Positions 1 through 64,000 of a stretch of DNA of 64,000 nt are shown in pieces. Position numbers and translations under genes: made by a program. Below the pieces are notes generated by a model. That model did no database searches. It was not told where the DNA came from and saw only the letters and a list, made by a program, of their open reading frames with translations. The DNA lies in NCBI GenBank assembly GCA_030949945.1, contig JAUZRZ010000080.1, forward strand, positions 1 through 64,000, read 5' to 3'. The stretch is from Sulfurimonas sp. (GTDB taxonomy: Bacteria > Campylobacterota > Campylobacteria > Campylobacterales > Sulfurimonadaceae). Positions within the stretch are counted from its first letter, which is position 1, and each line of letters begins with the position of its first letter.

Positions 1-600
1 AGCCTCACATCAAAAAATGTCTAAGAAGTAAGAGATGTAGTAGCATTACAGCAAAATATCTCTTTAAAAGTAAAAACTTGGATCTGACATAACTCATGCT
101 ATTTTGGTTAGTAAACTCTAGCAAAAGAGCTCCCCTTGCCACCCTAATTATTGATGCTAATCAAGCATGGAGTAAAAGCAGACTCAAGAGTATATAGAGG
201 CTGTTAAAAATGTGTAAAAATAGAGCTTAAGGTAATCACTCCCTCCAGTAGATGACCAACCACTTAAAGCTACGAAGATAAGCCCTATCCCTATACTAGG
301 ATGAAGTCGTTTACACTCAGTGATGTAAAACAAATCTACTCTACAAAAGCAAAGAGATATGATGTGGAAGGTAAAACTTATGAAATGTGGTGGCGTGACA
401 CCCGGCCATAGCAATTTTAATGTATGTTTCGGCTCGACAAACGAGGGTCCCTACTCCATCAATGCAAATTTCTCATCTTGCATTTAACTATAAAGATGTT
501 ATACAGTATATAGATTTAGATAGCCCTTCTTTATAAAACTCTCCTCAGGAGAGTGAATTTGATCTTTACTTTTGATGACTATATCATACAAAGGAATTAA
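1..600 (+). pseudogene. Dipeptide epimerase (enolase superfamily), 3' part, frame-broken
   Basis: No single frame is open, but joining frames gives the C-terminal part of an L-Ala-D/L-Glu-type dipeptide epimerase. Visible pieces in order are SLKVKT (the K-x-K catalytic motif, near base 60), LIIDANQAWS (metal-ligand Asp, near 145), a Lys-x-Lys-CGG-like stretch near 380, an EGP-containing strand near 445, and HLAFNYKDVIQYIDLDSP near 475-525. The last frame ends in TAA at 598-600, with AAGGA and the pyruvate kinase start right behind. The family racemises muropeptide-derived dipeptides for peptidoglycan recycling. The gene is cut by the window edge. The many indels look like sequence error. The family call rests on motif recall. 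Confidence 0.6.
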
Positions 601-603
601 ATA

Positions 604-2068
604 ATGAAAAAAAGAACGATGAATACTTGCTACTGTTGGACCTGCTTCAGACTCTCTTGAGACTATAATGGTAGTGACTCAAGCCCAAGGAGTCAATCTG
701 TTTCGACTCAACTTTTTCACATGGAACACATGAGTATCATACAAAAACATTAGCTACCATTAAACAAGCAGAAAAGATACTGGTATTTTGGTTGGTATTT
801 TACAAGATATTAAAAATTAAAGATACGTGTTGGGGAACTTGAGTTCTTGAACTCCAAGAAGGCGATACTATAGAGTTTGTAAAGGAGAGCATTATTGGAA
901 AAAGTTAGCAACAACTCCTATATAGTTTCCATCAATCAACCTGATATACTCCAACAGATAAAAGTTTGAGACTTTATCTATCTTTATGATGGTATCATCC
1001 GAACAAAAGTAACACAATCTCATGAAGAGAGCGTGAGTGTTCTAGTTCAGAACCTGAGTATTAAGTTCCAGGAAAAGGGAGCGCACTTTTCCAACACACA
1101 TCTTGGCATAGATATTATTACTCCAAAAGATAAAAAAGATATACTTTGGGGTATACAAAATGGTGTAGATTTTATGGCAATATCATTTGTCCAAAGTGCA
1201 CAAGATATGAAAATAGCACGCAAAATAATTCAAGATAATAAATTATGATGTTGAACTCTATGCAAAAATAGAGAAATTTGATGCCATTGAAAATATTGAT
1301 GCAATTTTACAAGAGAGTGATGGACTTATGGTAGCACGTGCAGACTTAGGCATAGAATTGCCATTTTATGAAGTACCAACTCTACAAAAAAATGCTTATC
1401 AAAAGCAAATATGCTTGCAAAAACCTGTTATAACAGCAAGCAACACAAATGCTTCTCTATGACAACAACGAAAGAGCAACACGAGCAGAAATTATGATGT
1501 TGCCAATGCAGTTCCTTTATTGAACAGATGTAAGTTTCATGCTCAGAGGAAAGTGCTGTCGGGAAAAAACCCAATATTAGTTGGGAAAACAAACTATGGT
1601 ACAAACTATTCAGGGAGCCGAAAAGATTTACAACTATGATAGATGTGATTCATTTGTACCCCAAGATGCCACAGATAGTATAAACTCTGGCAAATCTGTA
1701 AGTTTATGTAAAGATATTGATGCTTGGGGACTGCTCTGTCTTAGTACTTCGGGGTATGTCTGTTAAAAAGATTTCACGCTATCGCCCCCTCGACGTGATA
1801 TATATGCTGTAACACACGACATTAAAGTTGCAAGAAAACTCACTATGAGCTGGGGGGTTCTTCCTATATTTTCAGTAAAAAAAGCATCCTTGGGACAAAA
1901 TGATGGCACAAGTTGCGTGCGCGATGGTGTTGAAAAGGCATTTTACAACTTGATAAGAGCTATATCTTAACAGCAGGCGATCCCATCAGGTGTTGCAGGA
2001 AGTACAAATATGATTCGCTTGTTACGGAGAAAAAAGAGATGAGTTTTTTTGCTTCGCTTAAAGAGTAA
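604..2068 (+). pseudogene. pyk: Pyruvate kinase, broken by several frameshifts
   Basis: Reading across frames gives a near full-length pyruvate kinase (about 488 codons; the family is about 480). The N-terminus has VGPASDSLET, then GVNLFRLNFSHG around 685-725. The central barrel has GIDIITPKDKKDI and GVDFMAISFVQSAQD (1095-1205), followed by ELYAKIEKFDAIENIDAI and DGLMVARADLGIELP, the metal/substrate loop, at 1250-1365. A later stretch matches LSEESAVG near 1545 and the C-terminal domain ends near 2066. The enzyme makes pyruvate and ATP from phosphoenolpyruvate. It starts 3 bases after the preceding epimerase, so the two are probably one operon. At least six indels are needed. Whether they are real decay or sequencing error cannot be settled here. 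Confidence 0.75.
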
Positions 2069-2162
2069 ATCTCTTTAATAAGTATTAATTTTTTATGTTA
2101 CATCATAATAAAGAGGCTTAATAAAAGATATTATGTATTATTTCAAAAAAATAGGATTCAAA

Positions 2163-2716
2163 ATGATTAAATCACTTATAGCACTACTATTAGTGCTTCT
2201 TTTATTGCTTGTTCACAAGATGAAGCGATACAGAATGTTCAACCAAAGCTCTCGTAGTTGGAGAGTCACTTGAAAATCGCCAACCAAAAAGATCAAAGAG
2301 GTGTTATACACAGACTCAGTAATGATACATATAGAGTTATTTTTGCTCTCTTTGCAAAAGAGCCTGCAACATACATGTAATGACTTTTTCAATCACAAAA
2401 GAGGCGAATTATCTTCAAAAACATCATACACAGTTTATTGGAGATGTAAGTAGTGCACCTTCTATTATTCGTAAGCTTTTCATTTTACCAGGTCTTAAAG
2501 ATTTTAAAACATACCGTACTTCTTTTTTAGATTTGACAAAAGTAAAGCGATGACCATTTCTGTGCGGGAGTAGATACACAAAAAAGTACTGTTGTGGTTT
2601 ATATTTTTAAATAGTAAAAATCAGCGACATTCGTAGACATTACAAACGGCTGACGAGCTTCAAAAGATGTTAGAAGATGACTCTCCTCTCTCTTTATAGC
2701 TCCTGTTATGAAATGA
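2163..2716 (+). pseudogene. Small exported or lipoprotein-like protein, frame-broken, unidentified
   Basis: An ATG at 2163 starts a hydrophobic leader (MIKSLIALLLVLL). In a neighbouring frame the leader runs into an LFIACSQDE-like lipobox, so this was probably a lipoprotein. Further pieces readable in other frames include QFIGDVSSAPSIIRK and LPGLKDFK (about 2430-2510), with an end near 2716. I do not recognise a named family. It lies 95 bases after pyk on the same strand, and the indel density is as high as in pyk. The lipobox depends on assuming one indel in the leader. Confidence 0.45.
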
Positions 2717-2740
2717 AGTTTTAAGTAACTTCAAATAAGA

Positions 2741-3027
2741 CTAACCTCTTCCTGTCACCTCTAGTAGGGTGATACCCAAACTGAGTCTTAATCGGTCCAT
2801 AAACTAAGCCCAAACATCACCACTAAATACCGCTTCTCATCAAACTCTGGAACCATCTGTCCCGGTCCAAATTTACCTAAATCTCCACCACTACATTTTT
2901 TGAAGGACATGAGGAGTTTGCCGCCGCAATTTCAGCAAAATCTCCCTCCATTTTGAATCTCCTTTAGTTTTAAATCATTACACTGCTCTTGAGTATCTAC
3001 TAATATATGTCCTCTGCTGTCGCCCAT
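2741..3027 (-). pseudogene. Parvulin-type peptidyl-prolyl cis-trans isomerase, frame-broken
   Basis: Read on the minus strand across frames, this gives a short stand-alone parvulin of about 92 residues. It has an HILVDT strand near the start, then LKLKEIQNGGDFAEIAAANS, a Cys-SGGDLGKFGPGQMVPEFD segment and a final GPIKTQFGYHLLEVTGRG. This matches PpiC-like single-domain rotamases, which isomerise prolyl peptide bonds. There is no signal peptide, so it is probably cytoplasmic. Extra bases near 3022 and 3010 and others downstream disrupt the frame. It follows the RecD-like helicase gene on the same strand, about 40 bases downstream. Confidence 0.7.
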
Positions 3028-3065
3028 GCCATATTATTTCCTTATTTATTTTGGATATACTATAT

Positions 3066-5303
3066 TTACAGCTCTAAGAGTACTGTATCACGCTGTGTCA
3101 CTTCAAATTTCTACAAGCACCTTCAAATGCAAGACTCGCCTACTATAGTACACTTATGTTTTAGCACGAGTCACTGCAGTATAAATGAGCTTAGTATTGT
3201 GCATGATAAAATGTGTAAAACTCATAGGAATAACAACTATATCATACTCCATACCTTGAACTTTGTGGATAGTTAGAGCATAGAGAGCATAAGATGGACT
3301 TTTAATTTCATCATACTCATAAACCACAACCACATCTTCATTTGGGTAAAAATACGAACAACTGTTCATCATCCTCATCTATCTTAAAAGAAGACCACTC
3401 ATACCGTTAAAGATTCTTCTTTGATTAGCATCCTCACCTAGTTTAAAACCACTCCCCACTCCAAGATGTCATATTTTCATTTTTGGTGTGTACGACCTTA
3501 TCCATCAAGCGAAACTCTAAACCACCGCGTTTAACACACTTGCTCGGATTTGGGTTAAAGTACTCTTGTAAAACCTTGTTAAGATTGGTACTGCCAAGCA
3601 GACCACCTTTCATAGGAGTGATAACCTGAAAATAATTAAGATACTCTTTTATCTGTTTATTTTTCAAACGATATCTAGCTTTTTTGAGTGAGTCAAGCAC
3701 TCTATGTACTATCTCTATGATGATTTGTTGTGAGTTTTCATCTCTAAGATTTTTCAACTCATCTGAGGAGAGTTGATTTTTAAGTGCATAGTAGTTCAGC
3801 TATCGTAATATCTACAAACTCAAAGTCTTCATACTTCTCTCTATAGGCAGGAACAACACCCTTGCGTATATCATTGGCTATAAGTGTAATGGCTTGATCT
3901 TCACTCTGTCTATAAATACGAGTTAGTTTTACAGTAGGGGCAAGGGCTAAAGTAAGTACATCGCTAAGTACATTCCCAGCCCCGATAGGAGGAAGTTGTG
4001 CATCATCTCCTACTATAATTAAGATAGCCTTAGAAGATATTTTTCCTATAAGTCTAGCAAAAAGTGAAGAGTTTATCATAGATGCCTCATCAATAAGCAC
4101 TACACTATAGGGAAATTTATCGCTATTTTCATGCTTGATAAGCAGTGACTGTATGGTTGCTGATTCATAGCCCGTTGTATCACTAATTCTCTGAGCAGCT
4201 ATACCACTTAAGGCACAAGTCATTATCTCTTTTTTATCATATTTTGTGTTGATTAACTCTAAGATAGTTTTACTTGTAGTACTCTTTCCTGTTCCTGCAT
4301 AACCCACTAAAAAAAGAAGCATAGCTCCTTTGTTTATCTTCTCAACTGCCTCTTTTTGTTGCTCACCGAGTTTAAGCGAAGAGTCAGCTAGAAACTCATC
4401 TATATTTTTCACAAAACCACCACTACTGCGTTTAGACCTTGCTCTAAACTCATCATACAAGTACTTCTCAGCATCATAGAGTTTAGCAGGAGAGACTCTA
4501 TCATTTTTCATAATGACTATGCTACCCTCAGCAACTCTCTCAACTAAAGCAGCCTCATAAAGATGCTCTTTTTGCGAGAACATAAGGAGTTCATCTAAAC
4601 CACTAAAGAGTATCTCTTTTGCGATGCAGGAGTTTCCTTGTGCTTCACAATAGTTTAAAAGAACATAATCCATAGCAGAGCTAATCCGACCCTCATCCTC
4701 TCTATCAATTCCCATTTTCAAAGCAAGTTCATCTGCGCGTTTAAAACCGATAGAGTTTATATGTGTAAGGATGTAAGGATTGTTTTTTATCTTTGTGCAA
4801 GGTTCATCTACATCTTTCATAGCCCCTGCAATAGTCGTAAGAAGTGCGAGGGAGACATCATAAGGAGATAAAAATTCACCGAGACGACGCATTGAACGAA
4901 ACTGTTTCCAAGAAGCTTGAATTTTTTAAGTCGTTTCTCTTTTATGCCTTTAAACTCTAAAAGCCTCTCAATATCATTATCTAAAATATCAATTAAACCC
5001 TCTTGCCCAAACTTCTCAATAAGCTCAGCTGTAAGTTTTTTTGTAAAACCTTTTATGATTTTATTTAAAAAGAAAAAGAGTTCGTTTTGGTTGACTTTAA
5101 GTGTCTCAAACTTAAAAGTTTTACCATATTTTTTATGCTCTTCCCAAAAACCAGTAAGTGTAATAGCCGAATCTTTTATACTCTCAATATCACTCTCAAA
5201 GTAAGACCCACTAACCTTCTCCCCGACTTTTAAGTTTTGCTATAAAAAAACCCTCATCTTCAAAAAGGATTCTATCTATTTGACCGATGAGTGTTGTGTT
5301 CAA
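3066..5303 (-). CDS. RecD2-like SF1 DNA helicase, with frameshifts
   Basis: A TTG start at 5303 opens an N-terminal domain (IGQIDRILFEDEGFFIAKLK). After a frameshift near 5215 it continues through helix-hairpin-helix-like sequence, and after another near 4890 into the helicase core. The core holds Walker A GYAGTGKS (about 4290), DEAS-type LIDEAS (about 4090), GDDAQLPPIG (about 3990) and the C-terminal TIHKVQGMEYD and YTAVTRAKT segments (about 3160-3270). This is the domain order of RecD2, the 5'-3' helicase found in genomes without a partner RecBC. Total length of about 745 residues fits. At least four indels are required. The conserved motifs are intact, so sequence error is likelier than decay. 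Confidence 0.8.
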
Positions 5304-5309
5304 GATTAA

Positions 5310-6060
5310 CTACTTATTTAAGATGATATTTTTAACTATATCCCAGTTTTCTTTATACTCAATTACTCGACTCAAGTTTACATTTTTACACTCTTCATCA
5401 CTCAGTGTATCTACCCACTCCATTGGTATTATGTAACATAACCCAACTTGTTTATCTACAGCAACATATATGTCACAATCTTGACTTGTAATTCGTTGCC
5501 CTATATTACTTTCATGATGATGGTCAATACCCTTTCCACCCCTGTCCCTATCTTTAAAGGAGATAATATTACCGTGTACTTATCCCTTTGATTTGCACTC
5601 TTAATAAAATATTATTATAATCAATTATTGCATCATACCTACTACTTCTCACATCCACACTACTGCAATTAAATCCTGCAAGAATTGCCCTTGCAACAAA
5701 AATAAATTCTGCACTATCACCTGCATTAGCAGTCATTACACCACTATTTATATTATTGATATTTACTGTAAAACCATTTGTCATTGCTATGTATAATGAT
5801 TTCTCAATAATTTTTTTCAAATCTGTCTTTATAAATTTAAACTTACTTCTTAACACATCTGTAGTTAGTAACTCTTCTATCTTTTGAATATTAAGTTCGG
5901 AAAGTTGATTTAAATCAATAATACTTGCAATATCATAAAAAAATCGAGTAGTATAAAGTTTCTTCAACTCTGTCTCTTTCATATTGTGTAGCAATGCTAT
6001 CTCTTTTATAGCACTCTTTTTATAGTGCTTGTCTTTAAGAGCTTGTACTAATGCTTCCAT
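5310..6060 (-). CDS. PD-(D/E)XK endonuclease, probable restriction enzyme, frameshifted
   Basis: The ATG at 6058-6060 opens a helical N-terminus (about 110 residues), then AEFIFVARAILAGFN, SSRYDAIIDYNN and LLRVQIKG. Asp and Q-x-K in this arrangement form a PD-(D/E)XK nuclease core of the kind annotated as group I-intron-associated or small restriction endonucleases. A frameshift near 5580 leads to SFKDRDRGGKGIDHHHE, then ITSQDCDIYVAVDKQVGLCYIIPMEWVDTLS, and a stop at 5310. The gene overlaps the end of the adjacent C5-methyltransferase by about 26 bases on the same strand, which strongly suggests a type II restriction-modification pair. The recognition sequence cannot be read from the protein. 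Confidence 0.7.
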
Positions 6061-7043
6061 CAAGTGCCTTTTTAATCTCTAATGCAATTTTTTCTATAAC
6101 AGTAACAGTAACAGAGTTTCCCAGCTTGTTTATACCTGTGCGATATTGCCAAATCATCTGGAAAGACAAAGTTTTTATCAAAACCCTGAAACTTCACACA
6201 CTCATTTGGCGTTAATTTTCTAATACCTCTTATCATCTTTAATAATGGGGACATTATGCCCTCCTGTACCCATATTAGCCGTTAGAGTTGGACAAACATT
6301 ATTTTTATTTTCTCGAACATATTGTCTTCGCCACTGATAAACAGTATCTTTACTTGTTATATCATCTTTAATTTTTTCATATAATGGTTTTCCATTATAA
6401 TAAAAAGAATCAGATACATCAGTATCTAAAAACTCATGAATAGTTAATTTTAGCTTCTCTTTTGGCGGAAATTTAAAGTCAATAGTCTTGTCCAAAAAGG
6501 CAACAATATAAATTCTTTCTCTATTTTGTGGTATTCCATAATCTTTTGTATTTAAGATTTGAGAAAACTCTGTATCCTAGCTCTTCTAAAGTTTGCTTGA
6601 CGACCTTAAATGTATTGCCTTTATCATGCCCAACAAATCCTTTAACATTTTCTAAAAATAAAACTTTTGGTTTATGATATTTAGCTATTCGAGCTACATC
6701 AAAAAAAAGTGTACCTCTTGTGTCATCAAACCCTTTTCTATGTCCTGCAATACTAAATGCTTGACAAGGAAAACCAGCTAAAATAATATCATGTTTAGGT
6801 ATCTCTTTTTCATCAATTAATGTTATATCACCGTGGGGCATTTCATTATAGTTTTTATAATAAGTTTTTTGTGCATTTTTATCTATTTCTGAAGAAAGAA
6901 CTATCTTCAGAGCTGTTTTTAAATACTCTTTGAAAAACCAGCACACGGATACCACCAATTCCAGCAAATAGATCAATAATATTATAGCGCTAGTAGCAGT
7001 CAGAGTCTGTATCTCTGGTATTGTGATTCATAATAACTGTCAT
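6035..7043 (-). CDS. DNA (cytosine-5) methyltransferase, frameshifted
   Basis: Joined frames give all the key C5-methyltransferase motifs. Motif I is IIDLFAGIGGIR (about 6950-6985), motif IV is GFPCQAFSIAG with the catalytic Cys (about 6765), motif VI is ENVKGF (about 6640), motif VIII is CPTLTANMGTGGHNVP (about 6250-6295), motif IX begins RKLTPNECVKFQGF (about 6190) and motif X contains QAG-NSV (about 6120). The target-recognition region lies between VIII and IX and is short. The product transfers methyl groups from SAM to cytosine C5 and would protect host DNA from the overlapping nuclease gene downstream. Frameshifts occur near 6940, 6550, 6235 and 6122. The 7043 start is a best guess, because an in-frame stop follows before motif I. 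Confidence 0.85.
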
Positions 7044-7126
7044 GCTTAGTTCCCTTTGCTTTATCTTTCACCATTCTAGTATGAGATATATATTTAAAAA
7101 TCTATTTTTATGTCAAATTGCAATAA

Positions 7127-8407
7127 TTATTTTGTAACTATCGCATAAGTAATATCTAAAATCTCTGTATGACTTTTGATAAATTTGTTTAAATCTTTGA
7201 GTTTTAAGTTCTTAATTTTCTCTAATTCTGCTTGTGAATGACCTGCTCCAAAACCTTTGTAGTAGTCCATAAATGTTCGACTTAAACGCTGACTCATAGT
7301 CTCTACTCTAAGTGGTTCACTTCCTAGTAAGAATTTTTTTGTCTGTTCTAGTTCATCTTTTGTAACACCATTTTTCACAAACGAGTTTATAACTTCACTT
7401 ACTGTTTTTTTTGCCTCATCCATAGAGTCGAGTTTTGTTTGTAAGTAGCCTGACATATATCCGCTTGATTTACTCATATGTACACGAGCATATGCTGAGT
7501 AAGCAAGACCGCGTTTCACACGTATCTCTTCCATCAAACGAGACCCAAAACCACCAGTACCTAAGATAAAAGTTGCAACACGAGCCTTATAGTACTCTTC
7601 ATCATCTACTTTCATATTGTACGGTGTTCCAAAATAGATATATGCCTGCTCTGTTTCGCGTTTAAGTATAGACTCTTTGACAGTTTTAGTTACTTCAAAA
7701 TACTCTATCGCTTCATCTTTTCCTACTCTTAAAGATGACAAAACTTTTTTCATATTTTTCTTTACTTCATCTAAAGATATATCTCCACCTACAACAATAA
7801 TAACGCGAGAGAGAACCATATGCTTTTTTACAAAACTTTTTATATCTGCAACTTCTATAGATGCGATACTCTCTTTTGTACCAGATGGAGGATTTGCTAA
7901 AACAGTTCCCTCAAACATAAGACGTTTAAGTTCTCTTCCTGCGATGTAGTCAAAGTCATTCTCTTTTCTACTTAAACTTCCAAGTGTCATAGTCTTGATT
8001 TTACTCATACTCTCTTTTGAATAGTTAGGGTCTTTTAAAAGCATCTCTAAGTATTTTAAAGAGTTTGTATATTCATCTTTAAGTGAGCTTACATCTAAAA
8101 CAAAGGTCTCACTTCCAGCTGTTGCTGAAATATGGATTGCCTTAGATTCTAGTGCCTCTGCAAAAGCATTTGAGCCTAAAGAAGCAGTTCCTTCGTTGAG
8201 AACTTTTGCACTAAACTTTGCAAGACCTGCTTTTTTAGTGTCTGTAATGCTACCACTATTTTTAAAAACTACTTGAGTATTAACTATTGGAAGTCTTCTA
8301 TCCTCTTCATATATAAGAGGTACACTTACACCATTTATCTCTATTTTATCTATTATTGTTGCCATTAAAATTTGTCCTAGTACTAAAAGTGTTAAAAATA
8401 TTCTCAT
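7127..8407 (-). CDS. M16-family (insulinase-like) protein lacking the zinc-site motif
   Basis: This 426-residue protein begins with a signal-like hydrophobic segment (residues 1-16) and has the two-lobed M16B fold. It ends in the C-lobe with GTGGFGSRLMEEIRVKRGLAYSAYARV near residue 300, the R/Y substrate-binding signature. The N-lobe position where active members carry HxxEH reads GLAKFSAKVLNEGT, so the zinc ligands are absent. Family members like this act as the non-catalytic half of a heterodimer or as processing chaperones. It is likely periplasmic. The stop lies at 7127. The mqnC gene ends 1 base upstream of the start, so the two are co-transcribed. Confidence 0.85.
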   Translation of the reverse strand: MRIFLTLLVLGQILMATIIDKIEINGVSVPLIYEEDRRLPIVNTQVVFKNSGSITDTKKAGLAKFSAKVLNEGTASLGSNAFAEALESKAIHISATAGSETFVLDVSSLKDEYTNSLKYLEMLLKDPNYSKESMSKIKTMTLGSLSRKENDFDYIAGRELKRLMFEGTVLANPPSGTKESIASIEVADIKSFVKKHMVLSRVIIVVGGDISLDEVKKNMKKVLSSLRVGKDEAIEYFEVTKTVKESILKRETEQAYIYFGTPYNMKVDDEEYYKARVATFILGTGGFGSRLMEEIRVKRGLAYSAYARVHMSKSSGYMSGYLQTKLDSMDEAKKTVSEVINSFVKNGVTKDELEQTKKFLLGSEPLRVETMSQRLSRTFMDYYKGFGAGHSQAELEKIKNLKLKDLNKFIKSHTEILDITYAIVTK

Positions 8408-9463
8408 CTATGCCTCGAAAATTTTTAAGGTCTCATATGCAGTATTTCGTACTGCTGGTATCTCATCTATATCACGGATAAGCTGTACCATTTCCTCTTT
8501 TGCCATTGCATAAGCTGCACCTGCAGAACTTACTACATTCTCTTCCATCATAGTTGAGCCTAAGTCATTTGCACCAAAACGCAGTGCCATCTGTCCGATG
8601 TAAGGTCCTTGTGTTACCCATGAACTCTGGATATTTGGCACATTATCAAGATAAAGTCGTGCAACTGCAAGTAAACGCAGGTAACGGTTAGAAGATGGTT
8701 TTTCCATATCTGGAATTTTTTCTAAAAGGGCTGTATTTTTTCCCTGAAAACTCCACATGATAAAAGCACGAAAACCACCTGTTTCATCTTGAAGTGAACG
8801 AATCATATCAAAGTGCTTGATAATATCCTCATCACTCTCAACTGTACCATACATCATAGTAGCCGTTGACATAATGTCTAGCTTATGTGCTTGTCTATGA
8901 ACATCTACCCATACCTCTGCATCTATCTTTTTAGGTGCAATTATATCGCGTACTCTGTCTGAAAGTATTTCTGCACCCGCCCCAGGAATGGAAGCTAGTC
9001 CTTTTACCTTTAGACGTGATAAAACTTCTTGTATAGTGATACGAGAAATTTTAGCGATAAAATCTAGTTCTATAGAAGAAAAACCGTGAATCGTAATACT
9101 TGGATATTTCGTATGAATATGTTCTACCAAATCCTCATACCACTCTATCTTTAACTTAGGATGCACTCCCCCTTGAAAAAGTATCTGTGTCCCACCAATC
9201 TCTAAAAGTTCATCTATTTTTTGATCTATTTCATCAAATGTAAGAACATAAGCATCTGCATCTTTTTCATGTCTATAAAAAGCACAAAACTTACAATCAA
9301 CCCAACAGATATTTGTGTAATTGATATTTCTATCTATTACAAAAGTTGTTATACCCTTTGGATGCAACTCTTTTTTTCTTTGTGAAGCTAAGCGACCTAG
9401 CTCTTTTAAGTCAGCATTTTGAATTAAATCTAATGCCTCTTCTTTTGTTAATCTTTTGTACAT
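8408..9463 (-). CDS. mqnC: Cyclic dehypoxanthine futalosine synthase (menaquinone pathway)
   Basis: This 351-residue radical SAM enzyme has the C-x3-C-x2-C cluster motif at residues about 54-61 (NICWVDCKFCAFYRH), then GGTQILFQGGVHP and a C-terminal ANDLGSTMMEENVVSSAGA segment typical of MqnC. It cyclises dehypoxanthine futalosine in the futalosine route to menaquinone, the quinone of anaerobic and microaerobic respiration in Campylobacterota. The gene is intact and sits between the cytochrome gene upstream and the M16 protein downstream, all on the minus strand with almost no spacing to the latter. MqnE is the closest alternative, but the length and C-terminal signature favour MqnC. Confidence 0.92.
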   Translation of the reverse strand: MYKRLTKEEALDLIQNADLKELGRLASQRKKELHPKGITTFVIDRNINYTNICWVDCKFCAFYRHEKDADAYVLTFDEIDQKIDELLEIGGTQILFQGGVHPKLKIEWYEDLVEHIHTKYPSITIHGFSSIELDFIAKISRITIQEVLSRLKVKGLASIPGAGAEILSDRVRDIIAPKKIDAEVWVDVHRQAHKLDIMSTATMMYGTVESDEDIIKHFDMIRSLQDETGGFRAFIMWSFQGKNTALLEKIPDMEKPSSNRYLRLLAVARLYLDNVPNIQSSWVTQGPYIGQMALRFGANDLGSTMMEENVVSSAGAAYAMAKEEMVQLIRDIDEIPAVRNTAYETLKIFEA

Positions 9464-9499
9464 TTGCCCCCTTTGTGTACTCCAAAAATCAAAAACATC

Positions 9500-11920
9500 C
9501 TATTTCCATCCTCTATTTCTGGGGTTCATCGGTTTTGTCTTAATAAAAAGAGTATATACTAGATATATAAATACTAGTATAATCAACATTCCACCTATAA
9601 TTTGTGTATTAGCACCAATATTTAAAATTTTATTTAAAATGTTTTTATGCTCTTTATTGTCTATCTCTATCTCTGCCATCTCCGCAATATGAGTCATAGC
9701 ACTCACACCTAAACTTCCCTCAGGTATGTCTATGTGACAAGAGATACAAACGCCACGACGATCTAGTTTTGCTCTTTGTTCTTTATCAAGCGCTTGAGAG
9801 AGTTTAAAGTGATGTCCTACTGTCATAACCTGTGTTCCATTTTCATCAACAAACTGTGAGTAGTCATACTTCAAATTTGGAATGGCTGGTATCTGCTCAT
9901 CTGTTTTTCTTGGCAAGACTTTTCTATCTGCACTCATAAGATCTACAATAGTTGTCTTAGTCCAATCAGCACTACTCCCAATACCCAGTCCTAAAGCTTT
10001 ATCTGAAACATGGCATGACTCACAATTACGTGCTTCTTTTTGAATAGTATGAGGCTGAACAGGTGACATATCTAAGGCATTTTGCCCCTCTTCCCCCGCC
10101 CCTTCAACATTTTTTACTTTAAATATATGGTTTTGTAAAAGAGCTTTTCCATCTTCGCCAATAACCGTAATGGTAGTCTGACAACCAGGTATAACAGGAG
10201 TAATTCGCCCCTCTCCATTTTGTGCTAAAGCAGGGTCTTCCCAACGTAAGAAGGAACGAGTCTCTGTAACTTTACCAGGGATAAGATACTTTTTAAGGTC
10301 ACGCATCCCGCCAGTTGTTCCATGAATATCTTGGTCATGAGAAGCTTTTAAATAATCAACATTTGATTTTCCACCGCTATAGTCTATCTTTACATGACAG
10401 CCATAACACTGCGGTGCCCATGTTGCATGACAAGTGTAACACTCTAACTCTTCTGTATGTGCCGTTACAACATCCATCGCTATAAGTGCTTTTTTGGAGA
10501 GGTGTTTTTCCTCTTTGAGGAGTTTAAGTGGTTTTAACTCTATATCTTTTCCAGAGCTCAGGTGCATAATGATTTTATTGCCCTTCTTAATAGCTTTTGG
10601 AAGTGGATTTCCTCGTGCTGTTAGAATAAACCCGTCACCCTTATCTTTAGGAACGAAACCTGTTTAAGATACTCAGCTAAATCTTGTGTAACACCACGAG
10701 GTGTACCTTTTTTTCTCTCCTTAGAGAACTCATCAGAGTAACCAATAGGCAACTCCCATGGATAAGCCTTAGTTGTACCATGACAATCTTGACACTCAAT
10801 CTCAACAGCTGCTAAGTTTGCTCCATCTAAGAAACCATCACCATGCAAGTCATTTGAAGTGTGACAATCTTGACACAACATCCCTTTTTGATAGTGAATA
10901 TCCTCTTTCATATGCAAGTAGCGTTTTGTGTGAAGTTTAGGTTGTCCGTTTCCCTCTGCATCAAAAGTAGCATTATATGCAGTCTCCATCAATCCTTGAT
11001 AAGATACACCTATGCGTTTACCACGGTTGTGACAAGTTGAGCATGTCTCAACAGGAACACCAGAGTACTCAACATCGTGAACAGTTACCTTCACTTTACG
11101 AGAAGATTGTATCTGATGTGAGAGCATATGTCCTGGGGATTTTTTATCTATAGTTTGGTCATTTCCCTCATAAAAACCTTCATTTGAGTAATGGAACATG
11201 ACACGATGCACAGCCAATACCACGAAAATCACCCCGTTTTGAGCGACCTTTACTTCCAGTATGACAACGCAGACACTCTTGTCTGAGATAAGTATAAACC
11301 GCTAAAGAGGGGTCAGCAGTTACCTCTTTTACAGAGGGGGCAGCTGGAAGTTCTTGCGTCTCACTTGGAAATGCTTGTGGTTCCATCTTTGAGAGTTTTT
11401 GCATATACTCCCTATAAGTTTTAGTCCCTGAACGCGACATTGGGTCACGAGGATTATGCGTTTTATAGTTCGCGTTTGTATGTTTATAACCCTCTTTAGC
11501 ACCAAAAGACCACAAAGCCCCTTGAATTTTTCCTTGTTCACTCATCATAAGAGAGTTCATCTGATTTGCTACTTGAACAGGGTGACAGGTACCACAAGTG
11601 TTCTCATTTATCCACGAACTCGCAGGTGCTGGATAGTACTCTTTTGGTCCAGGATTATCTAAAAAGTATTTTATCGTTCCCCTATGTGCCTTGCTTTTAT
11701 GTCTCGTAGCAGGGTTTACCCCCGTGACAGACTATACAACTATTTTCAGCATAACCCGCCTTTTTTGCACGCTCGGCGATAGCCTTACTCATAAGAGAAC
11801 TCTCTTGACGAATATGCTCTATACCACTGTGACAATTAAGACAGTTATTTTTTTCGTATAATCAATATCACCAAAAAGTGAAACTGAAAACGCAAGTGCT
11901 AAAAATAGTAGCTGGTACAT
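9500..11920 (-). CDS. Membrane-anchored cytochrome c with twelve CXXCH motifs, frameshifted
   Basis: The start at 11920 (MYQLLFLALAFSVSLFGDID) gives a signal peptide. Joining frames yields about 805 residues. I count twelve CXXCH heme sites: CLNCH, CIVCH, CGTCH, CLRCH, CASCH, CSTCH, CQDCH twice, CYTCH, CYGCH, CESCH and CISCH, spread from about 11843 to 9745. A hydrophobic helix near 9545-9610, just before the basic C-terminus, anchors it in the inner membrane with the hemes in the periplasm. Multiheme proteins of this layout pass electrons between the quinone pool and periplasmic or outer partners. The actual substrate is unknown. Indels occur near 11850, 11720, 11205 and 10640. The neighbour mqnC makes the quinone. 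I cannot assign it to a named enzyme such as an octaheme reductase. Confidence 0.8.
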
Positions 11921-11925
11921 CTTTT

Positions 11926-12324
11926 TTACTTCGCTTTACTTATAGCATCCAAAACACCATTTATAAACTTCGGAGACTGCTCCGTTCCAAAAGCTTTTGT
12001 AATTTCAACTGCTTCGTTAATAACAACAGCAGAATCAAGTTCACCAAAAAGTATCTCATATGCTGCTAAACGCAGAGTAGCTCGCTCAATACTTCCAAGT
12101 CTCTTAAAATCCCAATCTTTTAAATGTGAAATAATCGCACTATCACAAGCTTCAAGATTACTCATAACACCATCATACAGGTCAAGTGCAAAGTCTTTTT
12201 GTTTGTTACGGATTTTTTTCTCTTCTAGTATCTCATCTGTATGCTCAGCCGTGTTTCCATTTCCTAAATCAAAAGCATATAAAAGGCTTACAACAGCCAT
12301 ACGAGCATGATGACGAGTCGCCAT
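11926..12324 (-). CDS. nusB: Transcription antitermination factor NusB
   Basis: This 132-residue all-helical protein starts [22 protein letters not shown], with the Arg-rich RNA-binding N-terminus of NusB. It ends VVINEAVEITKAFGTEQSPKFINGVLDAI, the most conserved part of the family. NusB binds boxA RNA with S10 during rRNA antitermination. Its start codon overlaps the last base of ribH, so ribH and nusB are translationally linked, the same pairing seen in many bacteria. The gene ends 6 bases before the cytochrome start. Confidence 0.95.
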   Translation of the reverse strand: MATRHHARMAVVSLLYAFDLGNGNTAEHTDEILEEKKIRNKQKDFALDLYDGVMSNLEACDSAIISHLKDWDFKRLGSIERATLRLAAYEILFGELDSAVVINEAVEITKAFGTEQSPKFINGVLDAISKAK

Positions 12325-12788
12325 TATATCGCCTCGTAGAGATTTAACATCTCTATAATTGTAGTCATCGCTTCAAAACCTTTGTTACCCGCTTTTGTTC
12401 CAGCACGCTCTATAGCTTGCTCGATAGTGTCAGTTGTTAGAAGTCCAAAACTTACTGGTTTTTGGTACTTCAGACTCATAGTTGCGATACCTTTTGTTGC
12501 CTCTGCAGAGATATAATCAAAATGAGGAGTAGCCCCACGAATAACTGCACCCAAAGCACAAACCGCGTCATACTTACCACTTGCAAGAAGTTGGTCTATA
12601 ATCATAGGAAGTTCAAATGCACCTGGAACTATAATCTGTGTAATATCCTCTTCATTTCCACCATGACGATCAAATGCGTCTGTAGCACCCTCAACAAGTC
12701 TATCTACTATAAAGTGATTCCAACGTGTGCTTACAATCGCTATTTTTTTACCATTTATTACTTTTAATTTACCTTCAATTAAATTCAT
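12324..12788 (-). CDS. ribH: 6,7-dimethyl-8-ribityllumazine synthase
   Basis: This 154-residue protein shows [22 protein letters not shown], the VPGAFELPM substrate loop and [18 protein letters not shown], all hallmarks of lumazine synthase. It condenses 3,4-dihydroxy-2-butanone 4-phosphate with the ribitylaminouracil to give 6,7-dimethyl-8-ribityllumazine, the direct riboflavin precursor. It lies between kdsA (0-base gap) and nusB (1-base overlap). ribA, another riboflavin gene, is elsewhere in this window at 27159. No FMN riboswitch is visible ahead of this operon. Confidence 0.96.
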
Positions 12789-13580
12789 CTATATCTCCTG
12801 TATTTGTTTTATTTTTTGTATTAATTTTTCTAAGTCTTGCAATTTTAGCATATTTGGTCCATCACTCAAAGCAACACTAGGGTCAAAATGAGTCTCAAAA
12901 AAGAAACCATCAACACCAATAGCCGCTGCCGCCTTTGCTAAGTGTGGTACCATTGAGCTATCTCCGCCTGTTTTTCCATTCTCTGCCGTTGGCATCTGAA
13001 CAGAGTGTGTTGCATCAAAGATAACGGGAGCAAACTCTCTCATAATCACAAGGTTTCGCATATCTACAACCATATTTCCATAACCAAAGCTATTTCCACG
13101 CTCACAAAGATAAACACCATGTTTAGCTGCGTTTGCATAAGTTGGCTCAGAACAGCCGCGAGTTTGAAGTACCTTTAAAAGTGGGTATTTCATCGCATCA
13201 GCAGAAAGAAATTGCCCTTTTTTGATGTTTATCTCACACTTAGTTTTTGCACAAGCTACAAGCAAGTCAGTTTGGCGACAAAGAAACGCAGGGATTTGTA
13301 GCATATCTACAACTTGTGCCACTGCGTTTACTTGCACAGACTCATGTACATCTGTGACTATTTTATAGCCAAAGTCATCTTTTACTTTTTGTAGTATTCG
13401 CAAGCCCTCATCCATCCCAAGTCCACGAAAGGACTCCAAAGAGGTACGATTTGCCTTGTCAAAACTTGCTTTAAAATAGAAGTCGATACTTGCATCATTA
13501 TGATACTGCTCTAACTCTTTAGCTATTTTAAATATATTTTCCTCGCTCTCAATAACACAAGGACCTGATAAAAGTTTCAT
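12789..13580 (-). CDS. kdsA: 3-deoxy-8-phosphooctulonate synthase (KDO-8-P synthase)
   Basis: This 263-residue enzyme carries [33 protein letters not shown], the [16 protein letters not shown] loop and a DATHSVQMP segment. It condenses PEP with arabinose 5-phosphate to form KDO-8-P for lipopolysaccharide. The N-terminus reads [10 protein letters not shown] with Cys at residue 8. In the family this Cys marks the metal-dependent class, and the E. coli type has Asn there, so this is inferred to be the metal-dependent form. It is the first gene of the kdsA-ribH-nusB run. Confidence 0.95.
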
Positions 13581-13621
13581 AGTTTCTTCTTAAGTTAAAA
13601 TTTTATTAGAGATATTATATC

Positions 13622-14527
13622 TTATTTTGCTTTTGCTACCATTATGCCAGCTAATACTATGAGTATGATACCAAAACTCGTAGCTAAAGATGGAAGTGCA
13701 TCATCGAGCATCACTCCAACTACTATGGAAAATAAAATATTTGTATAACTTACAGCACCTACTATCCCCGCTTTTGTCTCACCATAAGCCTTAGTCATCA
13801 GGAGTTGTGAGATAGTGGCAAAAACTCCCATTGCTATGAGATAAACCCACATTATTCCCTTTGGAAGTACAAATTCTCCTAGTAAAAAGTCAAGTTCTAC
13901 AGCATTAAAATAGGGTGTAATCACAAATAAAACAATAGGTCCTAGTGTCCCTGTAAGCATAAAGGAGAGTACTATTGCTCTTGTGTCATAGTAGGACCTT
14001 AACTCTCTAACCGAAGTGTAAGCAAGTGCTGCACCTATGCCTGAAAATATCCCCAGAAGGTCATACTTACTAAAGCCTAAACTACTCGGCTGTGTTATAA
14101 AAACTATACCAATAAATCCTATAAATATCGCTATCCATCCACTAAAAGAGAGCTTTTCTTTGAGAAAGAAAAAAGCAAATATCGCTGTAAAGATTGGTGA
14201 AGTTTTTGAGTAGGTCATAGCATCACCCAAAGAGATATGTGCGATGTTATAAAAAAAAGCTAATAGTGCTACAAATCCTATAAAGCCACGAAAAAAGAGT
14301 AAAAAGGGTTTACCGCCCTTTTGTATAAGTGGTTTTTTATAAATTGCATAACTGATGATAAGCACCCCAGCAATATTTCTAAAAAACACAACTTCAAGAG
14401 AGCTCATCTCCTCTGAAGCAAGTTTAGCAAATGCACCCATAATGGCGAAAGTAAAAGAGGCGATGAGCATATATTGCACACCCTTATTCATATCTGTAAG
14501 TAGTTTCATAATTGCAATTATACCCAT
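13622..14527 (-). CDS. EamA/DMT-family transporter, ten transmembrane segments
   Basis: This 301-residue membrane protein has two EamA repeats. The first covers residues 20-145 (FFRNIAGVLIISYAIYKKP, then SLGDAMTYSKTSPIFTAIFAFFFLKE) and the second residues 155-300 (ending GIILIVLAGIMVAKAK). It belongs to the drug/metabolite transporter superfamily, whose members export amino acids, nucleotides or other metabolites. The substrate cannot be told from sequence. An internal ATG (MKLLTDMNKG, base 14509) is an equally plausible start. The palindromic repeat at 14559-14670 separates it from the divergent TerB/DnaJ gene. Confidence 0.85.
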   Translation of the reverse strand: MGIIAIMKLLTDMNKGVQYMLIASFTFAIMGAFAKLASEEMSSLEVVFFRNIAGVLIISYAIYKKPLIQKGGKPFLLFFRGFIGFVALLAFFYNIAHISLGDAMTYSKTSPIFTAIFAFFFLKEKLSFSGWIAIFIGFIGIVFITQPSSLGFSKYDLLGIFSGIGAALAYTSVRELRSYYDTRAIVLSFMLTGTLGPIVLFVITPYFNAVELDFLLGEFVLPKGIMWVYLIAMGVFATISQLLMTKAYGETKAGIVGAVSYTNILFSIVVGVMLDDALPSLATSFGIILIVLAGIMVAKAK

Positions 14528-14558
14528 CTATTTACTTCTGTATTTTATAATGATTAAG

Positions 14559-14670
14559 TGATGTTACAGACTTTTCTTAAAAAAGCCCCTTTTTTATAGC
14601 TTTAGGGGGTTGTAGGGACAATAGCTTGTCCCTGCGACTATGAGGGGCTTTGCTCCTTATAGTCCGTAAC
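14559..14670 (+). repeat. Palindromic interspersed repeat, copy A (MITE/REP-like)
   Basis: This element of about 112 bp is bounded by inverted ends, TGATGTTACAGACTT at the left and AGTCCGTAAC at the right. It contains a TTTAGGGGGTTGTAGGGAC core and an inner hairpin of AGGGACAA against TTGTCCCT. The two outer arms (AAGCCCC and GGGGCTTT) also pair. Closely similar copies lie at 33726-33834 and 45143-45249 in inverse orientation, and a half copy at 21761-21828. It sits between two divergent genes. Confidence 0.85.
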
Positions 14671-14698
14671 ACTAGTGATTAAAAATCAAAGGAATTTT

Positions 14699-15451
14699 AT
14701 GTTAAACCTTATTATATTTGCTGTTATTGCTTATATTCTCTACTCTGTCTTTAAAAGTTACTCAAAGTATGAAAACTACTCCAAAGAAGCTTTTAAAAAC
14801 TTCTCTGTCTCTCATGACTCTCTCAAACATAGTGAACTCGGTCTTTTTGTTGCACTTGTGGCAAAAGTTGCTAAGGCTGATGGAAAAGTAGATGCACTCG
14901 AAGCACAACTTGTTGGGATTATGTTTGATGATATAGCTGCTGTTTTTCCAGAGCCCCAGAAAACAAAACAGATACTCAAAGATATTTTTAATCAAGAGAA
15001 GCAAAATATCAATGACACACAAGATATAGCAGAAGAACTCGCACGTGCCATTAAACACGATAGTGCAAAACAGCAACAGTTTATAGGGTTTTTAATCCAG
15101 CTTGCATTTATTGATGGAGAGGTAAGCCAGAGTGAAGAGGAACTTTTACAAATAATCGCAGAAGCTTTAGAGTTTGACCCAAATGCCTACCATGCAATCT
15201 TTGACCAGTTTGAGCAGATGATGAAAAATGTCTCACCTAAAGCAAGCATTGATGATGCCTATAAGCTCTTAGGTGTAAGTAAAAATGATGACCTAAAAAC
15301 TGTCAAAAAAGCCTATAAAAAGCTAATAAGAGAGTACCATCCTGACATCATAGCATCACAAGGAAAGGGTGAAGCATATATGAAAGAAGCAACTGCTAAA
15401 ACACAGGAGATAAATCAAGCTTATGAGATGATAGAGGCGACATTTAAATAA
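14699..15451 (+). CDS. TerB-domain protein with C-terminal J domain (DjlA-like)
   Basis: The product is about 250 residues with one N-terminal membrane segment (residues 2-18). A TerB-like helical domain follows (VAKVAKADGKVDALEAQLV near 60, and FIDGEVSQSEEELL near 145, each with acidic metal-binding character), then a J domain from about 190 with the HPD motif (REYHPDI near 220). This is the architecture of DjlA-type DnaK co-chaperones tethered to the inner membrane. The start at 14699 is chosen because AAAGGA sits 6 bases upstream. Confidence 0.9.
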   Translation: MLNLIIFAVIAYILYSVFKSYSKYENYSKEAFKNFSVSHDSLKHSELGLFVALVAKVAKADGKVDALEAQLVGIMFDDIAAVFPEPQKTKQILKDIFNQEKQNINDTQDIAEELARAIKHDSAKQQQFIGFLIQLAFIDGEVSQSEEELLQIIAEALEFDPNAYHAIFDQFEQMMKNVSPKASIDDAYKLLGVSKNDDLKTVKKAYKKLIREYHPDIIASQGKGEAYMKEATAKTQEINQAYEMIEATFK

Positions 15452-15463
15452 GTGTAAATTTTA

Positions 15464-15907
15464 TCACCCAAAATCTTTTTCCCAAAAAAACTCTATCCAC
15501 TCATTTGCTTCATTTATCCAATAGTGAGGCTCATATGAAGAGCTCTTTTTGTAAAAAAGTGTCGCTGATTTAAACTCTATGTCTTGAAAGTTTTTCTCTA
15601 AATAATTCATAACAGCTTGAAGTGTCTCACCACTATCTGCTATATCATCAACAACTAGAACTCTTTTTTTATCTTTAAAATCACAATTTGCAACCAGTGT
15701 AATCTCTTCACGCTTTATCGTATCATCATATAACTCAGTTCTTATACTCTGTACATCTCTTAATTCCAAACCCTCAGCTACACAGTGAGCTAATGTCATT
15801 CCACCTCTAGCAACTGCAACTATAGACTCAGGTTTAAAGAGTTTACACCTATCTATGAGTTTTTTTGTATCTTTTACAAACAGTTCATAGGAGTAGTACT
15901 TTTTCAA
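15464..15907 (-). CDS. Purine phosphoribosyltransferase family protein (Gpt-like)
   Basis: This 147-residue type I phosphoribosyltransferase has the PRPP-binding motif KRVLVVDDIADSGETLQ (about residues 80-95) and an upstream VAVARGGMTLA loop. The C-terminal WINEANEWIEFFWEKDF resembles xanthine-guanine phosphoribosyltransferases, which salvage guanine or xanthine to nucleotides. It is the last gene of the LPP20-to-MltC operon, 13 bases after mltC. The link to the envelope genes may be only positional. Confidence 0.85.
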   Translation of the reverse strand: MKKYYSYELFVKDTKKLIDRCKLFKPESIVAVARGGMTLAHCVAEGLELRDVQSIRTELYDDTIKREEITLVANCDFKDKKRVLVVDDIADSGETLQAVMNYLEKNFQDIEFKSATLFYKKSSSYEPHYWINEANEWIEFFWEKDFG

Positions 15908-15920
15908 AATATTCCTTTGA

Positions 15921-17087
15921 TTAGAGGTCTCTATAAGCTATTTTATAAACCTTCATTCTCTTATTTACTCTTTTCAAATAATGCTTAGGCTCATCATATT
16001 TTAAGTTACTTAGCAGATGTGCATAAACTTGTTCTGATGTCATGGCATTAATCTTTGGTGCTGCTTTATTCATATTTGTTGTTCTTGTAAATGCCCATGC
16101 TATATTTCCTGCACCTGTATTATAGGCTGCTATAGTACAGTAAAGCCTACTTTGTGGGTCTTTTATCTTTCTAAGGTATCTGTAGTAGAGTATGTGAAGG
16201 TATGCTGTCCCCATCTGAATATTATTTGAACTATTATAAAGGTAAGTGGCACTAGGCTTTCCTTTTTTCTTATAAATCATTCTGTATGCATCTGCTCCAC
16301 CAGACCAAGGCACAAGTTGCATCAATCCATAGGCTGGTATATGAGATTTTGCAAAGGGGTTAAAATCACTCTCTGTTTGCATAATTGCAAAGAGTAAATC
16401 TACTGGCATTTTATACTCTTTGGAGTTTTTTGAAACATCAGTTTGATAGACTGCAGAGAGTTTAATCTTAGAGTTTTTAGGGAGTTTTACCACAACTTTA
16501 TAAATATTTTCTTTTTTATCTTTTGCTTTTGTTTGCGTTATTTTATTGGCTTGTATTGTCTGCATAGCATAAGTATTTAGCTCTGCTTTACTAGGCTGTC
16601 TTGGAAAAAGAAGAGTTGTTAAGATAGGCTTAGCATTAACACTTGATGATACAACATCAGGTGATTTAGAGATTTGTGCTATTTTTTTTTGAAGAGGGTC
16701 TGTTTGCACTACCTCCTTCGTATTTTTTCCTGCTATGTAAGTTATGCGCTCTTTGAGCTTCTTTTTTGCATCATCTAATGTTTTTGCAATAACTTCAACA
16801 CTATAGCTATTCTTAGCAAAGTCAACATTTGAACGACTCTTTTTATCTTTAGTGTAACTCACCCACTGCTTCTTACTAGAGAGTTTTGGCTCTTCCCAGT
16901 ACTTAGAGAGTTCCTTTTTGTAGTTTTTATACTCCTCTTGCATCTTTGTTTTATAATCTTTAAACTCTTTGTTTTGAGCCTGTTTATAGGCCTCAAACTC
17001 TGACTTACTAGCAGATGTATCTTTCTCACTTGAGCTTGCACTGAGAAGAGTAGTCAATAGCGCTAGCAGTAATAATCTTTTTCTCAT
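15921..17087 (-). CDS. MltC-like membrane-bound lytic murein transglycosylase
   Basis: This 388-residue protein has a signal peptide (residues 1-18) followed by a Lys/Glu-rich coiled coil (KSEFEAYKQAQNKEFKDYKT, about 25-60). A DUF3393-type N-domain (about 70-215) contains SVEVIAKTLDDAKKKLKERI. The C-terminal SLT domain has MQTESDFNPFAKS with the catalytic Glu (about residue 243), then AYGLMQLVPWSGG, NIQMGTAYL and AAYNTGAGNIAWAF. It cleaves glycan strands of peptidoglycan with 1,6-anhydro formation. It is encoded directly behind three exported proteins of unknown role, which suggests a shared function at the wall or outer membrane. Confidence 0.9.
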   Translation of the reverse strand: MRKRLLLLALLTTLLSASSSEKDTSASKSEFEAYKQAQNKEFKDYKTKMQEEYKNYKKELSKYWEEPKLSSKKQWVSYTKDKKSRSNVDFAKNSYSVEVIAKTLDDAKKKLKERITYIAGKNTKEVVQTDPLQKKIAQISKSPDVVSSSVNAKPILTTLLFPRQPSKAELNTYAMQTIQANKITQTKAKDKKENIYKVVVKLPKNSKIKLSAVYQTDVSKNSKEYKMPVDLLFAIMQTESDFNPFAKSHIPAYGLMQLVPWSGGADAYRMIYKKKGKPSATYLYNSSNNIQMGTAYLHILYYRYLRKIKDPQSRLYCTIAAYNTGAGNIAWAFTRTTNMNKAAPKINAMTSEQVYAHLLSNLKYDEPKHYLKRVNKRMKVYKIAYRDL

Positions 17088-17099
17088 CTATATTCTCCT

Positions 17100-19076
17100 T
17101 TATTTTGTTTTTTCTTTCACTAATTTTTGAAAGTAGTCAGGAAATTTTTTTTGAATTTTTTCTAAAAACTCAGCATTAAGTTCCCCAGAGAGTTCTTTAA
17201 GGTCAACATACTTTTTAAAATCTTCGTAACTTACCTTAGAAATCTTGTTTTGGACACTCTCTTTAATATCTTGAGCCTCTTTCACAAGAGATGTTACTTT
17301 ATTCTCTGTTTGATTTGCATCCACTTTAATTTCTTTTATAGGTTCTGGCTCTTTTGGAAGAGCTACAGTTGTTCTAAAAGATTTGTTTACATTTATACTT
17401 ATGCTAACAAGTTTAGGTGCAGAAGTTTTTTGAGGTGACTCAATCTCATACTCAAAGTTATCCATACCTACATAATCTTTCTCTGAAACATATTGAAAAC
17501 TTCCACTCTCATGTAGTGTTAGTTCCCCATGAAGAGGCTCTCTTGTAATAATAAAACGTAGCTGTTCACTCGTTATGGGAGTAAGTGATTCAGAAAATTT
17601 TGTCTCACTTGTAGTAGTATATTTTTTTGTTTTTGCATCATTAAAGACTAAGAGTTCTTGAGATGTGAGGAAGTTTAGCTCAACGGTATTTGTCTCAGCT
17701 GGAGATGTATTTATCTCCCCACTTAAACTCTGTCCCGCAAACTTTGCAATATATCTACTTGTATCTTGACACTCCTTAATAGTTGTTCGCACATTTGGCT
17801 TAATCATCTTTCCATTGATGGCAATATTTGGATTTTTATCTGTCAAAAATGTGACTGTAGGGTATCTTTGATTCTCTAAGTCTTTGGAGATTTTATAATC
17901 TTCTTTAAGATCATTGCTAAACTCTCCTACTAGTGGACAGACTCCCTTTGCCGTAATCTTATAGAAATGTTCCCCATTTTTCAAATATTTTTTTTCATTG
18001 TTTTTGATAGCAATATTATCAAGAGTGATTTTTATATTTTCTGCTCCACTTACTCTAAAGAGAACAAATTGAGGGTATGTTTTTTTCTGTATAGATGAGA
18101 GCAGCATTCTTTTCTTGTCAAGTTGTGTAAAGTTATTCGCCCTGTAGAGTTCAGGAAAGAGTTTCATAAGTGCTTTGGTAACTTTGAGTTGCTCATAAAG
18201 ATTATTAATCTCTGCATATCTCTTCTTTGAATCTTGAGAGAGACTCTTTTGACTAATTCTCATCATATCAGCATACATATTTGCGGCTATGTTTTTGAGT
18301 TCCTCTTTTTTTAACATAACACACTCGTCTTTATCTTTTTGAGTATGAATAAGCTGGGCATCAAAAACTTCAAGCATATTTTCATCATCACTCGAAGATG
18401 TAAAGGGAATAATGGATGTAAGAGAGTCTAAAAAACCTCCCTGTTCTTTTGTCTTTTTAGAGAGAAACAGCTTCTTATTGAGTGCAACTTTGGCATCCTC
18501 TTTTGTCTGTTTACAACTCTTAAAAAAGAGTGACTCCGAATGTGCTATGGATGCTGTATATATATCTCTGAAAGTTTTCTCTTTTGCATTGAGCATATTT
18601 TGCTCTTGTGTCGTCTCTTCATCTTTTAAAAAGGCGGGTATAAGAAAAGATAGTTGTTTAATATCTGAGAGCCAAAGTGAGAGTTTTTCTATTTTTGAAT
18701 CAATATCACTTGGAAGATTTTTTGTTTCATATAAAAGTGCCTGTTTGAGAAGTTTTTTTGTGTTTTTTATCTGTTCATCTTTATAAACAACTGCACAGAA
18801 CTCTTCTCCAACTTTATTATACTTGATCTCTACTAGGGAGAGATTTGTGCTAGAACTTGAATAAGAAGAGACTTTTGATTGAACATCATCACTATTTGTT
18901 ACTAGCACCTCTTGCTCGGTTGAAGTACTTACACGCGAGAGTATGCTCTCGCTTAGTGCATAAAGTGCCTCTTTTTTTGTCTCTGCACAAGCTTCATACT
19001 TACTAGAAAATGGTAAGTCCGCCATCAAAGCTTGTGAGCCTAAAAGTGTGAGTATGAGTAAAAATGTAACTTTCAA
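17100..19076 (-). CDS. Large exported protein of unknown function with LPP20-like N-terminal region
   Basis: This 658-residue protein has a signal peptide (residues 1-19, ending SQALMAD). The segment up to about 110 (ETKKEALYALSESILSRVST, then SLVEIKYNKVGEEFCAVVYKDE) resembles the repeated fold of the LPP20-type neighbours. A helical middle follows. Beta-rich stretches appear around 340-560, including a cadherin/VCBS-like repeat (REPLHGELTLHESGSFQY and DYVGMDNFEYEI near 500-540). A charged tail ends it. I do not recognise a named family. It lies 10 bases after one lipoprotein gene and 13 before mltC in a tight operon, so a structural or scaffolding role in the periplasm is inferred. Confidence 0.75.
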   Translation of the reverse strand: MKVTFLLILTLLGSQALMADLPFSSKYEACAETKKEALYALSESILSRVSTSTEQEVLVTNSDDVQSKVSSYSSSSTNLSLVEIKYNKVGEEFCAVVYKDEQIKNTKKLLKQALLYETKNLPSDIDSKIEKLSLWLSDIKQLSFLIPAFLKDEETTQEQNMLNAKEKTFRDIYTASIAHSESLFFKSCKQTKEDAKVALNKKLFLSKKTKEQGGFLDSLTSIIPFTSSSDDENMLEVFDAQLIHTQKDKDECVMLKKEELKNIAANMYADMMRISQKSLSQDSKKRYAEINNLYEQLKVTKALMKLFPELYRANNFTQLDKKRMLLSSIQKKTYPQFVLFRVSGAENIKITLDNIAIKNNEKKYLKNGEHFYKITAKGVCPLVGEFSNDLKEDYKISKDLENQRYPTVTFLTDKNPNIAINGKMIKPNVRTTIKECQDTSRYIAKFAGQSLSGEINTSPAETNTVELNFLTSQELLVFNDAKTKKYTTTSETKFSESLTPITSEQLRFIITREPLHGELTLHESGSFQYVSEKDYVGMDNFEYEIESPQKTSAPKLVSISINVNKSFRTTVALPKEPEPIKEIKVDANQTENKVTSLVKEAQDIKESVQNKISKVSYEDFKKYVDLKELSGELNAEFLEKIQKKFPDYFQKLVKEKTK

Positions 19077-19085
19077 ATTATTCCT

Positions 19086-19493
19086 TTAGTTGTCTAGCAC
19101 CATCCAAATATAGAGCTCTTTAGAGCTTTTATCCATCCATATGCCCTCTATATGTGCTGTTATTTTGTTGTTAGCACTATAAGTACTTTTATCTTTCATT
19201 TTATAAGTAGCACCTGAGTTATTTGCCACTTCCTTTTTTTGCATACGAATAGCAACCTGTACTCCTTTTTGAAGTGAAAGTTCATCTAAAGCTCGCCCAA
19301 TTGCAAGTTTTCTTTGCGAAGATATTGATTGATCGTATGTTCTTCCTGCAACTCCAATAGCACCAATTTTTCCACTAACACTCGGTTGTAAAACCCATGA
19401 AGGCATTGCCGAAGAATTTTTAGGAGCTTTAGGAGAAGAGCAAGCTACAAGAAAGAGGGAGAGAGCAACTACAAGAAAATGTAGTCTACTCAT
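19086..19493 (-). CDS. LPP20-like lipoprotein, short
   Basis: This 135-residue protein starts with a lipoprotein signal (MSRLHFLVVALSLFLVACSS, lipidated Cys at 18). The mature part has WVLQPSVSGKIGAIGVAGRT, a helix of AIGRALDELSLQKGVQVAIR and a final strand pair HIEGIWMDKSSKELYIWMVLD. This is the LPP20/FlgP type of fold, related to the neighbour at 19496. Such proteins usually sit on the outer membrane. It is second in a five-gene run, 2 bases after the first. Confidence 0.8.
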   Translation of the reverse strand: MSRLHFLVVALSLFLVACSSPKAPKNSSAMPSWVLQPSVSGKIGAIGVAGRTYDQSISSQRKLAIGRALDELSLQKGVQVAIRMQKKEVANNSGATYKMKDKSTYSANNKITAHIEGIWMDKSSKELYIWMVLDN

Positions 19494-19495
19494 AT

Positions 19496-20077
19496 TTAGT
19501 TTGCTAAAGCTTCGTCCATAGAATCAAATGCTTTTGATGCTTGGAATTTTTGCCATAAAGCATTATCGTTTTTAAGAGATGTTTTTGCAGTAGCTTTTAC
19601 TGTAGAGTTGATATAATCTTCTGGTACAGTCACTAAAAGATAGAGTGCTCCAGAGGGTGCTTGCCAAGAGTCAACAGCCTTAGAACCTGCTAAATCAACC
19701 TTTGCTAATTGATCATCAACAGCAGTTGTGAGTTGATCTACAGTTTCACTATCACCTGCACCAGTCGTTTCAGTAAAACCTTTCATTCTAGTTTTTACTT
19801 GAACTTTTATCTGAGTTGCTAAGTCTGCACGACCATTCATAACTGCAACACGTCTCATATGAGACATACCTGCCTTTGATTTTTGAGCAATTCCAACACC
19901 TGCATAAGCACCCTCAACCATAGGAACACATGTCCATTTTGGGGCAGGCACATTCTCTTGTTTACAACCAAAAGTTGTTACTGCTTGCTCTTCTGGCTTT
20001 GGAGTCTCTCCACCACATCCTACTAAAGTTGCAGCGATAAGAGCTGCTGCTGAGATTGATACAATTGTATTTTTCAT
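19496..20077 (-). CDS. LPP20-family lipoprotein
   Basis: This 193-residue lipoprotein has a lipobox (LVGCGG, Cys near residue 21), and the mature part shows the LPP20 pattern. That pattern is a WTCVPMVEGAYAGVGIAQKS strand, a helix with MRRVAVMNGRADLATQI, a Ser/Thr linker and a closing AVDSWQAPSGALYLLVTVPED. Family members include the H. pylori LPP20 antigen and FlgP of the Campylobacter flagellar disk. Here the neighbours are envelope genes, not flagellar ones. It is the first gene of the operon, and its promoter must lie in the 197-base gap shared with der. Confidence 0.88.
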   Translation of the reverse strand: MKNTIVSISAAALIAATLVGCGGETPKPEEQAVTTFGCKQENVPAPKWTCVPMVEGAYAGVGIAQKSKAGMSHMRRVAVMNGRADLATQIKVQVKTRMKGFTETTGAGDSETVDQLTTAVDDQLAKVDLAGSKAVDSWQAPSGALYLLVTVPEDYINSTVKATAKTSLKNDNALWQKFQASKAFDSMDEALAN

Positions 20078-20274
20078 TTTTATCCTTTTGTTTATTACAC
20101 GGATTATAACTAGATAATTCTTAATTTAATTATAATTTCACTGCATATAATATTTCCGATTTATATATCTGCTTCATTGAAATTTGTTCTCCTTTCATTA
20201 TACTTTTCTCTTACTATTATTTAGCTATAATTCCAAAATATAATAACTCTTCATAAGTTTTACAAGGTACATTC

Positions 20275-21759
20275 ATGAAAAAAATCGCCATTGTTGGTCG
20301 TCCAAATGTTGGAAAAAGCTCTCTCTTTAATCGTTTAGTCAAAAATCGTGATGCGATTACTTCAGAACAAGCGGGTACTACTCGTGATGTTAAACGCCGC
20401 CATGTAATTGTAAACAATAAAGAAGCACTTCTTCTTGATACTGGTGGACTCGATAAAGGTTGTGAACTTTTTGATAAGATAAAAGAGATGTCACTCAAAG
20501 CTGCTTATGCTGCTGATATTATTCTTTATATGGTTGATGGGAAAAGTATTCCTGAGGATGAAGATAAAAAGTTTTTTTATGAGCTTCAAGCCATGGGAAA
20601 AGATATGGCTTTAGTTGTCAACAAAATTGATAATGATAAAATGAAAGAGAGACTTTGGGATTTTTACGAGTTTGGAACGGGTGATATTTTTGGTATTTCT
20701 GTTGCTCATAACCGTAATACTGTAGAACTACTCGACTGGATAGCAGACAAAATTCCCCAAGAAGACACTATAAAAGAAGAAACCGAGGAGATTGAAGTTT
20801 TTAAAGAAGAGTTGCCAGAAATAGATGAAGAAGAATTTTTTGCCAATACTCACGATGAAGATGATGATGGTTTTACATACTGGGATGAAGATGAGATGGA
20901 TGGAGTAGTTGAAGACAACTCTATTTTTGGAAATAATGACCGTATAAAAGATTTTAATGAAGAGGATGTTGATCATATTAAAATTGCTATTATCGGTCGT
21001 ACTAATGTTGGAAAATCTTCCCTTTTAAATGCCCTTTTAGGTGAAGAACGCTGCGTTGTAAGTAGTGTCGCTGGAACGACAATAGACCCAATTGATGAGA
21101 CAGTACAGTACAAAGATAAGCAGATTACCTTTGTAGATACAGCGGGACTACGTCGCCGTGGAAAGATATTAGGTATAGAGAAGTATGCACTTATGCGTAC
21201 AACTGAGATGCTTGAAAACTCAAATATGGCACTTGTTGTTCTAGATGCAAGTCAGCCATTTTTAGATCTTGATGAGAAGATAGCTGGGCTTGTTGATAGT
21301 AATCGCCTTGCATGTATTATTGTTTTAAATAAGTGGGATATTTCTAAACGCGAGGATCATGATAAAATCATTCAAGAGGTTCGTGATAGATTTAAGTTTC
21401 TAGCCTATGCTCCTATTTTAACTCTCTCTGCACTTACACACCAGCGTGTTGATAAACTTCACGATATGATTTTAGAGATAAATGAAAACTACTCTCAAAG
21501 AATTCCAACAAGTAAGATAAATGAAGTCATAGAAAAAGCACTTCGCCGCCATACACTCCCAAGTGTAAGCGGTCAGGTTATCCGTATCTACTATGCAACA
21601 CAGTATGAAACGCGACCACCAAAGATAGCTATAGTTATGAACAAACCAAGTGGTCTTCACTTTACATATAGACGCTATCTAACAAACAAAATGCGTGAAG
21701 CCTTTAACTTTACAGGAACTCCACTACTCTTTAAAGCTAAGAAACGTGGTGAAAAATAG
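20275..21759 (+). CDS. der: Ribosome-assembly GTPase Der (EngA)
   Basis: This 494-residue protein has two tandem GTPase domains. G1 of the first is GRPNVGKSSLFN (residue 8), with DTGG and NKID following. G1 of the second is GRTNVGKSSLLN (about 242), with DTAG and NKWD following. A KH-like C-terminal domain follows from about 400. An acidic linker of about 60 residues joins the two G domains (DEEEFFANTHDEDDDGFTYW), a feature of the family. Der acts in 50S subunit maturation. The gene is intact. Its stop is followed at once by a partial copy of the palindromic repeat. Confidence 0.97.
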   Translation: MKKIAIVGRPNVGKSSLFNRLVKNRDAITSEQAGTTRDVKRRHVIVNNKEALLLDTGGLDKGCELFDKIKEMSLKAAYAADIILYMVDGKSIPEDEDKKFFYELQAMGKDMALVVNKIDNDKMKERLWDFYEFGTGDIFGISVAHNRNTVELLDWIADKIPQEDTIKEETEEIEVFKEELPEIDEEEFFANTHDEDDDGFTYWDEDEMDGVVEDNSIFGNNDRIKDFNEEDVDHIKIAIIGRTNVGKSSLLNALLGEERCVVSSVAGTTIDPIDETVQYKDKQITFVDTAGLRRRGKILGIEKYALMRTTEMLENSNMALVVLDASQPFLDLDEKIAGLVDSNRLACIIVLNKWDISKREDHDKIIQEVRDRFKFLAYAPILTLSALTHQRVDKLHDMILEINENYSQRIPTSKINEVIEKALRRHTLPSVSGQVIRIYYATQYETRPPKIAIVMNKPSGLHFTYRRYLTNKMREAFNFTGTPLLFKAKKRGEK

Positions 21760-21760
21760 T

Positions 21761-21828
21761 CTTTAGGGGGTTGTAGGGACTTTCTGTCCCTGCCATAATA
21801 ATGGGCTCTGCTCATTATTATGTGTAAT
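21761..21828 (+). repeat. Partial copy of the palindromic interspersed repeat (copy D)
   Basis: It begins CTTTAGGGGGTTGTAGGGAC 2 bases after the der stop, identical to the core of copy A. It then has its own short hairpin (GGGAC and GTCCC) and a diverged right arm (ATAATAATG against CATTATTAT, ending GTGTAAT). The left arm is missing. It lies between convergent der and hemJ, where it could also serve as a terminator. Confidence 0.75.
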
Positions 21829-21829
21829 A

Positions 21830-22255
21830 TCAATGGAAGGGTTTAAATACGACCATTGCCACAATAACCATCATTAAGATGGTTGGCACTTCATTATACA
21901 TTCTAAAAAACTTTCCACTTTTTTCACACTCATCTTTTTCTAACTTTTTCCTGTAAAAATTCATTGAGATAAAGTAAGCGATTAAGAGTGCTACAAAAAG
22001 AAGTTTTGCATGTAACCAACTGTTGCCCTCAAATCCTATTTCATATATAAGGTACGAACCACTAATCAGTGTTGTCCACATAGAGGGAACACCTATATAC
22101 TTAAAGAGTTTATACTCTTGAATTTTTACAACTTTTACAAAACCTTCATTCTCTTTATGTTCCGTATGGTAGATAAAGAGTCGAGGTAGATAAAAGAGTA
22201 CTGCAAACCAAGAGATAAAAGAGATTACATGAAACCAAAGTGCAAATTCATACAT
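21830..22255 (-). CDS. hemJ: HemJ-type protoporphyrinogen IX oxidase
   Basis: This 141-residue protein has four membrane segments. FALWFHVISFISWFAVLFYLPRLFIYH at the N-terminus carries the conserved His and Arg, LHAKLLFV is in the middle and FRMYNEVPTILMMVIV near the C-terminus. These are the UPF0093/HemJ signatures. HemJ oxidises protoporphyrinogen IX to protoporphyrin IX in bacteria lacking HemG and HemY. hemB is elsewhere in the window. It is followed upstream by the two small outer-membrane protein genes, 14 bases away. Confidence 0.88.
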   Translation of the reverse strand: MYEFALWFHVISFISWFAVLFYLPRLFIYHTEHKENEGFVKVVKIQEYKLFKYIGVPSMWTTLISGSYLIYEIGFEGNSWLHAKLLFVALLIAYFISMNFYRKKLEKDECEKSGKFFRMYNEVPTILMMVIVAMVVFKPFH

Positions 22256-22268
22256 AATAAGTTTTTCC

Positions 22269-22868
22269 TTAAAAGTTTTTCTCTATATAAATAGAGTTAT
22301 AGTTTGAGCCACCTTTTGTGACACCATTTACAAGACCGTAAATTCCTGAACGGTGCTTAAGTGCTAGACCTAGATATGTCTCCTCTAAAGGTTTATATCT
22401 TATAAGTTTTCCAAAATCAAAATCTAATGTAATATCTAAATAGTTTAAGAATTTTGATGTTTTGCCATCTTCTATTGTCTCTGCTTCTAACTTCTCAACT
22501 CGCAGAGCATCACTAGCATAAGAAAAACCCTCTCCTAAACCAAAACGTATACGGTTATTTGCAAAGTCTAGCTTATAAAGTAGTTTTACATACATAACAA
22601 ACTCGTTTACATCTGAGTAATCATCCTCATTAAAGTGTGAAAGACCCGCTTTTAGATAAATATCTATAGGCATATCAAAAGCATCCCTACGAAGTAGATA
22701 ACCCATATCAAATGCAGTGACACTTAAGTTTTCAGGATGAGAACCAATGTCTCCAATAAGTATATCACCGAGAGCTTTATTAGTCGCATTACCATAAAGA
22801 ATTCGTGCAGAGAAGTCATTTTGAGCATAAAGAGTGAGTGTCAGCATTAAAAGTAATATATATTTCAT
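22269..22868 (-). CDS. Small outer-membrane beta-barrel protein, paralogue 1
   Basis: The product has 199 residues, a signal peptide (1-15, ending LYAQ) and alternating beta strands. It ends in Phe (SIYIEKNF), a typical outer-membrane barrel terminus. Residues about 168-185 read LGLALKHRSGIYGLVNGV. The next gene upstream is a clear paralogue with the same ending. An HRSG motif near the end faintly recalls acyloxyacyl hydrolase/PagL-type barrels, but I cannot confirm this. It is part of a minus-strand run with hemJ. Confidence 0.75.
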   Translation of the reverse strand: MKYILLLMLTLTLYAQNDFSARILYGNATNKALGDILIGDIGSHPENLSVTAFDMGYLLRRDAFDMPIDIYLKAGLSHFNEDDYSDVNEFVMYVKLLYKLDFANNRIRFGLGEGFSYASDALRVEKLEAETIEDGKTSKFLNYLDITLDFDFGKLIRYKPLEETYLGLALKHRSGIYGLVNGVTKGGSNYNSIYIEKNF

Positions 22869-22876
22869 TCAATTCC

Positions 22877-23497
22877 TTAAAAGTTTTTTTCTATGTATAT
22901 ACAGTTATAATTTGAGCCACCATCAGACACCCCACCATAAGTTCCTTTAGCACCTGAACGGTGTTTAATAAGATAACCTAGATGATAATTTTGCATATTT
23001 TTTACACGAATGAGTCTGCCAATATCAAAGTCAAATGTTATTTCCATATAGTTTAAAAGATTGGATTGATTATCATTTTCTTGTATTGCCTCTTGTTTTT
23101 CACTCCAAGGAATACGCCCTGCATAAGAGATACCCTCTGCTAGCCCAAAACGAAACTGATTTCCAAGGGTGTTGAGTTTATAAATGAGTTTGATATAAAG
23201 TGTGAGTTCTAAAAAATCTGCTTGATGTCCATTCTCATCAAAATAACTTAGTCCTGTTTTTGCATAAATATCAAAAGGGAGACTCCAAAGGTTTTCTACA
23301 AGTTTATATCCTATATCTGTTCCATAAACATTAGTACTATATTTACTAGTATTAAAGCCTGAAAAAGTATAAAGTTGATCAAAATCACTTGCTGATGAAG
23401 CTCCGCCAAAGAGACGGACACTGTAGTCATTCTCTTTAACTTCTTGTGCATACAGCAGACTTGCGAGTAATAAAAAAAATGTTAGAATAAATTTCAA
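22877..23497 (-). CDS. Small outer-membrane beta-barrel protein, paralogue 2
   Basis: The product has 206 residues, with a signal peptide ending LLYAQ and strands that match paralogue 1 segment by segment. Examples are IGYKLVENLWSLPFDIYAKTG, LYIKLIYKLNTLGNQFRFGL and the identical IYIEKNF end. The LIKHRSGAKGTYGGVSDGGSN segment aligns with the HRSG region of the other copy. This is a tandem duplication whose copies have diverged, so both are probably functional. The function is unknown. An 8-base gap separates the two. Confidence 0.75.
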   Translation of the reverse strand: MKFILTFFLLLASLLYAQEVKENDYSVRLFGGASSASDFDQLYTFSGFNTSKYSTNVYGTDIGYKLVENLWSLPFDIYAKTGLSYFDENGHQADFLELTLYIKLIYKLNTLGNQFRFGLAEGISYAGRIPWSEKQEAIQENDNQSNLLNYMEITFDFDIGRLIRVKNMQNYHLGYLIKHRSGAKGTYGGVSDGGSNYNCIYIEKNF

Positions 23498-23552
23498 ATA
23501 AATTTCCTAAAGAAGAGAGGTATATGCCAAGAAGTTGGCATATACACATAGA

Positions 23553-23885
23553 CTAAGTGTCAAGAGTTTCTAAGTCTTTGACTGAAGTGTTTTTATGGTC
23601 TACTACTTTATCGTGAAGACGACGAAGTGCTTTAGTACCTTTGTCTATAGCTAAATCTATAGCAGCATCAAGTACATCATCATGTTGTGTAATAATTACT
23701 GGTTGTGCATGTGCAATTTTAATATCAAACTCTACCATGACACCTTTTTTCTCGGCTGCTACAACACAATTGATACTTGTAATATCTAATGAATATTTTC
23801 TAAATGCTTCAACAGCACCTTCAATATGAGCTTTAGTAGCATCTGTTAATGTAATATCTTTTGAACGAATCTGTAAGTTCATCAT
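23553..23885 (-). CDS. hpf: Ribosome hibernation-promoting factor, short form
   Basis: This 110-residue protein starts MMNLQIRSKDITLTDATKAHIEG, the N-terminal beta-alpha fold of HPF/YfiA. It continues FDIKIAHAQPVIITQHDDVLDAAIDLAIDKGTKALRRLHDK, the conserved basic helix. It binds the 30S subunit in slow-growing cells. There is no long C-terminal dimerisation domain, so this is the short form. The gene is divergent from trpS across a 101-base gap. Confidence 0.88.
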   Translation of the reverse strand: MMNLQIRSKDITLTDATKAHIEGAVEAFRKYSLDITSINCVVAAEKKGVMVEFDIKIAHAQPVIITQHDDVLDAAIDLAIDKGTKALRRLHDKVVDHKNTSVKDLETLDT

Positions 23886-23986
23886 AAATCCTTTAAAAGA
23901 AGTTTTTACTTCTTGTACTATGTATATAGTAACTAAATAAAGCTGAAATTGGTATAATTACAAAAAAAATATAGGAATTTTATTTT

Positions 23987-24952
23987 ATGAGAGTATTAAC
24001 AGGAATTCAATCATCAGGCGACTTACATATAGGAAATTACTTTGGTTCTATAAAACAGATGGTAGAGGCACAACAAAAAGAGGATACCTTTACCTTTATT
24101 GCCAACTATCATGCGATGACAAGTGTGACTGATGGGGCAAGATTAGCAGAACTTACCATGCAATCAGCTACAGATTTTTTAGCCCTTGGTATCGACCCCA
24201 AGATAAATACTTTTTGGGTTCAATCAGATGTCAAAGAAGTACTTGAACTTTACTGGTTTTTATCTTCTTACACTCCTATGGGTCTGCTTGAACGTGCTCA
24301 CAGTTACAAAGATAAAACAGCCAAAGGGATCAAAGCAAACCATTCTCTTTTTTCTTATCCTGTTTTAATGGCTGCTGATATACTTCTATACTCTCCTGAT
24401 ATTATTCCTGTTGGAAAAGACCAAATCCAACATGTTGAGATAGCTCGAGATATAGCACTCAAGTTTAACAACCAGTATGGAGATATTTTTACAGTTCCAA
24501 CTTTTAGGATAGAAGAAGATGTGCAAACTGTTCTAGGGATAGATGGACAAAAAATGTCAAAATCTTATAAAAATACAGTAAATATATTTGGTGAAGAGAA
24601 AAAACAACTCAAAACCATTAAAAAAATAGTAACAGAGCAAGTAGCACTCGAAGACCCAAAAGAGTTTGAAGGGTGTAATGTCTATAATATGGCAAAACTC
24701 TTTTTAGAGGGCGAGGAACTTCAAGATTTACAAAACAGATACAGAGCTGGTGGAGAGGGTCATGGGCATTTTAAAGTCTATTTAGCTGAAGTAATGTGGG
24801 AGTACTTTAGAGAGTTTAGACAAAGACGTGAGTACTATGCAAATAACCAGCAAGAAGTAAGAGAAATTTTAGCTATGGGTGCAGATAAAGCACGAGATAT
24901 AGCAAAACCTATGATGGAAAAGATTAGAGAAGTTACAGGAATTAGTTACTAA
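23987..24952 (+). CDS. trpS: Tryptophan-tRNA ligase
   Basis: This 321-residue class I aminoacyl-tRNA synthetase has the HIGH-type motif LHIGNYFGS at residues 14-22 and the KMSKS loop (DGQKMSKSYKN) near 188. The TGIQSSGDLH start, VGKDQIQHVEIARD and VPTF are standard TrpS landmarks. It charges tRNA-Trp. The gene is intact, with a GGAATTTT ribosome-binding region ahead of ATG. Confidence 0.97.
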   Translation: MRVLTGIQSSGDLHIGNYFGSIKQMVEAQQKEDTFTFIANYHAMTSVTDGARLAELTMQSATDFLALGIDPKINTFWVQSDVKEVLELYWFLSSYTPMGLLERAHSYKDKTAKGIKANHSLFSYPVLMAADILLYSPDIIPVGKDQIQHVEIARDIALKFNNQYGDIFTVPTFRIEEDVQTVLGIDGQKMSKSYKNTVNIFGEEKKQLKTIKKIVTEQVALEDPKEFEGCNVYNMAKLFLEGEELQDLQNRYRAGGEGHGHFKVYLAEVMWEYFREFRQRREYYANNQQEVREILAMGADKARDIAKPMMEKIREVTGISY

Positions 24953-25125
24953 GTTCAGTCTGTTTCTAGTCATTTAGTTGATAAGTCATAAAAGGATATA
25001 TAGTCTTGAGGAGAGAAAATCTATACTATGTATAATTATCAACACACGAAATTATAACAGTAAAACATAAAATAAATATAAAATAATATTTAATTATGTT
25101 TTTATAAGTGTATAGAGAGATTCCT

Positions 25126-26050
25126 CTACTTCTTTCTCTGTCTATCTAGCCAAACCATAAGTCCTTTTTGAGCATGTAAGCGATTTTCTGCTTCATCAAA
25201 AATAATATCAGAATGCATATCCATAAGTTCTGAAGAGACTTCTTGTCCACGATATGCTGGAAGACAGTGAAGAAACTTTGCAGTTTTTCTCGCTACACAC
25301 ATCTGTAAGCTATCTACCATAAAACCTTTAAAAGCTTTGAGTCGTTCCTCTTTTTCATCCTCTTGACCCATGGAAGCCCAAGTATCTGTTGTCACAATAG
25401 TTGCGTTTTTTATAGCTTCTTTAGGGTCATTCATAACAGATATTTTCGCCCCACTCTCTTTTGCCATTTTCAGTGCATCTTCTAAAATATCTCTATCCAC
25501 CTCATAACCCTTAGGTGTAGCGATGCGAAGAGTAAAGCCCATCTTAGCCGCAAGATACATCCAAGAGTGTGTCATGTTGTTTCCATCACCTACATAAGCA
25601 ACTACTGCTTTTTCTCTATTCCGTACTCAACCATAGTTAAGTAGTCTGCTAAAAGTTGTACAGGATGATAAGAGTCAGTAAGTCCATTGATAACTGGTAC
25701 CTTAGAGTTTGCAGCAAACTCTTCTATCATGCTATGCTCGTAAGTCCGAATCATAACCATGTTGCACATACTGCTTATAACTTTTGCAGTGTCGGCGATA
25801 GGCTCACCACGACCGAGATGAATATCACGATTACTCAAAAAAGAGCATGACCACCGAGCTGAAACATACCTGTCTCAAAACTCACACGAGTTCGTGTTGA
25901 ACTCTTCTCAAAAATCATTGCAAGTGTTTGATTTTCTAAATATTTTATGTATTTACCCGCTTTTAAATCTTTTTTGATTTCAATAGCAATGTCAATGATT
26001 TCAAGAATTTCTTCTTTGGTAAAGTCTTTTAGTGTTAAAAAATGTCTCAA
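25126..26050 (-). CDS. argF: Ornithine carbamoyltransferase, two frameshifts
   Basis: Three frames join to about 307 residues. The N-terminal piece has [23 protein letters not shown], the carbamoyl-phosphate site. The second has [16 protein letters not shown] and [15 protein letters not shown]. The third has the ornithine-site [14 protein letters not shown] near the end. A T missing from a run near 25840 causes the first shift, and another lies near 25600. The enzyme makes citrulline for arginine synthesis. All catalytic motifs are present, so the gene is probably intact in the organism. Confidence 0.93.
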
Positions 26051-26104
26051 TTTTTCTTCCTAATATTTTTATGTAATATATATTCTATAATATTTTTCTT
26101 TAAT

Positions 26105-27081
26105 CTAACTGTTTTGAAGCATTTTAGCTACTTCTTTTGCATGATATGAGATAATAATGTTCGCCCCTGCTCGTTTAAATGCTATCATAGTCTCCATCAC
26201 AACTCTATCATAATCTATCAAATTGTTAAGTCCTGCCATCTTAAGCATCGCATACTCTCCGCTTACATTATACACAGCCATAGGAAGTGTTGTAGCATCT
26301 TTTATCTCACGAACAAGGTCAAGATAAGCAAGTGCTGGTTTAACCATAAGTATGTCTGCTCCTTGCATCTCATCACTCACAGACTCAGCGATAGCCTCAC
26401 GACGATTTGCGGGATCCATTTGATAACTTGCACGGTCACCAAAACTCGGACTTGATTCTGCAACATCACGAAATGGACCATAATAACCAGAAGAGAACTT
26501 TGTTGAGTATGCCATAATAGGTAAGTTCTCATATCCAGCCCTCATCTAAGTGTTAAACGCAGTCTCTCAATAATCCCATCCATCATTCCACTAGGGGCTA
26601 TCATATCTGCACCAGCTTTAGCATGGATAAGAGCTTGCTCACCTGAAATCTCCAAAGTAGCATCATTATTTACGGTCTCTTTAGCTTCATCTATAATTCC
26701 ACAATGCCCATGGTCTGTGTACTCACAAAAGCACAAGTCAGTCACAACAAACATATCAGGATGTGCTTCTTTAATAGCTCTTATAGATGAGGCGATAATA
26801 CCATGTTCACAAAGAGCATCACTTCCAATAGAATCTTTTGTATCAGGAATCCCAAAAAGGAGAATAGAGTAAATTCCAAGTGATTTAAGTTCTTCACACT
26901 CTTTTAAAACTTCATCTATACTCATCTGAAAAACGCCAGGCATGGATGCTACTTCTGTTTTTATTCCCTCACCACTTCTAATAAAAAGTGGATATATAAA
27001 ATCCTCTACATTTACCTGTGTCTCTCTTACTAATGAACGAAGATGTTTGTTTAAACGAGTACGGCGAAATCTTTGAAACAT
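26105..27081 (-). CDS. hemB: Delta-aminolevulinic acid dehydratase (porphobilinogen synthase), one frameshift
   Basis: Two frames join at about 26543 to give some 325 residues. The first holds the zinc-type Cys cluster ([13 protein letters not shown] near residue 120) and [12 protein letters not shown]. The second holds [17 protein letters not shown] and the Schiff-base Lys in [10 protein letters not shown]. It condenses two ALA molecules to porphobilinogen. The three Cys indicate the zinc-dependent form. It lies 54 bases after argF on the same strand. Confidence 0.95.
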
Positions 27082-27158
27082 ACTTAAACCTTTTTTTTGC
27101 TATATTTTTGCTATAATTAATTTTAAGAAAATATTTTACCCATTTAAAGATTAAATTA

Positions 27159-27722
27159 ATGAATATAGAAATATCCCAAGTAGCAAATCTACCTTCTCGT
27201 TTCGGTGATTTTCATGTCAAAGCCTTCAAAGAGGGTGAAAAAGAACACTTAGTTATCTATGCAAAAAATTTAGATGAAAACCCTATAGTAAGAGTACACT
27301 CAGAGTGTTTAACTGGGGATGCCCTAGGCAGTCTCAAGTGTGATTGTCGTGATCAACTCGAATATGCCCTTGAGCTTATAAATACAGAGGGTGGTATGGT
27401 TATCTATCTTCGACAAGAGGGTCGAAACATCGGTCTTTTAAATAAGATAAATGCTTATGCCTTGCAAGATAAAGGTCTCAACACACTAGAAGCAAACCAT
27501 CAGTTAGGATTTGCCTCAGATGAGAGGACTTATGAGATTGTTACATTTATTTTAGATTATTTTAATATCAAACAGATAAAACTACTTACAAACAACCCAA
27601 CTAAAGTAAGTGCTATTACTGGAGTTAAAATCTTAGAACGGATGCCAATCATCATGAAATCAAATAAATTTAACGAAGAGTACTTAGATACTAAACGCGA
27701 TGAGATGGGACATTTACTCTAG
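27159..27722 (+). CDS. ribA: GTP cyclohydrolase II
   Basis: This 187-residue protein has the zinc site SECLTGDALGSLKCDC (residues 47-62), the RQEGRNIGLLNKINAYALQD active-site stretch and LLTNNPTKVSAI near the C-terminus. It opens GTP to start riboflavin synthesis. There is no N-terminal DHBP synthase domain, so it is a single-function RibA. It is divergent from hemB across 77 bases, with a TATAAT-like box (GCTATAATTA) about 45 bases ahead of ATG. Confidence 0.94.
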   Translation: MNIEISQVANLPSRFGDFHVKAFKEGEKEHLVIYAKNLDENPIVRVHSECLTGDALGSLKCDCRDQLEYALELINTEGGMVIYLRQEGRNIGLLNKINAYALQDKGLNTLEANHQLGFASDERTYEIVTFILDYFNIKQIKLLTNNPTKVSAITGVKILERMPIIMKSNKFNEEYLDTKRDEMGHLL

Positions 27723-27740
27723 TCCATCTCGCCTTAGTCT

Positions 27741-28805
27741 CTAGTGCTCTGCATCTTTGACTATAGTAAAAAGTTCTCTAAATGCTTCCGTACTAGACTT
27801 TTCAACATCTTCAATTCTTAAAAGAGCTTGAGCATACTTAGAATCAAGTTGTAATTTTATCGCTTCGGCTAAACCTTGGTGAACATTTGCATGATGCTTG
27901 GAAACAGAATGAAGTTTAGAGTTTCCTTTTAAGAATGTAGTTGAAGCAGTTGAGAACCATTCACCAAATCTACAGCTGTTTTCACTTCCTATCTCTACTG
28001 ATGTCTGAGTTAGCATTGCTCTGTATCCTTTTAGTTTTAGCGCAATATGATCTATCTTCCCAGCATTAACTCCTAACTCATTTGTAACATATTGAGTTTT
28101 ATCTTTTATATCTGATGAGTTTTGCATTACATCCTCTACATTTACATTAAATGTATCTAAAATACCCATTACATTTGATGTCTCTTCATTAAAAGTATTG
28201 CTAATTTCGATGAGAGAGTTAGAGTTTTGCTTGAGTGAGTTAATATTTATCTCCACCTCGGCAGTTGCTTTTTGTGTTCTCTCTGCAAGTTTACGAACCT
28301 CATCAGCAACAACAGCAAATCCACGCCCATGTTCTCCTGCACGTGCAGCTTCTATTGCTGCGTTGAGAGCAAGTAAGTTAGTTTGATCAGAAATATCTTT
28401 AATCATCCCAATAATATCGCCAATAGCGCTTACACTATCATTAAGGGCATTTGAATCATCGCCGAGTGTAGTTGTGTACTCTTGAATTTTATCTATGCTA
28501 TTTACTATTCCTGAAGTTTCACTCTCAACATCACTCATTTTTTGAGAATTAAACTCATTAAGTTCATTTATCTCTGAGAGGAGAGAGAGCGGACTCTCTA
28601 TTGTTTCTCTCAAAAATCTATTTCCATTTTCATAACTATTTAAAAGAAGGTTTACAAGTTCTTCTCGCTTATTGTCTTCTGTCTCAACAGGTGTTTCTAA
28701 CTCTTGAATCCTTTGTCTAAGTTCTTCGTTTTGAGACTCAAGTTCTCTGACTTCTTGGCTAAACTTTTTATTTTGTTCCTCTAACTCTTTCTTGCATCCA
28801 AACAT
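27741..28805 (-). CDS. Soluble chemoreceptor with C-terminal CZB zinc-binding domain (TlpD-like)
   Basis: The product has 354 residues and no membrane segment. It begins with an N-terminal coiled coil (residues 5-45), then the methyl-accepting hairpin with [39 protein letters not shown] (about 145-180). The C-terminal CZB domain follows, with [21 protein letters not shown] and [12 protein letters not shown] as the His/Cys zinc ligands (about 250-320). Cytoplasmic CZB receptors such as H. pylori TlpD sense oxidants or zinc. The gene for a stand-alone CZB protein lies 3 kb away. Confidence 0.9.
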
Positions 28806-28873
28806 TACTAAACCTTTTTTTTGATTTATAATTATATCACACTTTTATTGCAATTTATATTTCAATTTAATAC

Positions 28874-28892
28874 CTATAAATTAAATTTATAG
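28874..28892. promoter_or_regulatory. Perfect AT-rich inverted repeat in a divergent promoter gap
   Basis: CTATAAATTAAATTTATAG is a perfect palindrome with 9-base arms around one central A. It lies between the chemoreceptor gene and the PAS-GGDEF-EAL gene, just before a TAGTAAAATAT segment that could be a -10 box. It may be an operator or only AT-rich promoter DNA. Confidence 0.35.
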
Positions 28893-28928
28893 TAAAATAT
28901 ATAGGATGATTTTTAAAAGGAATATTTT

Positions 28929-31396
28929 ATGCCCATAGACATAGAAAAAGATGATGTACAAACAGCTCTAAAAAAGCTTAAAGCTAGAGAAAATACACTA
29001 CATCAATTTGAAGTTATTGCCAACCTAGGACGTTGGGAAGTTGACTTAAAGACACAAGTCACCACATGGTCAGACACATGTTATTCCCTTTATGGAGTTA
29101 AAATAGGCACACCTGTAAATCTTGAAGATTTTTTCCAAAGACTTCTCCCACAGTATAGGCTAGAAGCACACCAACTTTTACAAAAAGCAATCCAGACGAA
29201 AAGCTCTCATCAGTTATCAATGTGAAGTCAGGCATACAAGTGGCAAAATCATACCTATTCTTCTTAATGGACAAGTAATCTCTGACAGTGAGGGTAATCC
29301 TCTAAAGTTCTTAGGTACAACCCAAGATATAAGTCAACAAATCACCATCGAGCAAGATATAAAAGAGTTATCTAACCTTCTAGAACATTCATCCAATGAA
29401 GTTTATATTGTCTCAATAGATACTCTTAATTACACTTATGTAAACCAGAGGTGCTTAAAATGCTTTAGGATATACTAAAGAAGAACTCTTAGAAATGAAT
29501 GTAAGAGATGTAAATCCCCACCTAACAAAAGAGCATATACTAGACCTAGGTTCTCTCCTCGCTTCAAATAATAATATACTCACTACACAGATACATCAAA
29601 GAAAAGATAAAAGTACCTACTATGTCCAGTCTTATCTTCACAAAATGACTTACAAAAAAGAAAAATCATTTGTAATTTTTGATACAGATATTTCTGAGAT
29701 AAAAGAGCTAGAGATGAAATACAAAAAGCAAGCACATATTCTAGAGTACATTCATGATTCAGTCGTCTCAACTGATAAAAATGGAATCATCACATACTGG
29801 AACAAAGGTAGCACAACTCTTTTTGGATATGAAAAAGAGGATGTTTTAGGAAAAAGTATTGCTCTCATATATGGCAAGGAGAATAAATACACTTTTGAAG
29901 AACTATTGATACTTTTAAACAATCAAGGAAGATTAGATATAGAAGTAAATATGATTAAAGAGAACTCACATAAAATTATCTGTGATATTTCTTTGAGTAT
30001 TTCTAAAGATGAGTATGGTATTGCTGATGGTTATATTGGTTATATCCAAAATATAACCGCTCAAAAAAAGACACAAGAGTTACTAAAAAAACAGACACTT
30101 CAGTTAAAAAAGCAGGCTCACTATGATGTACTTACAGATTTGCCAAATAGAACACTCTTTGGAGATAGACTCTCTCAAGCTATTATCTCTTGCGCGCGAA
30201 ACAAAGAAAAGTTTGCTCTGTTCTTTATAGACCTTGACCAGTTTAAACAGATAAACGACTCACTTGGTCATCATATAGGTGATGAAGTACTTATAGAAGC
30301 TGCAAAACGCTTACAGTCAACCATAAGAGAGGAAGATACTCTCGCAAGACTTGGGGGCGATGAGTTTACTATCATTTTAAAAGATTTAAAAAATATGCAA
30401 AATGCTTCAGTAGTAGCCAAAAAAATTGTGGATATTATGAAAGAGCCAATCGTGATTAATACTCACAATCTTTATGTTACTGCTAGTATTGGTATTAGTA
30501 TCTATCCAACAGATGCAACTACAGCTTCTTATCTTATAAAATATGCTGATGTTGCTATGTATAAAGCAAAAGATGCAGGAAGAGATAACTTTCAGTACTA
30601 CTCCTCAGATATGACATCACAAGCATTTGAACGTGTGGTTTTAGAGTCAAGTCTGCGTTTAGCTATAAAGGAAGAGCAATTTATTGTTCACTATCAACCA
30701 CAATTTGATGTTACAACAGATAAAATTGTAGGAATGGAAGCCCTTGTAAGGTGGAATCACCCTACTCTAGGACTTATGCCACCTTTTAAGTTTATACCTC
30801 TAGCAGAAGAGACTGGTTTGATTATAGAGATAGATAAACTTGTTATGGTAATTGCTATGAAGCAGTTTGCACTCTGGTATTTAAAGGGTTATAATCCTGG
30901 AGTTTTATCTTTAAACCTTGCCATGAAACAGCTAAATCAAGATGATTTTTTAAGTCATTTACTTCATACAATGAACAATATTGGCTTTAAAACTGAGTGG
31001 CTTGAGCTTGAAGTTACAGAGGGGCAGGTAATGAAAAATCCAGAACTCTCTATCACTAAGTTAAACCAAATTCACGACTTAGGTATTGAAATAGCCATAG
31101 ATGATTTTGGAACAGGGTACTCTTCTCTTTTATACCTCAAGAAACTACCCTTAGATAAACTAAAAATTGATCGTGAATTTGTAAAAGATATACCAGAGGA
31201 TGAGGATGATATGGCTATTACAAAAGCAATTATTGCACTGGGGAAAAGTTTAAACCTAACACTTATTGCTGAGGGTGTTGAGACACAAGAACAAAAAGAG
31301 TTTTTAGTAAAAAATGGTTGTGAACTGATACAAGGTTATTTTTACTCACGCCCACTACCAGCAGAAGAGATTGAGGTATTGTTAATAAGTCCTTAA
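28929..31396 (+). CDS. PAS-PAS-PAS-GGDEF-EAL cyclic-di-GMP protein, two frameshifts
   Basis: Joined frames give about 820 residues. The N-terminal PAS (residues about 25-135) has NLGRWEVDLKTQVTTWSD. A frameshift near 29222 leads into GTTQDISQQITIEQDIKEL and a second PAS. Another shift near 29465 leads into GYTKEELLEMNVRDVNPH and then a third PAS with TYWNKGSTTLFGYEKEDV. GGDEF at 30355 (LARLGGDEFTII) and EAL at 30735 (GMEALVRWNHP) are both intact, as is DDFGTGYSSLLYLK. The protein could make or break c-di-GMP. No membrane segment is seen, so it is a cytoplasmic sensor, probably redox- or ligand-controlled through PAS. Confidence 0.9.
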
Positions 31397-31397
31397 A

Positions 31398-31841
31398 CTA
31401 AGAGAATTTATCTTCTTTAAGAGCACTCACTCTACGAATGGCAGCATCAGCTGCTTTTAGGAGTTCTTGTGTATCTGTTTGCAGTTCACTATAATAGAGT
31501 TTTTCCTTATCTCTTTGCATAGCTTCTGACTCACTTGATCCTAAAAGTTTAGAGAAGAGACTCTTTTTCTCATTCTCTTCAAACATCTTATAAATATTTG
31601 CATAACTACGATGCCACTCTTCATGATATTTATCTAAACGTTCAAAAAACTGCATGCCTAAGATTGATTTCATCTCTTTCTCGTGAGAATAGAACCAAAT
31701 TCCACACTCACAATCCATCTTTCCAAGTGCAGGTCTTTTTTCAACGATTTTTCCATCTATTTCAAATTCTATCTTCAACATTTGTTCAAGATGCATCTCT
31801 TTTGCATGTTCAATTGACTTAACCATCTCTTCTTTTGTCAT
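31398..31841 (-). CDS. Stand-alone CZB-domain protein
   Basis: Starting at MTKEEMVKSIEHAKEMHLEQML, this product has about 147 residues. The zinc-binding pattern is His near 16, DCECGIWFYSHEKEM (about 45-60) and KYHEEWHRSYANIYKMF (about 70-85), the same layout as CZB domains of chemoreceptors and of the E. coli cyclase DgcZ. The C-terminal half is helical. A TTG 18 bases further up is an alternative start. It is convergent with the GGDEF-EAL gene (stops 1 base apart), and a link of zinc or oxidant sensing to c-di-GMP is inferred from position alone. Confidence 0.8.
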   Translation of the reverse strand: MTKEEMVKSIEHAKEMHLEQMLKIEFEIDGKIVEKRPALGKMDCECGIWFYSHEKEMKSILGMQFFERLDKYHEEWHRSYANIYKMFEENEKKSLFSKLLGSSESEAMQRDKEKLYYSELQTDTQELLKAADAAIRRVSALKEDKFS

Positions 31842-31933
31842 TTTTTCAGCCTTATACAAATCATTTGCTTATATTATGGCATAATTTTAATAAATAAAGT
31901 ATATAATATTGTTAAACTTAAACAAAGGAAATT

Positions 31934-32501
31934 ATGATGCAACACCCTACCCCAATAGATCATCAAATCAAGTTAAATACTAAACGATATATCGTCTCTA
32001 AAACAGATGCAAATGGAATAATAGAGTATGCAAATGATTATTTTGTAGAAATTTCTGGATATACAGAAGCCGAACTCATCGGAAAACCTCACTCAATAGT
32101 ACGTCACCCTGATATGCCAAAAGTAGTTTTTAAAATGATGTGGGATAGAATTAACAAGGCACAAAACATTATGGCTGTTGTAAAAAACCTTGCAAAAGAT
32201 GGAAGCTACTACTGGGTAGTCACAGAGTTTGAACCAAAACTTGATCCAATCACAAATGAAATCATCTCGCACACTGCATTTAGAAAAGCTGCACCAGCAC
32301 GAAGCTATAGATACTATGGTACCTATTTATGCCAAACTCATAGAGATAGAAAAAGATGGTGGAGTAGAGGCAAGTGAGAAATACCTTCGTGGATATTTAG
32401 AAGAAAACAATACTACTTATGATGACTTTATAGACAATATAGTTGGGAATAAAGGACTTTTTAAAATGTTTTTTACCATGATGAAAAAACTTTTTTCATA
32501 A
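31934..32501 (+). CDS. Aer-like PAS-domain protein, one frameshift
   Basis: The product has about 188 residues after joining frames near 32300. The PAS domain (residues 15-110) has IVSKTDANGIIEYANDYFVEISGY, then IGKPHSIVRHPDMPK and WVVTEFEPKLD, which is the FAD-type PAS of Aer redox sensors. The tail has no MCP signalling domain (LRGYLEENNTTYDDFIDNIVG). Stand-alone PAS proteins of this type pair with separate receptor partners in Campylobacterota (the CetB/CetA arrangement), so it may feed the nearby chemoreceptor. That is inference. Confidence 0.85.
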
Positions 32502-32545
32502 AAAAGTATTTTTTAGATAAAATATCTTTTTAAAAGGATATTTTA

Positions 32546-33136
32546 TTGGACTTAAAAACTACACTTGATAATGACAACATTACCCTTCCAGATGACTTTT
32601 TTAGAAATGTACAAAAATATAAAGAGCATCTTCATAAATGGAATAAAATCCATAATCTAACAGGTGCTAAAGATAACAATACTCTTGATGAGTTTATCTA
32701 TGATGCCATCTATCCTCTCTCTTTTTTACCAAAAGTCTCTAGCTTTATGGACATAGGAACAGGTGCAGGGTTTCCAGGTATGATACTAGCATTTGGACTT
32801 CCTGATACTGAAGTTACTTTAGTAGAACCTCTAGTAAAACGTGCCTCTTTCTTACAGTTCATCAAAGCAGACTTAGGACTCAAAAATGTAACTGTTGTTA
32901 AAAAAAGAGTTGAGCAGATGGAGCCAAAAGTATTTGAACTCATTACTTCGCGTGCGGTGACACAGACAAAAATGTTACTCAAACTTAGTGAAAATTTCTA
33001 TGACAAAAACACAAAGTTTCTCTTTTACAAAGGCGAAAAAGTTTTTGATGAAGTAGAAGATGGAGTAAAAGATATGCAACATAAAATTATAGAGACAAAA
33101 AATAGACACTATTTACTACTTGGAGAAGAGTTATGA
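32546..33136 (+). CDS. rsmG: 16S rRNA (guanine-527-N7) methyltransferase
   Basis: This 196-residue protein has the SAM-binding loop [12 protein letters not shown] (about residue 70), [13 protein letters not shown] near the N-terminus and [15 protein letters not shown], all as in RsmG/GidB. It starts with TTG at 32546 behind AAAAGGATATTTTA. It is the first of three tightly packed genes, and its stop overlaps the next start by 4 bases. Confidence 0.93.
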
Positions 33137-33361
33137 TACTAAAAGTACTACTTGTTTTAGGCTGTTATTGGTATAGTTTATTTTATGTTTATCAAGAAAA
33201 AACCTACAAGTGTAGAACAAGCTACAAGTAAAAAAGATGATATAAAAGCTAGTGATATGGTAGAGTGTGAAGTATGTGGCGTTTACATTGAAGTGAGTGA
33301 ATCCATTTTAAGTAATGCTAAGTACTACTGCTCAAAAGAGTGTATAGAGAAGGTTTCATAA
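33133..33361 (+). CDS. PP0621-family small zinc-ribbon membrane protein, one frameshift
   Basis: The ATG overlaps the rsmG stop (ATGA). After a one-base shift near 33160 the product reads about 75 residues. It has an N-terminal membrane segment (ILKVLLVL, then [11 protein letters not shown]) and a C-terminal Cys pattern ([16 protein letters not shown], then [10 protein letters not shown]) typical of PP0621-like proteins. The four Cys should bind zinc on the cytoplasmic side. The function is unknown. Its stop overlaps the start of the next gene. Confidence 0.75.
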
Positions 33362-33703
33362 ATGCTTTTTTTTGGACATAGATTTTTAGAGTCTCAGAAT
33401 TTTTATCATATTAACTCTATCGAGGCTATAACAAATACCCCACCCTCTTCATCTTTATATATAGAGTTTAAAGAAGAAAATTTGGACATCATTTATCACC
33501 TCAATGCAAATGATATTAGCTATGCTTTGAGTGTTTCTAACATCACAGAACTGATGTATGCTTCTTCTTTAGGAAGTGACTTTATTATAGTAGAAAAAGA
33601 GTTAGCAAAAAAAGCTCAAAGTATTGCGGAGTCTTATCTCTTTGATGCAAAAATATTAGTGCATATAGAAGATGAAGAGAGTATAGAAGAGTTGCCTACA
33701 TGA
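33362..33703 (+). CDS. Conserved hypothetical protein, 113 aa
   Basis: This is a soluble protein with no signal peptide and a beta-alpha composition (FYHINSIEAITNTPPSSSLYIEF, then LAKKAQSIAESYLFDAKILVHIEDEES). I do not recognise a named family. It is read from a start that overlaps the previous stop by one base (TAATG), so it is translationally coupled to the rsmG operon. The C-terminus is acidic. Confidence 0.7.
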   Translation: MLFFGHRFLESQNFYHINSIEAITNTPPSSSLYIEFKEENLDIIYHLNANDISYALSVSNITELMYASSLGSDFIIVEKELAKKAQSIAESYLFDAKILVHIEDEESIEELPT

Positions 33704-33725
33704 TTGTTATCTTCCAAGTGCATAA

Positions 33726-33834
33726 TTACAGACTATAAGGAGCAAAGCCCCTTATAGTAGCAGGGACATAATTGTCCCTACTACCCCCTAAAGCTATAAA
33801 AAAGAGGCTTTTTTAAGAAAAGTCCGTAACATCA
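33726..33834 (-). repeat. Palindromic interspersed repeat, copy B
   Basis: This is an inverse-orientation copy of the element at 14559. It begins TTACAGACTATAAGGAGC, has the CCCCCTAAAGCTATAAAAA core and ends AGTCCGTAACATCA. It fills the gap between the 113-aa gene and alr, which converge on it. The outer arms and the AGGGACA/TGTCCCT inner hairpin can all pair. Confidence 0.85.
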
Positions 33835-33853
33835 GTCATTAAAAAATAAACTC

Positions 33854-34852
33854 TTAGAAAATCCTGCGTTTTAGATGGGGTTTGAGTGAGGTTAAAACCT
33901 CATAACTTATAGTCCCCGCACATTTAGCTACTTCTCTTGCATCATCAAAAATGAGTAGCTCCTCTTTATCACTTACAAACGAACTGTTATCCATAGAGAT
34001 TCTTCCTGCTATTTGTACATTTTGGGGTGTTATATAGTTACAAGAACAGGAGCGAAAAAAGCCATCTGCATAACCAAAGTCGTAGTTACTTACAACTACA
34101 GACTCCTCTGCTACAAATGTTCCACCATAGCCCACACCCTCTCCACTCTCTATGACTCGGGAAGAGTTCTGTTTTGCATAGAGTGATAAAACAGGTTTTA
34201 ACTTCTGTGCATTTGAAGCAAAAGGAAGCTCTAAACAACCATAAGCTGCTATGCCCACACGAACCATATCTTCATCAAACTCTTTTTGGCGAAATAGAGC
34301 TGCTGAGTTACATGAGTGAAAAGAGTTTATACCTCTGGCTTTTAAACTCTCCTTGAGTTTGGAGAACTTCTCTTTTTGCTTTTCATACTTTCCATCAAGC
34401 TCATCTGCACTAGCATGATGTGTAAAAACTGACTCTAAAACTAAACCCTGTTTTTCTATAGCAAGGAGTGCTTCTTCAACATCTGCCACTCTAACACCAT
34501 TTCTAGACATTCCAGTATCTACTTTAAGTTCAACGATACTTCCTCTTGCAAACTTTTTGATTTTTTGTATATTGTTTATCGTATATCGTATTTTTTTACT
34601 TGGACTTTTTGGAGTATCTGCTAAAACAAGCAGATACTCAAAAAACTCTTCTATTTTCTTTGCCTCTGCGTTTGAACGCACCACCGCTCGCTTAATCCCA
34701 TACTCTTGTGCTAGTTGTGCCATCTCACACAAACCATGTCCGTAAGCATTATCTTTTAAGACAAGGGCTATCTTTTCTACACTCTGCATTTGCTCTTTAA
34801 TAATGTCAAGATTAGCAAAAAAGTTTGCCCTAGAGAGTCGTATTTCAGCCAT
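33854..34852 (-). CDS. alr: Alanine racemase
   Basis: This 332-residue protein is slightly shorter than the family average. It has the PLP-binding VLKDNAYGHG (Lys about residue 33), RVGIAAYGC and the second catalytic Tyr in GEGVGYGGTF, then AGRISMDN. It makes D-alanine for peptidoglycan. The start codon overlaps the stop of a 45-residue membrane protein gene just upstream, so the two are coupled. Confidence 0.95.
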   Translation of the reverse strand: MAEIRLSRANFFANLDIIKEQMQSVEKIALVLKDNAYGHGLCEMAQLAQEYGIKRAVVRSNAEAKKIEEFFEYLLVLADTPKSPSKKIRYTINNIQKIKKFARGSIVELKVDTGMSRNGVRVADVEEALLAIEKQGLVLESVFTHHASADELDGKYEKQKEKFSKLKESLKARGINSFHSCNSAALFRQKEFDEDMVRVGIAAYGCLELPFASNAQKLKPVLSLYAKQNSSRVIESGEGVGYGGTFVAEESVVVSNYDFGYADGFFRSCSCNYITPQNVQIAGRISMDNSSFVSDKEELLIFDDAREVAKCAGTISYEVLTSLKPHLKRRIF

Positions 34853-34982
34853 CTATCTGTTTCTCTTGATGTTTAGTGCTTTCTTGGCTTAGCATTACAG
34901 TTCCACTCATTATGAGGTAGGTCGCAAGTCCAAAACCTAAGGCTATTAAAATTGTTCTTTTTATCTTCTCTTGTCTGCTCAT
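34845..34982 (-). CDS. Small single-pass membrane protein, 45 aa
   Basis: It reads MSRQEKIKRTILIALGFGL at the start, followed by ATYLIMSGTVML. This is one membrane helix after a basic N-terminus and before a polar tail. Its TGA lies inside the ATG region of alr, an 8-base overlap on the same strand. No family is recognised. The coding call rests on the intact frame, the overlap and the clean membrane pattern. Confidence 0.6.
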   Translation of the reverse strand: MSRQEKIKRTILIALGFGLATYLIMSGTVMLSQESTKHQEKQIDG

Positions 34983-35073
34983 AATGAAATTCTATCACAA
35001 GAAATCTAATAATTAACACTTTTGTAACACTATCTTATTAGTATATGAGAAATAAAACTTATAGGCAGTTAAA

Positions 35074-37104
35074 ATGAAAAAAATAGTAGCCCTTTCACTC
35101 TTAGCATATGCAACACTCCATGCAAATGAGATAAACCTTTACACTCTTAATGTCGAATCAACACTTATCACTGAAGTAGCACAAAATGCACAGACCTCAG
35201 CAGATGTGGCACAGGCTCTTAGTGATAATGTACCCAGTATAGATATGTCTCGTCGTAGTGGTATAGCAAATGACATTCTTATCCGTGGTCAAAAACGCGA
35301 TAACATCACTGTTGAAGTTGATGGTACAAAAGTATATGGAGCATGTCCAAATCGAATGGACCCACCCGTTTCTCATATCTTAGCAAATCAGATTGAGTCT
35401 ATTGAAGTTATCGAGGGTCCGTATGATGTTGAGACCTTTGGAACTATGAGCGGTGGGATTAAAATCAAGACTAAAAAACCAACTAAAGAGCTCAAAGGTG
35501 AACTTAATGTGGGTGCAGGTAGCTTTAACTACAGAAAATTTGGCTTTAGTGGAAGCGGTGGCAATGATGTAATCAGAGTCTCTATAGCAGCTTCAACAGA
35601 GTCAAGTGATCAGTATAAAGATGGAAATGGTGATACTATTTCCGATCAAATTGATAACTATGCTGGAGCAGATTCCTTATTGCAAGGTGTAAGACTTCAA
35701 CCTGAATATCAAGATATGCCAGCATACACGAAAAAAAGTGTTCTAGCTAAGGCTTTTATCACGACCGCTGAGAATCAAGAGCTGCGTTTAAGTGTTACAG
35801 CTAACAGAAGTGATGACATCCTTTATGGTAACTCTAAAATGGATGCACTCTATGATGACTCTAACATCTATAGTGTAGAGTATAATATAAATAACATAAG
35901 TGATACATATAAAAATATCAACCTTCAGTACTTTCACTCAGATGTTGACCACCCAATGGTAACAGACTATAGAATGGCTGCTACTATGATGCCTAGAATG
36001 AAGAGTTGGCTTACTACAAATATGGATGGGCTTAAACTCAAAAACAGTTTTGAAGTTGCAAATTATAAACTCGGTCTTGGAGTTGATGCAAGTAAAAGAA
36101 CTTGGGATGGTCAGTACTACATGAATGATGTTATGATTGTTGGAAATGATATAAACAACACTACAAATAGCATGGATAATGCCATTACAAAAAATAGTGC
36201 AATTTTTGGAACATTAGAGAGAACTTATGGTGGTTTGAATGTAAAAATGGGAGCAAGATATGACTCTACAACTATTACAAGTGATGATGCAAATCAACAG
36301 GCTAATGATTACTCCGCTTTTAATGCAAATATACTTACTACATATGCTCTTAACAAAGAGAACAAAATCTTTTTAGGTTTTGGTCAAGCCTCTCGTGTTC
36401 CCGATGCTAGAGAGTTATACTTCAAACAAAATGCAACTTCTCCTACTGGAACAAAATTTGTAAAAGTTACTGGGACTGATGACTTAAAGCAATCTACCAA
36501 CAGAGAGCTTGATTTAGGGTATGAGGCAGATACAGATAATTTTAGATTTAAATTTAAAGCTTTTTACTCAATGGTTGAAGATTATATCTACTATAACAAA
36601 AGTTTAGCGAAAAACAATTTCCAAAATGTTGATGTAACACTTTATGGTGCAGAGTTGAGTGCTTCTATCTATGCAACAGATGATATAACAATAGATATGG
36701 GTGCTTCTTATAAGGTAGGTCAAAAAGATAATGCCCTCACAAATCAAACAGAGACAAATATGGCAGATATAGCACCACTTCGCGGAAATATCGCAGTAAA
36801 CTATGAGTATATGAACAACTCACTAGCGACTCTTGAACTTAGAGCAAGTGACAAGTGGAGTGAAATAGATGCAGAAAATGGTGAACAAGAGTTAGATGCT
36901 TGGAGCATAGTAAATGCAAAAATAAAACATGCTATCAACAAGAAATTTGACTTTACACTAGGTATAAATAATATCTTTGATGAGACTTATGCACAGAGTA
37001 ATACCTATGCAGACCTTATTCTTATCACGTCAACGAGTGCTGATGTGATGCTTATGAATGAGCCAGGTCGATACATCTATACAAACTTAGATTTTAAATT
37101 TTAA
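35074..37104 (+). CDS. TonB-dependent receptor, probable copper receptor type
   Basis: This 676-residue protein has a signal peptide (residues 1-17, ending TLHA). The plug domain (about 35-150) has ILIRGQKRDNITVEVDGTKV, then CPNRMDPPVSHI, IEVIEGPYDVETFG and GGIKIKTKKP. A beta-barrel follows and ends in an aromatic (YTNLDFKF). The CPNRMDPP stretch and a Met/His-rich loop (VDHPMVTDYRMAATMMPRM, near residue 290) recall OprC/NosA-type copper receptors. Transport of copper or a copper chelator is inferred. The gene is intact and begins with a good AT-rich promoter gap. Confidence 0.85.
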   Translation: MKKIVALSLLAYATLHANEINLYTLNVESTLITEVAQNAQTSADVAQALSDNVPSIDMSRRSGIANDILIRGQKRDNITVEVDGTKVYGACPNRMDPPVSHILANQIESIEVIEGPYDVETFGTMSGGIKIKTKKPTKELKGELNVGAGSFNYRKFGFSGSGGNDVIRVSIAASTESSDQYKDGNGDTISDQIDNYAGADSLLQGVRLQPEYQDMPAYTKKSVLAKAFITTAENQELRLSVTANRSDDILYGNSKMDALYDDSNIYSVEYNINNISDTYKNINLQYFHSDVDHPMVTDYRMAATMMPRMKSWLTTNMDGLKLKNSFEVANYKLGLGVDASKRTWDGQYYMNDVMIVGNDINNTTNSMDNAITKNSAIFGTLERTYGGLNVKMGARYDSTTITSDDANQQANDYSAFNANILTTYALNKENKIFLGFGQASRVPDARELYFKQNATSPTGTKFVKVTGTDDLKQSTNRELDLGYEADTDNFRFKFKAFYSMVEDYIYYNKSLAKNNFQNVDVTLYGAELSASIYATDDITIDMGASYKVGQKDNALTNQTETNMADIAPLRGNIAVNYEYMNNSLATLELRASDKWSEIDAENGEQELDAWSIVNAKIKHAINKKFDFTLGINNIFDETYAQSNTYADLILITSTSADVMLMNEPGRYIYTNLDFKF

Positions 37105-37201
37105 CATATCCCCTTCATAAATAGTTAGCGGTAGCTTACCGCTAACACTCTGCTAACATTACTATCCTATAATTACATCCTAATTAAAACAAGGATAAGA
37201 A

Positions 37202-38408
37202 ATGAATAAAATATTACTCAACTCAATACTCTCAATATCGACACTTACATTACTACTCTCAGGATGTGGAGGTAGTGATACTACTGCACCACTTAATGCT
37301 CTCTCTGCTACTTCAGGTCAACTTGTTGATAGCTACTTAGAAAATGTAGATTATAGTTGTGCTGATGGGAAAAACTCCGTAACAGATGTTAACGGTTCAT
37401 TTAGCTGTACAAAACTTCCTGTGACATTCAAACTAGGTGCTTTAAGTTTTGGGGAGATAGATAGTATTGCTCCTGATGGTCAAGTTTTTCCTCAAGACTT
37501 AGTAGGAGTCTCCCGCTCCGATATAAACAATAGTGAAGTTCTAGCAATGGCTAACTTCATGCAATCATGTGATGAAGATAGAAATAGTTCAAACGGGATT
37601 AAAATATCAGCTATTATTAAAAATAGATTCACAGCTCAAGAGACTTTTAATTCTCTTGACATTCTATCATATGCAACAGATGCAAATATTACTCTTTTAC
37701 CCGAGACTGAGTCAACAGAACACTTAGTACAAACAACTTCATATGTCGATGATGTAGATAGTGTAACGACACTTCCTGCAGATGTAACAGCTGCTCTTTT
37801 AACTCCAAACTCTATGATAGATCAAGAGACAAAAAACACACTATCGTTTATGGGTAACGAAGAGAGATTAGCTTATGATGTGTACAACTATCTCTACTCA
37901 CTCTATCCAACACTTAATCAACTAAACAACATAGCAACAAAATCAGAAATAAATCATATAAAATCAGTACAACTTTTAGTAAAAAAATACATAAGCTCTT
38001 ATACTGAATTTACAAATACTGACCTAGCTGAACTTTCTTACAAAGATGTTGCAGTCGGAGGATATGAATGCTGGTACTTATGACATCCAACACATTCAAG
38101 ATTTATATGATTTACTTACGCTTGAAGGAGCAGTTTCAGAAGAGGCAGCACTAAAAGTTGGATGTAAAATCGAGGTTATCGATGTTTTAGACTTAGATGA
38201 AGAGATTTCACTTGCAAATGCTTCAAATGCTGATGATGTTGTAACAGTGTTTGAATACTTACGTGATGGAAGTTATAACCACTACTGGGCATTTGACAAA
38301 GGTCTAAAAAACAGAGGTATTGAGGATGGTTGTTGCTCTTTAGGTGTGATAGATGGCATAAATTTTTGTCAACCTGAGTTTCCTCAAAACATACAGCCTA
38401 AAATATAA
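37202..38408 (+). CDS. DUF2202 ferritin-like lipoprotein, one frameshift
   Basis: Joined near 38060, this is about 401 residues with a lipobox (LLLSGCGG, Cys about 22). The middle resembles a carboxypeptidase-like/Ig region (SGQLVDSYLENVDYSC, then VNGSFSC). The C-terminal DUF2202 domain has SFMGNEERLAYDVYNYLYSL, EINHIKSVQ and DVVTVFEYLRDGSYNHYWAFD, a ferritin-like bundle with Glu/His metal ligands. It is 97 bases behind the TonB receptor on the same strand. A role in metal handling at the outer membrane is inferred. Confidence 0.85.
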
Positions 38409-38461
38409 TAGTAGATTTTAAGATAAGCCCTTTTTCATATAAAAAAGGCTAAAATCGTTTT

Positions 38462-39523
38462 ATGATAACAAGATACCCAACTAAAAAAATATATGTCGGC
38501 GATGTTGCTGTCGGTGGTGATGCACCTATAAGCACTCAGTCGATGACTTACTCCAACACATACGATGTCGATGCAACCGTTGAACAGATAAAAAGACTTC
38601 ACTTTGCGGGTTGCGACATCGTTCGCGTTGCTGTTCCTGATATGGAAGATGCACTTGCATTAAAAGCCATTAAAGAACGTATTGACCTGCCACTTGTTGC
38701 AGACATCCACTATAACTATAAACTTGCCCTCATAGCAGCTGAGTCTGTTGACTGCATCCGATTTAACCCTGGAAATATTGGTGAGAAATCTCGAATAAAA
38801 GAGATAGTAAAAGCTTGTCAACAAAGAGATATTCCTATTCGCATCGGTGTAAACGCAGGTAGTTTAGAAAAAGAGTTTGAAAATAAGTATGGACAGACTG
38901 CCGAGGGGATGGTGGCTAGTGCTGAGTACAACATCAAGTATCTTGAAGACCTTGGTTTTACTGACATAAAAATCTCCCTCAAAGCGAGTGATGTTGAGAG
39001 AACTGTTAGTGCATATAGACTCCTTCGCCCAAAAAATAACTACCCCTTTCACCTTGGAGTTACAGAAGCGGGAACACTTTTTCATGCTACTGTAAAAAGT
39101 TCTATTGGTCTTGGAACACTTCTTATGGAAGGTATCGGTGACACTATGCGTGTGAGTATCACAGGGGAGTTAGAAGAGGAGATAAATGTAGCTCGTGCTA
39201 TTTTAAAAGATAGTGGTGCTATGCCTGATGGGCTTAACATCATCTCTTGTCCAACATGTGGACGAATAGAAGCCGATCTTGTTACTGCTGTAGCAGAGAT
39301 AGAACGCAGAACTGCCCACATCAAAACACCTCTAAATGTTTCTGTCATGGGTTGTGTAGTAAACGCCATCGGTGAAGCTGCTCATGCAGATGTCGCTATA
39401 GCTTACGGGAAAGGCAAGGGTCTTGTTATGGTTAAGGGTGAAGTTATCGCTAACCTAGATGAGCATGAGCTTGTAGATAAGTTTGTTTATGAGGTTGAGA
39501 AGATGGCTGAATTAACAAAATAA
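38462..39523 (+). CDS. ispG: 4-hydroxy-3-methylbut-2-enyl diphosphate synthase (flavodoxin/ferredoxin)
   Basis: This 353-residue enzyme has [40 protein letters not shown] and the iron-sulfur Cys in ISCPTCGR and [11 protein letters not shown] near the C-terminus. It carries out the penultimate step of the MEP isoprenoid pathway. The gene is intact. Confidence 0.96.
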
Positions 39524-39602
39524 TAAACTGAAGTTATATTTATAATTAAGCTGTATTATACTTAATTTTTGTTAAAATTCTTTAAAATTAAAGGAATTTA
39601 AC

Positions 39603-40160
39603 ATGAAAACAAAAATACTCGCTACAATCTTAATCATAAGCATATTCTTCTTCAGTAATGCAAATGCAACTCTATTAACTAGCACGACTACAACTACAAC
39701 TCAAATTTTAAACCTAATTAGTAAGCTATCAGATGATATTGGTATTATGGCTGATAGAATTTTAATAATGGCAGATAAGATTGGGGTAATGGCTGATAGA
39801 ATAGTTCATACTGAAGAGATGATGTCTGATTTAACTTTAACACTTGCATCACAAAGTTCTAATACTGCTCAAACAGTTATCATTTCATCTGGATTTCAAT
39901 CTGTTTTATATGCAAATGATATACCTAATTTTACAATCAATATCGCTGCTCCCCAAATGCTTATTTATGTATCTTCTTCAATGACCATGGATACAAATAC
40001 TGTTTCTGTTTTAATAACAAATCCTGATGAGCTAGCAGAAAAATGGCCTAGTCTTAAAACATTAGCACAAAACAATAAAATCTATATTGCTATAAAGACT
40101 ATAGATGGGAATACTATCTCATCACTATCGAATGTTTTAACATATACAACACTTTACTAA
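39603..40160 (+). CDS. Exported protein with IMADRI-type repeats
   Basis: The product has 185 residues, with a signal peptide (residues 1-22, ending ANA), then a Thr run (TSTTTTTTQILNL) and three tandem octad-like repeats (IGIMADRI, LIMADKI, IGVMADRI at about residues 46-68). These suggest a coiled or amphipathic helix. The C-terminal half is beta-rich (IPNFTINIAAPQMLIYVSSS). I do not recognise a characterised family. It stands alone, with its own A/T-rich promoter region behind ispG. Confidence 0.7.
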   Translation: MKTKILATILIISIFFFSNANATLLTSTTTTTTQILNLISKLSDDIGIMADRILIMADKIGVMADRIVHTEEMMSDLTLTLASQSSNTAQTVIISSGFQSVLYANDIPNFTINIAAPQMLIYVSSSMTMDTNTVSVLITNPDELAEKWPSLKTLAQNNKIYIAIKTIDGNTISSLSNVLTYTTLY

Positions 40161-40203
40161 ACTATTACGCTAAAATAAGTTTCATAAATCATAAAGGGAA
40201 ACT

Positions 40204-41649
40204 TTGCAAGATAATTTATATAACCTAGCATTTGAACGCTCCATACTCAGTTCAATAGTCTTTGAACCGAGTCAATTTGATGAACTTAGCAGTGTTCTTA
40301 AAACAGATGATTTTTATCTTCCTGCACATCAAGAGATATTTAATGCGATGGTGCTTTACTTGCAAAAAGACCAGCCTATAGATGAAGAGTTTATCAAAAA
40401 AGAGCTCATCAAGGCTAAAAAGTTTGATGAGCAGGTTATGCTTGAAATTTTATCTGCGAACCCTATCTCAAACACAGCTGCTTATGTAGATGAAGTAAAA
40501 GACAAGTCCCTCAAACGCCATCTCTTAACTCTTACAACAGAGATAAAACGTGTAACAGTTGAAGAAGAACTTCCATCAGCTGAAGTGATAGACATAGTAG
40601 AGAAAAAACTTTACGAAATCACTCAAGATAGCCAGACATCAGACTTTAAAGATGCACCAAAGATGACCTTTGACACCATGGAGTACATCAAAGAGATGAA
40701 AGCTCGTGGTAATAGTGTTTTAGTTGGAGTTGATACTGGTTTTGCTGAACTAAACAAAATGACTACTGGTTTTGGTAAGGGTGACCTTGTTATAATTGCA
40801 GCTCGTCCTGCTATGGGAAAAACCTCTTTTATACTTAACACCGTAAATAGCCTTATCACAAATGGTAAAGGTGTTGCATTTTTCTCGCTTGAAATGCCAG
40901 CTGAGCAGTTGATGTTGCGTTTACTCTCTATTCAGACTTCTATTCCTCTGCAAAAACTTCGTGTTGGAGATATGAATGACAACCAATGGAGTTCACTCAA
41001 TGGTGCAATAGATAGAATGAACGGAGCAAAACTTTATGTGGATGACCAAGGTAGTCTCAACATAAACCAACTCAGAAGTAAACTTCGAAAACTTAAAAAC
41101 CAACACCCTGAGATAGAGATAGCAGTTATTGATTACCTTCAAATTATGCAAGGTGTTGGTAAACAAGATAGACACCTACAAGTCTCAGAAATCTCTCGTG
41201 GACTTAAAATGCTTGCTCGTGAACTAGAGATGCCAATAGTTGCTCTCTCACAGCTCAACCGTGGACTAGAGTCTCGAAATGATAAACGCCCGATGCTTAG
41301 TGATATTCGTGAGTCTGGGTCTATTGAGCAGGATGCAGATATTATTCTCTTTGTTTATAGGGATGATATTTATCTCTATAAAGAAGAAAAAGAGCGTGAA
41401 AAAGCTGCAAAAGCTGAGGGAAAAGAGTTTGTTTCAGAGTATGTAGAAAAAGAGGAAGAAGAGGCTGAAATCATCATCGGAAAACAGCGTAATGGTCCAA
41501 CTGGTCATGTAAAACTTATTTTTCAGAAAAAGCTTACTCGCTTTGTTGATGCTCCAAGCTTTAGTGCTGGGGTGGAAACTGTATATGAAAACATTGACAC
41601 ATCATCAGCACAAATGAATGTCCCATCAGTTGACATGCCAACTCTTTAA
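40204..41649 (+). CDS. dnaB: Replicative DNA helicase DnaB
   Basis: This 481-residue protein opens with TTG (40204) behind AAAGGGAAACT. The N-terminal domain has FERSILSSIVFEPSQFDEL. The RecA-like core has Walker A IIAARPAMGKTSF (about residue 198), Walker B AVIDYLQIM and LSQLNRGLESRNDKRP, then DLRESG-type SDIRESGSIEQDADI. It unwinds DNA at the replication fork as a hexamer. comEC begins directly after its stop. Confidence 0.96.
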   Translation: MQDNLYNLAFERSILSSIVFEPSQFDELSSVLKTDDFYLPAHQEIFNAMVLYLQKDQPIDEEFIKKELIKAKKFDEQVMLEILSANPISNTAAYVDEVKDKSLKRHLLTLTTEIKRVTVEEELPSAEVIDIVEKKLYEITQDSQTSDFKDAPKMTFDTMEYIKEMKARGNSVLVGVDTGFAELNKMTTGFGKGDLVIIAARPAMGKTSFILNTVNSLITNGKGVAFFSLEMPAEQLMLRLLSIQTSIPLQKLRVGDMNDNQWSSLNGAIDRMNGAKLYVDDQGSLNINQLRSKLRKLKNQHPEIEIAVIDYLQIMQGVGKQDRHLQVSEISRGLKMLARELEMPIVALSQLNRGLESRNDKRPMLSDIRESGSIEQDADIILFVYRDDIYLYKEEKEREKAAKAEGKEFVSEYVEKEEEEAEIIIGKQRNGPTGHVKLIFQKKLTRFVDAPSFSAGVETVYENIDTSSAQMNVPSVDMPTL

Positions 41650-42923
41650 GTGCTAGAAAAAGTCTCTCTTTTTAGAACAAAGAAAGACTTTTTAACTTTT
41701 TTGTATTAGCTTCTCTACTACTATCTATCTCTTTAGGTCTTGAGCAGTATAACTTTAAACAGCTCACAAAGTTTGACTCACAACTTGTTGAAGCAACTGT
41801 CCTAAAACAGTACAAAAAAACAAAATACAAAAAAGGAAAACTCAAAACTTATCAAGTTTTAAAACTAAAAAGTTCTGATGGATTTACCTTTTATACTACA
41901 GCAAACAAAAACCTCCAAGATATAAAATACAAATATGTCACTATGGAAATTTGGGCAGGAAATATAAGTTTTTATGAGTATATGAAAGGTTTTTACTCCT
42001 TTAGTAAAATCATAAAAATCCATCCAGACAAAAGCTATAAAACAGAGCTAAACTCCTTTATAGACACTCAACATAAACAAAAAGAGATTTCCCTTGTATA
42101 CCAAGCACTCTTCACTGCAAAACAACTCCCACTTGAACTTCAAAAAATATTTTCTAGTCTTGGTATCTCTCATCTCGTTGCCATTAGTGGTTTTCATCTC
42201 AGTGTTTTGAGTGCTATACTCTTTTTTAGTATCAAATTTCCCTATGCTTTTTTGCAAAAAAGATTTTTTCCATACAGAAGTTTAAAGCTAGATACTTTTA
42301 TTATTATAGGAATTTCTCTTTTTATATACCTACTCTTTTTAGATATGCCACCTTCACTTTTAAGAGCCTTTGTTATGTTACTTATTGGATTTATTTTGTA
42401 TGATAGAGGTCTTAAAATCATCTCGATGCAAACACTCTTTTTAACTATTGTTCTTATTTTAGTTATTTTTCCACGACTCTCTTTTAACATCGGGTTTTGG
42501 CTTAGTGTTACTGGTGTTTTTTATATCTTTTTATTTTTACTCCATTTTAAAACAAGAGGAAAACTTTGGCAGTTTCTTATGCTTCCACTTTGGCTCTACT
42601 TCACTATGCTACCCTACTCTATCGTTATCTTTGGTAACTTTAGTATCTATCATCCACTCTCAATTATTTGGACAGCACTTTTTACACTTTTTTACCCCTT
42701 TGGGATATTTCTGCATCTTATAGGACATGGAGATTTATTTGATTCTTCGCTAGGTTTACTAATGCATCTTGAGACACATAGTGTAAAAATAGCTATTGAT
42801 TTGAAGTTTTTACTCATAGAGATTGGGCTTTCACTACTAGCAATGTATCATAGAGTTTTTATCTATGCCCTACTTCTCTACCTCTTTGGGTTTTTTATAT
42901 ATGCTATGGATAATGTAACCTAA
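41650..42923 (+). CDS. ComEC/Rec2-family competence protein, short form, one frameshift
   Basis: A GTG at 41650 directly follows the dnaB stop. Joining frames near 41700 gives about 424 residues. The ComEC core contains the signature HLVAISGFHLSVLSAI (about residue 175), followed by about eight membrane segments. There is no metallo-beta-lactamase domain, as in the short ComEC of Helicobacter. The protein forms the channel for single-stranded DNA uptake. The tight link to dnaB suggests an operon. Confidence 0.88.
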
Positions 42924-42959
42924 CCATAGCCATAAACGAGACTCCTAAGCCTAGTCCTA

Positions 42960-44348
42960 TTAATCCAGACCCATCTTCGCTGGATTTAAGATATTGTTAG
43001 GGTCAAAAGCTTTTTTGATGGACTTAAAGAGATTCATCTCTTCATCACTAAATGCCATTTTCATATAAGGTGCTTTTGCAAGACCAATACCGTGCTCACC
43101 TGAGAGTGTTCCGCCAAGGTCAACAGTCGCTTGAAAAACCTCTTCTATCGCCTTATAAGCGATTTTTACTTGCTCTGGATCTTTTCCATCTACCATTACA
43201 TTTGTATGCACATTTCCATCACCTGTATGACCAAAACATGGTATGTTTATCTCATACTTATCTGCGATAGCATAAAACTTTTCTAGTAACTCAGGTAAAA
43301 CTGCACGAGGGACTGTCACGATCTTCGTTTAGCTTTTTACTTCCATAAATTGTTATAGCTTGAGATGCATTACGACGTGCAGAACCAGATATCAGCTGCT
43401 TCCTTATCATCTTTTGCTATTCTAAACTCACAACAGCCATTTTCAGTGAAGACTTTTTTTATCTGTGCGAGTTGAAAATCTAAATCATCCTCAAGATTTC
43501 CATCAACATCTGTGACAAGCAGAGCACCTGCATCAACTGGTAGACCTTTTGAGTGAACTTGCTCAACTGCACGAATAGTAAGGTTATCTAAAAACTCCAT
43601 CGCAACGGGTGTAATTCCACTCGCCATAGTTTTATAAACAGCTTCCATCGCTTCGTTTACAGTAGGAAAAATTCCCATAGCAGTTTTTGTCATCTTTGGT
43701 TTTGGAATTAAACGCAGTGTTATCTCTGAGAGAACTGCAAGTGTACCCTCACTTGCGATTAAAATACCACTTATGTTATAACCTGCCACATCTTTGATGG
43801 TACGTTTACCCGCTTTGATGATGTCACCATTAGGAAGAACTGCACGAGTAGCCATCACATAATCTTTAGTGATTCCATACTTCGCCGCTCGCATTCCCCC
43901 TGCGTTTTCACTTACATTTCCACCGATAGTCGAGTAGTCTTGAGAGGCAGGATCAGGCGGATAAAAGAGACCAACTGCTTCTACAGCACGTTGCAAGTCC
44001 ATATTTATAAGCCCCGGTTGTACAATTGCTACCATATTTTTCATATCTATCTCAAGGATTTTATTCATATGTTTTTCAAACCCTAAGAACTATTCCACCA
44101 CTACTAGGAAGTGCTCCACCTGTAAATCCTGAGCCAGCACCACGAGGTACTATAACTATTTTATGCTCATTACAGTACTTGAGTATTGCAGATATATCAT
44201 CTTCATTACGAGGAAATATAACGGCGTCAGGTTCAAACTTTGTACGTGTTGCATCATATGAGTATGCTATAAGGTGTGCTTTATCGCTATAAATATTTTC
44301 ATCACCAACTATTGTTTTGAAATGTTTTAGATGTTTTTCATCAATCAT
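42960..44348 (-). CDS. FAD-linked oxidase GlcD-like (glycolate/D-lactate dehydrogenase), two frameshifts
   Basis: The start ATG at 44348 has AAAGGAAG behind it. The joined frames give about 460 residues. The FAD-binding (PP-loop) part has IVPRGAGSGFTGGALP, then PPDPASQDYSTIGGNVSENAGG and YGITKDYVMATRAVLPNG. The C-terminal part has FGHTGDGNVHTN and GGTLSGEHGIGLAKAPYM, then DPNNILNPAKMGLD. It oxidises 2-hydroxy acids to feed respiration. Shifts lie near 44072 and 43345. The start of the gene overlaps the end of the PgbA-like gene by 8 bases. Confidence 0.9.
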
Positions 44349-45114
44349 TTTTACTTCCTTTTTCAAATTTTTCTATATTTTCTAAAAGTGTTTTATTTTC
44401 AGGGTTATACTCTTTTAAAAGCCCAAAGTAGTAAGGCTCGTACGATTTTAACTCATCACTACCCTCACCCCACCAAGCAGCATTTATTTTCTCAACTCTT
44501 GAGTAAAAAGGGAGTTTAAGAGTGTCTTGTACTAGAGGTGCATCACTTATGCTTAAAATCACAAAAGTTTTCATATCTACAGTGTAGAGTTTTTTATCCA
44601 AATAAATAAAAAGAAGTCCCACACTACTAGCAACATTCATAGCATCAAAATCTTCTTTAGTGGTGTTGGATGTCCACGGTAAGAGATAATAGTAGCAAAT
44701 ATATCTATATGTAACCCACTGCGTTTGTACACTTTTAGTGATACGATGATATATCTCTTCGCTAGGTGCTATAAGCAAAGAACGCGAGTATCCAAATGCA
44801 AGCTCAACCTTGTCCCCAACAATAGCTTTCCAGTGTCCTGTTGGGAGTGCATTATTTCTAAGAGCATTAAACTCTTTCATCTTTAATGTAGCTATTTTAG
44901 TCTCTTTATCATATCCGATAACAGAAACATTTTTTAAAATTGAAGTATGATTTGGTGCGAGGCGATGAACCAAAAATCCACTCACACCAACATCAATGCT
45001 ATCAAGTTTTACTCTTGCTATATTGGCATCATTATCAACCCAGAGAAGTTCTGTTTTTATCGTTGATGCACTGATGCTAAGAGCAAAGATAAGTAGTAAA
45101 GTTAAGTATTTCAT
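44341..45114 (-). CDS. PgbA-type protein (plasminogen-binding N-terminal domain)
   Basis: This 257-residue exported protein (signal peptide 1-16, ending SAS) has an N-terminal domain with TELLWVDNDANIARVKLDSIDVGVSGFLVHRLAPNHTS, as in PgbA/PgbB of Helicobacter and relatives. It has a late INAAWWGEGSDELKSYEPYYFGLL segment. In Helicobacter the family binds plasminogen. In a free-living relative the role is more likely general surface or envelope. It is just upstream of glcD, overlapping it. Confidence 0.75.
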   Translation of the reverse strand: MKYLTLLLIFALSISASTIKTELLWVDNDANIARVKLDSIDVGVSGFLVHRLAPNHTSILKNVSVIGYDKETKIATLKMKEFNALRNNALPTGHWKAIVGDKVELAFGYSRSLLIAPSEEIYHRITKSVQTQWVTYRYICYYYLLPWTSNTTKEDFDAMNVASSVGLLFIYLDKKLYTVDMKTFVILSISDAPLVQDTLKLPFYSRVEKINAAWWGEGSDELKSYEPYYFGLLKEYNPENKTLLENIEKFEKGSKND

Positions 45115-45142
45115 ATTGCTTCTTTAATTTTATTTACTAATA

Positions 45143-45249
45143 TTACAGACTATAAGGAGCAAAGTCCCTTATAGTCGCAGGGACAAAATTTGTCCCTACA
45201 ACCCCCTAAAGCTATAAAAAAACTTTTTAAGAAAAAGTCTGTAACATCA
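45143..45249 (-). repeat. Palindromic interspersed repeat, copy C
   Basis: This is an inverse-orientation copy of the element at 14559, starting TTACAGACTATAAGGAGC and ending AGTCTGTAACATCA, with the CCCCCTAAAGCTATAAAAA core. It lies in the gap between the divergent PgbA-like and M23 genes. The inner arms pair (GGGACAAA with TTTGTCCC). Confidence 0.85.
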
Positions 45250-45303
45250 TTTATTTACATGCGATTATATCAAACAAACCTCAGACTAAGCAAAAATTTG
45301 ATA

Positions 45304-46526
45304 ATGTTTTATAATTTTTATAATAGGCTTAGTTTTTTGACACGTATTTTACTCTTTTTATTTTTTATAACAAATCTTTTCTCATCTGAAGTTGAGCGCC
45401 ATCGTTGGCCAAATGGAGAAACATTTTTAGTCTTTTTAGAGAAAAACTCACTGCCCATTCGCCCTCTTTACTACAATCTCGACAAAGATGACCAGCGTTT
45501 GACAGAAGAGATGCGTTCGGGTATGCATTATCAAGTCCTGCTTGATGCAAACAAAACTATAGAGCAAATTTTACTGCCACTCAACGATGAACTACAAATC
45601 CATATCTATAAAAATGCTGATACATATAAGTTTGAAGCCATTCCTATCATAAGCACTACAAAAGTAGAATCTTTTGCTACAAAGATAGTCAGTTCTCCAA
45701 ACTATACCATTATGAAAGAGACGGGGAGTAAAAACTCGCACAAATTTTTACAGCAAACTTTAGAAACTCTCTGAACTTTAAAAATGATATTCGTCAGGGT
45801 GATAATCTAGTTATGATTTATGAGCAAAAGTACCGTTTAGGAGAGGTGTTTTCAATGCCTATCCTCCATGCTGCTATGATAGAGATGAGAAAGAAAAACC
45901 ACTATATCTATCTCAATGATGATGGTAGGTACTATGATGAAAAAGGGCATGAAGTAGAAGGTTTTTACTCGCTCGCCCTGTTCGCTATGCTAGAATATCT
46001 TCATACTTTACTAAACGTAGGTACCACCCAATTTTACACAAATGGAAAGCACACTTAGGTATAGACTATGCAGCAAGGCGAGGGACTCCCATCGTTGCTG
46101 CTGGAAGTGGTCGCATTAGTTATGCTGGAAGACTTGGGAGTTATGGTAAGCTAGTGAAAATAAAACATGCAGATGGGATATGAGACACGTTATGCACATA
46201 TGAAATCTTTTCGCCGTGGAATCCGAAGAGGAAAGTATGTCAAAAAAGGACAGACCATAGGCTATGTAGGAACAACAGGTCGCTCAACTGGTCCTCACCT
46301 ACACTTTGAGCTTCGTAAACGCGGTCGAGCGATAAACCCACTTCGTGTAGTTCAAGTCACTACAAAAAAACTTAAAGGTAAAGAGAGAAAAGCCTTTTTG
46401 AAGTTGAAAAAAAATTATGATGAGAGCATTGCACTGCACCTTAACAATCAAACTCCCTACATAAAGAAAAAAGAGTTCGTAAATAAGTGTTATATTCACT
46501 CTTTAGGATGTAAAACAGATGGCTAA
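45304..46526 (+). CDS. M23 metallo-endopeptidase, Csd3-like, several frameshifts
   Basis: Joined frames give about 405 residues. The N-terminus has a membrane or signal segment ([20 protein letters not shown]), followed by a domain with [20 protein letters not shown], as in H. pylori Csd3. The C-terminal M23 domain has [20 protein letters not shown] (His and Asp zinc ligands, about 46055-46115) and [12 protein letters not shown] (HxH, about 46290). It trims peptidoglycan crosslinks. Shifts lie near 45770, 45975, 46035 and 46175. The start is uncertain; 45259 is an alternative. Its end overlaps the next gene by 8 bases. Confidence 0.85.
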
Positions 46527-47091
46527 AATCACAAAAATATCTAAACTTGAAAAACCAAACTTTATAAAACCTATCTCTATCACTTATGAACATGAGGGGG
46601 AGCGTAAAATATGGGAAGCCGTTATCTCCCACGATGCGGTAAGTATCCTACTTTACAACAAAGATAGAGATGCTTTTGTGCTTGTAAAACAGTTTCGCCC
46701 ACCCGTACTTAATGCAAACAAAAAAGATGGCTACACGTATGAGCTTTGTGCAGGAATAATAGATAAAAAGATAAGTGATAAAGAGATAGCTAGAGAAGAA
46801 GCACTTAGAAGAGTGTGGCTATGATATTCCACTCGAGTCTATCACAAAGTAACCTCTTACTACACAAGTGTAGGTATTTCAGGTGCACGACAAACTCTCT
46901 ACTATGCAGAGATAAATGATAGTATGATTGTAAACGATGGAGGGGGTTTAGCTGAGGAGAACATAGAGGTAATTTATCTTCCTGTAAAAGAAGCTAAAAG
47001 TTTTATGTTTAATGAGCAGTACCAAAAAACTCCAGGTCTTCTCATGGGGTTTTACTGGTTTTTTGATAATCACTTTACCCAAACTCTATAG
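46519..47091 (+). CDS. Nudix hydrolase (ADP-ribose/UDP-sugar pyrophosphatase-like), one frameshift
   Basis: The joined product has about 190 residues. The N-terminus has [25 protein letters not shown]. The Nudix region has VKQFRPPV, then [10 protein letters not shown] and [15 protein letters not shown] after correcting a shift near 46812. [20 protein letters not shown] strand pair follows. The overall pattern matches UDP-sugar diphosphatases. It follows the M23 gene with an 8-base overlap. Its end overlaps the end of priA on the other strand by 17 bases. Confidence 0.85.
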
Positions 47092-48927
47092 GATCCATAT
47101 CTATCTCTGCTAGTGTTACCTTAGTGGCATTTACAGCTCTTATGATAGAGGTACTTTTATCTGAACGCAGGAGTATCTCAAAACGGTACTTATTTGCCAC
47201 TCTCTCGACCCCACACTTTCCAAAACCAACTATCTCTACATCACTAAATGCACTCAAAGCATCTTGCATTTTTCTCATCTCCTCTTGTGCTTTTGCTCCA
47301 TTTTTATGTGAAAACAGAATGCGACATAGCTTTTTATAAGGTGGATAAAGCCCTTCTCTATAGCCTTTTTCCTCTTCTAAAAAAAGCTCATACTTATCTA
47401 AGTAAGCTGAGAAAAACGACTCATTAAAACTCTGCACTAAAACAAGGGCATCTTTTTTACGACCACTGCGTCCTGATACTTGTATAAGAGAAGAGAGTGC
47501 TTTTTCTCTGGCTCTATAGTCTCCCATATTGAGCATATTGTCCATACCCATGACAACCGCTAAAGTCACACCATGATAATCATGCCCTTTACTTAGCATC
47601 TGAGTTCCAACAAGAATATCACTCTCTTTATCATTAAATCGTTTCAAAGCTTTTTTGAGTTTAGCGGATGTTGTGATAACATCTCGGTCAAACTGTTCTA
47701 CTCTTGCGTTTACTAACTCTTCGCTTATATTTTTTACAGCCTCAGCTGTTCCTAAACGCGAGCTAGTAAGGTTTGGACTTTGACACTCTGAGCAAATCTG
47801 TGGAATGGCTTGAGTGTAGTTACAGTAGTGGCACTTCATCGCCCTACTTTTTTGATGTATGCTAAGTCCCACACTACAAAATGCACACTCATAAGTATGC
47901 CCACAATCTTGACATATAAGATACTTAAAGTTTGCTCTCGTTGGCAAAAAAACTATAGACTGCTCTGAAGCTTGAAGTGTCTTCTCTAAAGAACTCAAGA
48001 TAAGAGGAGAAAGAGTCTCTATACTTTTTTCATACACAAACTTTTTCTGTGAAGAGAAGTGTCCCCCTTTGAGTCGAATATGAGGAAACTTTACATAAGA
48101 GGTCAAAGAGGGTGTGGCACTTCCTAAAACGACATTTACACCATAAAGTTTTCCCATGTAGATAGCAATGTCTCGAGCATTGTAACGCGGTCTTGAAGAT
48201 GACTTATAACTATCATCATGCTCTTCATCTACAACTATGAGTCCTAACTCTTTTATAGGTAAGAACAGAGCCGAACGAGGACCCGCAATAATTTTTGCCT
48301 CTCCGCTATGAATCTTCTCTAATGCTACTCTTTTTTGTTTAGGAGTAAGCTTTGAGTGCCACATCACAACAGACTCTCCAAAATGCTCTTTTAGGCGCAA
48401 ACCCATCTGAGGAGTAAGTGAAATCTCTGGCATTAAAAATATACTGCGTTTACCTTGGGCTATCATCTGCTCAAAGTACTTCATATATATCTCTGTTTTA
48501 CCACTTCCTGTATCGCCAAAAAGTAGTCCTACTTTTTGTTCTTGTAAAAATTCCAGTGCTTTTTCTTGTTTGTCTGAGAGGATAATTTTACTTTCATAAG
48601 TCTCTTCACTATTTGTTGTAGATTTAATTTGAGTATAACTTTTAAATGCCATCATCAAAGAGAGAGCATCCCCTAAAGAGCAGATATAGTAAAGAGAGAT
48701 AAACTTTGCCAACTCCATCTGTTTAGTAGAGTAAACATCATCACTCACTTCTAAAATTTCTGATGTCTCAAAAGAGGGTTTTTCACAAACGGAGAGAACA
48801 ACGCCATCTTTCATGCGTTTATTAAACTCGACTGTGACTTTTGTGCCTATAGTAATTGTTTTTGATGAATGATAAGAGAACTCTACTAGAGTGGTGAGCC
48901 TATGATTGAGAGGGTGTAGTAGTTCAA
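47075..48927 (-). CDS. priA: Primosomal protein N' (PriA replication restart helicase), one frameshift
   Basis: The joined product has about 618 residues. The N-terminus (NYYTLSIIGSPL, with a TTG start at 48927, then VEFSYHSSKTITIGTKVTVEF) matches the short Campylobacterota PriA. The helicase core has Walker A LFGDTGSGKTEIY and DEEH (IVVDEEHDDSYK). Between the helicase lobes are the zinc ribbons (CQDCGHTYECAFC, then CHYC and CSEC). The frameshift lies near 48895. It reloads DnaB at stalled forks. Confidence 0.93.
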
Positions 48928-48934
48928 ATTATTT

Positions 48935-49030
48935 TTAACTATCAATTTCAATAATTTGTTTAGCTCCATAAATAATTGTTACTGCAAATAAAATTGCTAT
49001 GGCGACAATTGCTACTGTTGCTAATTGCAT
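48935..49030 (-). CDS. Tiny membrane protein, 31 aa, second member of pair 1
   Basis: The 31-residue frame starts MQLATVAIVAIAILFAVT and ends IIYGAKQIIEIDS. This is one hydrophobic helix with a short polar C-terminus. The ATG is 1 base after the stop of the upstream 76-residue gene, with GGATTTATAA as the ribosome-binding region. The same arrangement recurs at 49861-50157. It is absent from known characterised families as far as I can tell. Small size makes the coding call cautious, but the duplicated layout supports it. Confidence 0.6.
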   Translation of the reverse strand: MQLATVAIVAIAILFAVTIIYGAKQIIEIDS

Positions 49031-49031
49031 T

Positions 49032-49262
49032 TTATAAATCCTTTAACTTTTTTATATTAGAATGAATACTTCTTGATATTATAAGAAATATTATTAATAG
49101 CATCGCTATTAAAATAATGCCTATCCAAAAGAGAACTGTAATATTTTCAGATATAAACAATCTAGAGACACCAGCACCAAATGTCAGTATCATAGCTACA
49201 ACTATATTTAAGTAATTTTTAAGAGCACCTATATGTTCTTTTATCTCATCTATTTTAGCCAT
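49032..49262 (-). CDS. Small two-TM membrane protein, 76 aa, first member of pair 1
   Basis: It opens MAKIDEIKEHIGALKNYLNI, an amphipathic charged helix. Two membrane segments follow (about residues 20-37 and 43-63, VLFWIGIILIAMLLIIFLII), then a basic tail (IHSNIKKLKDL). The identical start MAKIDEIKE is found in the paralogue at 50157. Similar short genes are common in Campylobacterota genomes, but no function is known to me. It sits between priA and a pilin gene. Confidence 0.75.
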   Translation of the reverse strand: MAKIDEIKEHIGALKNYLNIVVAMILTFGAGVSRLFISENITVLFWIGIILIAMLLIIFLIISRSIHSNIKKLKDL

Positions 49263-49285
49263 ACATCATTATACTAAAGTTATGA

Positions 49286-49741
49286 TTAATCAACAAGATT
49301 ATCGCATATAGCATCTTGAGAGGCAGCAAGGTTAAAAGTCCCACTTGCAGGTGCATAGGTAAAATTACATGAGCTACCCCCTACTTTATACACATAGTTA
49401 AGAAATGGAAAACTACCTGTTGTACTCCAGTGTCCATCTGTTGTAGCAGCTTTAATACCATACATCAAAAGCTCATTTCCAGTAGTTCCGTTACCATCAA
49501 AAAGTGTTGTAGTAGAAGAACTTAGGCTATTTATAAAGTTTGGTTCTCCCTTAATCAAGCGAGCCTGTCTTTCAGTAACGATAGCCGAACGGATAGAGGA
49601 TATATCAGCACGACCTTTACTTATCTGAGCATCTGTCCTTGTAGCTGCAAACTTTGGAATGGCAATAGCCGAGAGTATTCCTAGAACTACTATGACAAAT
49701 ACTAGCTCTATCATTGTAAATGCTTTATTATAGTTTCTCAT
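49286..49741 (-). CDS. Type IV pilin-like / pseudopilin protein, intact (pilin 1)
   Basis: This 151-residue protein has the class III signal: a short basic leader, then AFTMIELVFVIVVLGILSAIAIPKFAATRTDAQ (prepilin cleavage before the Phe or Met, Glu5 present). The C-terminal half has CNFTYAPASGTFNLAASQDAIC, with two Cys likely to form the D-loop disulfide. It would be assembled by a type II/IV system not seen in this window. It is the only one of the three pilin-like genes here with an unbroken frame. Confidence 0.9.
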   Translation of the reverse strand: MRNYNKAFTMIELVFVIVVLGILSAIAIPKFAATRTDAQISKGRADISSIRSAIVTERQARLIKGEPNFINSLSSSTTTLFDGNGTTGNELLMYGIKAATTDGHWSTTGSFPFLNYVYKVGGSSCNFTYAPASGTFNLAASQDAICDNLVD

Positions 49742-49819
49742 TTTTTTCCTTTCATTTAAATATTTATAGTGTAAGTTCTGTTGAGTAATGAAAAAAGTAA
49801 AAATTAAGTTTTATTCCAT

Positions 49820-49830
49820 TAATAGGGTCA
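49820..49830 (-). repeat. Short repeat TGACCCTATTA, copy 1 (inverse)
   Basis: The plus strand reads TAATAGGGTCA, the reverse complement of TGACCCTATTA. The following bases GTCCACATTAC recall sequences that flank REP-associated or IS200-type elements. Two more copies occur at 50268 and 50855. No transposase gene is seen nearby. Confidence 0.45.
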
Positions 49831-49860
49831 GTCCACATTACTCATGTGTTGTATCATAGT

Positions 49861-49932
49861 TTACAGCTTGGTATACGGAGTAAAGAATACTACCAAAACA
49901 ATTATAACTATCATAATTTTCAAATATTCCAT
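49861..49932 (-). CDS. Tiny membrane protein, 23 aa, second member of pair 2
   Basis: The 23-residue frame starts MEYLKIMIVIIVLVVFF and ends TPYTKL, one hydrophobic helix. Its ATG overlaps the stop of the gene ahead (TAATG). This is the counterpart of the 31-residue protein at 48935. It is weak as a stand-alone call; the matching layout is the main support. Confidence 0.5.
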   Translation of the reverse strand: MEYLKIMIVIIVLVVFFTPYTKL

Positions 49933-50157
49933 TATATATCCCTTAACGATCTTATTTTTTTTAATATAGTTCGATTAACATAAATTATTAATGTCGATAT
50001 CACTACTGACACAACTAAAATAACAGATATATCAAACAACCCTATTGTTACATAATTTATATAACCATGCAACAAGAGAAACATCAACCGCAATCATAAT
50101 ACTAAAGACTACTTTTAAATAGCCTATGCTCTCTTTTATCTCATCTATTTTAGCCAT
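49932..50157 (-). CDS. Small two-TM membrane protein, first member of pair 2, one frameshift
   Basis: It starts MAKIDEIKESIGYLKVVFSI and continues MIAVDVSLVAWLY. After a one-base shift near 50065 it reads YVTIGLFDISVILVVSVVIS, then TLIIYVNRTILKKIRSLRDI. The plan matches the 76-residue protein at 49032: an amphipathic start, two membrane segments and a basic tail. It is paired with the 23-residue frame. The frameshift may be sequencing error or decay. Confidence 0.6.
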
Positions 50158-50213
50158 AAATGTTATATGTAATTGTGTTAATTATTTATGAAGTGATTTT
50201 TGTTTCAGGGTGC

Positions 50214-50236
50214 GTTCCCATGGAGACTATGGGAAC
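50214..50236. repeat. REP-like hairpin 1
   Basis: GTTCCCAT and ATGGGAAC form an 8-bp stem around GGAGACT. A related but not identical hairpin lies at 51470-51495. Both are intergenic in the pilin region. No terminator T-run follows on either strand. Confidence 0.55.
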
Positions 50237-50267
50237 ATATACGAGTAAAAGTGAATATTCATCACAT

Positions 50268-50278
50268 GACCCTATTAC
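50268..50278 (+). repeat. Short repeat TGACCCTATTA, copy 2
   Basis: An 11-base match to the copies at 49820 (inverse) and 50855, 3 bases before the 3' end of the antitoxin remnant. Confidence 0.45.
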
Positions 50279-50280
50279 TT

Positions 50281-50557
50281 TTATCCTGTTTTTTGAATAA
50301 GTCTTCCACTAGCATACTGATGTAAGATACTAGAGACTAATGTTTGGTATGGTAATCCTAGCTCACTGCATTTGTTTTTAATGCTTCTAAGTCATTTGAG
50401 GACACCCAATAGTACCTCTTATCTTTCCAAGAGTGTTTTTTGCAATATTCTGATGAAATTTTATCTCATCTTTTAGATTTTCAACTGATTCCCACTCATC
50501 ATTTTCTAATGACTGCAATAGTTCTTGTTCCTCATGGTCAAGTTCATAGGTTTTCAT
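50281..50557 (-). pseudogene. CopG/ribbon-helix-helix type antitoxin, frame-broken, no toxin partner
   Basis: The ATG at 50557 follows TTGGAGGCTAAA. The frame reads MKTYELDHEEQELLQSLEND, then EWESVENLKDEIKFHQNIAKNTL, the usual acidic N-terminus of BrnA/CopG-like antitoxins. Two shifts lead into SSNDLEALKTNAVS and LGLPYQTLVSSILHQYASGRL, the conserved C-terminus of this family. Total length is about 91 residues. Toxin genes of such pairs usually precede the antitoxin. The 320 bases upstream hold nothing that looks like one. It is probably an orphan or decayed module. Confidence 0.7.
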
Positions 50558-50879
50558 TTTAGCCTCCAATATATTTTTTAGTAAACTTTCTATAAGGTAC
50601 CGTGTAAATGTAATTGTTTACATTAACAATTAAGATTTATAGCTGTGATGCGTAAAATGATAATAATTTCTCATACACTTTATAAAAATCATGAAAAATA
50701 TAGTAGTGAAGTGTATAAAAAGGCTTGTGCTTCATTATAAATATATTTTAATAATGGCTACAAAAGTAGGATTATCGGCTTTATTGTTAAAATAATATTA
50801 TTAGTTAAAATACTTTAGAAATATTTAACTTTTTAATAGAGGTTTAAGGGTGATTGACCCTATTATTTGAATTAAGTGG
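50558..50879. other. Intergenic stretch without a recognisable gene
   Basis: The stretch of about 320 bases is AT-rich. It holds a TGTAA-TTGTTTACA-like dyad near 50609-50632 and the third TGACCCTATTA copy at 50855. No frame of more than about 25 codons resembles a known protein. It lies between the orphan antitoxin and the pilin remnant and looks like decayed sequence. Confidence 0.5.
50855..50865 (+). repeat. Short repeat TGACCCTATTA, copy 3
   Basis: An exact match to the copies at 50268 and 49820 (inverse). It lies just beyond the 3' end of the pilin remnant, within AGGGTGATTGACCCT, which can fold on itself. Confidence 0.45.
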
Positions 50880-51346
50880 CTATTCCGCTACACTAATTCC
50901 AATGAATTTGAACACTGTACTCTACTCTATCTATTATTGATTGTAATGCTAAACAGGTTGTCACCTGTTTGATAACATAATAAGTTTAAGTCGAATCGTT
51001 GGTCGCTGTTGTGATAACTTCCATGTGTTATACAATCTAAACCACTTGGGACTTTAACTTCGTTGCACTTTTTCTACCGCCATTACTCTTGGTTGCCTTA
51101 CCTGTTCTGACGAGTGTAGCATGCTGCATTTTGACGTGAAAGTTGTATCATTAGTAGAAACAACTCATTTGAAACTGAATACTCTATAATCCTCGACTGC
51201 TAGTAGTATCTATTGACATCCCTAAAGATGACATAACGCATCATCTTTGTAGCGGTCAATTTTGGAATTGCTACTGTAGCTAATATTCTGAAATAACGAT
51301 AACGAAAATAATTCATCATCGTAAATGCAGCCTTTGATGTTTTCAT
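50880..51346 (-). pseudogene. Type IV pilin-like remnant (pilin 2)
   Basis: Starting at ATG 51346, the frame reads MKTSKAAFTM, then, with shifts, a piece equivalent to ILGILATVAIPKLTATK. This is the conserved pilin N-terminus. The rest is out of frame, with stops in all frames. A plausible pilin end (VFKFIGISVAE) is readable near 50880-50915. The span of 467 bases equals a normal pilin gene. Disruption is far heavier than in the pilin on either side. Confidence 0.7.
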
Positions 51347-51469
51347 AATTATGACTTCCTTAATAGTAAAAAGTAACTAAAGTTCATTATAACATTCATA
51401 AGTTTATATTATTTTAGTTTTTAAAATTTAAGAAAATTGTATTTTCATCTAAGAGAAGAGTAACTCAAA

Positions 51470-51495
51470 CATTCCCATGGAAGACCATGGGAATG
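51470..51495. repeat. REP-like hairpin 2
   Basis: CATTCCCATGG and CCATGGGAATG form an 11-bp perfect stem around AAGA. It resembles hairpin 1 at 50214 in the TTCCCATGG half. It lies 15 bases after the 3' end of pilin 3 and could act as its terminator, but no T-run is present. Confidence 0.55.
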
Positions 51496-51510
51496 AGAAA
51501 ATCTAAATTA

Positions 51511-51956
51511 TTAGTGTTTAACGCCTTGACCAGCAATTTGAAGCTGTAGAAGGCTGATACCATCGCTAACACCATTTACAGATTGTTGAAGTACCAGTAA
51601 CCTGCAGTAATGATAATATGTGTTGTATTAACATCATATCTATACATACTACCACCAACTTTATCAACAGAAGCTGGTTGTTTGCACCAGTTACACTTGC
51701 ATACTGAGTGCCAATATTATCAGCAATAACATTTGATGCCTCTTTTAATGTTGCTTCATATAGTTGGAACAGTACCTTGAGAAACAGTATATGCGGCAAT
51801 CTCACCCTGTGCAGTTTTGATGTTAGATGCAATTTTAGATGAAATTTGTGCATCATCACGAGTAGCCGCAAGCTTTGGAATAGCGACTGCCGCTAAAATA
51901 CCTAAAATAACGATAACGAAGATCAATTCGATCATTGTAAAACCAGCTCTTTTCAT
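51511..51956 (-). CDS. Type IV pilin-like protein (pilin 3), frameshifts
   Basis: The start reads MKRAGFTMIELIFVIVILGI, then LAAVAIPKLAATRDDAQISSKI, a textbook class III signal with Glu5. After a shift near 51765 the frame continues EATLKEASNVIADNIGTQYA. A second near 51680 gives VDKVGGSMYRYDVNTT, and a third near 51585 gives GVSDGISLLQLQIAGQGVKH to the stop. Total length is about 148 residues. AAGGAG lies 7 bases ahead of ATG. It is probably functional once indels are corrected. Confidence 0.8.
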
Positions 51957-52084
51957 AAGAACTCCTTTGTAAATAAAAAATTTGGATTACACTTGTAACC
52001 TTAAGAGTAATTATGAGCTTAAATAGATTAAAGTTTGCTGAAAATGTGTTATAATTGATGTAAAATTTAGTAGAGGAGTTAATT

Positions 52085-52330
52085 ATGACAATCAACATAG
52101 ACACATTATCTATATATGAAAGATTAAGAAGTGTAGATTTAGATGATAAAATTGCAAGAGAAATTTCTCAAATTTTAAAAGACAATACAATACAAGTGAT
52201 AGAACAACAAAAAGAGGAACTAGCTACTAAATATGACCTACAGTTAATGAAAACTGAACTCATTAAATGGGTAGCTGGTATGTTAATAGCACAAGCTGCC
52301 ATTGTGGCGACACTTGTGAAATTACTATAA
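52085..52330 (+). CDS. DUF1640-like coiled-coil protein with C-terminal membrane anchor
   Basis: This 81-residue protein has an N-terminal helix (YERLRSVDLDDKIAREISQIL), a coiled coil around EQQKEELATKYDLQLMKTEL and a C-terminal membrane segment (WVAGMLIAQAAIVATLVKLL). The layout matches small DUF1640/CCDC90-like proteins. The function is unknown. It lies alone between the pilin region and the flagellar operon. Confidence 0.7.
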   Translation: MTINIDTLSIYERLRSVDLDDKIAREISQILKDNTIQVIEQQKEELATKYDLQLMKTELIKWVAGMLIAQAAIVATLVKLL

Positions 52331-52405
52331 GGATTTAGCAACACTGCCAAATCTTAGAAAAATCAAACGCTACTTTTTCATCGCACTCTTTTAAAATTTT
52401 TCAGA

Positions 52406-52422
52406 GTGGAATAAATATTGCT
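52406..52422 (+). promoter_or_regulatory. Sigma-54 promoter ahead of flgB
   Basis: TGGAATAAATATTGCTT has GG at 52407-52408 and GC at 52419-52420 with exactly 10 bases between, the -24/-12 spacing of RpoN promoters. It lies 34 bases before the flgB start. RpoN control of rod genes is known in Campylobacterota. The -24 part (TGGAA) departs from the TGGCA consensus. Confidence 0.7.
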
Positions 52423-52455
52423 TATTACTTTTAAATAAAGAGTAGGAGCATCGTA

Positions 52456-52887
52456 ATGGCAATCACAGAATCAAGAACAGGAGTGCTTTTAAAAGATGCT
52501 CTTAACTATCGTTCCATGCGTCAAGATATGATAGCATCCAACATTGCAAATGCAGATACTCCAAACTATAAGCCTAGAGATATTAGCTTTGAGAAGGCAC
52601 TTATGCAAAAAAAAGCTGCTCTTTTAAAAAATGACAACAACACACTAAAGATGGCACAAACAGACTCTGCTCACCTTAAACCTCAAAAAGAGAGTAGTTC
52701 ATTTAAACCAACACTTTTTTTTCGTGATGGACATATGGCTCGAAATGATGGTAACAGTGTAGATATAGATGTAGAAACAACAGAGATGAGTAAGAACTCT
52801 ATTATGTTTAATGCAGTAATTGGTGCTATGAAAAAAGATGGCATGATATTTAAGAGTGTTATCGAAGCATCTCAAAAAATAAACTAA
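52456..52887 (+). CDS. flgB: Flagellar basal-body rod protein FlgB
   Basis: This 143-residue protein has an N-terminal rod motif (LNYRSMRQDMIASNIANADTPNYKPRD) and a C-terminal helix (NAVIGAMKKDGMIFKSVIEASQKI). AGGAG lies 10 bases ahead of ATG. It is the first of three rod genes driven by the sigma-54 promoter just upstream. It forms the proximal rod with FlgC. Confidence 0.95.
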   Translation: MAITESRTGVLLKDALNYRSMRQDMIASNIANADTPNYKPRDISFEKALMQKKAALLKNDNNTLKMAQTDSAHLKPQKESSSFKPTLFFRDGHMARNDGNSVDIDVETTEMSKNSIMFNAVIGAMKKDGMIFKSVIEASQKIN

Positions 52888-52910
52888 GTAGTTGAGAAAA
52901 GGAAAAGAGT

Positions 52911-53405
52911 ATGAGTAATTTTTTAAATAGTTTTGATATTTCCGGATACGGACTCTCAGCTCAGCGTGTACGTGTAAATACAATATCTAGTAATATTGCA
53001 AATGCACAAACAACAAGAACAGCAGAAGGTGGTCCTTATAGACGCAAAGAGGTAGTTTTTAAAGCTATTAACTTTAATGATAAGTTTAACGAAGCACTGG
53101 ATGGTATGACAAAAAGTGCTTCATATGAAGACCCACTCAGTGAGGGTAGTTTTGGTAAAAAAGTAAATCCTGCTATAATGAGTGTAATTATTGATAAAAT
53201 TTCTCGTGATGATTCCAAACCTAAGATGAAGTTTGAGCCAAATCATCCCGATGCAGATACAAATGGATATGTTGCATACCCAAATATTAATCCTGTTATC
53301 GAAATGGCCGATTTAGTAGAAGCAACACGCTCTTACCAAGCAAATGTTGCTGCATTTCAAAGCAGTAAAGATATGGCAAATAGTGCCTTAACACTATTTC
53401 AGTAA
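52911..53405 (+). CDS. flgC: Flagellar basal-body rod protein FlgC
   Basis: This 164-residue protein has an N-terminus of FDISGYGLSAQRVRVNTISSNIANAQTTRT, an internal NPAIMSVIIDKIS loop and a C-terminus of MADLVEATRSYQANVAAFQSSKDMANSALTLF, all standard for FlgC. It lies 23 bases after flgB and 10 before fliE. Confidence 0.96.
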   Translation: MSNFLNSFDISGYGLSAQRVRVNTISSNIANAQTTRTAEGGPYRRKEVVFKAINFNDKFNEALDGMTKSASYEDPLSEGSFGKKVNPAIMSVIIDKISRDDSKPKMKFEPNHPDADTNGYVAYPNINPVIEMADLVEATRSYQANVAAFQSSKDMANSALTLFQ

Positions 53406-53415
53406 GGAAAAGTAG

Positions 53416-53715
53416 ATGAGTAATATTACAGATATTTCAAGTGTCGGAACAGCCGACTTACTAAAACAAAAGTCAAACATTCAAACTCCTGGTGGAGAGC
53501 AGTTTGCTAAGCACTTAAAATCAGCACTCAATGAGATAAATGAACTTCAAGTTGAAAAAGAGGTAGCCGTAGCAGATATTGCAACGGGTCAGATAAAAGA
53601 CTTACATCAAGCTGCCATGGCCATAGGTAAAGCAGAACTAAATATGAAACTTATGCTCGAAATTCGTAACAAAGCATTAAACGCATACAAAGAACTCGGA
53701 CGTACACAGTTATAA
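53416..53715 (+). CDS. fliE: Flagellar hook-basal body complex protein FliE
   Basis: This 99-residue protein has GGEQFAKHLKSALNEINELQVEKEVAVADIATGQIKDLHQAAMAIGKAELNMKLMLEIRNKALNAYKELGRTQ, the conserved FliE core and C-terminus. FliE links the MS ring to the rod. The PBP gene begins 8 bases later. Confidence 0.95.
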   Translation: MSNITDISSVGTADLLKQKSNIQTPGGEQFAKHLKSALNEINELQVEKEVAVADIATGQIKDLHQAAMAIGKAELNMKLMLEIRNKALNAYKELGRTQL

Positions 53716-53722
53716 TATTTTA

Positions 53723-55513
53723 ATGGTTAATCATAACAAAAGCAAAAAAATACTCCTTCTTTATGCCCTAATATCTTTAGGGTTTGTCATCTTCTTATCT
53801 GTGATGTTTATCACAGTTGTAAAATCTCGTAACCTGCCAAGCACTTATGCTGCGGAGAGTTCAAAAGCTATTAGAGGAAATATTATCAGTGCGGATGGTT
53901 TTCATCTTGCTACTACAAAAAAACTCTATAAAGCTGTTGTTAACACTCGCTACATTGACCCTGACAAAAAACAACTCTTCATTGAACTCTTTAGTATCTA
54001 CTCTGGTATAGAAGCTAAGGTTATAGAGAAAAAACTCTCAAAAAAGAGAGGTGTAGTTGTACTTAGTTATGAAATTACTCAAATTCAAGCACACTACTTA
54101 AAAAAGCTTTCTCGTGAACTTCGAAGGTTTAAAGTTTTTTTAGAACTAGTAAATAAAAAAACTGGTCTGCGTTCTATACATGGACTCAGTATTATAGAGA
54201 GTGGAGAGAGTAGAGAGTATCCTTATGGGAAGCTTTTAACCCCTATCTTAGGTTATCCACATAAGGATGAAGAGGATGGATATACTTTTGTCAGAGGTGT
54301 AAAAGGTTTAGAGAAACGTTTTGATATGGAGCTTAGTCCTAGTCAAAATGGTTCTAGTCGGGGCAAACGCGATGTAAACTCTTACATCATCTTAAATAAA
54401 GAGAGCTTTACAAAAGCAGAGATAAACGGGCTTGACCTCAAGCTTACTATCCCTGTTTCTCTTCAGATAAAAATAGAAAAAATGCTCGATAGAATGAAAG
54501 AAAAACTTCAAGCTAAAGAGATACTAATAGCTATTATGAATTCTAATAATGGCGATGTTTATGCAATTGCGAGTTCCAATCGTTTTTTGCCAAAACATAT
54601 TAAACGCAGTGACTATCCCTCTTTAAACGCTGGTATGACTGAGTATAGTTTTGAGCCAGGGAGTGTTATAAAACCCATAACCTTTTCACTTTTACTTGAA
54701 AAAGGACTTATAAACCCTTATGACTTAGTAAATGGACATAATGGTCGTTTTAAAATAGGTCGAAAAGTGATTACTGATGAGCATAAGTTTGACTGGCTCT
54801 CTGCTGAGAATGTCATAGTGTACTCTTCAAATGTCGGCATAGCCCAACTAGCACAAAAACTCTCAGGCTATGAGTTTTATGAGGGACTTAAAAGTTTTGG
54901 ATTTGGACAAAAGTCTACTCCTGACCTTATCTATGAAAAAGTTGGCTCTATTCCAAGTTCTAAACGTTTAGAAAATGAAATCTATAAAGCCACCTGTTCT
55001 TATGGTTATGGAATGAGGGCAAATCTTATGCAGGTTTTACGAGCATATAGTGTTTTTAACAACAAGGGACGGATGGTTTACCCAAAACTTGTAGCTGGTT
55101 TTATAAATGAAAGAGGTGTTTTAGACAAAATGCCTTATGAGGAACAAGTGCAGGTACTATCAAGCCCAACTGCCCAAAGAATGAAAAAAATTCTTATAAA
55201 AACTGTTAATGTCGGTACAGGGAAAAAAGCTCGAACCCCTGGTTTAGTTATTGGTGGAAAAACGGGAACTGCACACATAGTTGAAAAAGGTAAGTATGTT
55301 CGCAAATACAATACTGCATTTATGGGTTTTGCAAATGATGAAACGAGAAACTATTCCATAGGAGTCATTGTCCTACAACCTACAGGAAGTCATTTTGCTT
55401 CACAAACGGCAGTTCCAGTTTTTAAACAAGCTGTAGATATACTTATTGAAGATGGATACTTAAAGCCAGATGTTATCAAGCAACCGAGTCGTACCTACCA
55501 AGGCCTCCACTAA
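53723..55513 (+). CDS. Class B penicillin-binding protein (FtsI/PBP3-like transpeptidase)
   Basis: This 596-residue protein has an N-terminal membrane anchor (residues 10-33). A dimerisation domain follows with SSKAIRGNIISADGFHLAT. The transpeptidase domain has the active-site Ser in FEPGSVIKPITF (about residue 318), SxN as YSSNVGI (about 371) and KTGT as IGGKTGTAHIV (about 513). It crosslinks septal peptidoglycan. Position after flgB-flgC-fliE is the order known in Helicobacter, where this gene is called ftsI. Its last 54 bases overlap the end of panC on the other strand. Confidence 0.93.
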   Translation: MVNHNKSKKILLLYALISLGFVIFLSVMFITVVKSRNLPSTYAAESSKAIRGNIISADGFHLATTKKLYKAVVNTRYIDPDKKQLFIELFSIYSGIEAKVIEKKLSKKRGVVVLSYEITQIQAHYLKKLSRELRRFKVFLELVNKKTGLRSIHGLSIIESGESREYPYGKLLTPILGYPHKDEEDGYTFVRGVKGLEKRFDMELSPSQNGSSRGKRDVNSYIILNKESFTKAEINGLDLKLTIPVSLQIKIEKMLDRMKEKLQAKEILIAIMNSNNGDVYAIASSNRFLPKHIKRSDYPSLNAGMTEYSFEPGSVIKPITFSLLLEKGLINPYDLVNGHNGRFKIGRKVITDEHKFDWLSAENVIVYSSNVGIAQLAQKLSGYEFYEGLKSFGFGQKSTPDLIYEKVGSIPSSKRLENEIYKATCSYGYGMRANLMQVLRAYSVFNNKGRMVYPKLVAGFINERGVLDKMPYEEQVQVLSSPTAQRMKKILIKTVNVGTGKKARTPGLVIGGKTGTAHIVEKGKYVRKYNTAFMGFANDETRNYSIGVIVLQPTGSHFASQTAVPVFKQAVDILIEDGYLKPDVIKQPSRTYQGLH

Positions 55514-56281
55514 TACAATAGTGTTTCCTATTTCAATATTATCAAGTACTTCAAACTCACGATTAAGTATCTCTATATAACCCACTTCAAGAGGCTCAAG
55601 TATCTCGCTCATTACTTTTTTAATCTCATGAGTATCATATACCTTTTTTTGTACCATTTTTGAAGCCATGTAGAGTGAGCGAGATATTTTAAGAGCCTCT
55701 TTTCTCTCCTCTTTGCTTAGATATATATTTCTACTACTAAGAGCTAGCCCATCACTCTCTCGTACTGTATCAACTGCTACTATATTTACATCTAAAAAAA
55801 GTTGTTTTACCATTAAACTTATAAGGTTTAACTGCTGTGCATCTTTTTTTCCAAAATAGGCATTGTCTGGGTTTACTATGTTAAAGAGCTTGTTTACGAC
55901 TGTCAGTACTCCATCAAAATGCCCTGGTCTTGTTGCACCCTCGAGTACAAAACCTCTTACATTAGGAGCATTAAGACTCACTTCATCATCCCCGTAAATA
56001 TCACTCCTTTGTGGTAAAAACACTACATCCACACCTGCAAGTTTACATATCTTTTTATCAGCATCGTCACGAGAAGGGTACTTATCTAAATCTTCACCCG
56101 CTAAAAATTGTGTCGGGTTTACAAAAATAGAAACTACAAGGAGTTCACACTCTTTTCTAGCTGTTTTGATTAAAGAGAGATGCCCATCGTGCAGTGCTCC
56201 CATAGTAGGTACAAAACCAATAATTTTTTTTTCTTTTTTTAAATAAGTTTTTAATTCATTTACATTAGAGATAATCTTCAT
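55460..56281 (-). CDS. panC: Pantothenate synthetase
   Basis: This 273-residue protein has [24 protein letters not shown] and [20 protein letters not shown], then GKKDAQQL and [13 protein letters not shown], the complete set of PanC motifs. It joins pantoate with beta-alanine. The final residues are read through the 3' end of the PBP gene; the overlap is 54 bases, convergent. Confidence 0.96.
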
Positions 56282-56332
56282 TTTAAGTCCATATATAATA
56301 TAATCGCATTATACTACAGATGGAACAATTTT

Positions 56333-57430
56333 ATGGACAATTATGAATATACAGAACTCTTAAAAGATATAACTTTAAAAATGAGCAATATTACAGGTGT
56401 TGTTCAACCAGATAAAATAAGACAAAAACTCAAAGAGATTCAAGAGTTAGAAAATGACCAAGACTTTTGGAATGATGCTGCTAATGCTGCAAAAGTACAA
56501 AAAGGAAAAACACAACTTGAGCGTAAACTAGATAAATATTCCCTTGCAAATGATGCTGTAAATGATGCAAGTGAACTTTATGTTATGGCTAAAGAAGAGA
56601 ATGATGAAGAGTCTTTAACTGCCCTTTATGAAGATGCTGAGGCACTCCAAGATCAGATAAGAAGTATGGAAATAGAAGTCCTTCTAAGTGGAGAGAGTGA
56701 TGCGAACAATGCCATAGTATCCATCCATCCGGGTGCAGGTGGAACTGAGAGTCAAGACTGGGCACAAATGCTTCTTCGTATGTATAAACGCTGGGCTGAG
56801 AGACGTGGGTTTAGTGTTGAGATACTTGATTACCAAAATGGAGAAGAGGCAGGGATTAAAGATGTTTCATTTATTGTAAAGGGTGAAAATGCCTATGGTT
56901 ACCTCAAAGTTGAAAATGGAATTCACCGACTTGTGCGCATTAGTCCATTTGACTCAAATGCAAAACGTCATACCTCTTTTAGTTCGGTTATGGTTTCTCC
57001 AGAAATTGATGATGATATTAATATTATTATAGAAGATAAAGATATACGCATTGACACCTACCGAGCAAGTGGTTCGGGTGGACAACATGTAAATAAAACA
57101 GAATCAGCAATTCGCCTTACACATATAGAGACAGGTGTAGTTGTACAGTGTCAAAATGACAGAAGTCAGCATAAAAATAAGGCTACTGCTATGAAGATGC
57201 TCAAGTCTCGCCTTTATGAGTTGGAACTAGAAGCACAAAAAGCGGAGAAAGATGGTGTTGCTAAGAGTGAGATAGGCTGGGGACATCAGATACGTTCTTA
57301 TGTAATGCAACCCTACCAACAAGTTAAAGATACACGCTCAAACGAAGCTCTCTCCAACATATCTGCTATATTAGATGGCGATATAGATGAGATGATAGAG
57401 GGTGTCTTAATCGCACAGAATAAGCGATAA
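56333..57430 (+). CDS. prfB: Peptide chain release factor 2
   Basis: This 365-residue protein has the GGQ loop ([19 protein letters not shown], about residue 245) and ECQ-type [19 protein letters not shown]. The N-terminus from [17 protein letters not shown] is one open frame with no CUUUGA-like slippery stop, so the programmed +1 frameshift seen in E. coli prfB is absent here. The SPF motif ([15 protein letters not shown]) marks RF2. It lies 7 bases before bpt. Confidence 0.96.
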
Positions 57431-57436
57431 GAGATT

Positions 57437-58150
57437 ATGAATTTAGTTAAAGAATTTTTTGTAGATAGTGAGTGTTCTTACTTGGATGCTAAAAAGCAAA
57501 AAACACATTATAAAATGATAGATGAATGTGATGGGGAGTCCTGTGAGGCACTTATAGAGAGAGGATTTCGCCGCTTTGGAAGAATGTACTTTCGACCAAT
57601 ATGTGCTGAGTGTAATGAGTGTCAAAGTGTAAAAATAGATGTAGCTAACTATGAGTTTAGCAAGTCCGCTCGAAGAGTATTAAAAAAAGCTTCACACCTA
57701 CAATCATATATACAAAAACCAACACTCACTAGAGAACACCTTAAAATATTTAAAAAATACCATTTACATATGAGTGATAAAAAAGCTTGGGAGTACACAG
57801 AAACTTCAGCGCAAAATTACTATAGCTCTTTTGTTGTCGGTCATGAAGATTTTGGATATGAAGTACTCTATTATGATGGAGATAAATTAGTCGCAGTAGA
57901 CTTAATAGATATACTTCAAAATGGAATATCATCTATATATTTTTATTATGATCCTGACTATGCACATTTATCACTAGGGAAATACTCTCTCTATAATCAA
58001 ATAAAATTTGCAAAGAGTACAAATAAAAGTTGGATATACTTAGGCTATTATGTAGAAGATTGCCCTTCTCTATCTTATAAAGCAGAATACAAACCTTACT
58101 TAACACTCAAAGATAGACCAGATGAAAATGAAAGATATGAGTGGTTTTGA
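57437..58150 (+). CDS. bpt: Bpt-type aspartate/glutamate leucyltransferase
   Basis: This 237-residue protein has the N-terminal CSYLDAKKQKTHYK, RGFRRFGRMYFRPICAECNECQSVKIDV (Cys cluster) and a C-terminal SSIYFYYDPDYAHLSLGKYSLYNQI, matching Bpt/Ate1 family members. It adds leucine to N-terminal Asp or Glu for the N-degron pathway. In bacteria the name Bpt is used for the leucyl form; specificity is inferred from family, not read here. Confidence 0.85.
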   Translation: MNLVKEFFVDSECSYLDAKKQKTHYKMIDECDGESCEALIERGFRRFGRMYFRPICAECNECQSVKIDVANYEFSKSARRVLKKASHLQSYIQKPTLTREHLKIFKKYHLHMSDKKAWEYTETSAQNYYSSFVVGHEDFGYEVLYYDGDKLVAVDLIDILQNGISSIYFYYDPDYAHLSLGKYSLYNQIKFAKSTNKSWIYLGYYVEDCPSLSYKAEYKPYLTLKDRPDENERYEWF

Positions 58151-58154
58151 GTTC

Positions 58155-58820
58155 TTAATTAGACAATTCTCTTTTTTGAGTTTTTCTAATTTCTTCTTTT
58201 TTCTTATTTAAATCATTTTGTAGCTCAGCTTCTAACTTTTTTTGTTGTGTTTTATCATTCTCTCGAATACGTTTTATCTTCTCTGCTTCTAACTGTTTTT
58301 TTGTTTTATAGTACTTCTTTTGTGCTTCTTTGAGTGCTTTTAGTCTTGCATCTTCTTTTAAAAAGTTATCTATTACACCCTCAGAGTTTATAAACTCTTT
58401 ATTTTTATAGTAATAATCAATAATCTCTTTCTTATTTGCTTCAGTATCGATTAGCTTACTATTTATAATTTCAGAAAAAAGTTCATAATCACTGTTTTTC
58501 ATTGATTCTTTATATTGACTATTTATACTTCTTAAAAAATAGTCATTTGTTTTAGAGAGTTTACGAAGTTTATTTAAGTACTCTTTTCTCTCTTTAGAAG
58601 TAGATGATTTCTCTAAGCTAAAGCCTTGCTTTTTAGCATCAGATACCTCTTTTACATATTCATCAATATCATTTTCATATAATTTATAAGTATCAAGTTG
58701 TTTGAGTGATTCTATTTTACTGAGATTATCATAAATAACATCACCTAAAACAGCATATGGTTTTGGATTATTTGCACTTAAGAAAGTAGTAAGAAGTGTG
58801 ATTAAGATTAGTTTATACAT
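58155..58820 (-). CDS. Exported coiled-coil protein of unknown function
   Basis: The product has 221 residues with a signal peptide (1-15, ending LSA). It is Lys/Glu-rich throughout, with a long coiled coil from about residue 155 (LKALKEAQKKYYKTKKQLEAEKIKRI) to the end. I do not recognise a family. It is convergent with bpt (5 bases apart) and follows fusA on the same strand. It is periplasmic by its signal. Confidence 0.7.
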   Translation of the reverse strand: MYKLILITLLTTFLSANNPKPYAVLGDVIYDNLSKIESLKQLDTYKLYENDIDEYVKEVSDAKKQGFSLEKSSTSKERKEYLNKLRKLSKTNDYFLRSINSQYKESMKNSDYELFSEIINSKLIDTEANKKEIIDYYYKNKEFINSEGVIDNFLKEDARLKALKEAQKKYYKTKKQLEAEKIKRIRENDKTQQKKLEAELQNDLNKKKEEIRKTQKRELSN

Positions 58821-58916
58821 AAAGAGCCTAATATTTTTTTATGATTATAGCAGTTTTTGATTATAAGAGAAGGAGTTTTACTCTCCAAAAGGAGAATAAA
58901 GTGTAAAAGATATTTA

Positions 58917-61009
58917 TTAACCGTTACGTTTTTTCTGAATCTCTTCAGATACTGCTTTTGGAACTTCAGCATAATGATCAAATTCCATTGAGTATGTAGC
59001 ACGTCCTTGAGTTGCAGAACGTAGGTCTGTTGAGTAACCAAACATTTCAGATAATGGAACGAAAGCATCAACAATTTTACTACCAGCACGATCACCCATA
59101 GCAGTTGATTTGTCCACGACGACGGTTAAGGTCACCGATAACATCACCCATGTTCTCTTCAGGAGTCTCAACTTCAACTTTCATCATTGGCTCAAGTATT
59201 GCAGGTTTTGCTTTACGACAAGCTTCCTTGAAACCCATTGATGCAGCAAGTTTAAATGCCATCTCATTTGAATCCACATCATGGTAAGAACCATCATAAA
59301 GTGTAACATCAACATCTTCCATTGGGTATCCTGCAAGAACACCATTTGACATTGCTTCTTCACAACCTTTCTTAACGGCTGGAATAAATTCTTTAGGAAC
59401 AGATCCACCTTTAATAGCATTTGTAAATACAAATCCACTATCAGGCTCACCTGGCTTAACTGTAAGATAAACATGACCAAATTGACCACGACCACCTGAC
59501 TGTTTTGCATACTTATACTCTTGATTTACTGTTTCTTTAATAGACTCTCTATAAGAAACTTGTGGAGCACCAACTTCAGCATCAACAGAAAACTCACGTT
59601 TCATTCTATCAACAAGAATTTCAAGGTGTAACTCACCCATTCCAGAGATAATAGTCTGACCAGTCTCTTCATCAGTATTTACTCTAAAAGATGGATCTTC
59701 AGCTGCTAATTTACCTAAAGCAATACCCATTTTTTCTTGATCAGCCTTAGTTTTTGGCTCAACTGCAACAGAGATAACTGGAGCTGGAAAGTCCATTCTC
59801 TCTAAGAACAACTTTCTCCTCACCTTGACATAAAGTATCACCTGTTGTAGTAGCTTTAAGACCAACAACTGCACCGATTTCACCTGCATAAATCTCTTTA
59901 ACTTCTTCACGTTTAATAGCATGCATCTTCACGATACGACCAACACGCTCTTTTTTATCTTTTGTAGAGTTATGTACAAATGAACCTGACTCTAAAGAGC
60001 CACGGTAAACACGGATAAAAGTAAGAACTCCAACAAAAGGATCCGTCATAATTTTAAATGCAAGTGCAGCAAAATCACCCTCATCAGTTGATGGTACAGA
60101 TACTTCTACCTCTTCATCATCCATAAGTGTACCAACAATAGCTTCAGCTTCAACTGGAGATGGTAGGTAAGCTACAACAGCATCAAGTAGAGTTTGAACA
60201 CCCTTGTTTTTAAAAGCAGTACCTGGAGTCATAGGAACAACAGCCATACCTAAAGTAGCAGCCTTGATTGCAGCTTTTACTTCATCTTCAGTAAATGATT
60301 CACCCTCTAAGAATTTTTCAGCAAAATCATCATTACCTTCTACTTCAGCAAGAGTCTCCATCATTTTTTCTCTATACTCTTCAGAAATTTCCCGTAAAGA
60401 TTCACGAATCTCTTGAACATGGTAGTTAGAACCCATTTCAGCATCAGCATCCCAAACAATTTCTTTCATAGTAACTAAATCAACAACACCTTCAAACTCA
60501 GCTTCAGCACCGATAGGAAGTTGAATAGGCATTGGATTACCCTTAAGTCTCTCTTTAATCTGACGCTCAACTTCATAGAAATCTGCACCAGTTCTATCCA
60601 TCTTGTTAACAAAAACGATAGAAGGAACTTTATAACGGTTACGTTGTCTCCAAACAGTTTCTGATTGAGGCTGAACACCACCAACAGCACAGAAAACTGA
60701 AACAGCACCATCAAGAACACGCATAGAACGCTCAACTTCAATAGTGAAGTCAACGTGTCCCGGAGTATCTATAATGTTAATCTGTTTACCATCCCACTCA
60801 CAAGTAGTTGCAGCAGAAGTAATTGTGATACCACGCTCTTGTTCTTGTTCCATCCAGTCCATAGTAGCAGCACCATCATGAACCTCACCAATTTTATGCT
60901 CAACACCAGTATAGAATAAAATTCTTTCTGTTGTTGTAGTTTTACCTGCATCAATGTGTGCAGCAATACCGATGTTTCTTACGTCGTTTAGTTTGTGACT
61001 TCTTGCCAT
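58917..61009 (-). CDS. fusA: Elongation factor G, two frameshifts
   Basis: The joined product has about 697 residues. G1 is [18 protein letters not shown], with G3 IDTPGHVDF and G4 [11 protein letters not shown]. Domains III-V follow ([47 protein letters not shown]). Shifts lie near 59810 (an extra A before GAGAGAATGG) and 59105 (an extra G before CTATGGG). As an essential gene it must be intact, so these are sequence errors. It follows rpsL-rpsG on the same strand. Confidence 0.96.
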
Positions 61010-61044
61010 AGTTTAGTACCTTATTTAAAATTAGTTGAGAGATA

Positions 61045-61085
61045 AGCTCTTTTGTAAATAAAAAACATTTACTTACAAAAGAGCT
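61045..61085. promoter_or_regulatory. Perfect 13-bp inverted repeat ahead of fusA
   Basis: AGCTCTTTTGTAA and TTACAAAAGAGCT are perfect arms around a 15-base AT-rich loop, 36 bases before the fusA start. It may be a leader hairpin or partial terminator between rpsG and fusA. On the minus strand no T-run follows. Confidence 0.4.
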
Positions 61086-61160
61086 GTCAATATATGTTCA
61101 AACACAAAAATTTGCAAGCAAATTTGAGCTCTACGCTGAGTAGAACCTAGTGTTAACGTA

Positions 61161-61184
61161 GTGAAGGGAATTACTTCCCTTCAC
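61161..61184. promoter_or_regulatory. Hairpin after rpsG
   Basis: GTGAAGGGAA and TTCCCTTCAC form a perfect 10-bp stem with a 4-base loop (TTAC), 19 bases after the rpsG stop. It could stabilise the rpsG 3' end or cause partial termination. There is no T-run. Confidence 0.45.
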
Positions 61185-61202
61185 GTTTATAAAATAGTAA
61201 AC

Positions 61203-61688
<486 letters not shown>

Positions 61689-61775
61689 TCAATTTTTTCA
61701 AATTTACTCAAAATAAATTACTTAAAATTTATCCTGTAGCTATTGAATCTATCTGTTTAAAAAAATAATCTTAGA

Positions 61776-62150
61776 TTATTTTTTAGGTCTCTTTGTTCCA
61801 TATTTAGATCTTGCAACAGTTCTATTAGCAACACCAGCAGTATCAAGAGCACCACGAACGATATGGTATTTAACACCAGGTAAATCTTTAATACGACCAC
61901 CACGTACAAGTACGATTGAGTGTTCTTGAAGGTTGTGACCCTCTCCACCGATATACGAAATAACTTCGAAACCAGATGTTAATCTAACTTTTGCAACTTT
62001 TCTTAAAGCCGAGTTAGGTTTTTTTGGTGTAGTTGTGTAAACACGAGTACATACACCACGACGCTGTGGACATGAAACAAGCGCAGGTGATTTAGATTTC
62101 TTAATCACACGTTTACGCTCATTACGAATCAATTGGTTGATTGTAGGCAT
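61776..62150 (-). CDS. rpsL: 30S ribosomal protein S12
   Basis: This 124-residue protein starts [20 protein letters not shown] and contains [20 protein letters not shown] and [20 protein letters not shown], with the conserved Lys/Pro-Asn-Ser loop (streptomycin-sensitive form KPNSALRK). It is first of the str operon after rpoC. Confidence 0.98.
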
Positions 62151-62338
62151 ACAATTCCTTTATATAAATTTCCAGTAGAATTTAACTGTATCAATCAATC
62201 TTAAACGATATAAGATACTGTTGACATAGTTATAGACACGAGATAATACAGAAATAGTAATTAAAGTAAGCTTATTTTAAGTGGAAATTAATAATTGACT
62301 AAAGGAGTGGAGTATATATGAGCAAAAGCTCATACATT

Positions 62339-62363
62339 AAAAAGAAGAGTTTAACTACTCTTC
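62339..62363 (-). terminator. Hairpin with T-run at the rpoC stop
   Basis: On the minus strand GAAGAG, the TAG stop region and CTCTTC form a 6-bp stem followed by TTTTT. The stop codon of rpoC lies in the loop. It is weak for a full terminator, and a second short hairpin (ATGAGC/GCTCAT) follows at 62318-62333. Confidence 0.5.
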
Positions 62364-64000
62364 TTCTGCTTCAAATTGTATTGTTTGGTCTTTGTAAATA
62401 CCTGTTCCAACAGGAATTGTACGACCGATAATAACATTTTCTTTCAAGTTGTTTAGATCATCAACTTTAGCTGAAACAGCAGCCTCTGTTAGAACTTTTG
62501 TTGTATCTTGGAAAGATGCAGCTGAAATAATACTATCAGCAGATACAGCAGCCCGTGTAATACCAACAAGAAAAGGTTCTGCAATTGCTGGGCGACCACC
62601 AAGACGAATGATTTTTTCATTTTCTGTTGCAAATTTTGCTTTAGAAATTAAATCACCTTCAATAAACTTAGTATCTCCAGACTTAACAATTTTAATCTGA
62701 CGGAGCATTTGAGTAAAAATAACCTCAATATGCTTATCAGCAATATTAACCCCTTGAGAACGGTATACTTGTTGTACTTCTGATACAAGATAATTATAAA
62801 GTGCTTTTACACCCATAATACGTAAAAGTTCATGTGATGACAAAATACCAGTTGTTAAACTCTCACCAGCATGAACAAAGTCACCAGGACTTACAACAGG
62901 CTCATGAGATTTATCAACAAAATACTCTTTTACAATTCCATTCTCAGAGTTACTAACTATAATTCTAATTTTACCACGAAGCATTTTTCCAAAACTAACT
63001 GTTCCATCTATTTCAGATATAAGTGCAGTTGCTTTTGGACGACGACCTTCAAAAAGTTCAGATACACGAGGAAGACCCCCTGTAATATCTGATGATTTTT
63101 GAAGTGCTTTTGGTGTTTTAGCAATAATATCTGCAGTTTTCACTTGCGCGCCATCCCCAACAAATACAGATGATTTTGCCTCGATAGCATAACGTAAAAC
63201 TTGACCATCTTCTGTTGCCAATACAATAGCAGGCTTATACTCACTCGAAATATGCTCATTAATCATTAGACGAGTTTTACCCGTGAGTTCATCAAGTTGT
63301 TCAGAAGCTGTAGTACCAACAATGATATCTTCATACTTCACAGTACCCGCTGCTTCAGAGATAATAGGATTTGAGTATGGATCCCATTCTGCTATTACAA
63401 CTGATTCATCAGATGCTGGTTTAGCAATTAGAGACGCGGCATCTACAGACTCATTATCATCAGTCACAATTACAGAACCACGAGCGATATAGTGACGAAC
63501 TGCTTCACGATTGTTTGCATCAATTACTGCAGCAAACAGACCTTTTTCACTTACTTCGTATCCAGATTTCAGACCTTCAAATCTTTCTAAGTAATCACCT
63601 TTAAGTAAAAAGTACTTTACAGTACCCTCTTCCGTTGAAAGGATCTTCTTAGTAACTGGAGCACCATCTTCAACTAAAAGTTCAGATGCATAAGGAATAC
63701 GAGAAGGAACATTCCATCCATCTTTAATAGTCTCAACGATAGACTCATCTTCTGCTACTTCAGAACCCTTTGCATATGGGAAGTAATATTTACCTTCAAT
63801 TTGACCAGATACACCTGCAAGTTCATTAGGTTTAGCAATTTCGTGTTTTCTCATTGAATAACGAACTGTCTCTTTTGCACCAACTACACTTACAATAACT
63901 TCATCATGTATAGTCTGTATCTCAATTTTACCAGCAAATGGTGCTTTAATCTTAGGCTCAACTAATAAAACGGCAGCATTACGACGATTAGCAACAATGT
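62355..64000 (-). CDS. rpoC: RNA polymerase beta' subunit, C-terminal part (truncated by the window edge)
   Basis: The frame is open from the right edge (IVANRRNAAVLLVEPKIKAPFAG) through MRKHEIAKPNELAGVSG to the stop at 62355, about 548 residues. The C-terminus has DITGGLPRVSELFEGRRPKATALISEI, then GVNIADKHIEVIFTQMLRQI and AAVSADSIISAASFQDTTKVLTEAAV, hallmarks of the beta' 3' end. The ATG at 63854 is internal, not a start. Whether rpoB is fused to it, as in Helicobacter, cannot be seen here. Confidence 0.97.
   Translation of the reverse strand, partial: IVANRRNAAVLLVEPKIKAPFAGKIEIQTIHDEVIVSVVGAKETVRYSMRKHEIAKPNELAGVSGQIEGKYYFPYAKGSEVAEDESIVETIKDGWNVPSRIPYASELLVEDGAPVTKKILSTEEGTVKYFLLKGDYLERFEGLKSGYEVSEKGLFAAVIDANNREAVRHYIARGSVIVTDDNESVDAASLIAKPASDESVVIAEWDPYSNPIISEAAGTVKYEDIIVGTTASEQLDELTGKTRLMINEHISSEYKPAIVLATEDGQVLRYAIEAKSSVFVGDGAQVKTADIIAKTPKALQKSSDITGGLPRVSELFEGRRPKATALISEIDGTVSFGKMLRGKIRIIVSNSENGIVKEYFVDKSHEPVVSPGDFVHAGESLTTGILSSHELLRIMGVKALYNYLVSEVQQVYRSQGVNIADKHIEVIFTQMLRQIKIVKSGDTKFIEGDLISKAKFATENEKIIRLGGRPAIAEPFLVGITRAAVSADSIISAASFQDTTKVLTEAAVSAKVDDLNNLKENVIIGRTIPVGTGIYKDQTIQFEAEEE

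Follow-up and report, generated by a model that had tools for sequence, protein, structure and literature searches.

A conserved, ExtM-related twelve-heme cytochrome c of Sulfurimonas and other Campylobacterota, and a series of heme losses at its locus

A gene for a conserved, uncharacterised multiheme cytochrome of about 800 amino acids, which is related to ExtM and belongs to a Campylobacterota family, was found on the minus strand of the window, a 64,000-nucleotide stretch of a Sulfurimonas sp. genome (contig JAUZRZ010000080.1 of assembly GCA_030949945.1). Within the genus, the same chromosomal site holds 12-, 10- and 7-heme forms of the protein. We tentatively propose that it acts as a periplasmic electron wire tethered to the inner membrane, in which heme 12 would make the membrane contact and heme 4, heme 10 and Cys580 would form a detachable outlet. 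A probability of roughly 0.4 was assigned to this reading.

Translation of all three minus frames placed the ATG of the gene at position 11920 and its stop codon at 9500, with the twelve CXXCH motifs distributed across the three frames by single-base indels. A signal peptide without a lipobox Cys, MYQLLFLALAFSVSLFG, was recognized by eye in the translation (11867–11920, minus strand, as are all features of the gene), and hydropathy indicated a single C-terminal transmembrane helix (9530–9598). The twelve motifs, the signal peptide and the single C-terminal helix of the original prediction were thus confirmed. The heme-binding motifs are those of heme 1 (CLNCH, 11829–11843), heme 2 (CIVCH, 11724–11738), heme 3 (CGTCH, 11582–11596), heme 4 (CLRCH, 11261–11275), heme 5 (CASCH, 11198–11212), heme 6 (CSTCH, 11029–11043), heme 7 (CQDCH, 10861–10875), heme 8 (CQDCH, 10780–10794), heme 9 (CYTCH, 10427–10441), heme 10 (CYGCH, 10394–10408), heme 11 (CESCH, 10010–10024) and heme 12 (CISCH, 9734–9748), the last being the heme site closest to the membrane helix in the sequence. 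Four further residues, numbered as in L005, were located from the translation: His330 (10930–10932), Cys580 (10181–10183), His704 (9809–9811) and His758 (9647–9649), of which the last is invariant and the likely distal ligand of heme 12. A chance origin of the motifs is excluded, because relatives, in which the gene is intact, hold the same twelve in one open reading frame encoding 785–812 amino acids.

Relatives were detected in Sulfurimonas, Sulfurovum, Sulfurospirillum and other Campylobacterota by one scan of a species-genome collection; a scan of viral contigs gave none. A family member was present in 35 of 298 genomes evenly sampled from the phylum and in 80 of 135 Sulfurimonas genomes (44 of the 79 of good quality), so that the distribution is patchy, within the genus too. 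Nearly every complete open reading frame fetched from the relatives has exactly 12 CXXCH motifs. The alignment consisted of 55 complete rows, which were chosen for having 12 such motifs; these homologues shared 63–93% identity with the first row, and column identity averaged 73%. Nine candidate distal His residues were invariant in the 55 rows, several more were nearly invariant, and Cys580 was the sole invariant Cys outside the CXXCH motifs (55/55). Matches on Sphingobium plasmids were rejected, since the similarity spans only about 70–190 residues and the genes are part of different multiheme clusters. Among the Sulfurimonas genomes, co-occurrence with NapA showed no association; a second, weaker match to the NapA model seemed to track the gene and was set aside because it adjoins nitrate-assimilation-like genes. 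No account of the 12-heme protein emerged from the openly licensed papers on Sulfurimonas and multiheme cytochromes that were searched.

In Sulfurimonas genomes, the site between nusB and mqnC is occupied by the 12-heme protein (A-type), by a 10-heme protein of about 680 amino acids (E-type) or about 609 amino acids (F-type), by a 7-heme protein of 423–447 amino acids (D-type), or, at L152, by a remnant only. The membrane tail, heme 12, His744 and His758 are retained in all of the anchored 12-, 10- and 7-heme forms. The E- and F-types both lack hemes 4 and 10 together with His330, His704 and Cys580. The D-type has likewise lost heme 10, His330 and Cys580 but retains His704, and its first motif corresponds ambiguously to heme 1 or heme 4, as two alignments place it differently. 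Two soluble types occur in other families: the C-type, which lacks the helix, hemes 10 and 12, His330, His758 and Cys580 and retains heme 4 and His704, and the divergent B-type, which has 12 hemes, heme 12 among them, and no membrane helix. In a tree of kdsA, ribH and mqnC, the E-type branched next to a 12-heme relative (support 0.985). The F- and D-types grouped together (0.947) and fell within a different group that also has 12-heme members (0.925); the E and F/D losses are therefore independent. With the C-type counted, at least three losses of heme 10 took place, all of them accompanied by loss of His330 and Cys580; heme 4 and His704 were lost as well in two lineages, E and F.

The nearest NCBIfam model was that of ExtM (NF040943), which matched with E values of 3e-67 to 7e-68 and 227–229 bits against a cut-off of 800. 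The best match covered residues 199–647 of L005, that is, hemes 4–11 (E 3.3e-67), and the region of hemes 1–3 lay outside it. According to PMC5877670, ExtM is a cytochrome with 12 hemes encoded in the Geobacter extHIJKLMNOPQS cluster; loss of the porin-like extI of that cluster impairs selenite and tellurite reduction, and no activity is reported for ExtM itself. The window protein resembles ExtM of Geobacter sulfurreducens (GSU2935) in having 12 hemes, but the model spans 599 positions as against about 800 residues, and the window protein, unlike ExtM, carries a C-terminal anchor. In addition, the ext genes (extHIJKL and extNOPQS) are absent around the window gene, whose neighbors are kdsA, ribH, nusB, mqnC and a protease gene. 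Judged from its sequence, the window protein is thus related to ExtM, yet it is not ExtM by the curated cut-off. In the Pfam comparison, residues 214–385 exceeded the curated cut-off of the MtrC/MtrF domain II/IV model (PF22113; 40.2 versus 30), and similarity to c7-type cytochromes was also seen. MtrC and MtrF differ from the window protein in that the latter has no lipobox, and so by sequence is not an outer-membrane lipoprotein, and has a C-terminal helix instead. The OmcA/MtrC family model TIGR03507 gave no match with the window type and weak, sub-threshold matches with the B- and C-types.

The octaheme and pentaheme enzymes are likewise multiheme c-type cytochromes, but the window protein has twelve hemes. 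Neither the CX15CH site of MccA nor the CXXCK site of NrfA is possible in the window family, because only one conserved Cys is present besides the 12 CXXCH motifs. The resemblance to MccA in a motif comparison was weak (E 0.07), and the matched stretches were not colinear. Sequence searches of the PDB, HAO, ONR and OTR included, returned no significant match, and AlphaFold gave pLDDT values of 49.8 with the 55 rows and 42.3 for a 225-residue fragment, both of low confidence. The view that the protein matches no common octaheme or pentaheme enzyme therefore held, and no characterised multiheme enzyme was matched over its full length. In the quinol dehydrogenases NapC, NrfH and CymA, the helix is N-terminal and the hemes number about four. 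Their likeness to the window protein would be functional only, as membrane-anchored multiheme modules proposed to take electrons from quinol; the helix of the window protein is C-terminal, its N-terminus is signal-peptide-like, it has twelve hemes, and the NrfH model did not match the window type.

Taken together with the heme-loss series, these comparisons are best accommodated by a periplasmic dodecaheme c-type cytochrome that would be tethered to the inner membrane through its C-terminal helix. Hemes 1–3, 5–9, 11 and 12 would constitute the wire; heme 12, next to the membrane, would be where electrons enter or leave the wire, the likeliest course being from menaquinol outward. Heme 4, heme 10, His330, His704 and Cys580 would form the detachable branch, with His330 presumably a ligand of heme 10 and His704 of heme 4; through this branch, electrons may be passed to a particular substrate or partner in the periplasm. 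The invariant and nearly invariant candidate distal His residues fit a mostly bis-His electron-transfer protein, and the Pfam likeness to MtrC/MtrF and c7-type electron-transfer proteins also supports a role as a wire. The retention of the helix, heme 12, His744 and His758 in the anchored forms, and the absence of the helix, heme 12 and His758 from the soluble C-type, support this reading, as do the independent co-losses of heme 10, His330 and Cys580 and the loss of heme 4 with His704 in the E- and F-types. On the other hand, the B-type keeps heme 12 without a helix, so this heme does not strictly go with a membrane attachment. The lone helix may be only an anchor, and the co-loss could stem from the deletion of mutually packed loops and need not mark a functional site; both points count against the wire, as do the retained His704 and the ambiguous first heme of the D-type.

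The cytochrome gene begins 5 nt after an upstream gene that we take to be nusB-like (11926–12324, minus strand) and ends 36 nt before a radical SAM gene that we take to be mqnC-like (8408–9463, minus strand); both neighbors are conserved in the genus. Gene order (kdsA-ribH-nusB-X-mqnC-protease) hardly varies in Sulfurimonas and a number of its close relatives, whereas in other families the neighbors of the cytochrome gene differ and are mostly unrelated housekeeping genes. Hence the adjacency to a menaquinone synthesis gene pointed out in the original prediction is real, but it supports a quinol link only poorly because the arrangement is lineage-specific; a functional meaning of the adjacency was rejected on this ground. 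No conserved redox partner gene accompanied the anchored type in the loci examined, which fits a self-contained module. By eye, a small DUF302-like gene was often seen directly after the cytochrome gene in several lineages (L003, L050, L052, L071, L148 and L150), and a 12-heme gene lay near norC/norB-like genes in a single locus (L072) and near nitrate/nitrite-assimilation-like genes in another (L061). DUF302-like, DoxX-like and norCB-like neighbors occurred in few loci only and were not used as evidence.

Alternatively, the protein could itself be a terminal oxidoreductase, in which heme 10 and Cys580, perhaps with His330, would act catalytically on a small substrate in the periplasm, which may be a compound of sulfur, selenium or nitrogen. 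We regard this alternative as doubtful. Cys580, which vanishes with heme 10, is invariant in all B-type rows as well as in the 55 aligned rows. Moreover, the B-type genes lie in regulated clusters: in most of six loci (L092, L093, L094, L095, L109 and L153) they adjoin thioredoxin-like genes and a two-component system (response regulator/histidine kinase), with a CcsBA-type assembly gene in one locus and a flavocytochrome c sulfide dehydrogenase flavoprotein gene in another. However, the conserved His residues suffice for nearly all of the hemes, and Cys580 may be structural. Nor is a positive association with FccB seen in the genus: FccB was present in 29 of the 80 Sulfurimonas genomes with the cytochrome gene versus 31 of the 55 without it, a weak negative association (p 0.02, with no multiple-test correction and phylogeny ignored). 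Rather unlikely, too, is the more far-reaching idea that heme 10 and Cys580 make up a catalytic site of a new kind, and that the protein is a self-contained dodecaheme oxidoreductase of Campylobacterota tethered to the membrane. Lineages that discarded the site would then have reused the remaining wire, giving the 12-to-10-to-7 deletion series at one site.

That the protein forms the inner segment of a route for extracellular electron transfer, donating to outer-membrane or surface cytochromes and ultimately to an acceptor such as Mn(IV) oxide, appears quite improbable. The distant homology to ExtM and to MtrC/MtrF-like domains is in its favor, and oxidation of sulfide with Mn(IV) oxide by a Sulfurimonas has been reported (cited in PMC11748539). 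The source genome also encodes a lipoprotein-like multiheme cytochrome next to apparent [NiFe] hydrogenase genes. In the loci examined, however, neither a porin gene nor one for a surface cytochrome adjoined the 12-heme gene. A search of 135 genomes of the genus for MtrB/PioB-type porins yielded none, but it matched no control genome either and so does not establish absence. The lipoprotein-like gene (L160, contig C57, 4131–5988) is in two frame-broken pieces with 5 and 2 CXXCH motifs, just downstream of the hydrogenase-like subunit genes, and its product could be a surface cytochrome linked to H2 oxidation. A further uncharacterised multiheme cytochrome of 736 amino acids with five CXXCH motifs is encoded elsewhere in this genome (L161, contig C63, 3755–5965).

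It is very unlikely that the protein supplies the cytochrome c component of a bc-type or molybdoenzyme complex, as distant relatives appear to do. In some genomes of family f3, distant 12-heme (about 600 amino acids) and 10-heme (about 500 amino acids) relatives are encoded in one ext-like operon (L139, 5128–13931; L140, L141, L143 and L155), which by eye also contains Mo-enzyme-like, FeS and NrfD-like genes and sometimes Rieske-like and cytochrome b-like genes too. These f3 homologues, however, are divergent from the window type (E around 1e-16 to 1e-26), and the window type had no such conserved neighbor set in the loci examined and has its own anchor.

Alignment of the cytochrome gene with those of close relatives (84–87% DNA identity) revealed single-base indels at about 11850, 11718, 11192 and 10660, so the advice that the frame be corrected was sound. 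Conserved genes at 3069–6976 of the window are likewise split over several frames in comparison with relatives, and kdsA, ribH, nusB and mqnC are intact in the same window. In a search of the genus, the other copies of the cytochrome gene read open, except for one decayed remnant. The frame breaks are likely assembly errors, because nearby genes are similarly broken and the copies of relatives are open. A recent pseudogene in place of a mis-assembled intact gene is most improbable: four indels do fall inside one gene and another genome (L152) has a decayed remnant at the same locus, but other conserved genes of the window are broken likewise and the two longest pieces are still 92–94% identical to the protein of the nearest relative. 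In relatives, the genes that are split at 3069–6976 encode a 745-amino-acid product, a DNA methyltransferase and a 259-amino-acid product; the assembly seems rich in single-base indels around this region.

Sulfur oxidisers of the genus Sulfurimonas and its relatives are widespread at vents and in redoxclines. A large conserved cytochrome in 80 of 135 genomes of the genus represents a gap in the map of their electron transport. What is new is the occurrence of 12-, 10- and 7-heme versions or a remnant at one locus, some relatives having shed two to five hemes. This natural series provides ready-made deletion variants, in which a retained core of wire and anchor would be set apart from a disposable branch, and it points to Cys580, His330 and His704 as a testable site.
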